Virus record (IMG/VR): IMGVR_UViG_3300019776_000902
Span: 1 to 28,797 of that record
DNA from: a virus
Strand: one strand, 5' to 3'
Length of the DNA: 28,797 nucleotides
A model generated the notes under the pieces. That model was given only the letters and a program-made list of their open reading frames with translations. It searched no databases and was not told the DNA's origin. Made by a program: the position numbers and the translations under genes. Positions 1 to 28,797 of this stretch are shown here, in pieces. Each line of letters starts with the position of its first letter. Position 1 is the first letter of the stretch.

Positions 1-768
1 AAGACAATCATCGGAGCCGTCTAGGCTCAGAAACGGCTTGCCCCCGTTGGGCTTGTAAAACGGACGCTTGGTTGTGGTCGCCTGGAGGCCGTGGTTGCCG
101 TCGATCAGCTTGCACGAGACGTTGTCGAAATCGACGTAGCTGGTGAGGTCGGTCGAGCTGTTACCATCCCAACGGAGGCGAATGATATTGTCGCTCGCCG
201 TCGCCACGAAGATCAGTTGGAACGAGCGCCCCGCCGCACCGGACTGTGCGGCTGTCTGCGCGATTGCCGCAAAGGCTGGTGTCCGCGCCTCCAGCGTCAG
301 AAGCGCAGTGCCAGCCCCGACAAGGGCCTGAGACGAGGCACTGAAGACATAGGTCTTACCCGCCACAAGGCCAGCGGGGGAATAGTACGCCACCCGCGCA
401 TTTGCCCCGAGGAAGCCGGCGGTCGACGACAGGCGGATGCGATTTCCGACGTTGGAGATGGTGCACTGCACCGCCGTCCAGCCTGCGGTTCCGCCAACAT
501 CGAACGTACCGTCAGTGACCATTTCGGTCGCCTGAGCGAGCTGCTGAGTGAAGGTCCGCTTCGCCCACTTCCGATCTTCGAGCGCCAGGCCCACCGGATC
601 AGCATCAGCCGCAACCTGAGTGCCGCCAACGCTGGTCTGGAACAGCCGGGTCAGGTCGCCGAAATTGCCGAACAGGAACCCGTCCTCGCCATTGGCGAAC
701 AGGCGGTAGAGGTCACTGCCGCCCTTGTTTAGGGTGAGGGCGTGGCGCTGCGCTCCAAACGGCAGCAT
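1..768 (-). CDS. Virion/tail protein with carbohydrate-binding-like domain (partial)
   Basis: An open frame starts at the ATG at 768, one base after the stop of the upstream gene, and runs off the left edge; 256 residues are visible. The N-terminus (about 1-80) resembles phage connector or tail-associated sequence. Residues about 82-225 have the pattern of a CBM4/9-like jelly-roll module: an opening TDGTFDVGGTAGWT, alternating beta-strand residues and a closing YVDFDNVSCKLI. The visible end, KPFLSLDGSDDCL, looks like the start of a LamG-type concanavalin fold. Such modules are used in phage tail or fibre proteins to bind surface glycans. The gene belongs to the late minus-strand operon after the capsid genes. 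A surface-binding role is inferred; the structural assignment rests on context and fold-like patterns. Confidence 0.6.
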   Translation of the reverse strand, partial: MLPFGAQRHALTLNKGGSDLYRLFANGEDGFLFGNFGDLTRLFQTSVGGTQVAADADPVGLALEDRKWAKRTFTQQLAQATEMVTDGTFDVGGTAGWTAVQCTISNVGNRIRLSSTAGFLGANARVAYYSPAGLVAGKTYVFSASSQALVGAGTALLTLEARTPAFAAIAQTAAQSGAAGRSFQLIFVATASDNIIRLRWDGNSSTDLTSYVDFDNVSCKLIDGNHGLQATTTKRPFYKPNGGKPFLSLDGSDDCL

Positions 769-769
769 A

Positions 770-1240
770 TCAGATCGCCCCAAGCACGATTTTGAGGCCC
801 GACGCCGTATGCGTCGGCGCGCCGCGCGCCACACCAGCCACCCATAGCGAGGTCGTTTCCCCTCTCAGGATCTTGCCGATGCCGCCTAGCTCGATGATGT
901 CCCACGCCACCCAGTCCATCCAGTCCGCCGCAACGAACCGCTGCACTGCGCAAATGGAACGGGCAATCGTGTCGGTGATCGACACCGCAGTATTCACCGC
1001 GCCAATGCTTTGCTGGCTTGTAAAGAACACCAGATCAAACGCTGCGGCCTGCGCATCTTCATCAAGGATCTGAATCGAGTGCAGCGCGCGCGCCTCGCCG
1101 CCATTGGGAAAGAAATTGCGGATTTCTACCGGCGCAAACAGCACGTCCCCCGACGCATAGGCCGAGGTGTCGAGCACCGGGGTAACCAGGAACGTTTGTT
1201 CCCGCATGAAACTCTGGCCGCGTCCGTCAGATACCAGCAT
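770..1240 (-). CDS. Phage structural protein of unknown function
   Basis: This 156-residue protein sits between the DUF2190-type cement gene and the partial tail-type gene, so a head-completion or virion-decoration role is likely. The start at 1240 is supported by a GGGAG ribosome site at 1247-1251 with six-base spacing. The ATG 11 codons later (MREQTFLVTP) is an alternative. The sequence is a mix of beta strands and short helices (QTFLVTPVLDTSAYASGDVLF, then DWMDWVAWDIIELGGIGKILRG) with no signal peptide or membrane segment. Its stop and the next ATG are separated by one base, implying coupled translation. It is set apart from the capsid genes by a terminator at 1261-1293. I recognise it only as a conserved-looking phage late protein; the function is unknown. 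Confidence 0.6.
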   Translation of the reverse strand: MLVSDGRGQSFMREQTFLVTPVLDTSAYASGDVLFAPVEIRNFFPNGGEARALHSIQILDEDAQAAAFDLVFFTSQQSIGAVNTAVSITDTIARSICAVQRFVAADWMDWVAWDIIELGGIGKILRGETTSLWVAGVARGAPTHTASGLKIVLGAI

Positions 1241-1260
1241 TTACTGCTCCCGCTTGGCTG

Positions 1261-1293
1261 AAAAAACGAAAGCGGAGCGATAGCTCCGCTTTC
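1261..1293 (-). terminator. Rho-independent terminator after capsid/cement genes
   Basis: An 11-bp perfect stem (GAAAGCGGAGC at 1268-1278 pairing with GCTCCGCTTTC at 1283-1293) has a 4-base loop. On the minus strand it is followed by a C and six T residues (complement of 1261-1266). It lies 28 bases after the DUF2190 stop and 21 bases before the next start. It should end or attenuate transcripts carrying the abundant capsid and cement messages, with read-through supplying the genes beyond. Confidence 0.85.
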
Positions 1294-1320
1294 TTCATGT
1301 TCTGAGCCATTGCCCTGGCG

Positions 1321-1650
1321 CTAGATGGTAGGCACGAGCCGGACTCGCATTGTGGCGTCCGCCGAGGCGGCAGCCTGCACACAATAGCCGATTTTCATGT
1401 TGCCGCTGGCAGTCTTGGTGACATTCTTGTTGGTGTCGTCCCAATAGATCAGGTCACCGACTGCTGCGGTTGCCGCCACCGTGTAGCGCAAGTCATACAC
1501 GCCAGTCGTGCGGCCGCGAACGGCAGCGCCATTGGCTGCAGCAGCAGCAGCAACGGCAAAAATGCTGCCGACTTTGAAACCGGCGCCCGAGGCGACGGCA
1601 TAGGGCGCCAGGAGATCCAGCACGACGCCATCCTGGATAAAGTTCTTCAT
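1321..1650 (-). CDS. DUF2190-type capsid cement/decoration protein
   Basis: This 109-residue protein matches the DUF2190 pattern: an N-terminal MKNFIQDGVVLDLLAPY, a glycine/alanine-rich first beta half with GAGFKVGSIFAVA, then GDLIYWDDTNKNVTKTASGNMKIGYCVQAA and a beta-rich end RVRLVPTI. DUF2190 proteins are usually encoded directly after the major capsid gene. They are thought to stabilise the expanded capsid, in the role of lambda gpD. The start at 1650 is backed by a GGAGAGAG ribosome site just upstream. A strong terminator follows at 1261-1293, so this is the last gene of the highly expressed capsid block. The 99 bases between it and the capsid gene hold nothing I can identify. Confidence 0.8.
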   Translation of the reverse strand: MKNFIQDGVVLDLLAPYAVASGAGFKVGSIFAVAAAAAANGAAVRGRTTGVYDLRYTVAATAAVGDLIYWDDTNKNVTKTASGNMKIGYCVQAAASADATMRVRLVPTI

Positions 1651-1749
1651 TTCTCTCTCCGAGAAGTTTGCGCGGCCGGATGCACGGCCAGGAACACGCG
1701 GGCGGTCGCGCCGTCCGCATGCCGAGCATCATTGCAGTGGAGTAAGGCT

Positions 1750-4092
1750 TTACGGGCCAGGGTTGCGATACAGCCCGCGGAAGTCGAGCAGGTTGGCTCC
1801 GGCATCGAGCCGCACCTTGATGCTCGTGCCGTCAATGGTCCACCCGGCCTGGGTTTCGACAACCGGCTCTTCGATCCCGTCGAGATAGGTGATCTCCACC
1901 GTGTCGAACTGGTTCGGGTCAGCGGCAAGAAACCACTGATTGCCGGTGATGCGGCGGTCAGTGACAGGCGTCACCAGTCCCTGCACCGTATTGACGACGC
2001 CGGCATTCTTCTGGTCGGTCAGCGACCCGGTCGACATCATCAGCTGCTTCAGGGTGAACTCGTAGGCACCCGAAAGCGCATACCGCGGCCGAATATTGAG
2101 TGCCACGGCTGCAGAGTCGGCATCTTTCTGCGCAACCATGGCATTCCAGCCAGCCTGCAGCGTCGCCTCCGAGGGAGCGGCACCCGAACCGGCAAGGTTC
2201 GCGTGCTGGCTGGAAAACAGGGCAAAGCCGTCCGCCATTGTCGGGTTGCTCGTCAGCACAGCGTAGGCAAGGTTCCCCACCGTGCGCTTCGCAGCACGAC
2301 CCATCTTCACCGGCAGGTTGCCGAGCACGCTCAGATCATCATTGATGACAGTCTGACGCGAGACCGATACCAGCTTGCCATAGGTGGCGATGACCACTGT
2401 AGCTCCACGGTCGCCGACCGTGCCATACTTGAACTCGGACCCCTCTTCGATCCGGTCAAGCGTTGGGAACAGCCCGAGGTCCACCCGCGTCGACGGCTTG
2501 AAGTCCGACCCCTGGCCTTTCGAAGTCCAGAGCTCAAAGGTTTCGTCGGCCTCGACATAGCCCTTCAGCACGCTCTTGTTGAGGACGTTCTGCAGAATCC
2601 ATGCAAAATCGGACGTGGTGTGCGCACCGCCCATCATGCCGAAGCCCGACGCCGTGAAGGCCGAGCCGATCATGTCCATCCGCGGCATCAGGCGGGCTTC
2701 GCGAACCCCCGCGGTAAGCAACGACTCGCGAGCCAGCTCCGCCAGCGTCAGGCCGGAAAACTCGTTGCGCTCGCCGCCGTCAAGACCCACTTTTGCCATC
2801 AGCGCCCTGCTGGCGCCTTCGCGGAACCGCTCGCGCACATCGCGGCCCATCTGGCTCACGGCAGGCGCCGCAGCAGGCATGGCGCCTGCTGCAGATGCGT
2901 CATCGGCACCAAAGGCGCGCAGAACGGCAGCGCCGGCAAACGCATCTGCCTGCACGAGCTGCAGTGACGTTGCTTCCACCGACGCGCCGGAAGTGCGAGC
3001 CGCGTTGATGATGGCAGTACCGGCGACGTGGCCGTTGATGCGCCTTGCCAGGTCGTCGAGACCGTTGAGGCGCTCGCGTTCGGCGGCAAAGCGCCGCTCG
3101 GCGTCGGCGGTCGCCTGTGCAGCCGCGGATGCGACGGCAGCGTCGAGCTGCGCCTGGGTGATGCCCGCAGTATCGGCCGTGGGCGCGCCGTTGTTTCCGC
3201 TCATTCGCTGTCCTTTTGCTGCTGAGGGAGTGCGCCCAGGGGCGCGGGTCAGGCCCTCGAGGGCCGTTTCAAAAGTACCGATGCGATCGGCAAGGCCGAT
3301 TTTCACCGCTTCGGCACCGGTAAACACGCGGGCCTCGGTGGCACGCGCCATGTCGGCCGCGAACCGGGCGCCGCGAGCGGCCCCCACTGCGTCGACGAAT
3401 TTGCTGTAGATCGCGTCAACCTGCGCCTGGATGTCGGCGCGCACCGACTCAGGCAGCGGCCCATAGGGGTTGCCATCCACCTTGTGCGCCCCGGCATAGA
3501 TCAGCGTTGGCGTCACGCCCTGCTCGGCAAGCCGCTTGCTCATGTCGGCATGCATGTAGACGACGCCGATCGACCCCGAGATTCCGGTATCGGTCGTCAC
3601 GATCTCGCTGGCATGGCTCGCCAGCAGGTAGGCTGCCGATGCAGCCACGCCATTGACCACCGCAACGACGCGCTTTTGTGCCGCCACCTCCGCGATCAGT
3701 TGCGCGGTTTCGAACGCGCCAGTCACCTCGCCGCCACCCGATTGGAAATCCAGCAGCACGGCTCGCACATCACCGCTGTCGCGGGCGGCTTTCAGCTGAT
3801 GCTGCAGCCCCTCATAAGAGGTCATGCCCGATTGCGCGCCCAGCCATGCACCGCGGTTCACCAGCGAGCCCAGCACCGAAATGATGCCCACCCCGTCCTT
3901 GACGCGAAACGGCATCATGCGGGCCTGCCCATCGGCGCCAATGGCAATCGGGCTGCCCTCAAACTGGCTCATCTGCGCCGCATCGACGCCGATGCGCCCA
4001 CCCAGCACCTCCATGATGATCGCGGCTTTTTCCGGCTGCAGCAGCAGCGGCTGGTTGAGCACGCGGTCGGCAATATGTGCGAGAAAGCTCAT
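1750..4092 (-). CDS. S49 prohead protease / scaffold / major capsid protein fusion
   Basis: This 780-residue protein carries three functions normally found in separate or overlapping genes. Residues 1-290 are an S49 (SppA/lambda C-like) serine protease. Ser152 in VAASAAYLL and Lys204 in AGAHKVDGNPYGPL are 52 residues apart, as in the Ser-Lys dyad of SppA. Residues about 297-400 are alanine-rich and helical with charged stretches, as in internal scaffolds. Residues about 410-780 are a capsid domain with Mu gpT-like features (YGKLVSVSRQTVINDDLS, ALFSSQHANL). The start at 4092 overlaps the portal stop as ATGA. An internal ATG at 3204 has a good ribosome site, so a 484-residue scaffold-capsid product is probable. 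A frame extending upstream of 4092 overlaps the portal gene and was not used. The protease should cleave the scaffold during prohead maturation. Confidence 0.9.
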   Translation of the reverse strand: MSFLAHIADRVLNQPLLLQPEKAAIIMEVLGGRIGVDAAQMSQFEGSPIAIGADGQARMMPFRVKDGVGIISVLGSLVNRGAWLGAQSGMTSYEGLQHQLKAARDSGDVRAVLLDFQSGGGEVTGAFETAQLIAEVAAQKRVVAVVNGVAASAAYLLASHASEIVTTDTGISGSIGVVYMHADMSKRLAEQGVTPTLIYAGAHKVDGNPYGPLPESVRADIQAQVDAIYSKFVDAVGAARGARFAADMARATEARVFTGAEAVKIGLADRIGTFETALEGLTRAPGRTPSAAKGQRMSGNNGAPTADTAGITQAQLDAAVASAAAQATADAERRFAAERERLNGLDDLARRINGHVAGTAIINAARTSGASVEATSLQLVQADAFAGAAVLRAFGADDASAAGAMPAAAPAVSQMGRDVRERFREGASRALMAKVGLDGGERNEFSGLTLAELARESLLTAGVREARLMPRMDMIGSAFTASGFGMMGGAHTTSDFAWILQNVLNKSVLKGYVEADETFELWTSKGQGSDFKPSTRVDLGLFPTLDRIEEGSEFKYGTVGDRGATVVIATYGKLVSVSRQTVINDDLSVLGNLPVKMGRAAKRTVGNLAYAVLTSNPTMADGFALFSSQHANLAGSGAAPSEATLQAGWNAMVAQKDADSAAVALNIRPRYALSGAYEFTLKQLMMSTGSLTDQKNAGVVNTVQGLVTPVTDRRITGNQWFLAADPNQFDTVEITYLDGIEEPVVETQAGWTIDGTSIKVRLDAGANLLDFRGLYRNPGP
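3202..3216 (-). promoter_or_regulatory. Internal ribosome site and start for scaffold-capsid product
   Basis: On the minus strand AAAGGA (complement of 3211-3216) lies six bases before an in-frame ATG at 3204 (codon 297, MSGNNG). This is a canonical initiation site exactly at the junction between the protease and scaffold domains. It parallels the internal Nu3 start in lambda gene C, but here the frame continues into the capsid domain without a stop. Confidence 0.6.
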
Positions 4093-5633
4093 GGCACCTG
4101 TCCATTCTGGTCTTGCGGCGGCAGTTGCCGCTGCGTCTGCGCCGTGCCGAGGATGGCGCGTTCGCGCAGCACCTGCCGGCTCTTGGTGTCGAAATCGCCT
4201 CCGGTGCGTTCGCTCATCACCTGCTCGAGCGTTTTCGCGCCGTTTTCGAGGTCGGTAGCATCGGCATTGGCCTCGACCTGCGGGTTGATCTGCACGCGCG
4301 TCGGGCCAATCCACATCCGCCCCAGCCACGCCGCCCGGCGGATCGGGTCGGCGAAAAAACCGGGAGCCGAAAACCGCCCGGTCGCCACCATTTCGGTGAA
4401 TTGCCATTCGCGGATCGGGTCCATCACCGAGCGGATGAACCATTCCTGCTCGATCATCGCCACCTTGTAGGCCAGCTCGAGGGCACCCCGGCTGGCCGAA
4501 AACGACGCCGCGAAATGCTGCAGCAGCAGCTCGTAGGGGATACCGAGCGCCACGCCGATCTGCTTGCAGAACGCCGCGACAAAGCCGTCGAAAGCCGTGT
4601 TTGGCCGCGAGGGCGCCTTGACATTGACTTTCCGCCCCGGCGCCAGCGAAACGACGCTCAAATCGTCGAGCGTCAGCTCCCCGTCATTGTCCTGCTGCCC
4701 ATCGGCGCGGGTCAGAATCGGGTTGCCGTCATCGTCCACTTCGGCCGGCGATTCCTCGAATGCAAACAGATACGCGTCATTGATTGCCGCCTTGATTTCC
4801 GCTGCCGAGTAGTCGCTCAGCTGTTTCAGGTCCTGTTCCACGGCCGCGAAAATCGGTACGCCGCGCACCTGGCCGGGCCGCTCGATTTCGGCAGCCAGCA
4901 GCGCCTGGCGCATGCCGCTGGCCCCGCGCATGGGCACGTATGACCAGTTCAGTGCAGTGGCAAACCGGTCGCCGGGGTGACGGTCACAGATATGCAGGCC
5001 CAGAATTTCGCCATCGGGCCCCAGTTGCACGCCGCCTTGCCGGTTCGACATGTCCGGCCCCTCGCCGGGGTTGCAGATCCGGTCGGCCTCGATCAGCACC
5101 AGTTTCGTGCCATATGTGTCGCTGCCGCGCTTGCGGTAGCGGCGCACCACGGCCACGTCGCCCGAGACGCGCGCCGAGCGAAACGCCACGCGCTGCCAGT
5201 CTCTCAGGTGCAGCTGCCCGGCAAAATCGCACTCGCGCTCGAAGATTTCCCATTCGCGCTCGATCTGGTACTGCAGCAGGCTTGCCTGTTCCGGCGACAG
5301 CCCCAGCACATCGGCATCGAGCACCGAGCGCAGCCGCACGCCCGACCCGATTGCCCCGTTCACCTTGGTATTGGCCGCGCCATGCGCCAGCGCATTGTTG
5401 CGGTCGAGATCGCGCGACCTTGCGCGCAGCACATTCAGCGCCGGCAGCAGATCCGATGCCGCCGAGCCGCGGCGCGGGCGCCAGCCGCGCGTGCGCTTGG
5501 TGTCCGGGTTGGCGGCGTCATAGCCGCCCAGCCCAGCCATGGCCAGCGCGCCACGCTGCATCGTCAGGGCAAACGATGCCATGCCCAGCGCGAGAACCCC
5601 GCGCAGGCTGTTCTTCTTCGCTTTTGCGGCCAC
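4089..5633 (-). CDS. Lambda B-type portal protein
   Basis: This 514-residue protein fits the lambda family of portals (Phage_portal_2). An arginine-rich N-terminal region is followed by LNVLRARSRDLDRNNALAHGAANTKVNGAIGSGVRL, a hallmark of the family. A second block is FRSARVSGDVAVVRRYR ... LVLIEADRICNPGE, and a third is GVPIFAAVEQDLKQLSDYSAAEIKAA. The C-terminal part has SFSASRGALELAYKVAMIEQEWFIRSVMDPIREWQ. The portal forms the dodecameric ring through which DNA enters and leaves the head and to which the joiner and terminase bind. The start is a GTG at 5633 without a strong ribosome site, 10 bases after the joiner stop, so translation is probably coupled. Its stop overlaps the start of the protease-capsid gene as ATGA. 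Confidence 0.92.
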   Translation of the reverse strand: MAAKAKKNSLRGVLALGMASFALTMQRGALAMAGLGGYDAANPDTKRTRGWRPRRGSAASDLLPALNVLRARSRDLDRNNALAHGAANTKVNGAIGSGVRLRSVLDADVLGLSPEQASLLQYQIEREWEIFERECDFAGQLHLRDWQRVAFRSARVSGDVAVVRRYRKRGSDTYGTKLVLIEADRICNPGEGPDMSNRQGGVQLGPDGEILGLHICDRHPGDRFATALNWSYVPMRGASGMRQALLAAEIERPGQVRGVPIFAAVEQDLKQLSDYSAAEIKAAINDAYLFAFEESPAEVDDDGNPILTRADGQQDNDGELTLDDLSVVSLAPGRKVNVKAPSRPNTAFDGFVAAFCKQIGVALGIPYELLLQHFAASFSASRGALELAYKVAMIEQEWFIRSVMDPIREWQFTEMVATGRFSAPGFFADPIRRAAWLGRMWIGPTRVQINPQVEANADATDLENGAKTLEQVMSERTGGDFDTKSRQVLRERAILGTAQTQRQLPPQDQNGQVP

Positions 5634-5643
5634 TGGCGTCTCG

Positions 5644-5877
5644 TCAGTTCACGATGTTGCGGATGCGGCTTGTGCCGCTGGCAGCGCGCGTCAGCGCCAC
5701 CACCTTGTTGTTCCAGTAGGTGATCGAGTTGCGCACCTGCCCGAGATCGGCGCGCGTCAGTTTCCGCCGGTTGCCCTCGACTTCGATTTCGTAGGCCTGC
5801 CCGGTCGCAATGGCCTCTTCGGCCGCCAGCCACATCGTCAGCTTGGCTTCGGCCTGCGCCAGCGTGATTCCAGCCAT
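5644..5877 (-). CDS. gpW-like head-tail joining protein (DUF6148 type)
   Basis: This 77-residue protein lies between the large terminase and portal genes, the position of lambda W. The sequence MAGITLAQAEAKLTMWLAAEEAIATGQAYEIEVEGNRRKLTRADLGQVRNSITYWNNKV has the two-helix, beta-hairpin, helix arrangement typical of gpW and DUF6148 proteins. These small proteins plug into the portal after packaging and allow tail joining. The ATG at 5877 is preferred because AGAGG (complement of 5884-5888) lies six bases upstream; a GTG one codon earlier is possible. The 43 bases between it and the terminase stop contain only this ribosome site. Confidence 0.8.
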   Translation of the reverse strand: MAGITLAQAEAKLTMWLAAEEAIATGQAYEIEVEGNRRKLTRADLGQVRNSITYWNNKVVALTRAASGTSRIRNIVN

Positions 5878-5920
5878 CACAAACCTCTAGGCGGTTGGCG
5901 CACGCCAGAGCGTGAGCAAT

Positions 5921-7864
5921 TCAGTTGAGCCTCATCTTGCGGACGTGCCGCTTGTGCGACACCGGCGCCGCTTCCGTCTTTGGCTGCGGCGCCGGCGCGA
6001 CAATCAGATCCTCGAGGTCGAGCTGCTGCGCCACCGGCGCAACCTCACGCTCGTCGAAATAGCGTTTCCACACCGCGTCGAGCAGTTCGCGCGACACCCA
6101 GCTGATGCGCATGAATGCCGCTTCGGCCTGCAGCATGGTGTCGAGGCCCTCGTTTCGCTGGTTCGGGTCTTTCACCCACTCCCACCGTTCGAACCCCTGT
6201 TTCGTCTTGGTCGCCTTGCGGCTTTCCGCCGTCAGCTGGCGGAAATACTCGTCATCCAGCCCCTTCGGCAGGTCCACATAGCCGTGCTCCATCGGGTCGG
6301 TTTTGCCGAGGTTGCGATACAACCCCATCTTCAGCACTGAGGTGGCGAAATTGTAGAACCGCCGCGAATACGGTAGCCGCTTGCCGGACCGGCTGACTTC
6401 CTTTTTCACCCGCAGGAACAACGGCGCCGTTTCGGAGCCAACCCCGCGCACCATGATCACCCGGTTTGCCGGATGCATTTTGGCCCAGCCCCACACGTCT
6501 TCTGTCCAGGCATTGCCGTCGATCGCCAGCACGTCGAGCGCCACCCGCTGCCCATGCGCATTCGGCCAGGCCTGCTTCAGCAGCGCATCCAGCGTCGCCC
6601 GCGCTTCCGGCGTCGAAATATGGCCGGGGATCACCCGATATTCGACAATGGCGCGGTGCCGGTTCGGCCCCCAGGCGACAATCTGCACTTCGCAGCGGTC
6701 AACCTGACAGTCGACGCCTGCGGTGAGCACCGGGTGCCCAGCCGGAATAGCCCCGATGCTCCGCTCTGCCTGCGCCGCGCGGTCCCGCAGCCCTTCCCAT
6801 GGCGGCGCCTCGCCGCTCGTCTTGTAGGCCCGGCCCACGGTGTCGTTCAAAAACACCTGTTCTGATTTGGGGTCGCCCTTGGCCTTCAGCCATTCCCGCG
6901 CAATCTGTTCCCAGCTCTGCAGCGGCGAATAGGCCGACCAGATTTCGAATGAGCGGTGCACGCGCTTCGCGGCCGGGTTTGCCGCCCGCCACTCGCCTTT
7001 GAGCCGCATGGCCGGCAGGTGCCACTGCTCGATCACGCCGCCGCAATCGACGCAGGTGAAATGCGCTTTTTCGGGCTGCTGCTCATCGAGGTCGGCGAGC
7101 ATGTTTTCCCATTCGAGCGGCTGCATATGCGCGCAATGCGGGCACGGCAAAAACAGCTTTTCCTGGCTGCCGAGCTCGAAATTTTTGCTGATGCGGCAGC
7201 CGGGCTCCACAAGCGGCGTCGACACCTTCACGATCTTGGCAAACTCATAGGCACGGCTGCGGCTGTCGGCCTGCGTCTCCGGGTCGCCGGCCGCGTTCAT
7301 TTCCCATTTCGCCAAGTCGTCCTGCACCTGCCGGGGCATCGATACCTGGCTCAGCGATGCCGGCGAATTGGCCCCCGAGATCAGGATGGCGCCGCGTCCG
7401 TCGCGCCGCTCCTTGTAGAGTACCGAATCCGAGCCATCCCGTTGCTTTGAGGGAAATATGTTGGTCAGGCACGTGGTCGATTTGATGAAGGGCACCAGCT
7501 TCATCTTGCTCCACCGCGCCGCATTGTCGTCGGTCGGGTGAACATAGAGAAAATCGCCGGGGTCCATTTCCATCGACCCGCCGCAGAATACATTGGCAAG
7601 CACCGTGCCGCCGATCTGCGCGCTTTTCTTGATCGTCACGATCCGGCACGGGTCCTCTGGCGAAAACGCCCGCAGGATCTCGTCAAAATACCCGAACAGC
7701 GCCCGGTTATATGGCCCCGACAGCGCGCTTTCGCGCGTCGAGAACACGATATTGCGCTCCGCCCAAGCTACATAGTCCACCGGCGGCGGCGGCATCAGCA
7801 CTTCCGCCAGCGTCAGCCCGGCGATGCGCTCGGCATTTGCCACTGTGATTGTCAGTTCAGTCAT
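5921..7864 (-). CDS. Terminase large subunit, lambda gpA type
   Basis: At 647 residues this is the usual length for GpA-family packaging motors. The ATPase domain comes first, with the deviant Walker A segment IKKSAQIGGT at about 78-87 (lambda gpA has KSARVGYS at the same place). CPHC (241-244) and CVDC (271-274) form a zinc-ribbon-like pair. The nuclease domain follows, beginning LTAGVDCQVDRCEVQIVAWG near 380 with acidic metal-binding residues, and includes LAIDGNAWTEDVWGWAK. The protein cuts the phage concatemer and drives DNA into the prohead through the portal. The ATG at 7864 overlaps the end of the small-subunit gene by eight bases, so the two subunits are probably co-translated. Confidence 0.95.
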   Translation of the reverse strand: MTELTITVANAERIAGLTLAEVLMPPPPVDYVAWAERNIVFSTRESALSGPYNRALFGYFDEILRAFSPEDPCRIVTIKKSAQIGGTVLANVFCGGSMEMDPGDFLYVHPTDDNAARWSKMKLVPFIKSTTCLTNIFPSKQRDGSDSVLYKERRDGRGAILISGANSPASLSQVSMPRQVQDDLAKWEMNAAGDPETQADSRSRAYEFAKIVKVSTPLVEPGCRISKNFELGSQEKLFLPCPHCAHMQPLEWENMLADLDEQQPEKAHFTCVDCGGVIEQWHLPAMRLKGEWRAANPAAKRVHRSFEIWSAYSPLQSWEQIAREWLKAKGDPKSEQVFLNDTVGRAYKTSGEAPPWEGLRDRAAQAERSIGAIPAGHPVLTAGVDCQVDRCEVQIVAWGPNRHRAIVEYRVIPGHISTPEARATLDALLKQAWPNAHGQRVALDVLAIDGNAWTEDVWGWAKMHPANRVIMVRGVGSETAPLFLRVKKEVSRSGKRLPYSRRFYNFATSVLKMGLYRNLGKTDPMEHGYVDLPKGLDDEYFRQLTAESRKATKTKQGFERWEWVKDPNQRNEGLDTMLQAEAAFMRISWVSRELLDAVWKRYFDEREVAPVAQQLDLEDLIVAPAPQPKTEAAPVSHKRHVRKMRLN

Positions 7865-8471
7865 GCGTTTTCACGACTGTCTCGAGCGTTTCCGGCAACG
7901 CCTCGGCTTCGCTCCGCACCATCTGCGCCGCCTTGGCGCGCCGTTCGGCCATGATGCGCTGCACCAGGTGCGTTACGTCGCGCGCCGGCACCTCGAACTT
8001 CTCCGCTATCGCGTTTGCGATATCGGGCACCATCCCGACAAACACATTGACGATTTCCTGCGAGCGCTTCGCCACCGCGCGGCGGTGATCATCCACCGGC
8101 ACCAGCTGGCCGTTGCGCTGCGCCTCTTCGATTTCCTCGCGCCGGTTCTTCCGGCGCTCCTGCTGCAGCCGCTCAAGCTGGATCTGCCGCGCCGGATCAT
8201 TGTTCGGCACCTCGATCGTCGTCACCGGCTCGGCCGTCTCGGCGACCCGCGTCAACAGGCCATTGCCTAGCGCCTGGCCGATATGCCGGCGCTCACCAAC
8301 CTGCCGCTCGGCCACTTCGACGCGTATCCGCGCCGACCTGCCCTCACCCACCAGCGCGTCGCGCCCGATGATTCCGGCCGCAATCCACTGGCTTACCCGG
8401 CCGGGCGTCACACCCATGCGCTGAGCAAACTCACCCTTGGATACGTCCATTTTAGCGGCTTTACGCTCCAC
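7857..8471 (-). CDS. Terminase small subunit
   Basis: This 204-residue protein begins with a helix-turn-helix, KMDVSKGEFAQRMGVTPGRVSQWIAAGII (about 7-35), as in Nu1-type small terminase subunits that bind the packaging site. A wing-like segment ALVGEGRSARIRVEVAERQV follows. Next is a long charged helix, about 95-125 (PARQIQLERLQQERRKNRREEIEEAQRNGQLVPVDD), expected to mediate oligomerisation. The helical C-terminal half likely contacts the large subunit. It directly precedes and overlaps the large subunit gene. The start is uncertain: GTG at 8471 or ATG at 8450 (MDVSKGEF), neither with a strong ribosome site. The 75 bases upstream contain a weak GAGCC/GGCTC inverted repeat but no clear terminator. 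Confidence 0.85.
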   Translation of the reverse strand: MERKAAKMDVSKGEFAQRMGVTPGRVSQWIAAGIIGRDALVGEGRSARIRVEVAERQVGERRHIGQALGNGLLTRVAETAEPVTTIEVPNNDPARQIQLERLQQERRKNRREEIEEAQRNGQLVPVDDHRRAVAKRSQEIVNVFVGMVPDIANAIAEKFEVPARDVTHLVQRIMAERRAKAAQMVRSEAEALPETLETVVKTHD

Positions 8472-8546
8472 TTGAGCCCGTCTTTAGGCTCTCAAAAACC
8501 CGTCAGGCTAGCGATTACCCGAGGGGCCAATTTCCCGCAGGCGGGA

Positions 8547-9311
8547 TCAACCGCCAGAAGGACCCATTGCGCTGCGCTTGGCCGCTTCGATGTCGAAGTA
8601 GCGGCGGAAGTGCCCAGCAAACACGCGCTGCGCCTTCACGGCAGCGGCCTGGCCGAAATCGTAGCGCCTGGAATAGGTCGGCTGCCGCACGAAGATCATG
8701 ACAGCCGTGATCTTCTTGCCCTCGCGCATGTAGATGCCACGCCTCAGGCTGCTGCCTTCCTTAGGCACGAAGTAGCGGCGGGTGCGCTTGCTGCCGGCCT
8801 TGGCCCGCGAGCGCGCAGTCTCGTTCATGGCGTAGCCGGCGAACTGTTCGGCAGCCTGCAGCTGGCTCAAAATGGCAAGCAGCGTCGAGCCCGGAATGTT
8901 GCCGTACTGGTTGCGACGAAAGCCCATCGCAACCGTGGCAAACTCATCCTCGCGCATGATGCCGGCACGCCTCAGCCTGAGCTCGAATGCCTTCGGCTTG
9001 CGCGCCCCGCCGAGCACTTGTGCTTTCAACACTTTGGATGGTGGCGTTCCGCTAACTTCATCGCGGATTTCAACAATGGCTTCCAAATTGTCCTTGGTTG
9101 CGCGGTTCCATTTTTGCAGGATCGGCGCGCGCTGGATGAACGGCGTCGGCCGGTCGAACACGCCGAGGATCTTCTTGCGCTCGGCTTCCACCGCGTCGCG
9201 CGCCGCATCGTTCAGCGCGTTGCGGGTGATGGAGGGGATGCGGTTACGCGCCCAATCGGGCAGATCGCGGGAAAGGGCCGAGACATCTGCCTCAAAGCTG
9301 ATGGTCAGCAT
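8547..9311 (-). CDS. Conserved phage virion protein (minor tail/morphogenesis type)
   Basis: This 254-residue protein contains the segment NALNDAARDAVEAERKKILGVFDRPTPFIQRAP. That block is characteristic of a phage protein family usually found among head-tail or minor tail genes. The rest has alternating beta and basic segments (KVLKAQVLGGARKPKAFELRLRRAGI, KRTRRYFVPKEGSSLRRGIYMREGKKITAVMIFV) and ends in a helix (YDFGQAAAVKAQRVFAGHFRRYFDIEAAKR). The ATG at 9311 (MLTISFEADVS) is preferred to an upstream TTG at 9338 because the extra codons look like spacer. It lies upstream of the terminase genes rather than after the capsid genes, an unusual place for a virion protein. It also follows a terminator, so it may head the late transcript. 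Function is inferred from family memory only. Confidence 0.65.
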   Translation of the reverse strand: MLTISFEADVSALSRDLPDWARNRIPSITRNALNDAARDAVEAERKKILGVFDRPTPFIQRAPILQKWNRATKDNLEAIVEIRDEVSGTPPSKVLKAQVLGGARKPKAFELRLRRAGIMREDEFATVAMGFRRNQYGNIPGSTLLAILSQLQAAEQFAGYAMNETARSRAKAGSKRTRRYFVPKEGSSLRRGIYMREGKKITAVMIFVRQPTYSRRYDFGQAAAVKAQRVFAGHFRRYFDIEAAKRSAMGPSGG

Positions 9312-9341
9312 GCTCGGCCCATCACCCCAACCCACCAATGC

Positions 9342-9366
9342 AAAACCCCGACATTGCTGCCGGGGT
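9342..9366 (-). terminator. Probable terminator between replication and late genes
   Basis: ACCCCG (9345-9350) pairs with CGGGGT (9361-9366) across a 10-base loop. On the minus strand the stem runs directly into TTTT. It is short but GC-rich and lies between the DUF6456-like gene and the first late gene, where a phage would place a terminator controlled by a late antiterminator. Confidence 0.5.
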
Positions 9367-9422
9367 CAAATCGAGTGCAGTTGTGCACCCTGCCTGAGTA
9401 ATGACGAAATTGGCCCCGCCTG

Positions 9423-10214
9423 TCAAGCCACCTCGCGCGCGCCATCCACCAGCGTCGTCGGCCGAGCGCCTTCGAAGCGCATCGGCGCGCGCACGCCACG
9501 CCCGACCAGCCGCAGATGGTCCGCCAGCCGATCAAGCGTCGCCCTCAGTTCCGCATCAATGCCTGAGCGAGCGCGCCCGCCCAAGCCTCCCCGCTTCCGC
9601 GCGACATCGCGCAGGCTCTTGTCCTGGCACACCACCTGATCAAGCAGCGCTGAGCCTGTCATGCCGAGCGCATCTACCGCGCGGCGGTAGCCCTCGAGCG
9701 CATCCATCGACCCAGCGAGCCCGCCATCCGCGCCCGGCCCGGAGGTGTCGACCTTCACCCGTCCGTAATCGATCGCGCCGCCCGCGCCCAGCTGCGCGCC
9801 TTCCCACATGCGGCGATAACGCGACGCCGCCTCGATCTGCACCTCGGTCAGACCCTTGACGCGCGCCAGCCCGCCGATGCGCTCCACCATGTTCACCGTC
9901 GCGCGGATCTTGCGGTAACCCGCGCCCGCCGTCGCCTGCCCTTCGGTGTCGAGCGGATTATCCACCATCCGCTCGACCAGCACCGCCGGCGGGCGGGTGA
10001 ACTTTGGCTCATCTGCACGCTTCACCGGGTTCGGCGTAAAGCCGACATCGCCACCGCCGCAGATCGCATCCATCCGCGCATCGATGCCGCGCAGCTTGCC
10101 CTCATCGATCACTTCGCCAGATTTCCGCCGCGCTTGAAGCGCGTCCCGACGCCTGCCCAGCATCGCCAGCTTCTGCATTGCCACGCCTTCACTGCCCCAG
10201 GCCACATCGCCCAT
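9423..10214 (-). CDS. DUF6456-like protein, candidate late regulator
   Basis: This 263-residue protein has a basic N-terminal helical segment (about 10-50) with KLAMLGRRRDALQARRKSGE and a middle block TEVQIEAASRYRRMWEGAQLGAG. The C-terminal block is YRRAVDALGMTGSALLDQVVCQDKSLRDVARKRGGLGGRARSG ... LRATLDRLADHL. The last block fits the DUF6456 pattern I know from alphaproteobacterial proteins. The segment SLRDVARKRG ... SGIDAELRATLDRLADH resembles a helix-turn-helix such as sigma region 4 or late activators. Position supports regulation: it follows the replication genes and precedes a terminator and the late genes, where lambda carries Q. The start at 10214 has AGGAG upstream with good spacing. 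DNA binding is inference, not shown. Confidence 0.6.
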   Translation of the reverse strand: MGDVAWGSEGVAMQKLAMLGRRRDALQARRKSGEVIDEGKLRGIDARMDAICGGGDVGFTPNPVKRADEPKFTRPPAVLVERMVDNPLDTEGQATAGAGYRKIRATVNMVERIGGLARVKGLTEVQIEAASRYRRMWEGAQLGAGGAIDYGRVKVDTSGPGADGGLAGSMDALEGYRRAVDALGMTGSALLDQVVCQDKSLRDVARKRGGLGGRARSGIDAELRATLDRLADHLRLVGRGVRAPMRFEGARPTTLVDGAREVA

Positions 10215-10250
10215 CGTCTCGCTCCTGCCTTGCCCAAACCGAACCGAAAT

Positions 10251-10805
10251 TCACCGCACCGCGCCCGCGTTTTCGCGCCGCCGCGCCAGCCGCTCGTTGA
10301 GCGATGCCGAATCCTGCGGTGGGTCGAATCGCTGCGCCACGCGCTCGGCAAGCCCGCGCTGCCGCTCGCCGGCTTCGGCCGCGTCTTCCGCCTGCCGCCC
10401 CTGCTGCGCCGAAATGAAGGCCTCGACCCGCGCCTTCACCCGCGCCCGGCTGTCGGCATCGTGTTCGATGTCGGGCGCGGCGAGCGCTTCGGGCACGCGC
10501 CGGTGCTTCGACACCGGCCGCTCGGCAAGCGCCTGGCGGATGGCAAGCGCCAGCTGCGTCGGCGTCGGCAACCGCTTGCCATCGAAACCCTGAAGCCGCC
10601 CATCGAGGATCAGGTCAACGCCGCCCTCGACGCCTTCGATGGTGAAGCGGTTCGCCACCTCGAGCAGCAGCGACGCGAGATCCCGCGCCGCCGCCTTGTT
10701 GGCCTCCGGGTCAATCCGCTCGTCGAACGGGGCCGAGAAGGCGCGGGTCAATCGCCGCATCGCCGTCAGCAAGCGTTCCGGCCGGTTCGCCTCGTTTTCG
10801 AACAT
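10251..10805 (-). CDS. Hypothetical protein, possible helicase loader (P-like position)
   Basis: This 184-residue, largely helical and charged protein starts inside the 3' end of the replication-initiator-like gene, overlapping it by 95 bases in another frame. Residues 10-90 (LLTAMRRLTRAFSAPFDERIDPEANKAAARDLASLLLEVANRFTIEG ... RLPTPTQLALAIRQAL) vaguely resemble lambda P-type and other phage loader proteins. Those have an early helical region and a proline-marked helix in the middle. The C-terminal half (RARVKARVEAFISAQQGRQAEDAAEAGERQRGLAERVAQRF) looks like a coiled coil. The arrangement O-like then P-like matches lambdoid replication modules. The start at 10805 has no strong ribosome site and a later ATG (MRRLTRAF) is possible. 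The function is a guess from position. Confidence 0.55.
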   Translation of the reverse strand: MFENEANRPERLLTAMRRLTRAFSAPFDERIDPEANKAAARDLASLLLEVANRFTIEGVEGGVDLILDGRLQGFDGKRLPTPTQLALAIRQALAERPVSKHRRVPEALAAPDIEHDADSRARVKARVEAFISAQQGRQAEDAAEAGERQRGLAERVAQRFDPPQDSASLNERLARRRENAGAVR

Positions 10806-11628
10806 CGCTCAACCCCATTTCCGCAGCCAAATCGTCAAACACCCCGGCAACATCCAGCCGCCCTGGGCTGGCCCGTGTCGCTGGCTGCGGCCTGTCGGCC
10901 AGCCAGCCGCGTTCGAAGCTCGTCCAACCCCGGCGAATGGCCCGATCCACGGCATCGACGGGGTTGCCCCCGGCATCCCGAACTGCCTTGAGTTCGACCA
11001 CCACGGCCTCGGCCTGCTCGGCGCTGAGGGGGCGACGCTTGCCAGCGCAGTGCTCGGCAAACCGCTTGGCGTTGAACGGGTCGAGAACGCCCTGCAACAC
11101 CACCGCCGCGTTCACGCGGCTTCTGGGCTCTGAGTGTGGTATTTCCTCTTCTCTTCTCTGGTATCTAGCCTCTGGCTTTTTGCGCGTGTGCGAGGGCGAC
11201 CCTGAGGGTGACCCTGGGGGTCCGCCGTTTTCGTCAGTCGGATCAATGGGTTCCGGGTCGGGCGATCTCGGCGGATTCCCACCCCTTTTCGCCGCGTTTG
11301 CTCCCAAGATTCTCTTGTTTTCGTCCCGCACCATCCGCCGCGAGAAGATGACTTTTGCCTTTGTTCGGCTCAGCACGCCGGCTGCTTCCAGCTCATCCAG
11401 TCCGGCCTCGACGACATCGACGGGCAAGCGGCACAGCATGGCGAGCTGCTGCAACGTGGGCGGCTTGCCGTTGACCAGCAGGTAGCCGGATGGCTCTCCA
11501 ATGTGCATGAGAACAAGGCACTCGATCCACACGCCGCGCGCTGCCGCCGAGCAGATGCCCAGCCGCTCATCGCTCCGCCAGTCGGCCGCGTAGAACTTGA
11601 ACCACGGAAGGCGCTTGGCACCGCTCAT
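10711..11628 (-). CDS. Phage replication initiator/replisome organiser-like protein
   Basis: This 305-residue protein starts at the ATG at 11628, supported by GGGAGG six bases upstream and an ATGA overlap with the previous gene. The N-terminal domain (WFKFYAADWRSDERLGICSAAARGVWIECLVLMH, then PPTLQQLAMLCRLPVDVVEAGLDELEAAGVLSRT) is a winged-helix fold of the type seen in O-like and DnaD-like phage replication proteins. A low-complexity Pro/Ser/Gly linker (about 135-165) leads to a C-terminal helical region. That region contains FNAKRFAEHCAGKRRPLSAEQAEAVVVELKAVRDAGGNPVDAVDRAIRRGWTSFERGW, typical of the part that recruits a loader or helicase. It should bind the phage origin, which may lie within its own linker coding region as in lambda O; I saw no obvious iterons. 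Confidence 0.75.
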   Translation of the reverse strand: MSGAKRLPWFKFYAADWRSDERLGICSAAARGVWIECLVLMHIGEPSGYLLVNGKPPTLQQLAMLCRLPVDVVEAGLDELEAAGVLSRTKAKVIFSRRMVRDENKRILGANAAKRGGNPPRSPDPEPIDPTDENGGPPGSPSGSPSHTRKKPEARYQRREEEIPHSEPRSRVNAAVVLQGVLDPFNAKRFAEHCAGKRRPLSAEQAEAVVVELKAVRDAGGNPVDAVDRAIRRGWTSFERGWLADRPQPATRASPGRLDVAGVFDDLAAEMGLSDVRKRGEPAGTLADGDAAIDPRLLGPVRRAD

Positions 11629-12038
11629 GCGCGCCTCCCGTTCCTGCGGTTGCGCACGGCGCGCCACAGCACGATGCGCTCGGCGTGCACCGAAATGCGG
11701 TCGCCGCGCCACCCCTTGCACGGCTCGCCCGCAAGCGCGCCGCACTTGCTGCACGGCATGGAATCGCGCGCCTGATCGCGCTGCGACTTGAACTCGGCAA
11801 GAGGCTGCTCATCGGCGGCGGGAAACAGCGCCAGCCCCTGCGGGGTCAACCGCACGCCGTCAACCGCCCGCGCCACCCAACCTGCGGAGATAAGCTCAGC
11901 ATCCTCTGGCACGACTGCAGGCCAGTGGCCGCCGCTTCCCAGCAATTGCCAAAACCTGCCACGCGCCGCCAGGCCGAGCTCTCGTAACGCATCCATACCG
12001 TCCTCAGTCACCAAAATAGATCCTGCTGTGGCGCTCAT
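11625..12038 (-). CDS. Small DNA-binding-type phage zinc-finger protein
   Basis: This 137-residue protein ends in a putative zinc site: CSKCGALAGEPCKGWRGDRISVHAERI (about 95-121), with three cysteines and a histidine. It matches the phage zinc-binding pattern CxxCGAxxGxPC...H. The N-terminal part (SILVTEDGMDALRELGLAARGRFWQLLGSGG ... ELISAGWVARAVDGVRLTPQGLALFP) reads like a small winged-helix domain ending in a beta wing. Its stop overlaps the start of the replication gene as ATGA, so it may assist or regulate replication. The ATG at 12038 lies three bases after the stop of the small acidic gene. The specific role is unknown. Confidence 0.7.
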   Translation of the reverse strand: MSATAGSILVTEDGMDALRELGLAARGRFWQLLGSGGHWPAVVPEDAELISAGWVARAVDGVRLTPQGLALFPAADEQPLAEFKSQRDQARDSMPCSKCGALAGEPCKGWRGDRISVHAERIVLWRAVRNRRNGRRA

Positions 12039-12041
12039 GGC

Positions 12042-12266
12042 TCACTCCGTTTCGTCGAGTTCGAGGTCGAGGTGTTCCCAGCCGCCCGCCCATGCCGGCA
12101 GGCCGGCGAGCCAGGGCTCGTCGTCGCAATCGGGCTCAAGGTCAGGGTCGCCATCCTGCGCATCGAGCAGCGCGATGAGCTGTTCGATGAGCGCTTCGAT
12201 GGCTTTGCGGGAGAGAGGTTGGGCAGGGCGGCCGGGTTCGTTCCGGCCAGCGGCGCTTGGGCGCAT
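12042..12266 (-). CDS. Small acidic phage protein with DGDPDLEP motif
   Basis: This 74-residue protein has a helix (RKAIEALIEQLIALLDAQ) followed by a highly acidic tail: DGDPDLEPDCDDEPWLAGLPAWAGGWEHLDLELDETE. The helix plus DGDPDLEP signature is one I recognise as recurrent in alphaproteobacterial genomes and prophages; its function is not known to me. A DNA-mimic or protein-binding role would fit the acidity but is only inference. The ribosome site AGGAG lies nine bases before the ATG and falls inside a potential hairpin at 12273-12296, so translation may be controlled. A larger frame on the same strand overlaps this gene entirely and is judged less likely to be coding here. Confidence 0.7.
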   Translation of the reverse strand: MRPSAAGRNEPGRPAQPLSRKAIEALIEQLIALLDAQDGDPDLEPDCDDEPWLAGLPAWAGGWEHLDLELDETE

Positions 12267-12272
12267 GGCAAG

Positions 12273-12296
12273 AGGCTCCTAGTTGGCGTTAGCCTC
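12273..12296 (-). promoter_or_regulatory. Hairpin covering the ribosome site of the acidic gene
   Basis: GAGGCT (12273-12278) and AGCCTC (12291-12296) form a 6-bp stem with a 12-base loop. On the minus strand the AGGAG ribosome site sits at the loop-stem border. A related inverted pair, TCCTAGTTGGC at 12278-12288 and GGCAACTAGGA at 12352-12362 (10 of 11 bases match), could form an alternative, longer-range structure. Confidence 0.35.
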
Positions 12297-12543
12297 GGAG
12301 CCCCCGCTGTCAATCGGATTGGGCGGCCGAGGCGCGACAGGTTGACAGACCGGCAACTAGGAACCGGCGAGCGCAAGCGCTCCCCATCACGCCCCGACCA
12401 TGACAACGCCACGGCCGATAGTCGGCGCGTGGCGCAGGGTGAGCGCCTAGCTGCGAGCGGGCTGTCAATCCCGGCCCCGGTCTCCCGAGGCGCAGGCATC
12501 GTGCGCCCGTTCGCGCTGAAATTCAAGGTGGCGAGGGCGCAGT
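12297..12543 (-). other. Intergenic stretch with weak promoter-like element
   Basis: No recognised gene lies between the acidic gene (start 12266) and the small HTH gene (stop 12544). On the minus strand a perfect TTGACA (complement of 12308-12313) precedes the acidic gene, with a poor -10 (TAACGC, 16-base spacing). A second TTGACA lies on the plus strand near 12343. An open minus frame (ATG at 12547, stop at 12035) covers the stretch. It has ATGA overlaps at both ends but an arginine/serine/proline-rich product, so coding is uncertain. Confidence 0.35.
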
Positions 12544-12684
12544 TCATGCCACACCGCCTTTGGCGACGTGCAGCACGCGCACAACTTCGGCTTCCGATAC
12601 GCCCACCACCTCGGCAATTTCCGAGGTGATAAACTTTCGGGTTTGCCACAGGGCCACGATGGCGACGGCTTTCAGCACGCTCAT
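12544..12684 (-). CDS. 46-residue helix-turn-helix protein
   Basis: This short protein is almost entirely one helix-turn-helix unit: ITSEIAEVVGVSEAEVVRVLHVAK (about 19-42) preceded by a hydrophobic helix, SVLKAVAIVALWQTRK. The small size suggests it acts as a dimer or as an accessory to another regulator. The start at 12684 overlaps the stop of the upstream zinc-binding gene as ATGA, which decides it over longer versions of the frame. It probably binds DNA, but its target is unknown. Confidence 0.6.
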   Translation of the reverse strand: MSVLKAVAIVALWQTRKFITSEIAEVVGVSEAEVVRVLHVAKGGVA

Positions 12685-12899
12685 GCCGCACCGCCTTCGG
12701 CTGCGCGCGGCAAGCTGATGGCGGCGCGGCACCCATCCGGCCCGCAGGTCCAGTCGCCCGCAAGCTTGATGTCGCGCAGGTCGAGCGCGTGGCGCAGGTT
12801 GACGCCCCGACCGAACGGCGCCCAGGCCCCGCACTGGCACTTGTGCACCAGCACGCGATGGCCCGGCGAACTCTCGGTTTCACGCGCCACCGCCATCAT
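12681..12899 (-). CDS. 72-residue cysteine-rich hypothetical protein
   Basis: The protein has a likely zinc-binding arrangement, CQCGAW in the first half and CGPDGC in the second, separated by GVNLRHALDLRDIKLAGDWT. The start at 12899 overlaps the methyltransferase stop as ATGA and the stop overlaps the next gene the same way, so it is firmly part of the operon. A small zinc-ribbon that binds nucleic acid or protein is plausible; no specific family was recognised. Confidence 0.65.
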   Translation of the reverse strand: MMAVARETESSPGHRVLVHKCQCGAWAPFGRGVNLRHALDLRDIKLAGDWTCGPDGCRAAISLPRAAEGGAA

Positions 12900-13864
12900 G
12901 CAGCCACCGTCAACTCGTGGCGGCAGTTGGCGCGCGCCAGCAGCTCCACCATGCGCGGCGGCACCGAGTTTCCGACCAGATGGCCGATCTCGGTCTTGTT
13001 CGGCTTGCGCCGCACTTTGCGCCCCTTGGCGTCCGTCACCTCAATGTCGTGCTGCAGCGATGCCGGATCGAACCCATGCGCCCGCGCGCCCTCGAGGGGG
13101 TCGAGCATCCGCATGCTGATGTCGGTGATCACCATCGTTTGCCCGTTCACCTCAACGGTGACGAGGCCGTGCCGATCGTTGACGGTCACCGTGTGCAGCG
13201 GGTCGCGGGCGTCGTGGGCGACGCCGAACAGCCGCGTGCGGATCGTCGGCACGCCGAAATCGGCGCAGCAGAGGCTGCGATGCTCAAACGAATAGCCGAG
13301 GCCGCGCATATGCTTGAGCCAGGCGCGCCAGATCCTGCCCTTGTGGCGCGGATCAGGGATCAGCCATTGCTGTTCCACCGGCACGCGCTCGCCCTTCTCT
13401 GCGACGCTGCCGTCGAGGCGCAACACCCGGCCCGTCGCCTTGTCGCGCTTGGCGATCAGCGGCCCCCAGGTGGTGATCTCGCGCACGTTTTCGAGCGTCA
13501 CCACTTCGGGCCGCACGGTGCCGCACCAGCGAGGCACAACCCACGCCAGCGAGCGGCGACGCTTGCTCACCGGTTTCGCGCCTTTCGCCACCGAGAAATG
13601 GGTGCAGTCGGGCGAGACATGCAGTACCCGCACGCCGCGGCCTTGCGTGGCCGCGCGCGGGTCGACCTCGAACACGTCGCACCGGAGATGTTTGGTGTGC
13701 GGGTGCCGCGACTCGTGCACGGCAATCGCCAGCGGGTCGTGGTTGACTGCGAGGTGCACGTGAAAGCCCGCATCCTCGAGCCCGTCGCAGCCGCCGCCCA
13801 TGCCGGCGAACAGCACCACGGTCATGCGGTCATCGAGCGACCAGTTGCTGCCAATTGCGTTCAT
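12896..13864 (-). CDS. DNA (cytosine-5) methyltransferase
   Basis: This 322-residue enzyme shows the ordered motifs of 5-methylcytosine methyltransferases. Motif I is VLFAGMGGGCDGL (17-29) for AdoMet binding. Motif IV is SPDCTHFS with catalytic Cys87; many phage members have SPDC instead of the PPCQ of classic enzymes. Motif VI is ENVRE (125-129). The motif VIII region is FGVPTIRTRLFGVA and motif X is GNSVPPRM near the end. The target recognition region lies about 135-280. It transfers a methyl group from AdoMet to cytosine in a short target. No restriction endonuclease is adjacent, so it is an orphan enzyme that could protect phage DNA from host restriction or adjust gene expression. The start at 13864 overlaps the upstream stop as ATGA. 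Confidence 0.9.
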   Translation of the reverse strand: MNAIGSNWSLDDRMTVVLFAGMGGGCDGLEDAGFHVHLAVNHDPLAIAVHESRHPHTKHLRCDVFEVDPRAATQGRGVRVLHVSPDCTHFSVAKGAKPVSKRRRSLAWVVPRWCGTVRPEVVTLENVREITTWGPLIAKRDKATGRVLRLDGSVAEKGERVPVEQQWLIPDPRHKGRIWRAWLKHMRGLGYSFEHRSLCCADFGVPTIRTRLFGVAHDARDPLHTVTVNDRHGLVTVEVNGQTMVITDISMRMLDPLEGARAHGFDPASLQHDIEVTDAKGRKVRRKPNKTEIGHLVGNSVPPRMVELLARANCRHELTVAA

Positions 13865-14169
13865 CCGAACAAGCTCCCCTGGCCTTCGCCCGCGCCGAAC
13901 CAGCCGAGCTCGGCCAGCTTCCAGCGGGGCACGCTGAGTTTCTTCACCGCGCGGCCATGCCGGCGCCGCAGATCCTGCAATTCGGCCAGGTCCGCCCCGG
14001 CGAAGCGGTGCCCGCCGGGCAGCAGCAGCATGGAGCGCGGCACCCAGCCGACGCCCGGCCCATCGAGCGCGCACAGGTGCAGCGCGCTATCGGTGTGCCC
14101 GAGGTAAACCACCTCGAGCTCCACGCGCTCGGCCGGTTCGTTGAGTGCGCCCGCTGGCGCCGCGCTCAT
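13861..14169 (-). CDS. Hypothetical phage protein, 102 residues
   Basis: The ATG at 14169 is chosen because GAGG lies just upstream and the previous gene stops eight bases before it; the longer frame is the antisense of the DUF2303 gene end. The product has a beta-rich first half (ERVELEVVYLGHTDSALHLCALDGPGVGWVPRSMLLLPGG). A basic helical part follows (FAGADLAELQDLRRRHGRAVKKLSVPRWKLAELGWFG). Placed between DUF2303 and the methyltransferase, it may act with either, but I do not recognise a family. Confidence 0.65.
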   Translation of the reverse strand: MSAAPAGALNEPAERVELEVVYLGHTDSALHLCALDGPGVGWVPRSMLLLPGGHRFAGADLAELQDLRRRHGRAVKKLSVPRWKLAELGWFGAGEGQGSLFG

Positions 14170-14176
14170 CACCGCC

Positions 14177-15049
14177 TCACGCGACGTAAAAGACGGGCGT
14201 CGAAGTGGCGTCGGCCACGCCGTCGCCGATCTTGCGGAAGCCGTCGCGTTCGCGCTTGTCGAGGCCCGGCACGGCAAGGCCGAGCGCCAGCTTGCCTTGC
14301 TCCATGCGCACCCGCACCTTGGCCGTCAGCGTTTCGACCGCGCCGCCCTGGAACATCGGCAGCACCAGCACCACGTGATCGGGCAGTTCGAGGCTGCCGT
14401 CCTTGGTGGCGCCAGTTTCGTCCTGCTCGTCGTAAAGCACGGTGACAGTGCCGTTCTTGTCGTTCCGCCGGCTGCGGAAGCGCGTGACGCGGCCGATGTG
14501 AATGTCGCCAAACGCCTCGAGCAGATCGGCCGCCACCGGCTGCGCGATGGTGTGGATCATGTCCTCGAGGAATTCGAGCATGGCCTGCTGCGGCAGGAAT
14601 TCGCCCAGCACCTTGCGCCATTTGGCGTAATCCAGATCCCACGGGCAGGTCAGCACGGCGATGTGCTTGCAGCGGCCCGGCACCGCGCCATCCCCGGCTT
14701 CGGTGCGCGCCTGCCCGTGGTAATCGAGCACGGCGGTGATGGAGTTCTGCCGCAGCGAGGCGCGGCAGATGGCGGTCGAGCTCTTGTAGCCGATCAGGTA
14801 CTGCTCGAAACTCTTGGGCTCGATAAATTCTTCACGCTGCTCGACAAACTCAGGCAGAGCCGGGTTGAGCGCGGCAATCGTCTCGCGCCGAAGGCCGCCG
14901 GCAACGAACACGTACTGGTTGCCCTGCTCGTCATAATGAAAGTCGGAAACGTATTTGCTCGCCACCGCGTCGAGCGCTGCGGCGACATCGCCGGCGGGCT
15001 GCGCCGGCAGGCTGGTGAAACCGGACGCGCCGGAAACTGGGGTTGCCAT
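14177..15049 (-). CDS. DUF2303 family protein
   Basis: This 290-residue protein carries the DUF2303 pattern: a middle segment YHGQAR ... CKHIAVLTCPWDLDYAKWRKVLGEFLPQQAMLEFLEDMIHTIAQP (about 110-175). Beta-rich segments follow, including GTVTVLYDEQ and GSLELPDHVVLVLPMFQGGAVETLTAKVRVRMEQGKLALGLAVPGLDKRERDGF. DUF2303 genes are widespread in phage and mobile-element early regions, often beside recombination or DNA-modification genes, but the biochemical role is not established. Two ATGs are adjacent; the one at 15049 has six-base spacing from AGGAG (complement of 15056-15060) and is preferred. Position between the small HTH-linked genes and the methyltransferase suggests DNA metabolism. Confidence 0.8.
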   Translation of the reverse strand: MATPVSGASGFTSLPAQPAGDVAAALDAVASKYVSDFHYDEQGNQYVFVAGGLRRETIAALNPALPEFVEQREEFIEPKSFEQYLIGYKSSTAICRASLRQNSITAVLDYHGQARTEAGDGAVPGRCKHIAVLTCPWDLDYAKWRKVLGEFLPQQAMLEFLEDMIHTIAQPVAADLLEAFGDIHIGRVTRFRSRRNDKNGTVTVLYDEQDETGATKDGSLELPDHVVLVLPMFQGGAVETLTAKVRVRMEQGKLALGLAVPGLDKRERDGFRKIGDGVADATSTPVFYVA

Positions 15050-15075
15050 CATCTTCTCCTGAAACGGGTTTTGGG

Positions 15076-15414
15076 TCAGTCGTCGCGGCCGGTGCGGCGG
15101 CGGTTGAATTCGTCGGCATCCACCACGCTGGGCAGCGCGGGCTGGCGCGGATCGGCGCGCTGCAGCTCGCCATCGTCGCCCAGGAACATCAGCATGTCGG
15201 CGCGGGCCGGCTTCGGCACCTTCACCCCCAGATCGTGGGTGATCGTGTAGCTGCCTTCGGCCTTGCTCTTGATCTTGATCTTCAGCGTGATTTCGCCGGT
15301 GCCCGCGCCCCGGTTCGCCTCGATGGCCGAAACGATGTCATCAAGCCCCTGCTGCAAATCGCCCAGCAGCTTGCCGCGATCTGCCTCGCGGATCAGTTCC
15401 ATGGCCGCCTTCAT
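15076..15414 (-). CDS. Hypothetical phage protein, 112 residues
   Basis: The start at 15414 overlaps the stop of the GcrA-like gene as ATGA, which decides it over a much longer frame antisense to other reading. The product has a helical N-terminus (AAMELIREADRGKLLGDLQQGLDDIVSAIEANRG). A beta stretch (GEITLKIKIKSKAEGSYTITHDLGVKVPKP) and a charged tail ending in RRRTGRDD follow. The beta stretch resembles phage early proteins that accompany DUF2303 genes, with which it is co-transcribed. No enzymatic motif is visible. Confidence 0.7.
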   Translation of the reverse strand: MKAAMELIREADRGKLLGDLQQGLDDIVSAIEANRGAGTGEITLKIKIKSKAEGSYTITHDLGVKVPKPARADMLMFLGDDGELQRADPRQPALPSVVDADEFNRRRTGRDD

Positions 15415-16301
15415 GCGCGCCCTCCATTCGCCCCAGTGGAAAGCCGCTCGATCACCGCGCCCTGGAGCGCGTTGCGGGTGATGAGGTTGCGGGCCTGGCG
15501 CATAGTGCCGCGCCAGTGGTAGGCCGGGTCGCGCGTGGCGGCGGTGCCTTCGATGTTCAGAAACTCGCCCCCAAGCCGGATGCGGCAGGGCAGCGCGTCG
15601 GCGTCGACGGGCCTTGCGAGGTGCACCGGCGGAATCGGCTTCGGCGCATCGCGCGCGGGCAGCGGCGCAGCTACCGGCTTCGCGGCCTTGGGCTTCGCCT
15701 TGGCCTTGGGCTTGGGCGCGCTGCGCAGGCGCGTAGGGGCCGGCTCGCCTGCGGCCAGCAGCAGTTTCCGCGCCCGCGTGAGCGCCGTGGCGACGGATTT
15801 TTCCGTCATGCCCAGCTCGACGGCGAGCTCGGCATTGCTTTTGCCGAGAGCCTGGGCCAGCAGCGTGCGGCAGCGGGCCAGCGGCCATTTGCGCACGCCG
15901 CCGATGGGGCGGGCAGCCACGCCCTGCCCCTTTTTGCGCAGCGCCAGCAGGTGCAGCGAAATCGCGCCCGGCGTCTTGCCGAAATGCGCCGCAATCTGCC
16001 GGTTGCTCTTGCCCTCGGTCACCATCTGCAGCAGCTCGGCATTAAGCGCATCGGTCCAGAAGGCCGGGCGGCGGCTGCGCTTTCGCACCACGCGCGGCTG
16101 AGGCCGGTCGGCCGCCTTGCGCTTTGAGTGCACCAGCGGACGGCCGAGGCCGGCCAGCTTTTCGCGGTGCATCAGGCCTTTCACCCGCTTCAGCGGATGC
16201 CTGCCGCCGAGCGCATCGCAGATGACGCCGCTCGAGCAGCCCTCGGCCGCCATGCGGCGCACGGTTTCGCGGTCGGCGTCGCTCCACACGCTGCGGCTCA
16301 T
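15411..16301 (-). CDS. GcrA-like DNA-binding protein with three HTH units
   Basis: This 296-residue protein starts with VWSDADRETVRRMAAEGCSSGVICDALGGRHPLKRVKGLMHREKL (about 5-49). That follows the GcrA N-terminal pattern (W...L...EG.S...IA..LGG.....V....HR..L). A second unit FWTDALNAELLQMVTEGKSNRQIAAHFGKTPGAISLHLLALRKKG (81-125) and a third WPLARCRTLLAQALGKSNAELAVELGMTEKSVATALTRARKLL (139-181) repeat the fold. A Lys/Ala/Pro linker (about 195-225) leads to a distinct C-terminal domain. GcrA is an alphaproteobacterial cell-cycle activator that recognises promoters methylated at GANTC. This protein lacks a recognisable GcrA C-terminus, so a role as a phage regulator or DNA organiser is inferred. 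The start and stop both form ATGA overlaps. Confidence 0.7.
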   Translation of the reverse strand: MSRSVWSDADRETVRRMAAEGCSSGVICDALGGRHPLKRVKGLMHREKLAGLGRPLVHSKRKAADRPQPRVVRKRSRRPAFWTDALNAELLQMVTEGKSNRQIAAHFGKTPGAISLHLLALRKKGQGVAARPIGGVRKWPLARCRTLLAQALGKSNAELAVELGMTEKSVATALTRARKLLLAAGEPAPTRLRSAPKPKAKAKPKAAKPVAAPLPARDAPKPIPPVHLARPVDADALPCRIRLGGEFLNIEGTAATRDPAYHWRGTMRQARNLITRNALQGAVIERLSTGANGGRA

Positions 16302-16678
16302 AGCCCGGCCTCCTGGCGGCCCTTCGCCATGACGTTGCGGATGAGCTGCAAATCGCGCGGGCGGATGCGGAAGCCGAGGCCCCACTCGCATTCGATGACG
16401 ATGCCCGACGAGGCGAGCGCCACGCGCAGCCGCCGCATGTGCACCGAAACCGCCTTCTCGCTTTGCGCACAGTCCTGCCAGGCGCTCACCAGCATGGCGG
16501 CGCTTTCGTAGCCACCCTGCGCCAGGCTCCACAGGAACCGCGCCTGCATGGGCTGCAGCAGAAAAGCGCGTTTCAGCGCGGCAATCTCCTGCAGGGCTTC
16601 CCACGCCTTGCGCATCAGGCCTTGCGTTTCGATGACATCAAGCATCTGCTTCAGGTCAGCCGGTAAATGCACGTTCAC
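16298..16678 (-). CDS. OmpR/PhoB-type winged-helix protein
   Basis: This 126-residue protein begins with GTG at 16678, decided by GGAGG six bases upstream and a GTGA overlap with the methyltransferase gene. Residues about 40-110 (QPMQARFLWSLAQGGYESAAMLVSAWQDCAQSEKAVSVHMRRLRVALASSGIVIECEWGLGFRI) follow the PhoB-type winged-helix DNA-binding pattern. They include the recognition-helix segment VSVHMRRLRVAL and the GLGFRI wing. There is no receiver domain, so it cannot be phosphorylated as a normal response regulator and probably binds DNA constitutively. Its neighbours, a GcrA-like protein and two methyltransferases, suggest a block that acts on transcription or on host cell-cycle control. Confidence 0.75.
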   Translation of the reverse strand: MNVHLPADLKQMLDVIETQGLMRKAWEALQEIAALKRAFLLQPMQARFLWSLAQGGYESAAMLVSAWQDCAQSEKAVSVHMRRLRVALASSGIVIECEWGLGFRIRPRDLQLIRNVMAKGRQEAGL

Positions 16679-17400
16679 TTGGCACCTCCGAACAATTGCC
16701 CGCGGTCGGCATCGGCGCGGTCGAGCATCAAGAGTTGCGTTGCTCCGGGCGCCGCGCGCCGATCCCACACGAACCAGGCGTTGGTGACGGGCGATGCGCC
16801 CTGCCCCGTCCAGTCGATGCGCCAGCGCATCACGTAGACTCGCGCCGGCCGCCAATCGCGCCACAGGGCGGCGCGGCCCGAGGCGGCAGGCCAGCCCAGC
16901 GGCAGCAGCAGCGCCATGTATTCGAGCTCGATCATTTCCATGCCGTGCCGCACCCAGCCGGGGTCGGCATTGCAGGGCGCAAAGGGCGGGTTGGTCATCA
17001 CCGTGCGGGAAAGCCGCGTGCGGCGGGTGAACGCGAACCAGTCGCGGATCAGCGCACCGGCGCCCCGGTCGACAAGGTCGCTGCCGACGCAGGGAAAGCC
17101 CGCCGCGCGGAACTCGCGCAGCATGGCGCCATCGCCCGCCGCCGGCTCCCAGATTTCGCCCGCCAGATCGAGCCGGTTGCGCTCGGCTGCCAGAAAGGCG
17201 CGAATGGGTTCGGCCGGGGTCGGGTAGAAATCATCGGCTTCGCGCGGCAACCCGCCGTCCTTGCGCGCCGCGCGGTCGCCCAGCAGCTCGGCGCTCACCG
17301 GCTTTGCTGCCTTGCCGGTGGCGCGGAACAGCCCGCGCGCCGAGGCCGCGGTGTTGAGAATGCCGGCTATGCCGCCGGCCTCATCGCGAGCGCCGCTCAT
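16675..17400 (-). CDS. Phage DNA adenine-type methyltransferase
   Basis: This 241-residue enzyme has the AdoMet motif IWEPAAGDGAM (83-93), an acidic residue after the next strand (GSDL, 107-110), and the catalytic TNPPF at 136-140. These are typical of N6-adenine (or N4-cytosine) methyltransferases. The lead-in DDFYPTPAEPIRAFL (57-70) is common in phage-encoded members. It lacks a large recognition domain, so specificity is probably broad or set by a partner. The start at 17400 overlaps the previous stop as ATGA. With the cytosine-5 enzyme downstream, this phage can modify two kinds of base; no cognate nuclease is nearby. Confidence 0.8.
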   Translation of the reverse strand: MSGARDEAGGIAGILNTAASARGLFRATGKAAKPVSAELLGDRAARKDGGLPREADDFYPTPAEPIRAFLAAERNRLDLAGEIWEPAAGDGAMLREFRAAGFPCVGSDLVDRGAGALIRDWFAFTRRTRLSRTVMTNPPFAPCNADPGWVRHGMEMIELEYMALLLPLGWPAASGRAALWRDWRPARVYVMRWRIDWTGQGASPVTNAWFVWDRRAAPGATQLLMLDRADADRGQLFGGAK

Positions 17401-17651
17401 GCCGCACCCGCCTTGCCATGTGCCCGCGCCAGCTTGGCCGCCGTGCGCGCTTCGGCGCCGGGCCTCAGCCGATCGTAAAGATCCTTCGGCACGTTGAAGG
17501 CGCGCGGGTAAAGCCGCCGCCAGTGCCGCCTGTCCTTGCCGTCATGCGCCTGCCATTCCTCGAGCAGCGAGTCGGCAAAAATGGTTTTCGCCTTCACCAC
17601 CTGCCAGGTGACGCCATCGGCATCGGTGAACTCGTCGGCCGGTGCGCTCAT
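17397..17651 (-). CDS. Hypothetical phage protein, 84 residues
   Basis: The ATG at 17651 overlaps the stop of the upstream membrane-protein gene. The product begins with a short beta segment (EFTDADGVTWQVVKAKTIFADSLLEEWQAH) and continues as a basic helix (RRHWRRLYPRAFNVPKDLYDRLRPGAEARTAAKLARAH). The net charge of the second half is positive, which would fit nucleic-acid contact. Its place directly before the adenine methyltransferase is the only functional hint. Family not recognised. Confidence 0.65.
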   Translation of the reverse strand: MSAPADEFTDADGVTWQVVKAKTIFADSLLEEWQAHDGKDRRHWRRLYPRAFNVPKDLYDRLRPGAEARTAAKLARAHGKAGAA

Positions 17652-17866
17652 GCCCAGCCCCCGGCCCACAGCCCGGCAACGATCAGCCCCACGGCAATCG
17701 CCGCCAGCACCAGCCCGGCAATGCGCCCCTCGCGCGTGCGGCGGCGCAGCAGTTCGGAAATCTCGCGTTCTGTCAGCCTTCCACGCCGCGCATAAAACTC
17801 GGCATCTATTTTCCGCTCAGCTTCATTGCGCGGCGGCACCGCCGGAGGCGTTGAAATACGACCCAT
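17648..17866 (-). CDS. Small single-span membrane protein
   Basis: This 72-residue protein has a charged N-terminal region (RNEAERKIDAEFYARRGRLTEREISELLRRRTREG) and one C-terminal membrane helix (IAGLVLAAIAVGLIVAGLWAGGW). The arginines before the helix predict that the N-terminus stays in the cytoplasm. Start and stop overlap neighbours (TAATG upstream, ATGA downstream). The role is unknown; small tail-anchored-like proteins in phage early operons often alter the host envelope or block superinfection, which is speculation here. Confidence 0.65.
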   Translation of the reverse strand: MGRISTPPAVPPRNEAERKIDAEFYARRGRLTEREISELLRRRTREGRIAGLVLAAIAVGLIVAGLWAGGWA

Positions 17867-18363
17867 TACTCAGCCTCCCCCAGCAGCACCGCCTCGAGCC
17901 GCGCGCGGATCTCGCTATGCGCCTCGAGCGATTGGTCGATTTCGGCCATGCAGGCCCGCGCCTCGGCCTTGGTGATCTTTCCATCGGCCATGGCGGCGAG
18001 CAGCGTGCCCATGGCCTCGCTGGCCTCGCGCTGCAGCGCGTTGAGCGCGCGCAGGTCCATTTCGGCGGCGCGGGCGCGCGGCAGCGCCACCAGCCGGCAG
18101 CGGATCAGCGCGGCAAAGGCCTCGGCCACGGCGCGCGGGCGGAAATGGCTCACCAGCCGCCACACGCGCACAAAGCTCATTTCGCCGCCCGAGGCGTTTT
18201 CCGGGTCGAGCTGCTTGTAGAGCGTGAACTTGGTGACGCCTTCGAACTTGGCCGCCACGTCGACCCCGGCATCCGGCCGGCCAGCCACCTGGCCGATCTC
18301 GCCCATCATCCGGGCCAGCACATCGTGCGGGCCATCAACCTCGCGCGGCTTCATCGGGCGCAT
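17866..18363 (-). CDS. CII-like (Phage_CP76 type) regulatory protein
   Basis: This 165-residue protein has an early helix-turn-helix-like segment: DAGVDVAAKFEGVTKFTLYKQLDPENASGGEMSFVRVWRLVSHFRPRAVAEAFAALIRC (about 57-115). It resembles phage CII/CP76 regulators, in which a segment like LYNKLNP marks the recognition region. The C-terminal half is helical (LRALNALQREASEAMGTLLAAMADGKITKAEARACMAEIDQSLEAH). The ATG at 18363 is preferred because a G-rich ribosome-like tract lies seven bases upstream; an ATG at 18441 has none. It may influence the choice between lysis and lysogeny or activate genes of this operon. The similarity is moderate. Confidence 0.65.
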   Translation of the reverse strand: MRPMKPREVDGPHDVLARMMGEIGQVAGRPDAGVDVAAKFEGVTKFTLYKQLDPENASGGEMSFVRVWRLVSHFRPRAVAEAFAALIRCRLVALPRARAAEMDLRALNALQREASEAMGTLLAAMADGKITKAEARACMAEIDQSLEAHSEIRARLEAVLLGEAE

Positions 18364-18908
18364 GCTTCGCCCCCCGCGCAGTAGGCCTCTGGCAAAACCG
18401 CTGCGCACGTTGCCGATGACGCGGGCGTGATCGTGCCGCATGGTGACGGTGTTTCAGGGGTGGCGGCGGGGTTGCCCACCGTGCCAAAGCCCGAAAATGA
18501 TTGATCTAGGCCATGTTCGACGTGCCCAACCGCCTGCCGACCCCATGCCCGCCACGCGCACAGACCCACCCTCTCCCGTTCACGGGGGAGGGTGGCGCGC
18601 AGCGCCGGGTGGGGGGTGCCGCTTGCATGGCGAGAAAAAACAGCGAGGGCAGCGGCAACGCAGGGAGTCGCGCCGCCACCCTCGCCAGTGCCGGCAGGGC
18701 TCGCCACCTGCCGACGCTTCCGGGCCGCGCGGGAGGGAGCGCGCAGCGTCCGGAAGAGCTTTGCCTCGGTGTCGTCATCGACCACCGGGCGGAACTTCGA
18801 GCCGTCCGCCAGGCCGGGCGCGCCAGTGGCGCGACCGGAGGCGAGAAGGCCATGAGAGCTGCGCTCGAATGGCAGCGCGTGCACCTCGCTTCGCTTCAGG
18901 CCGCTCAT
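18351..18908 (-). CDS. Hypothetical protein whose frame crosses a palindromic repeat
   Basis: The frame starts at an ATG at 18908 overlapping the stop of the 34-residue membrane gene (ATGA), which favours translation. The first 75 residues (MSGLKRSEVHALPFERSS ... FRPVVDDDTEAKLFRTLRAPSRAARKRRQ) look plausible. From about residue 95 the frame runs through the dispersed palindrome at 18568-18606, giving HPALRATLPRERERV. It then continues through low-complexity sequence to a stop inside the CII-like start region. The original gene may have been shorter and extended or disrupted when the repeat arrived. No family recognised. Coding of the second half is doubtful. Confidence 0.4.
   Translation of the reverse strand: MSGLKRSEVHALPFERSSHGLLASGRATGAPGLADGSKFRPVVDDDTEAKLFRTLRAPSRAARKRRQVASPAGTGEGGGATPCVAAALAVFSRHASGTPHPALRATLPRERERVGLCAWRAWGRQAVGHVEHGLDQSFSGFGTVGNPAATPETPSPCGTITPASSATCAAVLPEAYCAGGEACAR
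18568..18606. repeat. REP-like dispersed palindrome
   Basis: ACCCTCTCCCG (18568-18578) pairs with CGGGGGAGGGT (18583-18593) with one mismatch. It is followed by a second small palindrome, GGCGC-GCA-GCGCC (18594-18606), then a GGGTGGGGGG tract. This composite is a form I recognise from intergenic repeats in many high-GC proteobacterial chromosomes. It is a host-type element inside a phage operon. Confidence 0.65.
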
Positions 18909-19009
18909 TGGCTTGCCCCGTCCATAAAAACGAAGGCCAGCACCGCGGCCACCACGATGCCCACGAAGATCCAGCCGGTCAGGTCGGCGCCAGCCGCGAA
19001 CAAGCCCAT
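18905..19009 (-). CDS. 34-residue membrane micro-protein
   Basis: A short frame starts at the ATG at 19009 with GGAGG seven bases upstream and encodes MGLFAAGADLTGWIFVGIVVA followed by AVLAFVFMDGASQ. It is essentially one membrane helix (about residues 11-29). Its stop overlaps the next ATG as ATGA, and the gene upstream ends one base before its start. This regular spacing and the good ribosome site make it a convincing gene despite its size. Function unknown. Confidence 0.6.
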   Translation of the reverse strand: MGLFAAGADLTGWIFVGIVVAAVLAFVFMDGASQ

Positions 19010-19010
19010 T

Positions 19011-19190
19011 TCAACCCCTCCGCTTTGCGATGATGATGTAGAGCCCGGTGGCGAACACCGAGGCGAAGCCCAAGCTCAGCGCCGCCTCGAGCCAGTCGCC
19101 GAAGGCGATGGCCTGCAACGCGCGCCCGAAAGCCGCCAGCGTGAAGCAGAACAGGCTGAAGCCCAGCAGCGCCCGCGCCAGCCCGCTCAT
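19011..19190 (-). CDS. 59-residue two-span membrane protein
   Basis: The frame starts at the ATG at 19190, overlapping the stop of the YdaS/Cro-like gene as ATGA. It encodes a protein with two hydrophobic helices: RALLGFSLFCFTLAAFGRAL (6-25) and AALSLGFASVFATGLYIIIAK (36-56). It ends in basic residues KRRG, predicting the C-terminus in the cytoplasm. As the second gene of the leftward early operon it will be expressed immediately upon induction. Small early membrane proteins of this type are candidates for host takeover or exclusion, but no homologue was recognised. Confidence 0.6.
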   Translation of the reverse strand: MSGLARALLGFSLFCFTLAAFGRALQAIAFGDWLEAALSLGFASVFATGLYIIIAKRRG

Positions 19191-19450
19191 GCCGCCGCTC
19201 CCGCTTCCGATGTCGCCGGCTCGCTGGCGGTTGAGGCGGCTGGCCCAAACACATCGGGCCGCAGCTCGTGCCGGGAAACGCCGGTCAGGCGCTCCACCTC
19301 AATCACGCGCTCGGCAGGCACCCGCTTCCATTGCGAGACCGCCTGGCTCGTGAGCTTCGGGCCGGCCGCCGAAAGCGCAGCAGCAAGGGCAACGCTGCCC
19401 CCCGCGCTTTCCTTGGCCTTGTTCAGTGCAATCAGTTCTGGCGTGCTCAT
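19187..19450 (-). CDS. YdaS/Cro-like antirepressor-type DNA-binding protein
   Basis: This 87-residue protein has the YdaS/Cro pattern: ALNKAKESAGGSVALAAALSAAGPKLTSQAVSQWKRVPAERVIEVERLTGVSRHELRPDVFG. It holds a helix-turn-helix (LTSQAVSQWKRV) and the typical ending RHELRPD. It is divergent from the CI-type repressor and is the first gene of the leftward operon, the position of Cro. It should bind operators in the immunity region and favour the lytic programme. The ATG at 19450 (MSTPELIALN) is preferred. An ATG at 19468 would lie inside the operator, and the predicted promoter -10 at 19458-19463 would place the transcript start almost at the 19450 ATG, a nearly leaderless arrangement. Confidence 0.8.
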   Translation of the reverse strand: MSTPELIALNKAKESAGGSVALAAALSAAGPKLTSQAVSQWKRVPAERVIEVERLTGVSRHELRPDVFGPAASTASEPATSEAGAAA

Positions 19451-19460
19451 GGTCGCCAAC

Positions 19461-19489
19461 GTAAGCATAACTTACACTTAGATGCAAGT
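19461..19489 (-). promoter_or_regulatory. Leftward operator/promoter element (oL-like)
   Basis: The palindrome GTAAG-CATAA-CTTAC lies at 19461-19475. Read on the minus strand, the 29-base element matches the one at 20715-20743 at 23 of 29 positions: ACTTGCA, five variable bases, GTGTAAGTT, one variable base, TGCTTAC. A -35-like TTGCAT (complement of 19482-19487) with an 18-base spacer leads to a weak -10 (TACGTT, complement of 19458-19463). A repressor bound here would block the Cro-like operon. Confidence 0.75.
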
Positions 19490-19503
19490 AGCTCTGACAT
19501 TGA

Positions 19504-19522
19504 CTGAAAGGCCACCTTTCAG
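19504..19522. promoter_or_regulatory. Perfect palindrome before the repressor gene
   Basis: CTGAAAGG (19504-19511) and CCTTTCAG (19515-19522) form a perfect 8-bp inverted repeat with a 3-base centre, 13 bases before the preferred CI start. It differs in sequence from the GTAAG operators, so it may bind another protein (for example the Cro-like product) or form a leader hairpin in the repressor message. Confidence 0.5.
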
Positions 19523-19535
19523 CACGTTTTGCGAC

Positions 19536-20279
19536 ATGGAAACGCAAGGATCTCGCATTCGCTTTGTGCGCGACGCGCTTGGGCTGACGCAGGCGCAGTT
19601 TGCCGCCGCGCTGTCGCGTCAGGCGCGGCTGATGTCCGGCGAAATCGCCGGCGAAGCCGTCACACGCGGCGCGGTTGCCAACTGGGAACGCGACAAAGGC
19701 ATCGCGCACAAAAACCTGCTGGCACTTGTCGAAATGGTCGGCATCAGCATCGATTGGCTGGCGCGCGGGATTGGCCCGGCGCCAGCGCGGGAAACGCTGG
19801 CGCAGCTTGGGGTCGCGCTGTTGCCGCGTCCGGCACGCTCGCTGCCCATGCAGTTCGAAGCGACCAGCACCCGCACGGCGCCGCTGTTTGGCACCGCCGC
19901 GGGCGCACTGCTGGGACACGGATCGTTCATTGTGTCAAACGAGCCTGTCGACGAAGTGCCGATGATGCCGGGCCTGGTGGGCGAGCCCGGCGTTTATGCG
20001 CTGCTCGTCACCGGCGATTCGATGTTTCCGATGTTCCCGGATGGCGAGCTGGTTTACGTGTCTTCGGCGCGGCAGCCGCGCAAGGGCGACGCGGCCATCA
20101 TTCAGCAGCGAACCGGCAAGGGCGCCAACCTCGAGGCGTTCATCAAGCTCTTCGAACGCGAAACGGGCGACTCCCTCGTCACCACGCAGCTGAACCCGGC
20201 CGCGCCGGTGATCTTCCCGCGCCGCACGGTGGCAAGCTGCCACCGCGTTTATTCGCGCCGCGAGCTGGCCGGCGTTTAG
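19536..20279 (+). CDS. CI-type self-cleaving repressor (HTH + S24)
   Basis: This 247-residue repressor has an N-terminal XRE helix-turn-helix: IRFVRDALGLTQAQFAAALSRQ ... VTRGAVANWERDKGIAHKNLLALVEMVGISIDWLARG (8-78). It is interrupted by an unusual 10-residue insertion. The C-terminal S24 domain has Ser162 in VTGDSMFPMFPDGELVYV and Lys204 in AFIKLFE. An Ala122-Gly123 pair lies 39 residues before the serine, nearly the spacing in lambda CI (38). Autocleavage stimulated by RecA is therefore expected, giving SOS induction. It is divergent from the Cro-like gene. The start at 19536 (METQGSRIRF) is favoured by domain length; an ATG at 19482 would begin inside the operator. No strong ribosome site precedes either. 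Its stop overlaps the convergent membrane gene by three bases. Confidence 0.88.
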   Translation: METQGSRIRFVRDALGLTQAQFAAALSRQARLMSGEIAGEAVTRGAVANWERDKGIAHKNLLALVEMVGISIDWLARGIGPAPARETLAQLGVALLPRPARSLPMQFEATSTRTAPLFGTAAGALLGHGSFIVSNEPVDEVPMMPGLVGEPGVYALLVTGDSMFPMFPDGELVYVSSARQPRKGDAAIIQQRTGKGANLEAFIKLFERETGDSLVTTQLNPAAPVIFPRRTVASCHRVYSRRELAGV

Positions 20280-20638
20280 TCGTAAACGATCCGGGTTTCG
20301 TTGATCAGCACGCGCAGCACGCGATAGCCGTAAAGAAACGCGGCCAGCCCCAGCGTCACGATGATCAGCAGAGCCCAGATAAACAGGTGCCCCACCGAAC
20401 TGAATACCGAAAAGCGGCAATCGAGCCGCCCAAGCACATTGCCCTGCCTGTCGCACACCTCGGTGCGGTTCAAAATTGCCTTGTTGAACGAATAAGGGAA
20501 CACGAGCAGCGCCAGCCCCAGCGTGATGATGATCAGCACAACCCACACCAGCACATGCCCGATGGCATCCACCGTGCTGAAGTTGCAGTAAAAGCGGGTC
20601 GGCATGCCCTGCGGCGCCGGTTCGATATCGCGTGCCAT
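20276..20638 (-). CDS. Duplicated membrane protein (DUF6693-like)
   Basis: This 120-residue protein is made of two similar halves. Residues 18-63 are CNFSTVDAIGHVLVWVVLIIITLGLALLVFPYSFNKAILNRTEVCD. Residues 74-120 are CRFSVFSSVGHLFIWALLIIVTLGLAAFLYGYRVLRVLINETRIVYD. Each half has a C-F-S start, a GH pair, one long membrane helix and an N-x-T end. The pattern fits DUF6693, known to me from alphaproteobacterial membrane proteins of unknown function. The ATG at 20638 is preferred, with GGGAG upstream; an earlier ATG at 20668 lacks a site. The gene converges on the repressor and lies between the two operators. It may thus be expressed in the lysogen, a typical place for immunity or exclusion genes. 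That role is inference. Confidence 0.7.
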   Translation of the reverse strand: MARDIEPAPQGMPTRFYCNFSTVDAIGHVLVWVVLIIITLGLALLVFPYSFNKAILNRTEVCDRQGNVLGRLDCRFSVFSSVGHLFIWALLIIVTLGLAAFLYGYRVLRVLINETRIVYD

Positions 20639-20714
20639 TTCAATTTTACTCCCTGAGCCCGCCGCCATCCTAGCGAGCGCGTTTTACGCCGCAATGTCAG
20701 CCTTGCTTACATCC

Positions 20715-20746
20715 ACTTGCAAGCGCGTGTAAGTTGTGCTTACACT
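20715..20746 (+). promoter_or_regulatory. Rightward operator/promoter element (oR-like)
   Basis: The palindrome GTGTAAG-TTGTG-CTTACAC (20727-20745, 7-bp perfect arms) overlaps a promoter with -35-like TTGCAA (20717-20722) and -10-like TACACT (20741-20746, four of six consensus bases, 18-base spacer). It is the sister of the element at 19461-19489 and points toward the rightward operon starting at 20778. A further TGCTTAC half-site lies at 20704-20710. Confidence 0.75.
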
Positions 20747-20777
20747 CCGCTCCATCGATCACCGATGGAGCGTCGCC

Positions 20778-21287
20778 ATGTTCGACCACCCCACCACCTC
20801 CAGCCCGCACGTGACGGCAGGCCGCGCCGCCGCGCTGAGCATGCGGCAGGTGCCGCCCCGCGCGCGGCTGCCCTTTGCCTCGAGCATCGTTGCCGGCGCC
20901 GACAAACGCACGCGGCAGCTGGCCGAGGCGATGATCCACCTCAATGCCGAAGATCTGCGCGGCTGCACTGAAACTACGCTGCAGCTCGAGGGCTTTTCGC
21001 TGCACGAGCAGGCCGAGCTCGGCCCCACGGCCCGCGCGCTCGCCAACACGCGCTTCGTGCGGCAGGCGCAAGAGGCCGAGCCGCACCCCAGCGACGATGA
21101 GCTTTTGGCCGCCGCGCTCAAGGCCTTTTCGCCGCTCACCGGGCTGGGCAGCCTGGTGCGGCAGCTGCGCGCCGACCCGGATTATTCCGAAGATGTGCTG
21201 GGCCGCATCTGGCCGCGCATCGCCACCGGCGCCGCCAGCCTCACCGCCCGCGCCGCCCTGCCCCCGCGCATGGATGGGAGGGCGTGA
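20778..21287 (+). CDS. First gene of rightward operon, hypothetical
   Basis: This 169-residue protein starts at an ATG preceded by GGAG, about 30 bases after the predicted transcript start from the oR-like promoter. An upstream ATG at 20736 lies inside the operator and is unlikely. The product is mainly helical with a charged middle (KRTRQLAEAMIHLNAEDLRGCTETTLQLEGFSLHEQAELGPTARALANTRFVRQAQEAE). The helical C-terminus is DDELLAAALKAFSPLTGLGSLVRQLRADPDYSEDVLGRIWPRI. No catalytic motif or membrane segment is seen. As the first gene expressed when repression is lifted it may be a host-directed or regulatory protein; the family is unknown to me. Confidence 0.65.
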   Translation: MFDHPTTSSPHVTAGRAAALSMRQVPPRARLPFASSIVAGADKRTRQLAEAMIHLNAEDLRGCTETTLQLEGFSLHEQAELGPTARALANTRFVRQAQEAEPHPSDDELLAAALKAFSPLTGLGSLVRQLRADPDYSEDVLGRIWPRIATGAASLTARAALPPRMDGRA

Positions 21288-21592
21288 TGACAGCGCTTGA
21301 CGTTCCGGTGTTTTCGATGGGGCAAGCGCAACACCTGCTTGCCCTGGCGGGCCTTGACCCGACCGACCTCAGCGAGGCGAACCTTGAGCGCATCGGACTT
21401 GCATCCACCAAGACGCAACGCGAGCGCGTGCTGGCAGCCTACGAGGTGAGCTCCGACGTCGATGTGATGTTTGAAATGCTTGGCGGCACGATCCCGAAGT
21501 CGAGCATCAGGGCTTATCTGTCGCAGTCGGTGCCGCATGGCGACTGGCGCTCCAGGCGGCGTCGGCGCGATGCAGGAGGCGACATCGCATGA
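21287..21592 (+). CDS. Hypothetical early protein, 101 residues
   Basis: The ATG at 21287 overlaps the previous stop as TGATG and has GGAGG five bases upstream. The N-terminal 80 residues are helical. They include TDLSEANLERIGLASTKTQRERVLAAYEVSSDVDVMFEMLGGTIPKSSIRAYLSQ, in which the last part resembles a helix-turn-helix (MLGGTIPKSSIRAYLSQ). The tail is basic (RSRRRRRDAGG), so nucleic-acid binding is possible. Function unknown. Confidence 0.6.
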   Translation: MTALDVPVFSMGQAQHLLALAGLDPTDLSEANLERIGLASTKTQRERVLAAYEVSSDVDVMFEMLGGTIPKSSIRAYLSQSVPHGDWRSRRRRRDAGGDIA

Positions 21593-21711
21593 TCGCCCGC
21601 CTCGCCGCTCGGCTCACCCTTTCGCTGGCCGACGCCCGCGCGGATTGGCCCCTGGCCGCCGCCACGCTCGGCTTTCTCACTCTCACCATTCTTGCAATCG
21701 AGGTGCAGTGA
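21589..21711 (+). CDS. 40-residue membrane micro-protein
   Basis: An ATG overlapping the previous stop (ATGA) opens a short frame. It encodes MIARLAARLTLSLADARADW, then a hydrophobic segment PLAAATLGFLTLTILAIEVQ. AGGAGG at 21574-21579 gives a strong ribosome site nine bases upstream. The stop overlaps the exonuclease start (TGATG). A basic amphipathic front and one C-terminal membrane helix are predicted. Function unknown. Confidence 0.55.
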   Translation: MIARLAARLTLSLADARADWPLAAATLGFLTLTILAIEVQ

Positions 21712-22283
21712 TGCCCGCTTCGACTTCGCCTGTTCACGTCATGGTTGACATCAAAACCGCAGGCTCTGCGCCCGATGCCGTCATTCTCGCCATCGGCGCG
21801 GTGACCTTTGGGCGCGACCCGGGCCTTGAGCCTGAAACCTCCTTTGATCTTTTGGACATGGGTCAGCAGCTCGCCAACGGCCGCTCTGTTGACGCCGACA
21901 CGCTCGCCTGGTGGCTGCAGCAGCGGCCCGCGGTGCGCGACGCCATGTTCAGCGGCGGAAGGCTGTTCTTGCGCGACGTGCTTGAGGATTTTGCCTCGTG
22001 GGTGGCGTGCGTCAACGCCACGCACATCTGGTGCAAAAGCGCCTCGCTTGATTTTTCGATTCTCGCGCATGCCTATCGCCAGTACGGGCTCGAAAGAACG
22101 TGGGATTTCCGCTGCGAGCACGACGCGCGCACGCTCTACCGGCTTGCCGGCATCAAGCCTGTTGTGCCCGATGGGCTGCAGCGCGACGCCCTGGCCGACG
22201 CCAGGGCGCAGGCGAATGCCGTGGGCTCGGCGCTCGAAAAGCTCGACGCCTGGGGCCGTTTTGAACTTGAAGGGGGCAAGTGA
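21711..22283 (+). CDS. DEDD-type 3'-5' exonuclease-like protein with altered active site
   Basis: This 190-residue protein follows the phage exonuclease VIII-like pattern. Motif I MVDIKTAGSAPDAVILAIGAV (11-31) is followed by TLAWWLQQRPAVRDAMF. Motif II is HIWCKSASLDFSIL (Asp114), and motif III is GLQRDALADARAQANAV (Asp163). Normal members have D-x-E in motif I and a histidine five residues before the last aspartate. Here the positions are D13-I-K15 and Arg158, so one metal ligand (Glu) and the general base (His) appear replaced. It may be inactive, use another base, or serve as a binding protein. The start at 21711 overlaps the previous stop; a longer upstream frame is antisense or shadow. 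The stop overlaps the next start. Confidence 0.8.
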   Translation: MPASTSPVHVMVDIKTAGSAPDAVILAIGAVTFGRDPGLEPETSFDLLDMGQQLANGRSVDADTLAWWLQQRPAVRDAMFSGGRLFLRDVLEDFASWVACVNATHIWCKSASLDFSILAHAYRQYGLERTWDFRCEHDARTLYRLAGIKPVVPDGLQRDALADARAQANAVGSALEKLDAWGRFELEGGK

Positions 22284-22456
22284 TGCCCGCTTTGAACATC
22301 GGCGACGTGATCAGCTTTTCGCCCCGCTGGGCCGCGGCACAGGCGCGGCAGGGCACCATCACCCGGCTCGGGCACGACATCGTGTGGGTAGGCTGCCACT
22401 GCTTCCACACGAACGACCTGCGCCAGCTGCGGGTGCTGCGGAGCGCGGCGAAATGA
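22283..22456 (+). CDS. 57-residue hypothetical protein with SH3-like pattern
   Basis: A short frame overlapping the exonuclease stop (TGATG) encodes MPALNIGDVISFSPRWAAAQ, continuing with ARQGTITRLGHDIVWVGCHC and FHTNDLRQLRVLRSAAK. The beginning GDVISFSPR ... QGTITRLGHDIVWV resembles a KOW- or SH3-like beta barrel; a similar pattern recurs in the later gene at 24391. AAGGGGG lies upstream as ribosome site. The stop overlaps the next ATG. Role unknown. Confidence 0.55.
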   Translation: MPALNIGDVISFSPRWAAAQARQGTITRLGHDIVWVGCHCFHTNDLRQLRVLRSAAK

Positions 22457-22686
22457 GCGCTCCGGATCTTGCCATGCCGAGCGTGCGGCTGCCCGTTTCG
22501 GCGCACCACGCGACCGAGGCCGCTTCGGCGCTTGCCGGTTACTCGCTGCAGGCCGCCATCGCCGCCGCCCGCCGCCAGAAGCGCGGGGCAATCCTCTACC
22601 CGCGCCTCATCGTGCTCGCCGGCACCTGGTGGCGGCAAACCGCGCCCGGCGCCGAACTGCAAAAGCTCGAGGTGCGAAATGGCTGA
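22453..22686 (+). CDS. 77-residue hypothetical protein
   Basis: An ATG overlapping the previous stop (ATGA) encodes a protein with a helical middle (HHATEAASALAGYSLQAAIAAARRQKRGAIL) and an aromatic end (YPRLIVLAGTWWRQTAPGAELQKLEV). It overlaps the next gene by eight bases. GC-rich third positions match its neighbours. No family recognised; not membrane-bound. Confidence 0.55.
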   Translation: MSAPDLAMPSVRLPVSAHHATEAASALAGYSLQAAIAAARRQKRGAILYPRLIVLAGTWWRQTAPGAELQKLEVRNG

Positions 22687-23356
22687 CAAACCGATCCTGT
22701 TCTCGGCGCCAATGGTGCGCGCGCTGCTCGCGGGGACCAAGACGCAGACGCGGCGGGTGATCAAGCCCCAGCCGTTTATCGACGACAAAGGCAACTTCTG
22801 CGTCCCCGATCGCAAGGTCGGTCACTGGAACTACGGCCAACATATGGACGGCAGACCCTACGTTCGAAACTTTGCAAAGAAACTGCGCATCAAGGTCGGC
22901 GCTAGACTGTGGGTTAGGGAGACGTGGACTGCGAAGATGGTCCATGGCTGGACAATCGCCGATGCTCGCTCGGGCTGGTACCAGACACAGCTTGTCTACC
23001 GTGCCGATGGTGCGGACAGCATCGATGGATGGTGGCCTGCCATCCACATGCCGCGCGAGTTCTCGCGCATCACGCTCACCGTCACCGATGTTCGCGTCGA
23101 ACGACTGCAGGAGATCAGCGAGGAGGACGCACTTGCCGAGGGCTCGACACAGGCTACCGCCAACGCCGTCCTGACGGCAGATGAGCTTGCGGTCTATGCC
23201 TCGACAGAGATCCTGTGCCCGGAAGCGCGGGGCCGCATTCTGTACGAAAGCGTTTGGAACAGCATAAACGGCTCGGGTTCCTGGGAGGCCAACCCGTGGG
23301 TGGCCGCCTACACGTTCAGCGTGCAGCTCGGCAATATCGACCGGGTGCGGCCATGA
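22679..23356 (+). CDS. Conserved phage ASCH-like protein
   Basis: This 225-residue protein has the phage pattern that opens KPILFSAPMVRALLAGTKTQTRRVIKPQP (4-32). It continues GARLWVRETW (73-82), WWPAIHMPREFSRITLTVTDVRVERLQEISEEDALAEG (about 117-155), and ends VWNSINGSGSWEANPWVAAYTF. The family resembles ASCH/PUA-like RNA- or nucleotide-binding folds: the FSAPMVRAILAG-K-TQTRR start is typical. It is frequent in phage genomes, where it is often annotated as a morphogenetic or hypothetical protein without experimental proof. A possible role is binding modified bases or RNA. Codon third positions are slightly less GC-rich than in neighbouring genes, suggesting a separate origin. Confidence 0.75.
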   Translation: MADKPILFSAPMVRALLAGTKTQTRRVIKPQPFIDDKGNFCVPDRKVGHWNYGQHMDGRPYVRNFAKKLRIKVGARLWVRETWTAKMVHGWTIADARSGWYQTQLVYRADGADSIDGWWPAIHMPREFSRITLTVTDVRVERLQEISEEDALAEGSTQATANAVLTADELAVYASTEILCPEARGRILYESVWNSINGSGSWEANPWVAAYTFSVQLGNIDRVRP

Positions 23357-23676
23357 TCTGGCCGTTCCGCCCGCGCGAGCGCATCGTGGCTGCTGCCGTG
23401 CAAATTGATGGGCTGACCATTTCCCTGCTGCCGCCGGCGCGGCATGCCGAGTGCCTGCGGCTTGCCGCAGCCATGCTTGGCGGCGCGGCGCTTGTGCCCG
23501 ATGGCACAAGCATCATCGTCGAGCCGCGCGTCATCACGCCCGATCGGCAGGGTTTCGTCACCAGCCGGCAGCGGTTTGTCGGCCGCGAAGAGGGCAAGGA
23601 AATTGCCCGCAAGGCCGGGCAGCTGCTGCCCACCCATTCATCGAGCCAGCACCTGTTCAGCGAGGATTTGTGGTGA
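23353..23676 (+). CDS. Conserved phage protein, 107 residues
   Basis: The ATG at 23353 overlaps the stop of the ASCH-like gene as ATGA. The product ends QGFVTSRQRFVGREEGKEIARKAGQLLPTHSSSQHLFSEDLW. That ending is a pattern I recognise from small phage proteins next to ASCH-like genes (RFV.REE...A..AGQ ... LFSEDLW). The first half is beta-rich and hydrophobic (RIVAAAVQIDGLTISLLPPARHAECLRLAAAMLGG). Probably a soluble cytoplasmic early protein; function not established. Confidence 0.7.
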   Translation: MIWPFRPRERIVAAAVQIDGLTISLLPPARHAECLRLAAAMLGGAALVPDGTSIIVEPRVITPDRQGFVTSRQRFVGREEGKEIARKAGQLLPTHSSSQHLFSEDLW

Positions 23677-24017
23677 TGCCCAGCGAACCCGAAGGTTTCA
23701 ACGCGCCGCCCAGCGCCATGCCGAAGCAGCCCACCTTGCCCACGTGGAAACGGCTGGGTTTTGAAAGCGCCGAGGCATGGCGGCGCTCGCTTCTGGAAGG
23801 GTTTGATGGGCTTGACGCATCAGGCGATCTGCAAGTTCCGCCGCCGCCGCGTCACTGGCCTGTAACGAAACTTGGCGGCGGCGCCCTCGGAAACGCCTTC
23901 TGGCTCGTGCTGATGGTGCTGATGCTGCTCATCGGCTTTGCGCTCGGCGCCAGCTGCATCATTGCGCTCCGCGACGGCACGGCCAGCCTGATCACCACAT
24001 TCTGGGGGACGAAGTGA
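23676..24017 (+). CDS. Single-span membrane protein, 113 residues
   Basis: The ATG at 23676 overlaps the previous stop (TGATG). The front is polar and proline-rich (PSEPEGFNAPPSAMPKQPTLPTWKRLGFESAEAWRRSLLEGFDGLDA). A single strong membrane helix follows at about residues 73-95 (NAFWLVLMVLMLLIGFALGASCI), then a short tail. It probably sits in the inner membrane. The ending overlaps the next gene's GTG start as GTGA. Function unknown. Confidence 0.6.
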   Translation: MPSEPEGFNAPPSAMPKQPTLPTWKRLGFESAEAWRRSLLEGFDGLDASGDLQVPPPPRHWPVTKLGGGALGNAFWLVLMVLMLLIGFALGASCIIALRDGTASLITTFWGTK

Positions 24018-24391
24018 CACTGACCGAATCTATGCTTAGAGAATACGGGCCGCCGCCGGATGATGTGCCGCCGGATGTTTGGGTTTATGTGCACGCTCAG
24101 TTTAGGCGCCCAACAACAGACCGCGCGTTTTACACATTTGCTGCAACAACTGAGGCTAGGCATCGTCGCGAGATAGCTGCAATGCGGCGCCTTTTAGCAG
24201 AGCAGGAAAGCACGCTCAACCGAGCGGATGAAATCGGCTTTTCCGCGCGCGAGCTGCTGGCCGCGGTCGATTTCGACAATAACGGCCGGATGATCGGCAT
24301 GGAGCGCGTAGGCGGCAATGGCGGGATGATCAGCCTTGCCACCTCGAAAGCCGCCGACAAGCTGCGCCTGCTGCTGAGCGAGGGCACGTGA
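24014..24391 (+). CDS. Hypothetical protein, 125 residues
   Basis: The start is a GTG overlapping the previous stop (GTGA), with a GGGGGA ribosome-like site six bases away. The product contains WVYVHAQFRRPTTDRAFYTFAATTEARHRREIAAMRRLLAEQESTLNRADE, a long charged helix likely to form a coiled coil, and a C-terminal NGGMISLATSKAADKLRLLLSEG. The segment coding for residues 1-60 has noticeably lower GC at third positions than neighbours. No family recognised. Confidence 0.55.
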   Translation: MTLTESMLREYGPPPDDVPPDVWVYVHAQFRRPTTDRAFYTFAATTEARHRREIAAMRRLLAEQESTLNRADEIGFSARELLAAVDFDNNGRMIGMERVGGNGGMISLATSKAADKLRLLLSEGT

Positions 24392-24597
24392 TGGGCACCG
24401 AACCCGATTACCAGGTGGGCGACGTGGTGGAGGTGCAGCGCCTGCACCACTCGCACGATGGCCCGCTGCTGACCACCAGCTGGCAGCGCGCCACCGTGGT
24501 CGCCATCTACTCGCACCAGGTGGCCGTCATCCTGCCGAGCGGCGATCGCATGGCGTTTCTGCGCAAAAACGTGCGCAAGCTTGGGGGCGGGGAATGA
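24391..24597 (+). CDS. Small SH3-like hypothetical protein, 68 residues
   Basis: The ATG at 24391 overlaps the previous stop (TGATG). The sequence YQVGDVVEVQRLHHSHDGPLLTTSWQRATVVAIYSHQVAVILPSGDRMAFLRKNVRKLG has the G-D-V-V-x-V start and beta pattern of KOW/SH3-like barrels that bind nucleic acid or ribosomal partners. It resembles in outline the 57-residue protein at 22283. Function unknown. Confidence 0.55.
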   Translation: MGTEPDYQVGDVVEVQRLHHSHDGPLLTTSWQRATVVAIYSHQVAVILPSGDRMAFLRKNVRKLGGGE

Positions 24598-25046
24598 GTG
24601 ACCTGGTAGAGAGGCTGCGGGCGCTTACGGCGGAGCAAATCGAGGACAATCTTGATTACATCCGTGAGGCAGACAAACTCGCGCTAGAAGCCGCCGCCGA
24701 AATTGAACGCCTCACCGCTGCCAATGCCGCGCTGATGGCAGAACGCGCCTCGCTCATCGAAACCAAGCGCGAGCAGATCAAGCGGCTGAACGATGAAGTA
24801 CAAAGGCTCGCCGATAAAATAACGGCGCTTTGCACTGCCCCGGTTGTTGCCGTGCAATGGAGAGATAATCGACTGAACTGGCACACCACCTTCGAAGGGC
24901 AACAAGGGCTTTCGTTCGCTCAACATTTCCACCACGCGGTCAAAATGGCCAGCATCCATGCTGGCGACTGGCGAGCGCTTGCCGTGCATCCAGACCTAGA
25001 CGCATGGGTAAGCACTATTTCCAAAACAAACCGGAGCATACTGTGA
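24594..25046 (+). CDS. Coiled-coil hypothetical protein, 150 residues
   Basis: The start overlaps the previous stop (ATGA). Residues 3-80 form a long leucine/glutamate/lysine-rich coiled coil: LVERLRALTAEQIEDNLDYIREADKLALEAAAEIERLTAANAALMAERASL. A globular part (APVVAVQWRDNRLNWHTTFEGQQGLSFAQHFHHAVKMASIHAGDW) follows. The middle stretch uses more AT-ending codons than its neighbours. Such proteins occur in phage early regions without known function. The stop overlaps the next gene as GTGA. Confidence 0.55.
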   Translation: MSDLVERLRALTAEQIEDNLDYIREADKLALEAAAEIERLTAANAALMAERASLIETKREQIKRLNDEVQRLADKITALCTAPVVAVQWRDNRLNWHTTFEGQQGLSFAQHFHHAVKMASIHAGDWRALAVHPDLDAWVSTISKTNRSIL

Positions 25047-25228
25047 GCCCGTTTATTCCGACCATTATCGGATTTTCAGTATTTCTCTCTTGTGGGCTGT
25101 TCGCTGTATATCAGGCGGAATGGCGCGGCCGCACAAGCCTTGCGCCACTGGCGTTGCTCAGCCTGGTGATGGCCTGCGTAATGCTTGTTGTCTGGATCGG
25201 CATGGCAGCTCGGGGTCACACGCTTTGA
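25043..25228 (+). CDS. 61-residue two-span membrane protein
   Basis: The GTG start at 25043 is supported by GGAG seven bases upstream and the GTGA overlap; an ATG at 25004 would give a longer product with less fitting context. Two membrane helices are seen: FIPTIIGFSVFLSCGLFAVY (4-23) and LAPLALLSLVMACVMLVVWIGMA (32-55). Basic residues between them predict an inside loop. Base composition in the first half is more AT-rich than around it. Function unknown. Confidence 0.55.
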   Translation: MSPFIPTIIGFSVFLSCGLFAVYQAEWRGRTSLAPLALLSLVMACVMLVVWIGMAARGHTL

Positions 25229-25494
25229 CCGCCCCGCGCCAGCGGCTGCAGGTTTTGCCGCGCGGGCTCAGCCGCATGCAGGCGGCCGCGCGCATCGGCG
25301 TTTCGGTGGGCACGTTTGCCCGCATGGTGGCCGATGGGCTGATGCCGCCCGCCCGCGCCATCTACTCGCTAGAGATCTGGGATATCGAAGAGCTCGACCA
25401 GGCCTTCGACCGCCTGCCCCACGCCGGCCAGAACGCGCCCCCTTCCCCTCGCGGCGGCAATGCCGCACCATTGCCGCAGAGCGACCTTGCCTGA
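25225..25494 (+). CDS. Excisionase-like (MerR/AlpA type) HTH protein
   Basis: This 89-residue protein contains LPRGLSRMQAAARIGVSVGTFARMVADGLMPPARAIYSLEIWDIEELDQAFDRLP (about 9-65). It is a winged helix-turn-helix of the type encoded directly before integrases in alphaproteobacterial prophages. It probably acts as a recombination directionality factor (Xis), or guides the integrase choice, by bending the attachment site. A TTG start at 25225 overlaps the previous stop; ATG at 25276 is an alternative that would cut the first HTH residues. The C-terminal tail (about 67-89) is proline/glycine-rich. The integrase starts 13 bases after its stop. Confidence 0.7.
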   Translation: MTAPRQRLQVLPRGLSRMQAAARIGVSVGTFARMVADGLMPPARAIYSLEIWDIEELDQAFDRLPHAGQNAPPSPRGGNAAPLPQSDLA

Positions 25495-25507
25495 CGAGGG
25501 GAACGAA

Positions 25508-26632
25508 ATGGCGCGCGGCATCACTCGCGACAGGGACAGGCACGGCAATGTGCGGCTGTATTTCCGCAGGCGCGGGCAACCGAAAATCCGGCTGCACGAG
25601 CGCGAGGGCACCGAGGCCTTCGAGCAGGAGCTGGCTGCCGCGCGCCTTGGCGTGCCCTACTTGCCCGATGCGCCCCGCCCGGTAGCCGATGCCCGCCCGC
25701 GCCGCATCAGCGCGCCACAGGGCTCGCTCCGCTGGCTGGTGGAAGAGTACATGCGCCGTGCCGTCGCCGGGCAGGCGCCCGCCACCCGCATCAAGAAGCG
25801 CGCCGTGCTCGATGAAATCTGCCGCGAAACCGTGATCAGCAAATCGGGCGCCGAGGCCGGGCTTGCGCCTTACCGTCACCTCGAGCGGCGGCACATCGCG
25901 CTGCTGCGCGACCAGAAGGCCGCAAGCCCGGCCGCGGCCGACCACCGCACGAAGGTGCTGAGCGCCATGTTCGCGTGGGCCATCGACGCGGGGCTCGCCA
26001 CCGACAACCCGGCGCGCGGCCTCGGCAAGCTGGCAGGCCGCACCGATGGGCACCACACGCTGACGCGCGACGAGCTCGCCGCATTCGAGCAGCGCCACCC
26101 GCCCGGCACCATGGCCTACGCCGCGATGACGGTGTTTCGCTACACCGGCCTGCGCGTGTGCGACGCGGTGCGGCTGGGGCACCAGCACCTCTACACGCTG
26201 ACCGATTCGGCAGGCGAGCCGCAGCTGCGCTTCCGCATCACGCCCGACAAGACGCGCGGCTCGAGCGGCGTGCTGGTCGATCTGCCTGTGCTGCCGCCCC
26301 TCGCGGCGGTTATCGCCAGCCTGCCGAAAACCAGCGCGCTCACGTTCATCACCACCGAGCACGGCAAGCCGTTCAGCACCAAGGGCCTCGGCCAGCGGAT
26401 GCGCAAGTGGTTCGACGCGGCGGGGCTGACGCATTGCTCGAGCCACGGCATCCGCAAGGCCGACGCAGTGATCGCCGCTGAAAACGGCGCGACCAGCAAG
26501 GAATTGCAGGCGATGTTTGGATGGACCAGCTCACGCGAGGCCGATCGCTACACGAAAAAAGCCGAGCGGCAGCGGCTCGGCACAAGCGGCGCACCCAGCC
26601 TGATGCTGGTGCACCAGCGGCCCAAAACGTGA
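25508..26632 (+). CDS. int: Tyrosine recombinase (phage integrase)
   Basis: This 374-residue site-specific recombinase has an N-terminal arm-binding region (RDRHGNVRLYFRRRGQPKIRL), a core-binding SAM-like domain (about 72-175) and a catalytic domain. The catalytic residues are Arg216 (FRYTGLRVCDAVRL), Lys248 (TPDKTRG), His313 and Arg316 (SSHGIRKADA), Trp339 (MFGWTSSREADRYTK) and the nucleophile Tyr348. It catalyses integration and, with Xis, excision. The start at 25508 (MARGITRDRD) is favoured by GAGGGG upstream. Phage genes lie on both sides of it in this window, so the attachment site next to it, if functional, is not occupied by host DNA. Confidence 0.93.
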   Translation: MARGITRDRDRHGNVRLYFRRRGQPKIRLHEREGTEAFEQELAAARLGVPYLPDAPRPVADARPRRISAPQGSLRWLVEEYMRRAVAGQAPATRIKKRAVLDEICRETVISKSGAEAGLAPYRHLERRHIALLRDQKAASPAAADHRTKVLSAMFAWAIDAGLATDNPARGLGKLAGRTDGHHTLTRDELAAFEQRHPPGTMAYAAMTVFRYTGLRVCDAVRLGHQHLYTLTDSAGEPQLRFRITPDKTRGSSGVLVDLPVLPPLAAVIASLPKTSALTFITTEHGKPFSTKGLGQRMRKWFDAAGLTHCSSHGIRKADAVIAAENGATSKELQAMFGWTSSREADRYTKKAERQRLGTSGAPSLMLVHQRPKT

Positions 26633-26637
26633 TCGTT

Positions 26638-26831
26638 TGTGTCCCACCTTCCGCGGGCTTCCCGCCAAGGTGGGACAATCGGGCAAAAACGCCAATGATT
26701 TCAATGGCGATTTTAGGCATTGGAGGCCACGTCCGAACTGTGCTTAATGATGAGCCGCAACGGATTGGCGAATGAGTGGGACACAAAACCGCCTATGAAA
26801 ACTCAACGGCTTAGCGCCATCTGTGTCCCAC
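26638..26831. repeat. Repeated TGTGTCCCAC decamers, candidate attachment/arm sites
   Basis: TGTGTCCCAC occurs at 26638-26647 and 26822-26831. Its exact inverse GTGGGACACA is at 26776-26785, and a near copy (GTGGGACAAT) begins at 26671. Four copies within 200 bases next to the integrase gene are suggestive of recombinase arm sites. The last copy falls inside the signal-peptide codons of the nuclease gene. Apart from these repeats the 162 bases between integrase and nuclease genes hold no gene I can support. Confidence 0.45.
26640..26677 (+). terminator. Large hairpin after the integrase gene
   Basis: TGTCCCACCTT (26640-26650) pairs with AAGGTGGGACA (26667-26677). Inside it GCGGG (26653-26657) pairs with CCCGC (26661-26665) around a CTT loop. 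The structure is nearly continuous over 38 bases and begins seven bases after the integrase stop. There is no T-run after it, so it may end transcription inefficiently or be part of the attachment region. Confidence 0.5.
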
Positions 26832-27208
26832 TTTTTGCAGCCGCTATGCTGTGTCTGGAAGATCCTGCGCTTGCCTTTGGCCTCTGCAGCGGCGGCCACC
26901 GCCACGATTGCGTGGTCGATGGCGACACGCTCTGGCTGGGCCGGGAGAAAGTGCGGCTGCTCGAGATTGATGCTGCCGAGCTCGCCGGCAAGCGTTGCCG
27001 CACCAGCGGGCGGATGGCGCGCGCGGCGCAGGCCCGGTTGTGGCAGCTGATGCAGGCGGAACCGATCGGCATTGATCGCGAAGGGCATGATTCCTACGGC
27101 CGCACGCTTGCGCATGTGACGGCCGGCGGCGTCGACGTGGCGCAGCAACTTCTGGCCGAGGGGCTGGTGCGGCCCTACACGCGCGGCGAATCGCCCTGGT
27201 GCGGGTGA
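26795..27208 (+). CDS. Secreted thermonuclease (SNase family)
   Basis: This 137-residue protein starts with a signal peptide (MKTQRLSAICVPLFAAAMLC, ending near ALAFG at 29). The SNase core follows: VVDGDTLWLGREKVRLLEIDAAEL (40-63) has the metal-binding Asp42/Asp44/Asp59, Arg54 and Glu62. YGRTLAHVTAGGVDVAQQLLAEGLVRPY (101-128) has Arg103. All expected catalytic residues are present. It should cleave DNA and RNA in the periplasm or outside the cell. The start at 26795 is chosen because it gives a complete signal peptide; upstream ATGs add non-signal residues. It lies alone on the plus strand between the integrase and the convergent lysis genes. It could degrade incoming DNA or host nucleic acid during lysis. 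Confidence 0.85.
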   Translation: MKTQRLSAICVPLFAAAMLCLEDPALAFGLCSGGHRHDCVVDGDTLWLGREKVRLLEIDAAELAGKRCRTSGRMARAAQARLWQLMQAEPIGIDREGHDSYGRTLAHVTAGGVDVAQQLLAEGLVRPYTRGESPWCG

Positions 27209-27219
27209 CCCTCAAATGC

Positions 27220-27248
27220 AAAAAGCCCGCCCCCTTGCGAGGGCGGGC
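27220..27248 (-). terminator. Rho-independent terminator after lysis genes
   Basis: GCCCGCCC (27225-27232) pairs with GGGCGGGC (27241-27248) with an 8-base loop. On the minus strand the stem is followed by TTTTT (complement of 27220-27224). It lies 47 bases after the last lysis-cluster stop and just beyond the stop of the convergent nuclease gene. Confidence 0.8.
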
Positions 27249-27295
27249 AAACACCGCAGGAACAAGGATACTGCGGCAAGCGCCGAGGCGAGGCG

Positions 27296-27583
27296 CTATT
27301 TCGGCTTGGGCGCGGCGATGCCCTTCAGCGCGGCAAGGAAAATCGGCGCCACGAACCAGCTCACCGCAGCGGCCAGTAGCGTCGCGAACGCAAGATTTTC
27401 CAGCGTATCCTGCCAGCGAAGGATTTCGGCGCGAAGCGGCCCGCCGGCCGCCACGCCGGCGATGAGGGTAAAGCTGAGCCGCCGCCAGGCCTCGCCGCGC
27501 GAACGTGGCGGCTTGAAGATCAGCGCCAGCACCGCCCCCGCCAGGGCACTAGCGATCTTTATCCCGAGAGCGACCCAATCCAT
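27296..27583 (-). CDS. Small membrane protein, candidate holin
   Basis: This 95-residue protein has an N-terminal membrane helix (VALGIKIASALAGAVLALIF) and a basic loop (KPPRSRGEAWRR). A second hydrophobic segment (LSFTLIAGVAAGGPL) and a C-terminal helix (NLAFATLLAAAVSWFVAPIFLAAL) follow. It ends GIAAPKPK. Size, two to three spans and a charged tail are typical of holins, which form holes in the inner membrane at the time of lysis. The start overlaps the upstream stop as TAATG. It is the last gene before the terminator. Holin assignment is from topology and the spanin genes in the same cluster; no family motif is decisive. Confidence 0.5.
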   Translation of the reverse strand: MDWVALGIKIASALAGAVLALIFKPPRSRGEAWRRLSFTLIAGVAAGGPLRAEILRWQDTLENLAFATLLAAAVSWFVAPIFLAALKGIAAPKPK

Positions 27584-28098
27584 TAGCGGACCGCCCAGAA
27601 CGGCGCTTCGCGTCTTGCACTATGAAGAGCAGCAGCACACCGCCCAGCAGCACCAGCAACACCGCGAACTGTACCGCCAACATCGAGAGCCCCGATCAGC
27701 TTGGTCAACCCGGTGAAGCCGATCAAGCCCAGGGCCAACACGTTGAGGATCTCTATGGTATACTGATGGGCGTTATGCGGGAGTTTGTGCCACTCCGCCG
27801 GCCAGTGCCCCGACGCCTCCGCAAATGCATAGACGTTGACGGCCAGCATCGTGGCAAACGTGTAGCGCAGCAGCGTTTCCCATTTCTGGCGGCCGAGGCT
27901 GTAAATCGCCAGCGCCGTGGCCGCGTCGGCGGCCGCCGAAAGCACCAGCGGGCTCGGCCCGCCCGTTCGCCACCAGATGGTGGTTGTCGTGTAGTTCACG
28001 GCCGCGACGAGCAGCCAGCCGAGCGCACGCCGATCGCCCAGCGACAGCAGGGCCGCGCCGATGGCGAGGCCGAGCAGCACCCAATCCTGCACCTGCAT
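27583..28098 (-). CDS. Polytopic membrane protein of the lysis cluster
   Basis: This 171-residue protein has four or five hydrophobic helices: DWVLLGLAIGAALLSL, ALGWLLVAAVNYTTTTIWW, LVLSAAADAATALAIYSL, LLRYTFATMLAVNVYAFAE and IEILNVLALGLIGFTGLTKLI. A polar, arginine-containing C-terminus follows. The ATG at 28098 overlaps the upstream stop (TGATG); a GTG one codon earlier has better spacing to GGAGG (28108-28112). It may be a second holin, an antiholin or an envelope protein. The base composition matches the neighbours. Family not recognised. Confidence 0.6.
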   Translation of the reverse strand: MQVQDWVLLGLAIGAALLSLGDRRALGWLLVAAVNYTTTTIWWRTGGPSPLVLSAAADAATALAIYSLGRQKWETLLRYTFATMLAVNVYAFAEASGHWPAEWHKLPHNAHQYTIEILNVLALGLIGFTGLTKLIGALDVGGTVRGVAGAAGRCAAALHSARREAPFWAVR

Positions 28099-28415
28099 CA
28101 CCGGCCACCTCCGCCGGACTGGATGGACACATCCTCGTCGCCCGGCCCCGCATCGGGCTGGTCGATATTGCAGAGCTGCGCGCAGCGCGTGGCTTCCTGG
28201 TGCAGATCGATGAGCGCCAGCTCATGGTCGGAAAACACCTTGTTGATCAGCGCCTGCAGGCGCTGCTGCCGCAAGCCGCCCAGCTGCGCGGCCGCGCCAC
28301 TGTCGATGATGCTGCGCACGCGCTTCAGCATCAGCCGGCGGCTGCGCCGCGTCAGCCGTTCCGCTGCCTTCAACAGGTCGGAAATTTCCTGCACGTCTTC
28401 AGCAGTCGTACTCAT
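28098..28415 (-). CDS. Hypothetical helical protein of the lysis cluster, 105 residues
   Basis: The start at 28415 has AGGAG with seven-base spacing. The protein is helical and charged, with TAEDVQEISDLLKAAERLTRRSRRLMLKRVRSIIDSGAAAQLGGLRQQRLQALINKVFSDHELALIDLHQEATRCAQLC. The tail is acidic and glycine-rich (DAGPGDEDVSIQSGGGGR). There is no signal or membrane segment. It may regulate the neighbouring holin-like proteins or belong to the virion; no family was recognised. Confidence 0.6.
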   Translation of the reverse strand: MSTTAEDVQEISDLLKAAERLTRRSRRLMLKRVRSIIDSGAAAQLGGLRQQRLQALINKVFSDHELALIDLHQEATRCAQLCNIDQPDAGPGDEDVSIQSGGGGR

Positions 28416-28445
28416 CGCGGATCTCCTGTCGCGGGTTGATGAAAC

Positions 28446-28775
28446 CTAGCGCGTCGCAACGCCTGAATTGCCGGCCGCATCGAACTGCTGCGCAAGCTGG
28501 TCGTAGTACGCAACCAGCCCATCGACGGCAGCGCCGCACCTGACAAGCGCGGCACGGTCGCGCGCCCAGTAGCGCTCGACATCGGCGCGGCTCATCGACT
28601 TGGCGGGCAGCGTGCTCGGCCGCGCGCAACTCGTCACGCTTGCGGGCAGCGACGGCAGCGACAGGCGCGCGCTAGCGGATGGCGTTGAGGCGGCGCAGCC
28701 CGTCAGCAGCAAGGCACTGCTCAGGGCCAAGAGGGTCGGCAGCAGTCGCGGCATCGGTGGCGGCCAGGGCATCAT
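28446..28775 (-). CDS. Rz1-like outer-membrane spanin lipoprotein
   Basis: This 109-residue protein starts with a lipoprotein signal (MPRLLPTLLALSSALLLTGC); the lipobox is LLTGC with Cys27, followed by AAS. The mature part has ASVTSCARPSTLPAKSMSRADVERYWARDRAALVRCGAAVDGLVAYYDQLAQQFDAA. The segment VERYWARDRAALVRCG resembles phage Rz1/LysC-type spanins. Proline residues near the N-terminus and a second cysteine are typical. It should be anchored in the outer membrane and join the inner-membrane Rz-like partner to fuse the membranes at lysis. The start at 28775 has AAGGA five bases upstream. The first 104 bases lie in another frame inside the Rz-like gene. Confidence 0.75.
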   Translation of the reverse strand: MMPWPPPMPRLLPTLLALSSALLLTGCAASTPSASARLSLPSLPASVTSCARPSTLPAKSMSRADVERYWARDRAALVRCGAAVDGLVAYYDQLAQQFDAAGNSGVATR

Positions 28776-28797
28776 CGAGTTCCTTGGATTTGGTCGC
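28672..28797 (-). CDS. C-terminus of Rz-like inner-membrane spanin (partial)
   Basis: A frame enters at the right edge and stops at a TAG at 28672-28674, giving 41 residues: ATKSKELDDALAATDAATAA, then DPLGPEQCLAADGLRRLNAIR. Its last 104 bases overlap the start of the lipoprotein gene in another frame, the embedded Rz/Rz1 arrangement. The ending L-G-P-E-Q-C-L...LRRLNAI resembles the C-terminal part of alphaproteobacterial phage Rz proteins. The membrane anchor and coiled coil would lie to the right of the window. Confidence 0.65.
   Translation of the reverse strand, partial: ATKSKELDDALAATDAATAADPLGPEQCLAADGLRRLNAIR

Follow-up and report, generated by a model that had tools for sequence, protein, structure and literature searches.

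The window, meaning the whole 28,797-nucleotide stretch of viral DNA analyzed here, contains on its minus strand a protease-scaffold-major capsid fusion gene (1750-4092) located between a portal protein gene (4089-5633, minus strand; PF05136, with TIGR01539 below its cut-off) and a head decoration protein gene (1321-1650, minus strand; phrog_122). Since the portal gene and, further upstream of it, a terminase precede the fusion gene and the decoration protein follows it, the region corresponds to an ordinary tailed-phage head module. The fusion gene runs from an ATG at 4092 to a stop at 1750 and encodes 780 residues. These limits had been given correctly in a first-pass annotation; the gene is read from the minus strand, the plus strand of 1750-4092 containing stops. 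The frame is also open 5' of 4092 up to an ATG at 4443, and this extra part overlaps the portal gene. The portal stop and the fusion start share an ATGA (4089-4092, minus strand), which likely couples translation of the full-length product to the portal gene. The window also carries DNA methyltransferase genes from two separate PHROG families (12896-14074 and 16675-17400, both minus strand), as well as a repressor-like gene (19482-20279, plus strand) and an integrase (25460-26632, plus strand), from which we consider the phage probably temperate.

We then assigned the modules of the fusion gene, whose coordinates are all on the minus strand. Pfam places Peptidase_S49 (PF01343) at residues 136-281 (117.7 bits, gathering threshold 24.9) and, in the same frame, Phage_capsid_4 (PF25209) at residues 466-777 (165.9 bits, gathering threshold 27). 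The head maturation protease profile phrog_53, which we equate with the family of lambda gpC, covers residues 3-422 (E 5.5e-105), and phrog_4523 ("major head and protease protein") covers residues 301-779, so that the scaffold region is covered by both profiles. Pfam, PHROGs and AlphaFold2 thus confirm the proposal that an S49 protease, a scaffold-like region and a capsid share one 780-codon frame. The protease itself, of the lambda gpC type, extends approximately over residues 52-285 (3238-3939), as supported by PF01343, phrog_53 and the SppA structures 3rst and 4kwb. Ser152 (3637-3639) and Lys204 (3481-3483) were found at the positions previously given for them and, in alignment, fall in the active-site region of SppA; by position and alignment, the presumed Ser/Lys dyad of S49 peptidases appears to be present. 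Lys204 aligns with an alanine in 3rst, which is the K199A mutant. NCBIfam holds two models for fusions of this kind, NF045540 and NF045541; the window protein missed both cut-offs (400.2 against 475 and 393.2 against 525), and the best stretches span only residue 256 or 293 onward.

The AlphaFold2 model of the full-length protein, built with a 59-row alignment, reached a mean pLDDT of 80.5, with a confident protease and a capsid confident from about residue 419. Between them we observed a predicted disordered linker (residues 289-311; 3160-3228; pLDDT <50), a scaffold of three predicted helices (residues 313-352, 356-368 and 372-396; 2905-3156) and a low-confidence stretch (residues 390-415; 2848-2925) that may include the scaffold/capsid cleavage region. 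Foldseek searches with this model retrieved SppA structures (3rst/4kwb) and, on the capsid side, the shells of LME-1, JBD30 and HK97 (9eg4, 8rkx and 2fs3, E about 3e-7 to 8e-7); these matches came without aligned ranges, and the part covered by each target was deduced from the identity of the target. The part singled out for structure prediction in the first-pass annotation (residues 410-780) thereby contains a predicted HK97 fold, and we delimited the major capsid domain to residues 419-780 (1753-2838). The proposed short product, modeled from its single sequence only, gave a mean pLDDT of 37.9, and this model was set aside.

The sequence elements described for an internal start are present as claimed: a Shine-Dalgarno-like AAAGGA (3216-3211) is followed by CAGCGA and, six bases away, by an in-frame ATG (3204-3202) at codon 297 (MSGNNGAP). 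This ATG sits in the predicted disordered linker, directly before the scaffold helices, and initiation there would yield a scaffold-capsid product of 484 residues (1750-3204). The strength of the Shine-Dalgarno (-5.3 kcal/mol) is unremarkable for a single gene when taken alone: the codon-permutation p value is 0.476, 527 of 3000 synonymous shuffles match or beat it at codon 297, and two other in-frame ATGs of the gene score better (-6.4). The mRNA around codon 297 is the least structured among the 22 internal in-frame ATGs of the gene, a degree of openness matched by 2 of 3000 synonymous shuffles. When weak structure and Shine-Dalgarno were required jointly, 1 of 3000 shuffles reproduced them at codon 297, and 4 of 600 did so somewhere among the 22 ATGs. 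The codons used at the site are rare (GGA, 6 of 83 glycine codons; CGA, 2 of 49 arginine codons).

In lambda, the C/Nu3 gene gives protease and scaffold as nested products through internal initiation. As in lambda, the window gene has an S49 protease and then a scaffold, with an in-frame Shine-Dalgarno-ATG just after the protease. However, the lambda frame stops after the scaffold, with decoration protein D and capsid E as separate genes, whereas the proposed short product of the window would also include the capsid protein. Compared with phrog_53-type genes, the window gene possesses the protease and the scaffold; it does not end after the scaffold, its frame running on into PF25209. The lambda internal site (CAGGAGGGCGA-ATG) is located 131 codons before the gene end, which we take to be the start of the Nu3 scaffold, a protein of 131 residues. 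In the lambda record OR974322, C is annotated at 3019-4299 and nu3 at 3694-4299 (201 residues); the strong Shine-Dalgarno-ATG lies downstream of this nu3 start, and the annotation may use an old start. Lambda C and E, although encoded separately, are reported as covalently joined in the prohead in passages of PMC3224144.

We extended this comparison to gpC-type genes that are not fused, with 21 representatives standing for 72 complete ORFs. After the protease, an internal Shine-Dalgarno-ATG at -6 kcal/mol or better was found in 12 of the 21 representatives for 6.4 expected (combined p 9e-6), and the site fell within 12-45 codons 3' of the protease in 19 of 21. These sites are weakly structured (-6.5 versus -10.7 and -12.3). 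No enrichment in proline, serine or threonine after the methionine was observed in these unfused genes (9/21, against 21/56 for other methionines of the region). The window site aligns with AAAGGAATTACG-ATG of one of them, L019 (window KGQRMSGNNGAPT, L019 KGITMSEKNGAPA), in an ungapped reading done by hand, the automatic alignment placing the two methionines two columns apart. By this alignment, the position and context of the window start appear to match those of a gpC-type internal scaffold start. A PF25209-type capsid was found in none of 80 IMG/VR gpC-type loci, in 9 of which the protease frame is cut by the locus end.

The relatives of the two halves of the protein point in different directions. 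In a whole-protein search of annotated phages, the best matches were ClpP-type fusions (mEp043, F10, MD8), which align over the capsid part only, and the protease part matches lambda gpC-type genes. Such a three-in-one gene has been proposed for phage MD8 in passages of PMC8508860. The ClpP-type fusions (MD8, F10, mEp043, Fels-1; NF045540/NF045541; phrog_4523, phrog_133) have the same one-frame protease-scaffold-capsid organization, the same PF25209 capsid and the same location directly after the portal gene; their protease is ClpP, whereas that of the window is S49. A tree built from 71 capsid domains puts the window in one group with the ClpP fusions L002 and L110 (SH-aLRT 100), and the four other S49 fusions we retrieved form a capsid clade of their own (SH-aLRT 100). 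Since the window and these other S49 fusions fall apart on the tree, S49 proteases have joined the PF25209 capsid at least twice. The three protease labels require at least six changes on this tree (quick method, no bootstrap).

Close similarity to L002 begins at window residue 408, and the window scaffold is weakly similar to both the gpC and the ClpP-fusion lineages, which would place the fusion breakpoint somewhere between about residue 305 and residue 410. The most fitting description of the window gene is a nested C/Nu3 gene of the lambda type whose frame has been extended into a capsid like those of ClpP fusions. An assembly chimera was considered, the nearest capsids belonging to ClpP fusions and the nearest proteases to unfused gpC genes; the existence of four further S49 fusions makes this less likely. 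Three of these four are on bacterial genome contigs, and L187 and L190 are also assigned by Pfam. The protease-capsid junction of the window itself is carried by one contig, the other S49 fusions being a separate clade.

To describe the family, we searched with the capsid profile and fetched the best 80 of more than 550 virus contigs and the best 80 of more than 550 bacterial genome contigs; together with earlier phage loci and the window, these gave 180 PF25209-capsid ORFs. A protease was fused to the capsid, with an intact 5' side, in 163 of them (133 ClpP, 25 S78 and 5 S49; for S78, the assignment was confirmed by Pfam in L085 and L090 and fell below the limit in L088). Six more are fused with a cut 5' side and nine lack a protease and run off the locus. 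The last two are L108, which is frameshifted, and the Faecalibacterium phage FP_Epona (L094), in which the protease (1923-2453) and the scaffold-capsid (2467-4059) are separate genes, the second beginning after a Shine-Dalgarno AGGAGG. Apart from FP_Epona, no clearly split arrangement occurs in the set of 180 capsid ORFs. We rejected L108 as a second split gene because its ClpP frame overlaps the capsid ORF, which reads as a frameshift. Besides L108, whose frameshift was seen here, a frameshift-broken fusion gene is reported by the depositors of Pseudomonas phage PAN70 (L262, 1963-4043); these breaks may reflect either decay of the gene or errors of sequencing.

The five S49 fusions among the fetched loci are the window, L107 (IMG/VR) and L183, L187 and L190 (Roseobacter-group bacteria). 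Like the window, the other four have an S49 protease fused to the PF25209 capsid and an internal Shine-Dalgarno-ATG (L183, -12.1; L187, -8.5; L190, -12.2; L107, -6.3). Their start is located 107-118 residues before the capsid, after a longer linker, whereas that of the window is located 138 residues before it. A conserved GC[EK]TG peptide occurs shortly 5' of the internal start in three of them (L183, about 470-487; L187, about 415-433; L190, about 375-393, in ORF numbering), the surrounding linkers being different.

We next analyzed the internal start across the fused genes. The ORFs were reduced to 71 representatives at 70% identity, one of which was dropped for having no methionine between protease and capsid, and every in-frame ATG of the 70 others was scored against the anti-Shine-Dalgarno, strong sites being those at -6 kcal/mol or better. 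Between protease and capsid, the top-scoring in-frame ATG was strong in 51 of 70 representatives for 18.2 expected by codon permutation (combined p 5e-14), with 4/5 for S49, 9/11 for S78 and 38/54 for ClpP fusions. By comparison, the same threshold was reached by 13 of 270 out-of-frame ATGs of the region and by 66 of 1238 in-frame ATGs elsewhere. Three further properties, which are independent of how the ATG was chosen, were then considered. The residue following the chosen methionine is proline, serine or threonine in 50 of 70 representatives, versus 49/251 for other methionines of the region and 15/125 for Shine-Dalgarno-preceded methionines elsewhere. The 68 sites that score -5 or better have a folding energy of -6.8 around the start, compared with -12.2 at Shine-Dalgarno-preceded methionines elsewhere (p 3e-15) and -10.8 at other methionines of the protease-capsid region. 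Finally, the distance from the chosen ATG to the capsid is 100-165 residues in 56 of 70 representatives. In mEp043 and MD8, the internal ATG is codon 211 (MPKSIRN) and codon 220 (MPEALK), respectively.

The combined p values overstate independence, because the representatives are related. When the capsids were clustered at 60% identity, the mean over the 21 clusters was 79% at -6 or better and 99% at -5 or better, with proline, serine or threonine as the next residue in 68%. A synonymous shuffle applied to the best methionine of the region was not significant (combined p 0.15; 4/70 genes below 0.05), suggesting that much of the Shine-Dalgarno signal rests on amino-acid choice, for example Lys-Glu. 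The same shuffle at the chosen methionine (68 genes) gave combined p values of 0.014 for the Shine-Dalgarno and 0.0027 for weak structure, the latter falling below 0.05 at 7 of 68 chosen methionines compared with 3 of 272 control methionines. Within the five S49 genes alone, the shuffle at the chosen methionine was not significant. Overall, the internal start described in the window stands as a conserved feature of the family, placed in the window in the predicted linker before the scaffold. The accompanying proposal, an excess of the short product over the full fusion, is not implied by the strength of the signals: the internal Shine-Dalgarno beats the annotated first start, which may itself be misplaced, in only 9 of 15 fused genes (the window, at -5.3, included).

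These observations make it probable that the gene gives two nested products, a long protease-scaffold-capsid and a short scaffold-capsid. The main competing explanation, which we consider unlikely, is that translation gives the full-length protein and nothing shorter, with every capsid subunit bringing its own protease and processing alone determining the final makeup of the shell. The MD8 gene is indeed described as one gene product, or "a single propeptide", in passages of PMC8508860 and PMC9855967. The retention of the fusion in 163 ORFs, versus one clear two-gene exception among the 180 capsid ORFs, fits this reading too, and some first starts are strong (mEp043, -11.6; Pd_22F, -11.6). However, a full-length product alone does not account for the start-like signals found at this junction with ClpP, S78 and S49 proteases alike, nor for the same internal site in lambda-type C genes, and on general grounds it would be expensive to load each procapsid with protease domains by the hundred.

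It is less probable still that the internal Shine-Dalgarno and ATG are a relic, left from separate modules or from the Nu3-type start of a donor and now unused or unneeded. The alignment of the window start with the Nu3-type start of unfused genes would be expected from such an origin, and the weak signal at the synonymous level agrees with it. Yet a relic should decay in old lineages, and the chosen ATG is at -5 or better in 68 of 70 representatives and, as a mean over the 21 clusters, in 99%; the next-residue and structure signs also fit a start. Equally improbable is a short product that would be a minor species helping as a scaffold or assembly factor, with the long form as main subunit: the ratio is not fixed by sequence and the internal Shine-Dalgarno is not consistently the stronger, but the short product holds the whole capsid domain, and the scaffold-capsid unit is a gene of its own in FP_Epona.

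Returning to two nested products, ribosomes finishing the portal gene would, through translational coupling, initiate at 4092 and make the protease-scaffold-capsid of 780 residues, and ribosomes binding the internal AAAGGA would initiate at 3204 and make the scaffold-capsid of 484 residues. The long form would co-assemble through the scaffold and capsid that it has in common with the short form, and the protease domains carried into the procapsid would thus be few. Once there, the protease would release itself and the scaffold by cutting the flexible linkers, putatively around residues 289-311 and 390-415. The short product would resemble HK97 gp5, for which passages of PMC8508860 describe a delta (scaffold) domain and shell in one chain, in line with the fold match to 2fs3; the HK97 protease gp4, unlike that of the window, is a separate gene. 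What the sequences themselves show is the fusion with its domains, together with an internal start signal that is conserved, and the joint retention of fusion and internal start suggests a role for both products. Were the long product dispensable, one would expect a broken frame of the FP_Epona kind; were the short one dispensable, one would expect the internal start to decay.

The fusion and the lambda-type nested arrangement were already known, and the novelty is the internal start in fused genes. It was not found in a search of the titles and abstract beginnings of open-licence papers, and the words "internal" and "start codon" are absent from the main text of the MD8 paper (PMC8508860). 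Genes of this fused type are carried by lambdoid phages infecting E. coli, Salmonella and Pseudomonas, as well as by many bacterial contigs, and their products are annotated as "head maturation protease", "Clp protease" or "major capsid protein". With somewhat less assurance than for the window gene, we lean toward a two-start plan that is widespread and unrecognised, in which nearly all protease-scaffold-capsid genes would encode a second, protease-free product, and in which ClpP, S78 and S49 would have been exchanged several times before the same capsid, the internal start staying in place. Use of the internal start would mean that translation initiation sets the stoichiometry of the capsid, as in lambda C/Nu3 with the shell protein added, and that the true capsid precursor is mis-annotated across a large family. 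The two-start plan also suggests how proteases may be swapped without disturbing the capsid.

Follow-up and report, generated by a model that had tools for sequence, protein, structure and literature searches.

The virus record analysed here, 28,797 bases in length and called the window throughout, carries what appears, with a probability of about 0.9, to be the immunity region of an alphaproteobacterial-type temperate phage, in which a CI-type repressor would silence both early operons as at oL and oR of lambda. Matched signals flanking the repressor gene are very probably the switch sites of the two operons, a reading adopted because these signals recur at equal spacings in dozens of related phages from soil and marine alphaproteobacteria. 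The sites, of the general form GNAAG-N5-CTTNC, make up a well-supported putative operator class that is new within the lambda-type switch. The genes concerned are the following.

19536-20279, plus strand: cI, a repressor of 247 amino acids with HTH and Peptidase_S24 domains (Pfam S24 6e-11, HTH_3 2e-5)
19187-19450, minus strand: cro-like gene of the YdaS family, 87 amino acids (Pfam YdaS_toxin 7e-15, P22_Cro 7e-7)
17866-18441, minus strand: CII-like regulator (Phage_CP76; Pfam 1e-9, phrog_101 3e-16), farther along the leftward operon
20276-20668, minus strand: DUF6693 gene, convergent with cI and lying between cI and the right operators (Pfam 7e-38)
20778-21287, plus strand: first open reading frame of the rightward operon, 169 amino acids from the ATG at 20778, no assigned family
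25460-26632: integrase, toward which the rightward operon leads

As is typical of lambda-type immunity regions, the gene for an HTH and S24 repressor diverges from a small HTH cro gene, and cI is placed, as in lambda, between an operon leading toward cro and replication and another leading toward the integrase. The Cro-like protein belongs to the YdaS family (55.1 bits for YdaS_toxin against a cut-off of 30), and the position of its gene suggests that it acts as Cro. The DNA-binding domain of CI is homologous to that of P22 c2, of which structure 1adr is its best solved relative (2e-9); it matches the P22 c2-DNA complex 3jxb at 2.0 A over 79 columns with 30% identity, and 2r1j also matched. 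In an AlphaFold2 model (pLDDT 87), the recognition helix is formed by residues 44-51, RGAVANWE (R44 to E51). As a possible Ser/Lys dyad for RecA-dependent self-cleavage, S162 and K204 are common to the window CI and that of L001, the first relative found; across 20 relatives S162 does not vary.

Two further features of the window can be set beside known phages. The DUF6693 gene sits in the interval between the operator clusters, where lambda carries its rex genes, and might act in exclusion. The C4 RNAs of P1 and P7 control an antirepressor. A C4 antisense RNA is found in the leftward operon of the window (12319-12405, minus strand; Rfam RF01695, 64.9 bits, gathering threshold 45), and by analogy an antirepressor layer atop the switch is possible.

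Promoters and operators flanking cI

The initial annotation had described two 29-base segments read in opposite directions, minus-strand 19489-19461 (ACTTGCATCTAAGTGTAAGTTATGCTTAC) and plus-strand 20715-20743 (ACTTGCAAGCGCGTGTAAGTTGTGCTTAC), and reading of both strands confirms that 23 of their 29 positions are identical. Their shared core palindrome, GTAAG-N5-CTTAC, is likewise present as described, and its only two exact copies in the whole record are those of the 29-mers, the right-hand one being longer (GTGTAAG-N5-CTTACAC). When two mismatches are allowed, seven matches are found in the whole record against 2.2 expected, a number reached in none of the shuffles, and five of the seven lie within 19461-19520 and 20696-20743. 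By a simple binomial estimate, a pair agreeing at 23/29 is expected some 1 to 12 times at any position in a record of such length, but when one member must lie on each flank of cI the expectation drops to 2e-4 to 2e-3. Taken by itself the pair is suggestive, being only moderately surprising as a product of chance, and is not decisive; it becomes decisive because relatives share the elements.

Each 29-mer had also been proposed to overlap a TTGCA-type -35 and a -10-like hexamer pointing outward from the repressor, and this was borne out for both. The published sigma-70 promoter consensus of S. meliloti is CTTGAC-N17-CTATAT (PMC2873474), and by their sequence both 29-mers are putative sigma-70 promoters of this S. 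meliloti or alphaproteobacterial shape, with the operator lying over the spacer and the -10. An operator scan of the 28.8-kb record, using a weight matrix built from related phages only (window excluded), placed its top five sites at 19461, 19506, 20729, 20696, and 19484, all within the immunity region. The resulting elements are listed below.

19460-19488, minus strand: predicted leftward (cro) promoter; -35 CTTGCA at 19488-19483, N17, -10 CTTACG at 19465-19460
20716-20744, plus strand: predicted rightward promoter; -35 CTTGCA at 20716-20721, N17, -10 CTTACA at 20739-20744
19461-19475, minus strand: putative cro-side operator O1, within the leftward promoter; GTAAGTTATGCTTAC on the minus strand, 20.9 bits, rank 1
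19484-19498, no strand assigned: putative cro-side operator O2, degenerate; GCAAGTAGCTCTGAC, 23 bp from O1, 9.9 bits, rank 5
19506-19520, no strand assigned: putative cro-side operator O3; GAAAGGCCACCTTTC, 45 bp from O1, 15.9 bits, rank 2
20729-20743, plus strand: putative right-side operator O1, within the rightward promoter; GTAAGTTGTGCTTAC, 15.2 bits, rank 3
20696-20710, no strand assigned: putative right-side operator O2, degenerate; GTCAGCCTTGCTTAC, 33 bp from right O1, 11.7 bits, rank 4

The best matrix score in 30 simulated records averages 6.8 with a maximum of 14.7, and the two O2 scores (9.9 and 11.7 bits) fall below that best chance score. One arm of the cro-side O2 overlaps the leftward -35, and O3 lies directly upstream of the cI start. 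Both sites of the operator pair first proposed appear to be real, but the layout is one of 3+2, with three more sites at 19484-19498, 19506-19520, and 20696-20710. Their offsets, 0/23/45 on the left and 0/-33 on the right with two sites degenerate, are those of the GNAAG-N5-CTTNC family (0/23/41-45 and 0/-33 to -36). Judged from sequence, the window has a lambda-like set of three putative sites in the cro/cI gap and two downstream of cI, with related operators on either side of cI overlapping outward promoters as in lambda-type regions.

Recurrence of the element in related phages

The window CI used as a lone query recovered one relative, so an alignment was needed; the CI proteins of the window and L001 together led to 80 viral and 36 genome loci, many of them from Hyphomicrobiales (Microvirga, Bradyrhizobium, Rhizobium, Martelella, Devosia, Roseibium, and others). 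The search for these consensus loci used CI helix patterns, and helix conservation among them is therefore partly built in. Most loci with an RGAV-type helix and an S24 domain have GNAAG-N5-CTTNC at fixed places, and L001 shows a plan identical to that of the window with GAAAG-N5-CTTTC. After removal of redundancy, 55 left and 45 right elements remained, with the consensus CTTGC-N8-GNAAG-N3-TG-CTTNC-A standing before cro in 55 relatives and, at fixed spacings, before the rightward operon in 45. The initial annotation had suggested looking for GTAAG-N5-CTTAC-type motifs in related phages, and the outcome was positive, the element preceding both cro and the outward operon at equal distances in 45 non-redundant loci. 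Seventeen exact viral-contig matches to GTGTAAGTTNTGCTTAC lack the CTTGC -35, are chance-like, and were rejected as relatives.

On the left, the sites of relatives lie at offsets 0, 23 (in 41/55), and then 41 or 45; on the right they lie at 0 and -34 or -35 in the consensus, the second site mostly being 33-36 bp away. Of the 91 loci that have a motif upstream, 74 show TTG at the leftward -35 position, and the other 17 have STGAV-type or non-S24 repressors. Base 2 of the family operator is A in 80-88% of copies, making GAAAG the usual form and the window phage a GTAAG variant. Within the same phage, left and right O1 15-mers agree at 13.9 of 15 positions compared with 13.2 of 15 for shuffled partners (reached in 0/5000 shuffles), and they are identical in 17 of 45 phages against 6.8 expected by shuffling. 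This likeness is the outcome expected if one protein acts on both sides, with shared ancestry also adding to it.

The distance from the operator start to the ATG of cro is 25 bp in the window and 23-26 bp in 50/55 relatives, the start codon falling 8-11 bp past the operator end in the window (19450-19465, minus strand) and in the same 50 of 55. Such a distance leaves no space for a ribosome-binding site, so a leaderless cro mRNA is predicted for the whole family. A hairpin, GCTCCATCG-ATCAC-CGATGGAGC, is found at 20749-20771 (plus strand), where the rightward transcript is predicted to begin, and contains a GGAG ribosome-binding site in its 3' arm. Similar hairpins, such as TCCCCATC...GATGGGGA, were seen by eye in roughly 18 of 45 relatives' leaders with a mean z of only -0.8, and a conserved leader hairpin was set aside as a component of the switch.

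The CI recognition helix and operator choice

Two sets of loci were assembled without helix selection, one anchored on Cro and one drawn from 782 genomes with a whole-CI profile, and were scored jointly. At least two motifs were present in 32 of 38 loci with an Arg helix (xRxAVxxWE) compared with 1 of 65 others (non-redundant; Fisher 2e-19, with no correction for relatedness); in six loci with the Arg helix, the number of exact motifs is one or none. The window CI helix, TRGAVANWE, fits this pattern with Arg at position 1. The proposal that a single CI-type protein controls both operons gains support from this comparison, with a motif that follows the CI helix and elements that stand before both operons in 45 loci. 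Comparison establishes the putative sites, their spacing, promoter overlap and conservation, and their apparent dependence on the CI helix.

The same counts bear on the possibility, which we regard as unlikely, that the sites are mainly operators of the YdaS-type Cro, with CI binding elsewhere or only weakly. The place of cro at the head of the leftward operon and the small HTH protein that it encodes are compatible with such a role, as is the use of the same sites by lambda CI and Cro, and L187, the only clear departure from the CI-helix rule, has three GNAAG-N5-CTTNC sites upstream of cro beside a CI whose helix is PQAVSQWF. However, most loci that combine a homologous Cro with a different CI helix (xPQAVSQWE and similar) lack the motif, and its presence in the joint set appears to track the CI recognition helix and not the Cro protein. 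Use of the same sites by both CI and Cro is likely. It is less probable still that the conserved blocks are just strong phage promoters, with the palindrome a by-product of promoter conservation. TTGC, and TG before CTTNC, are indeed nearly invariant at the promoter copies, but palindromes are also found at O3 and the right O2, where no outward promoter is needed, spacing is fixed, and the fixed TG is missing; moreover, both arms are equally conserved and the motif is gone when the CI helix changes. Chance likeness of two AT-rich intergenic stretches, for which the expected frequency of a 23/29 pair (about once or more in such a record) and the chance-like matches to GTGTAAGTTNTGCTTAC might speak, can be dismissed in view of where the elements lie, how they are oriented and spaced, and their conservation across dozens of relatives.

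Silencing of both operons by CI stands as the preferred reading, and the steps that follow, from the binding of CI and its cooperativity to repression by Cro at O3 and prophage induction, are inferred. A CI dimer, with its P22-c2-like HTH and LexA/S24 C-terminal domain, would bind the G(T/A)AAG-N5-CTT(A/T)C palindromes. On either side O1 overlies the spacer together with the first part of the -10 in the predicted outward sigma-70 promoter, and CI bound there would block RNA polymerase at both the leftward operon (cro, CII-like, replication) and the rightward operon (to integrase), keeping the prophage silent. The O2 sites on both sides would serve cooperative binding, while at O3, just upstream of cI, CI in high amounts, or Cro, would turn cI down. 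Upon DNA damage, self-cleavage of CI through its S24 domain would open both promoters together.

Several other loci depart from this pattern in their own ways. L122 (Sinorhizobium shofinae) encodes a small protein with the RGAVANWE helix that lacks an S24 domain, and has a single upstream palindrome, GCAAGGTACGCTTGC, with a similar stretch in L280. At L199 (~230 bp upstream of 3001), a related cro/cI region has the helix SRPAVTQWE and GTAAG-N4-CTTAC palindromes, with a spacer of 4 and not 5. The CI of AmM-1 is homologous, yet its helix is different and the motif is absent. The S. meliloti elements phi2LM21, PBC5, and a pSymB prophage have other helices and lack the motif, and no motif was found with two plasmid-borne rhizobial CIs; in phi2LM21 the C-terminal domain is 68% identical while the N-terminus and Cro are different, as would be expected if the N-terminal module governs operator choice. 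LfsT of P. aeruginosa, which binds AAC-N-GTT, is unrelated.

The helix may further determine which variant of the site is used. In 55 non-redundant loci of Gly type (RGAVGNWE), base 2 is A in 356 of 418 half-sites, compared with 3 of 28 in the six loci of Ala type, window included, in which the rest are mostly T or C (Mann-Whitney 8e-5, relatedness not removed). Two cases go against this trend: L066, where a Gly-type helix is paired with T, and O3 of the window itself, which is GAAAG. A tentative recognition code, to which we give slightly less than an even chance, would pair Arg at position 1 with the outer G and let residue 5 set base 2, Gly specifying A (GAAAG) and Ala specifying T or C (GTAAG or GCAAG). 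The Ala-type set mixes NWE and QWE helices, for which reason the residue-5 code is offered as a hypothesis; a degenerate DNA search for further RGAVANWE repressors yielded only two contigs, so that the test draws on six Ala-type loci. No locus with Ser at helix residue 5 was found among those searched.

Relation to known switches and implications

The operator architecture is of a kind already known from lambda, P22, 16-3, and D3. As in lambda, the repressor gene lies between two operator clusters over two outward operons, with three operators in the cro/cI gap and an S24/LexA-type C-terminal domain in the repressor; unlike lambda, the Cro is of YdaS type with a predicted leaderless mRNA, the two sites of the right cluster are separated by 33-36 bp (in the family), and the operator sequence is different. 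P22 operators resemble those of the window in their AAG...CTT cores, but have a T-rich arm and a spacer of 4 where the window has an outer G and a spacer of 5, and the c2 recognition helix is NVAISQWE compared with RGAVANWE. The CI of Pseudomonas phage D3 is 28% identical to that of another family member (L111), and D3 has three putative operators in 24-bp steps between cro and cI; their sequence is different, and no GNAAG-N5-CTTNC was found in the D3 cI/cro region. In the isolated Labrenzia phage vB_LagS-V1, the CI N-terminus is 46% identical, and a GAAAGTCATGCTTTC site lies in the region with a near-match, GAAAGAAATGCTTCA, in the gap between cro and cI, although its CI-like protein is short (160 codons) and operators are not annotated. 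The C repressor of Rhizobium phage 16-3 is homologous to the window CI (27% identity), and its operators flank the repressor gene, lying in divergent outward promoters (annotation of GenBank DQ500118). These are, in contrast, ACAA-N6-TTGT (OR2) and ACAA-N4-TTGT (OL1, OL2), two sites per side (OR1/OR2 and OL1/OL2), and no GNAAG-N5-CTTNC was found in the 16-3 immunity region; the window, whose top sites are GNAAG-type, is not a member of this ACAA-N4/6-TTGT class flanking c.

A full-text literature search, with most subscription papers outside its reach, found no description of a GNAAG-N5-CTTNC phage operator. The earlier suggestion of an apparently undescribed immunity group agrees with that result, but the family is a large one, mostly GAAAG, and spans a broad set of Hyphomicrobiales phages. 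For phiLM21-like prophages of S. meliloti, a 2025 paper reports finding no lambda-like or 16-3-like operators and leaves those of the prophages unidentified (PMC12429752); given that the S. meliloti elements checked lack the motif, the GNAAG group answers this question only for Arg-helix phages.

For the temperate phages of rhizobia and their relatives, a large group with few characterised members, these results provide a concrete operator definition, comprising consensus, spacing, and promoter overlap, from which immunity classes can be predicted from sequence. The loci also constitute a natural protein-DNA co-variation set in which the effect of one helix residue on operator choice can be tested, and the possible one-residue specificity code is their most interesting aspect. 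If the code is true, the window phage and its GAAAG relatives would belong to different immunity groups through a single natural Gly/Ala difference, and operators would be predictable from the CI sequence across Hyphomicrobiales prophages.
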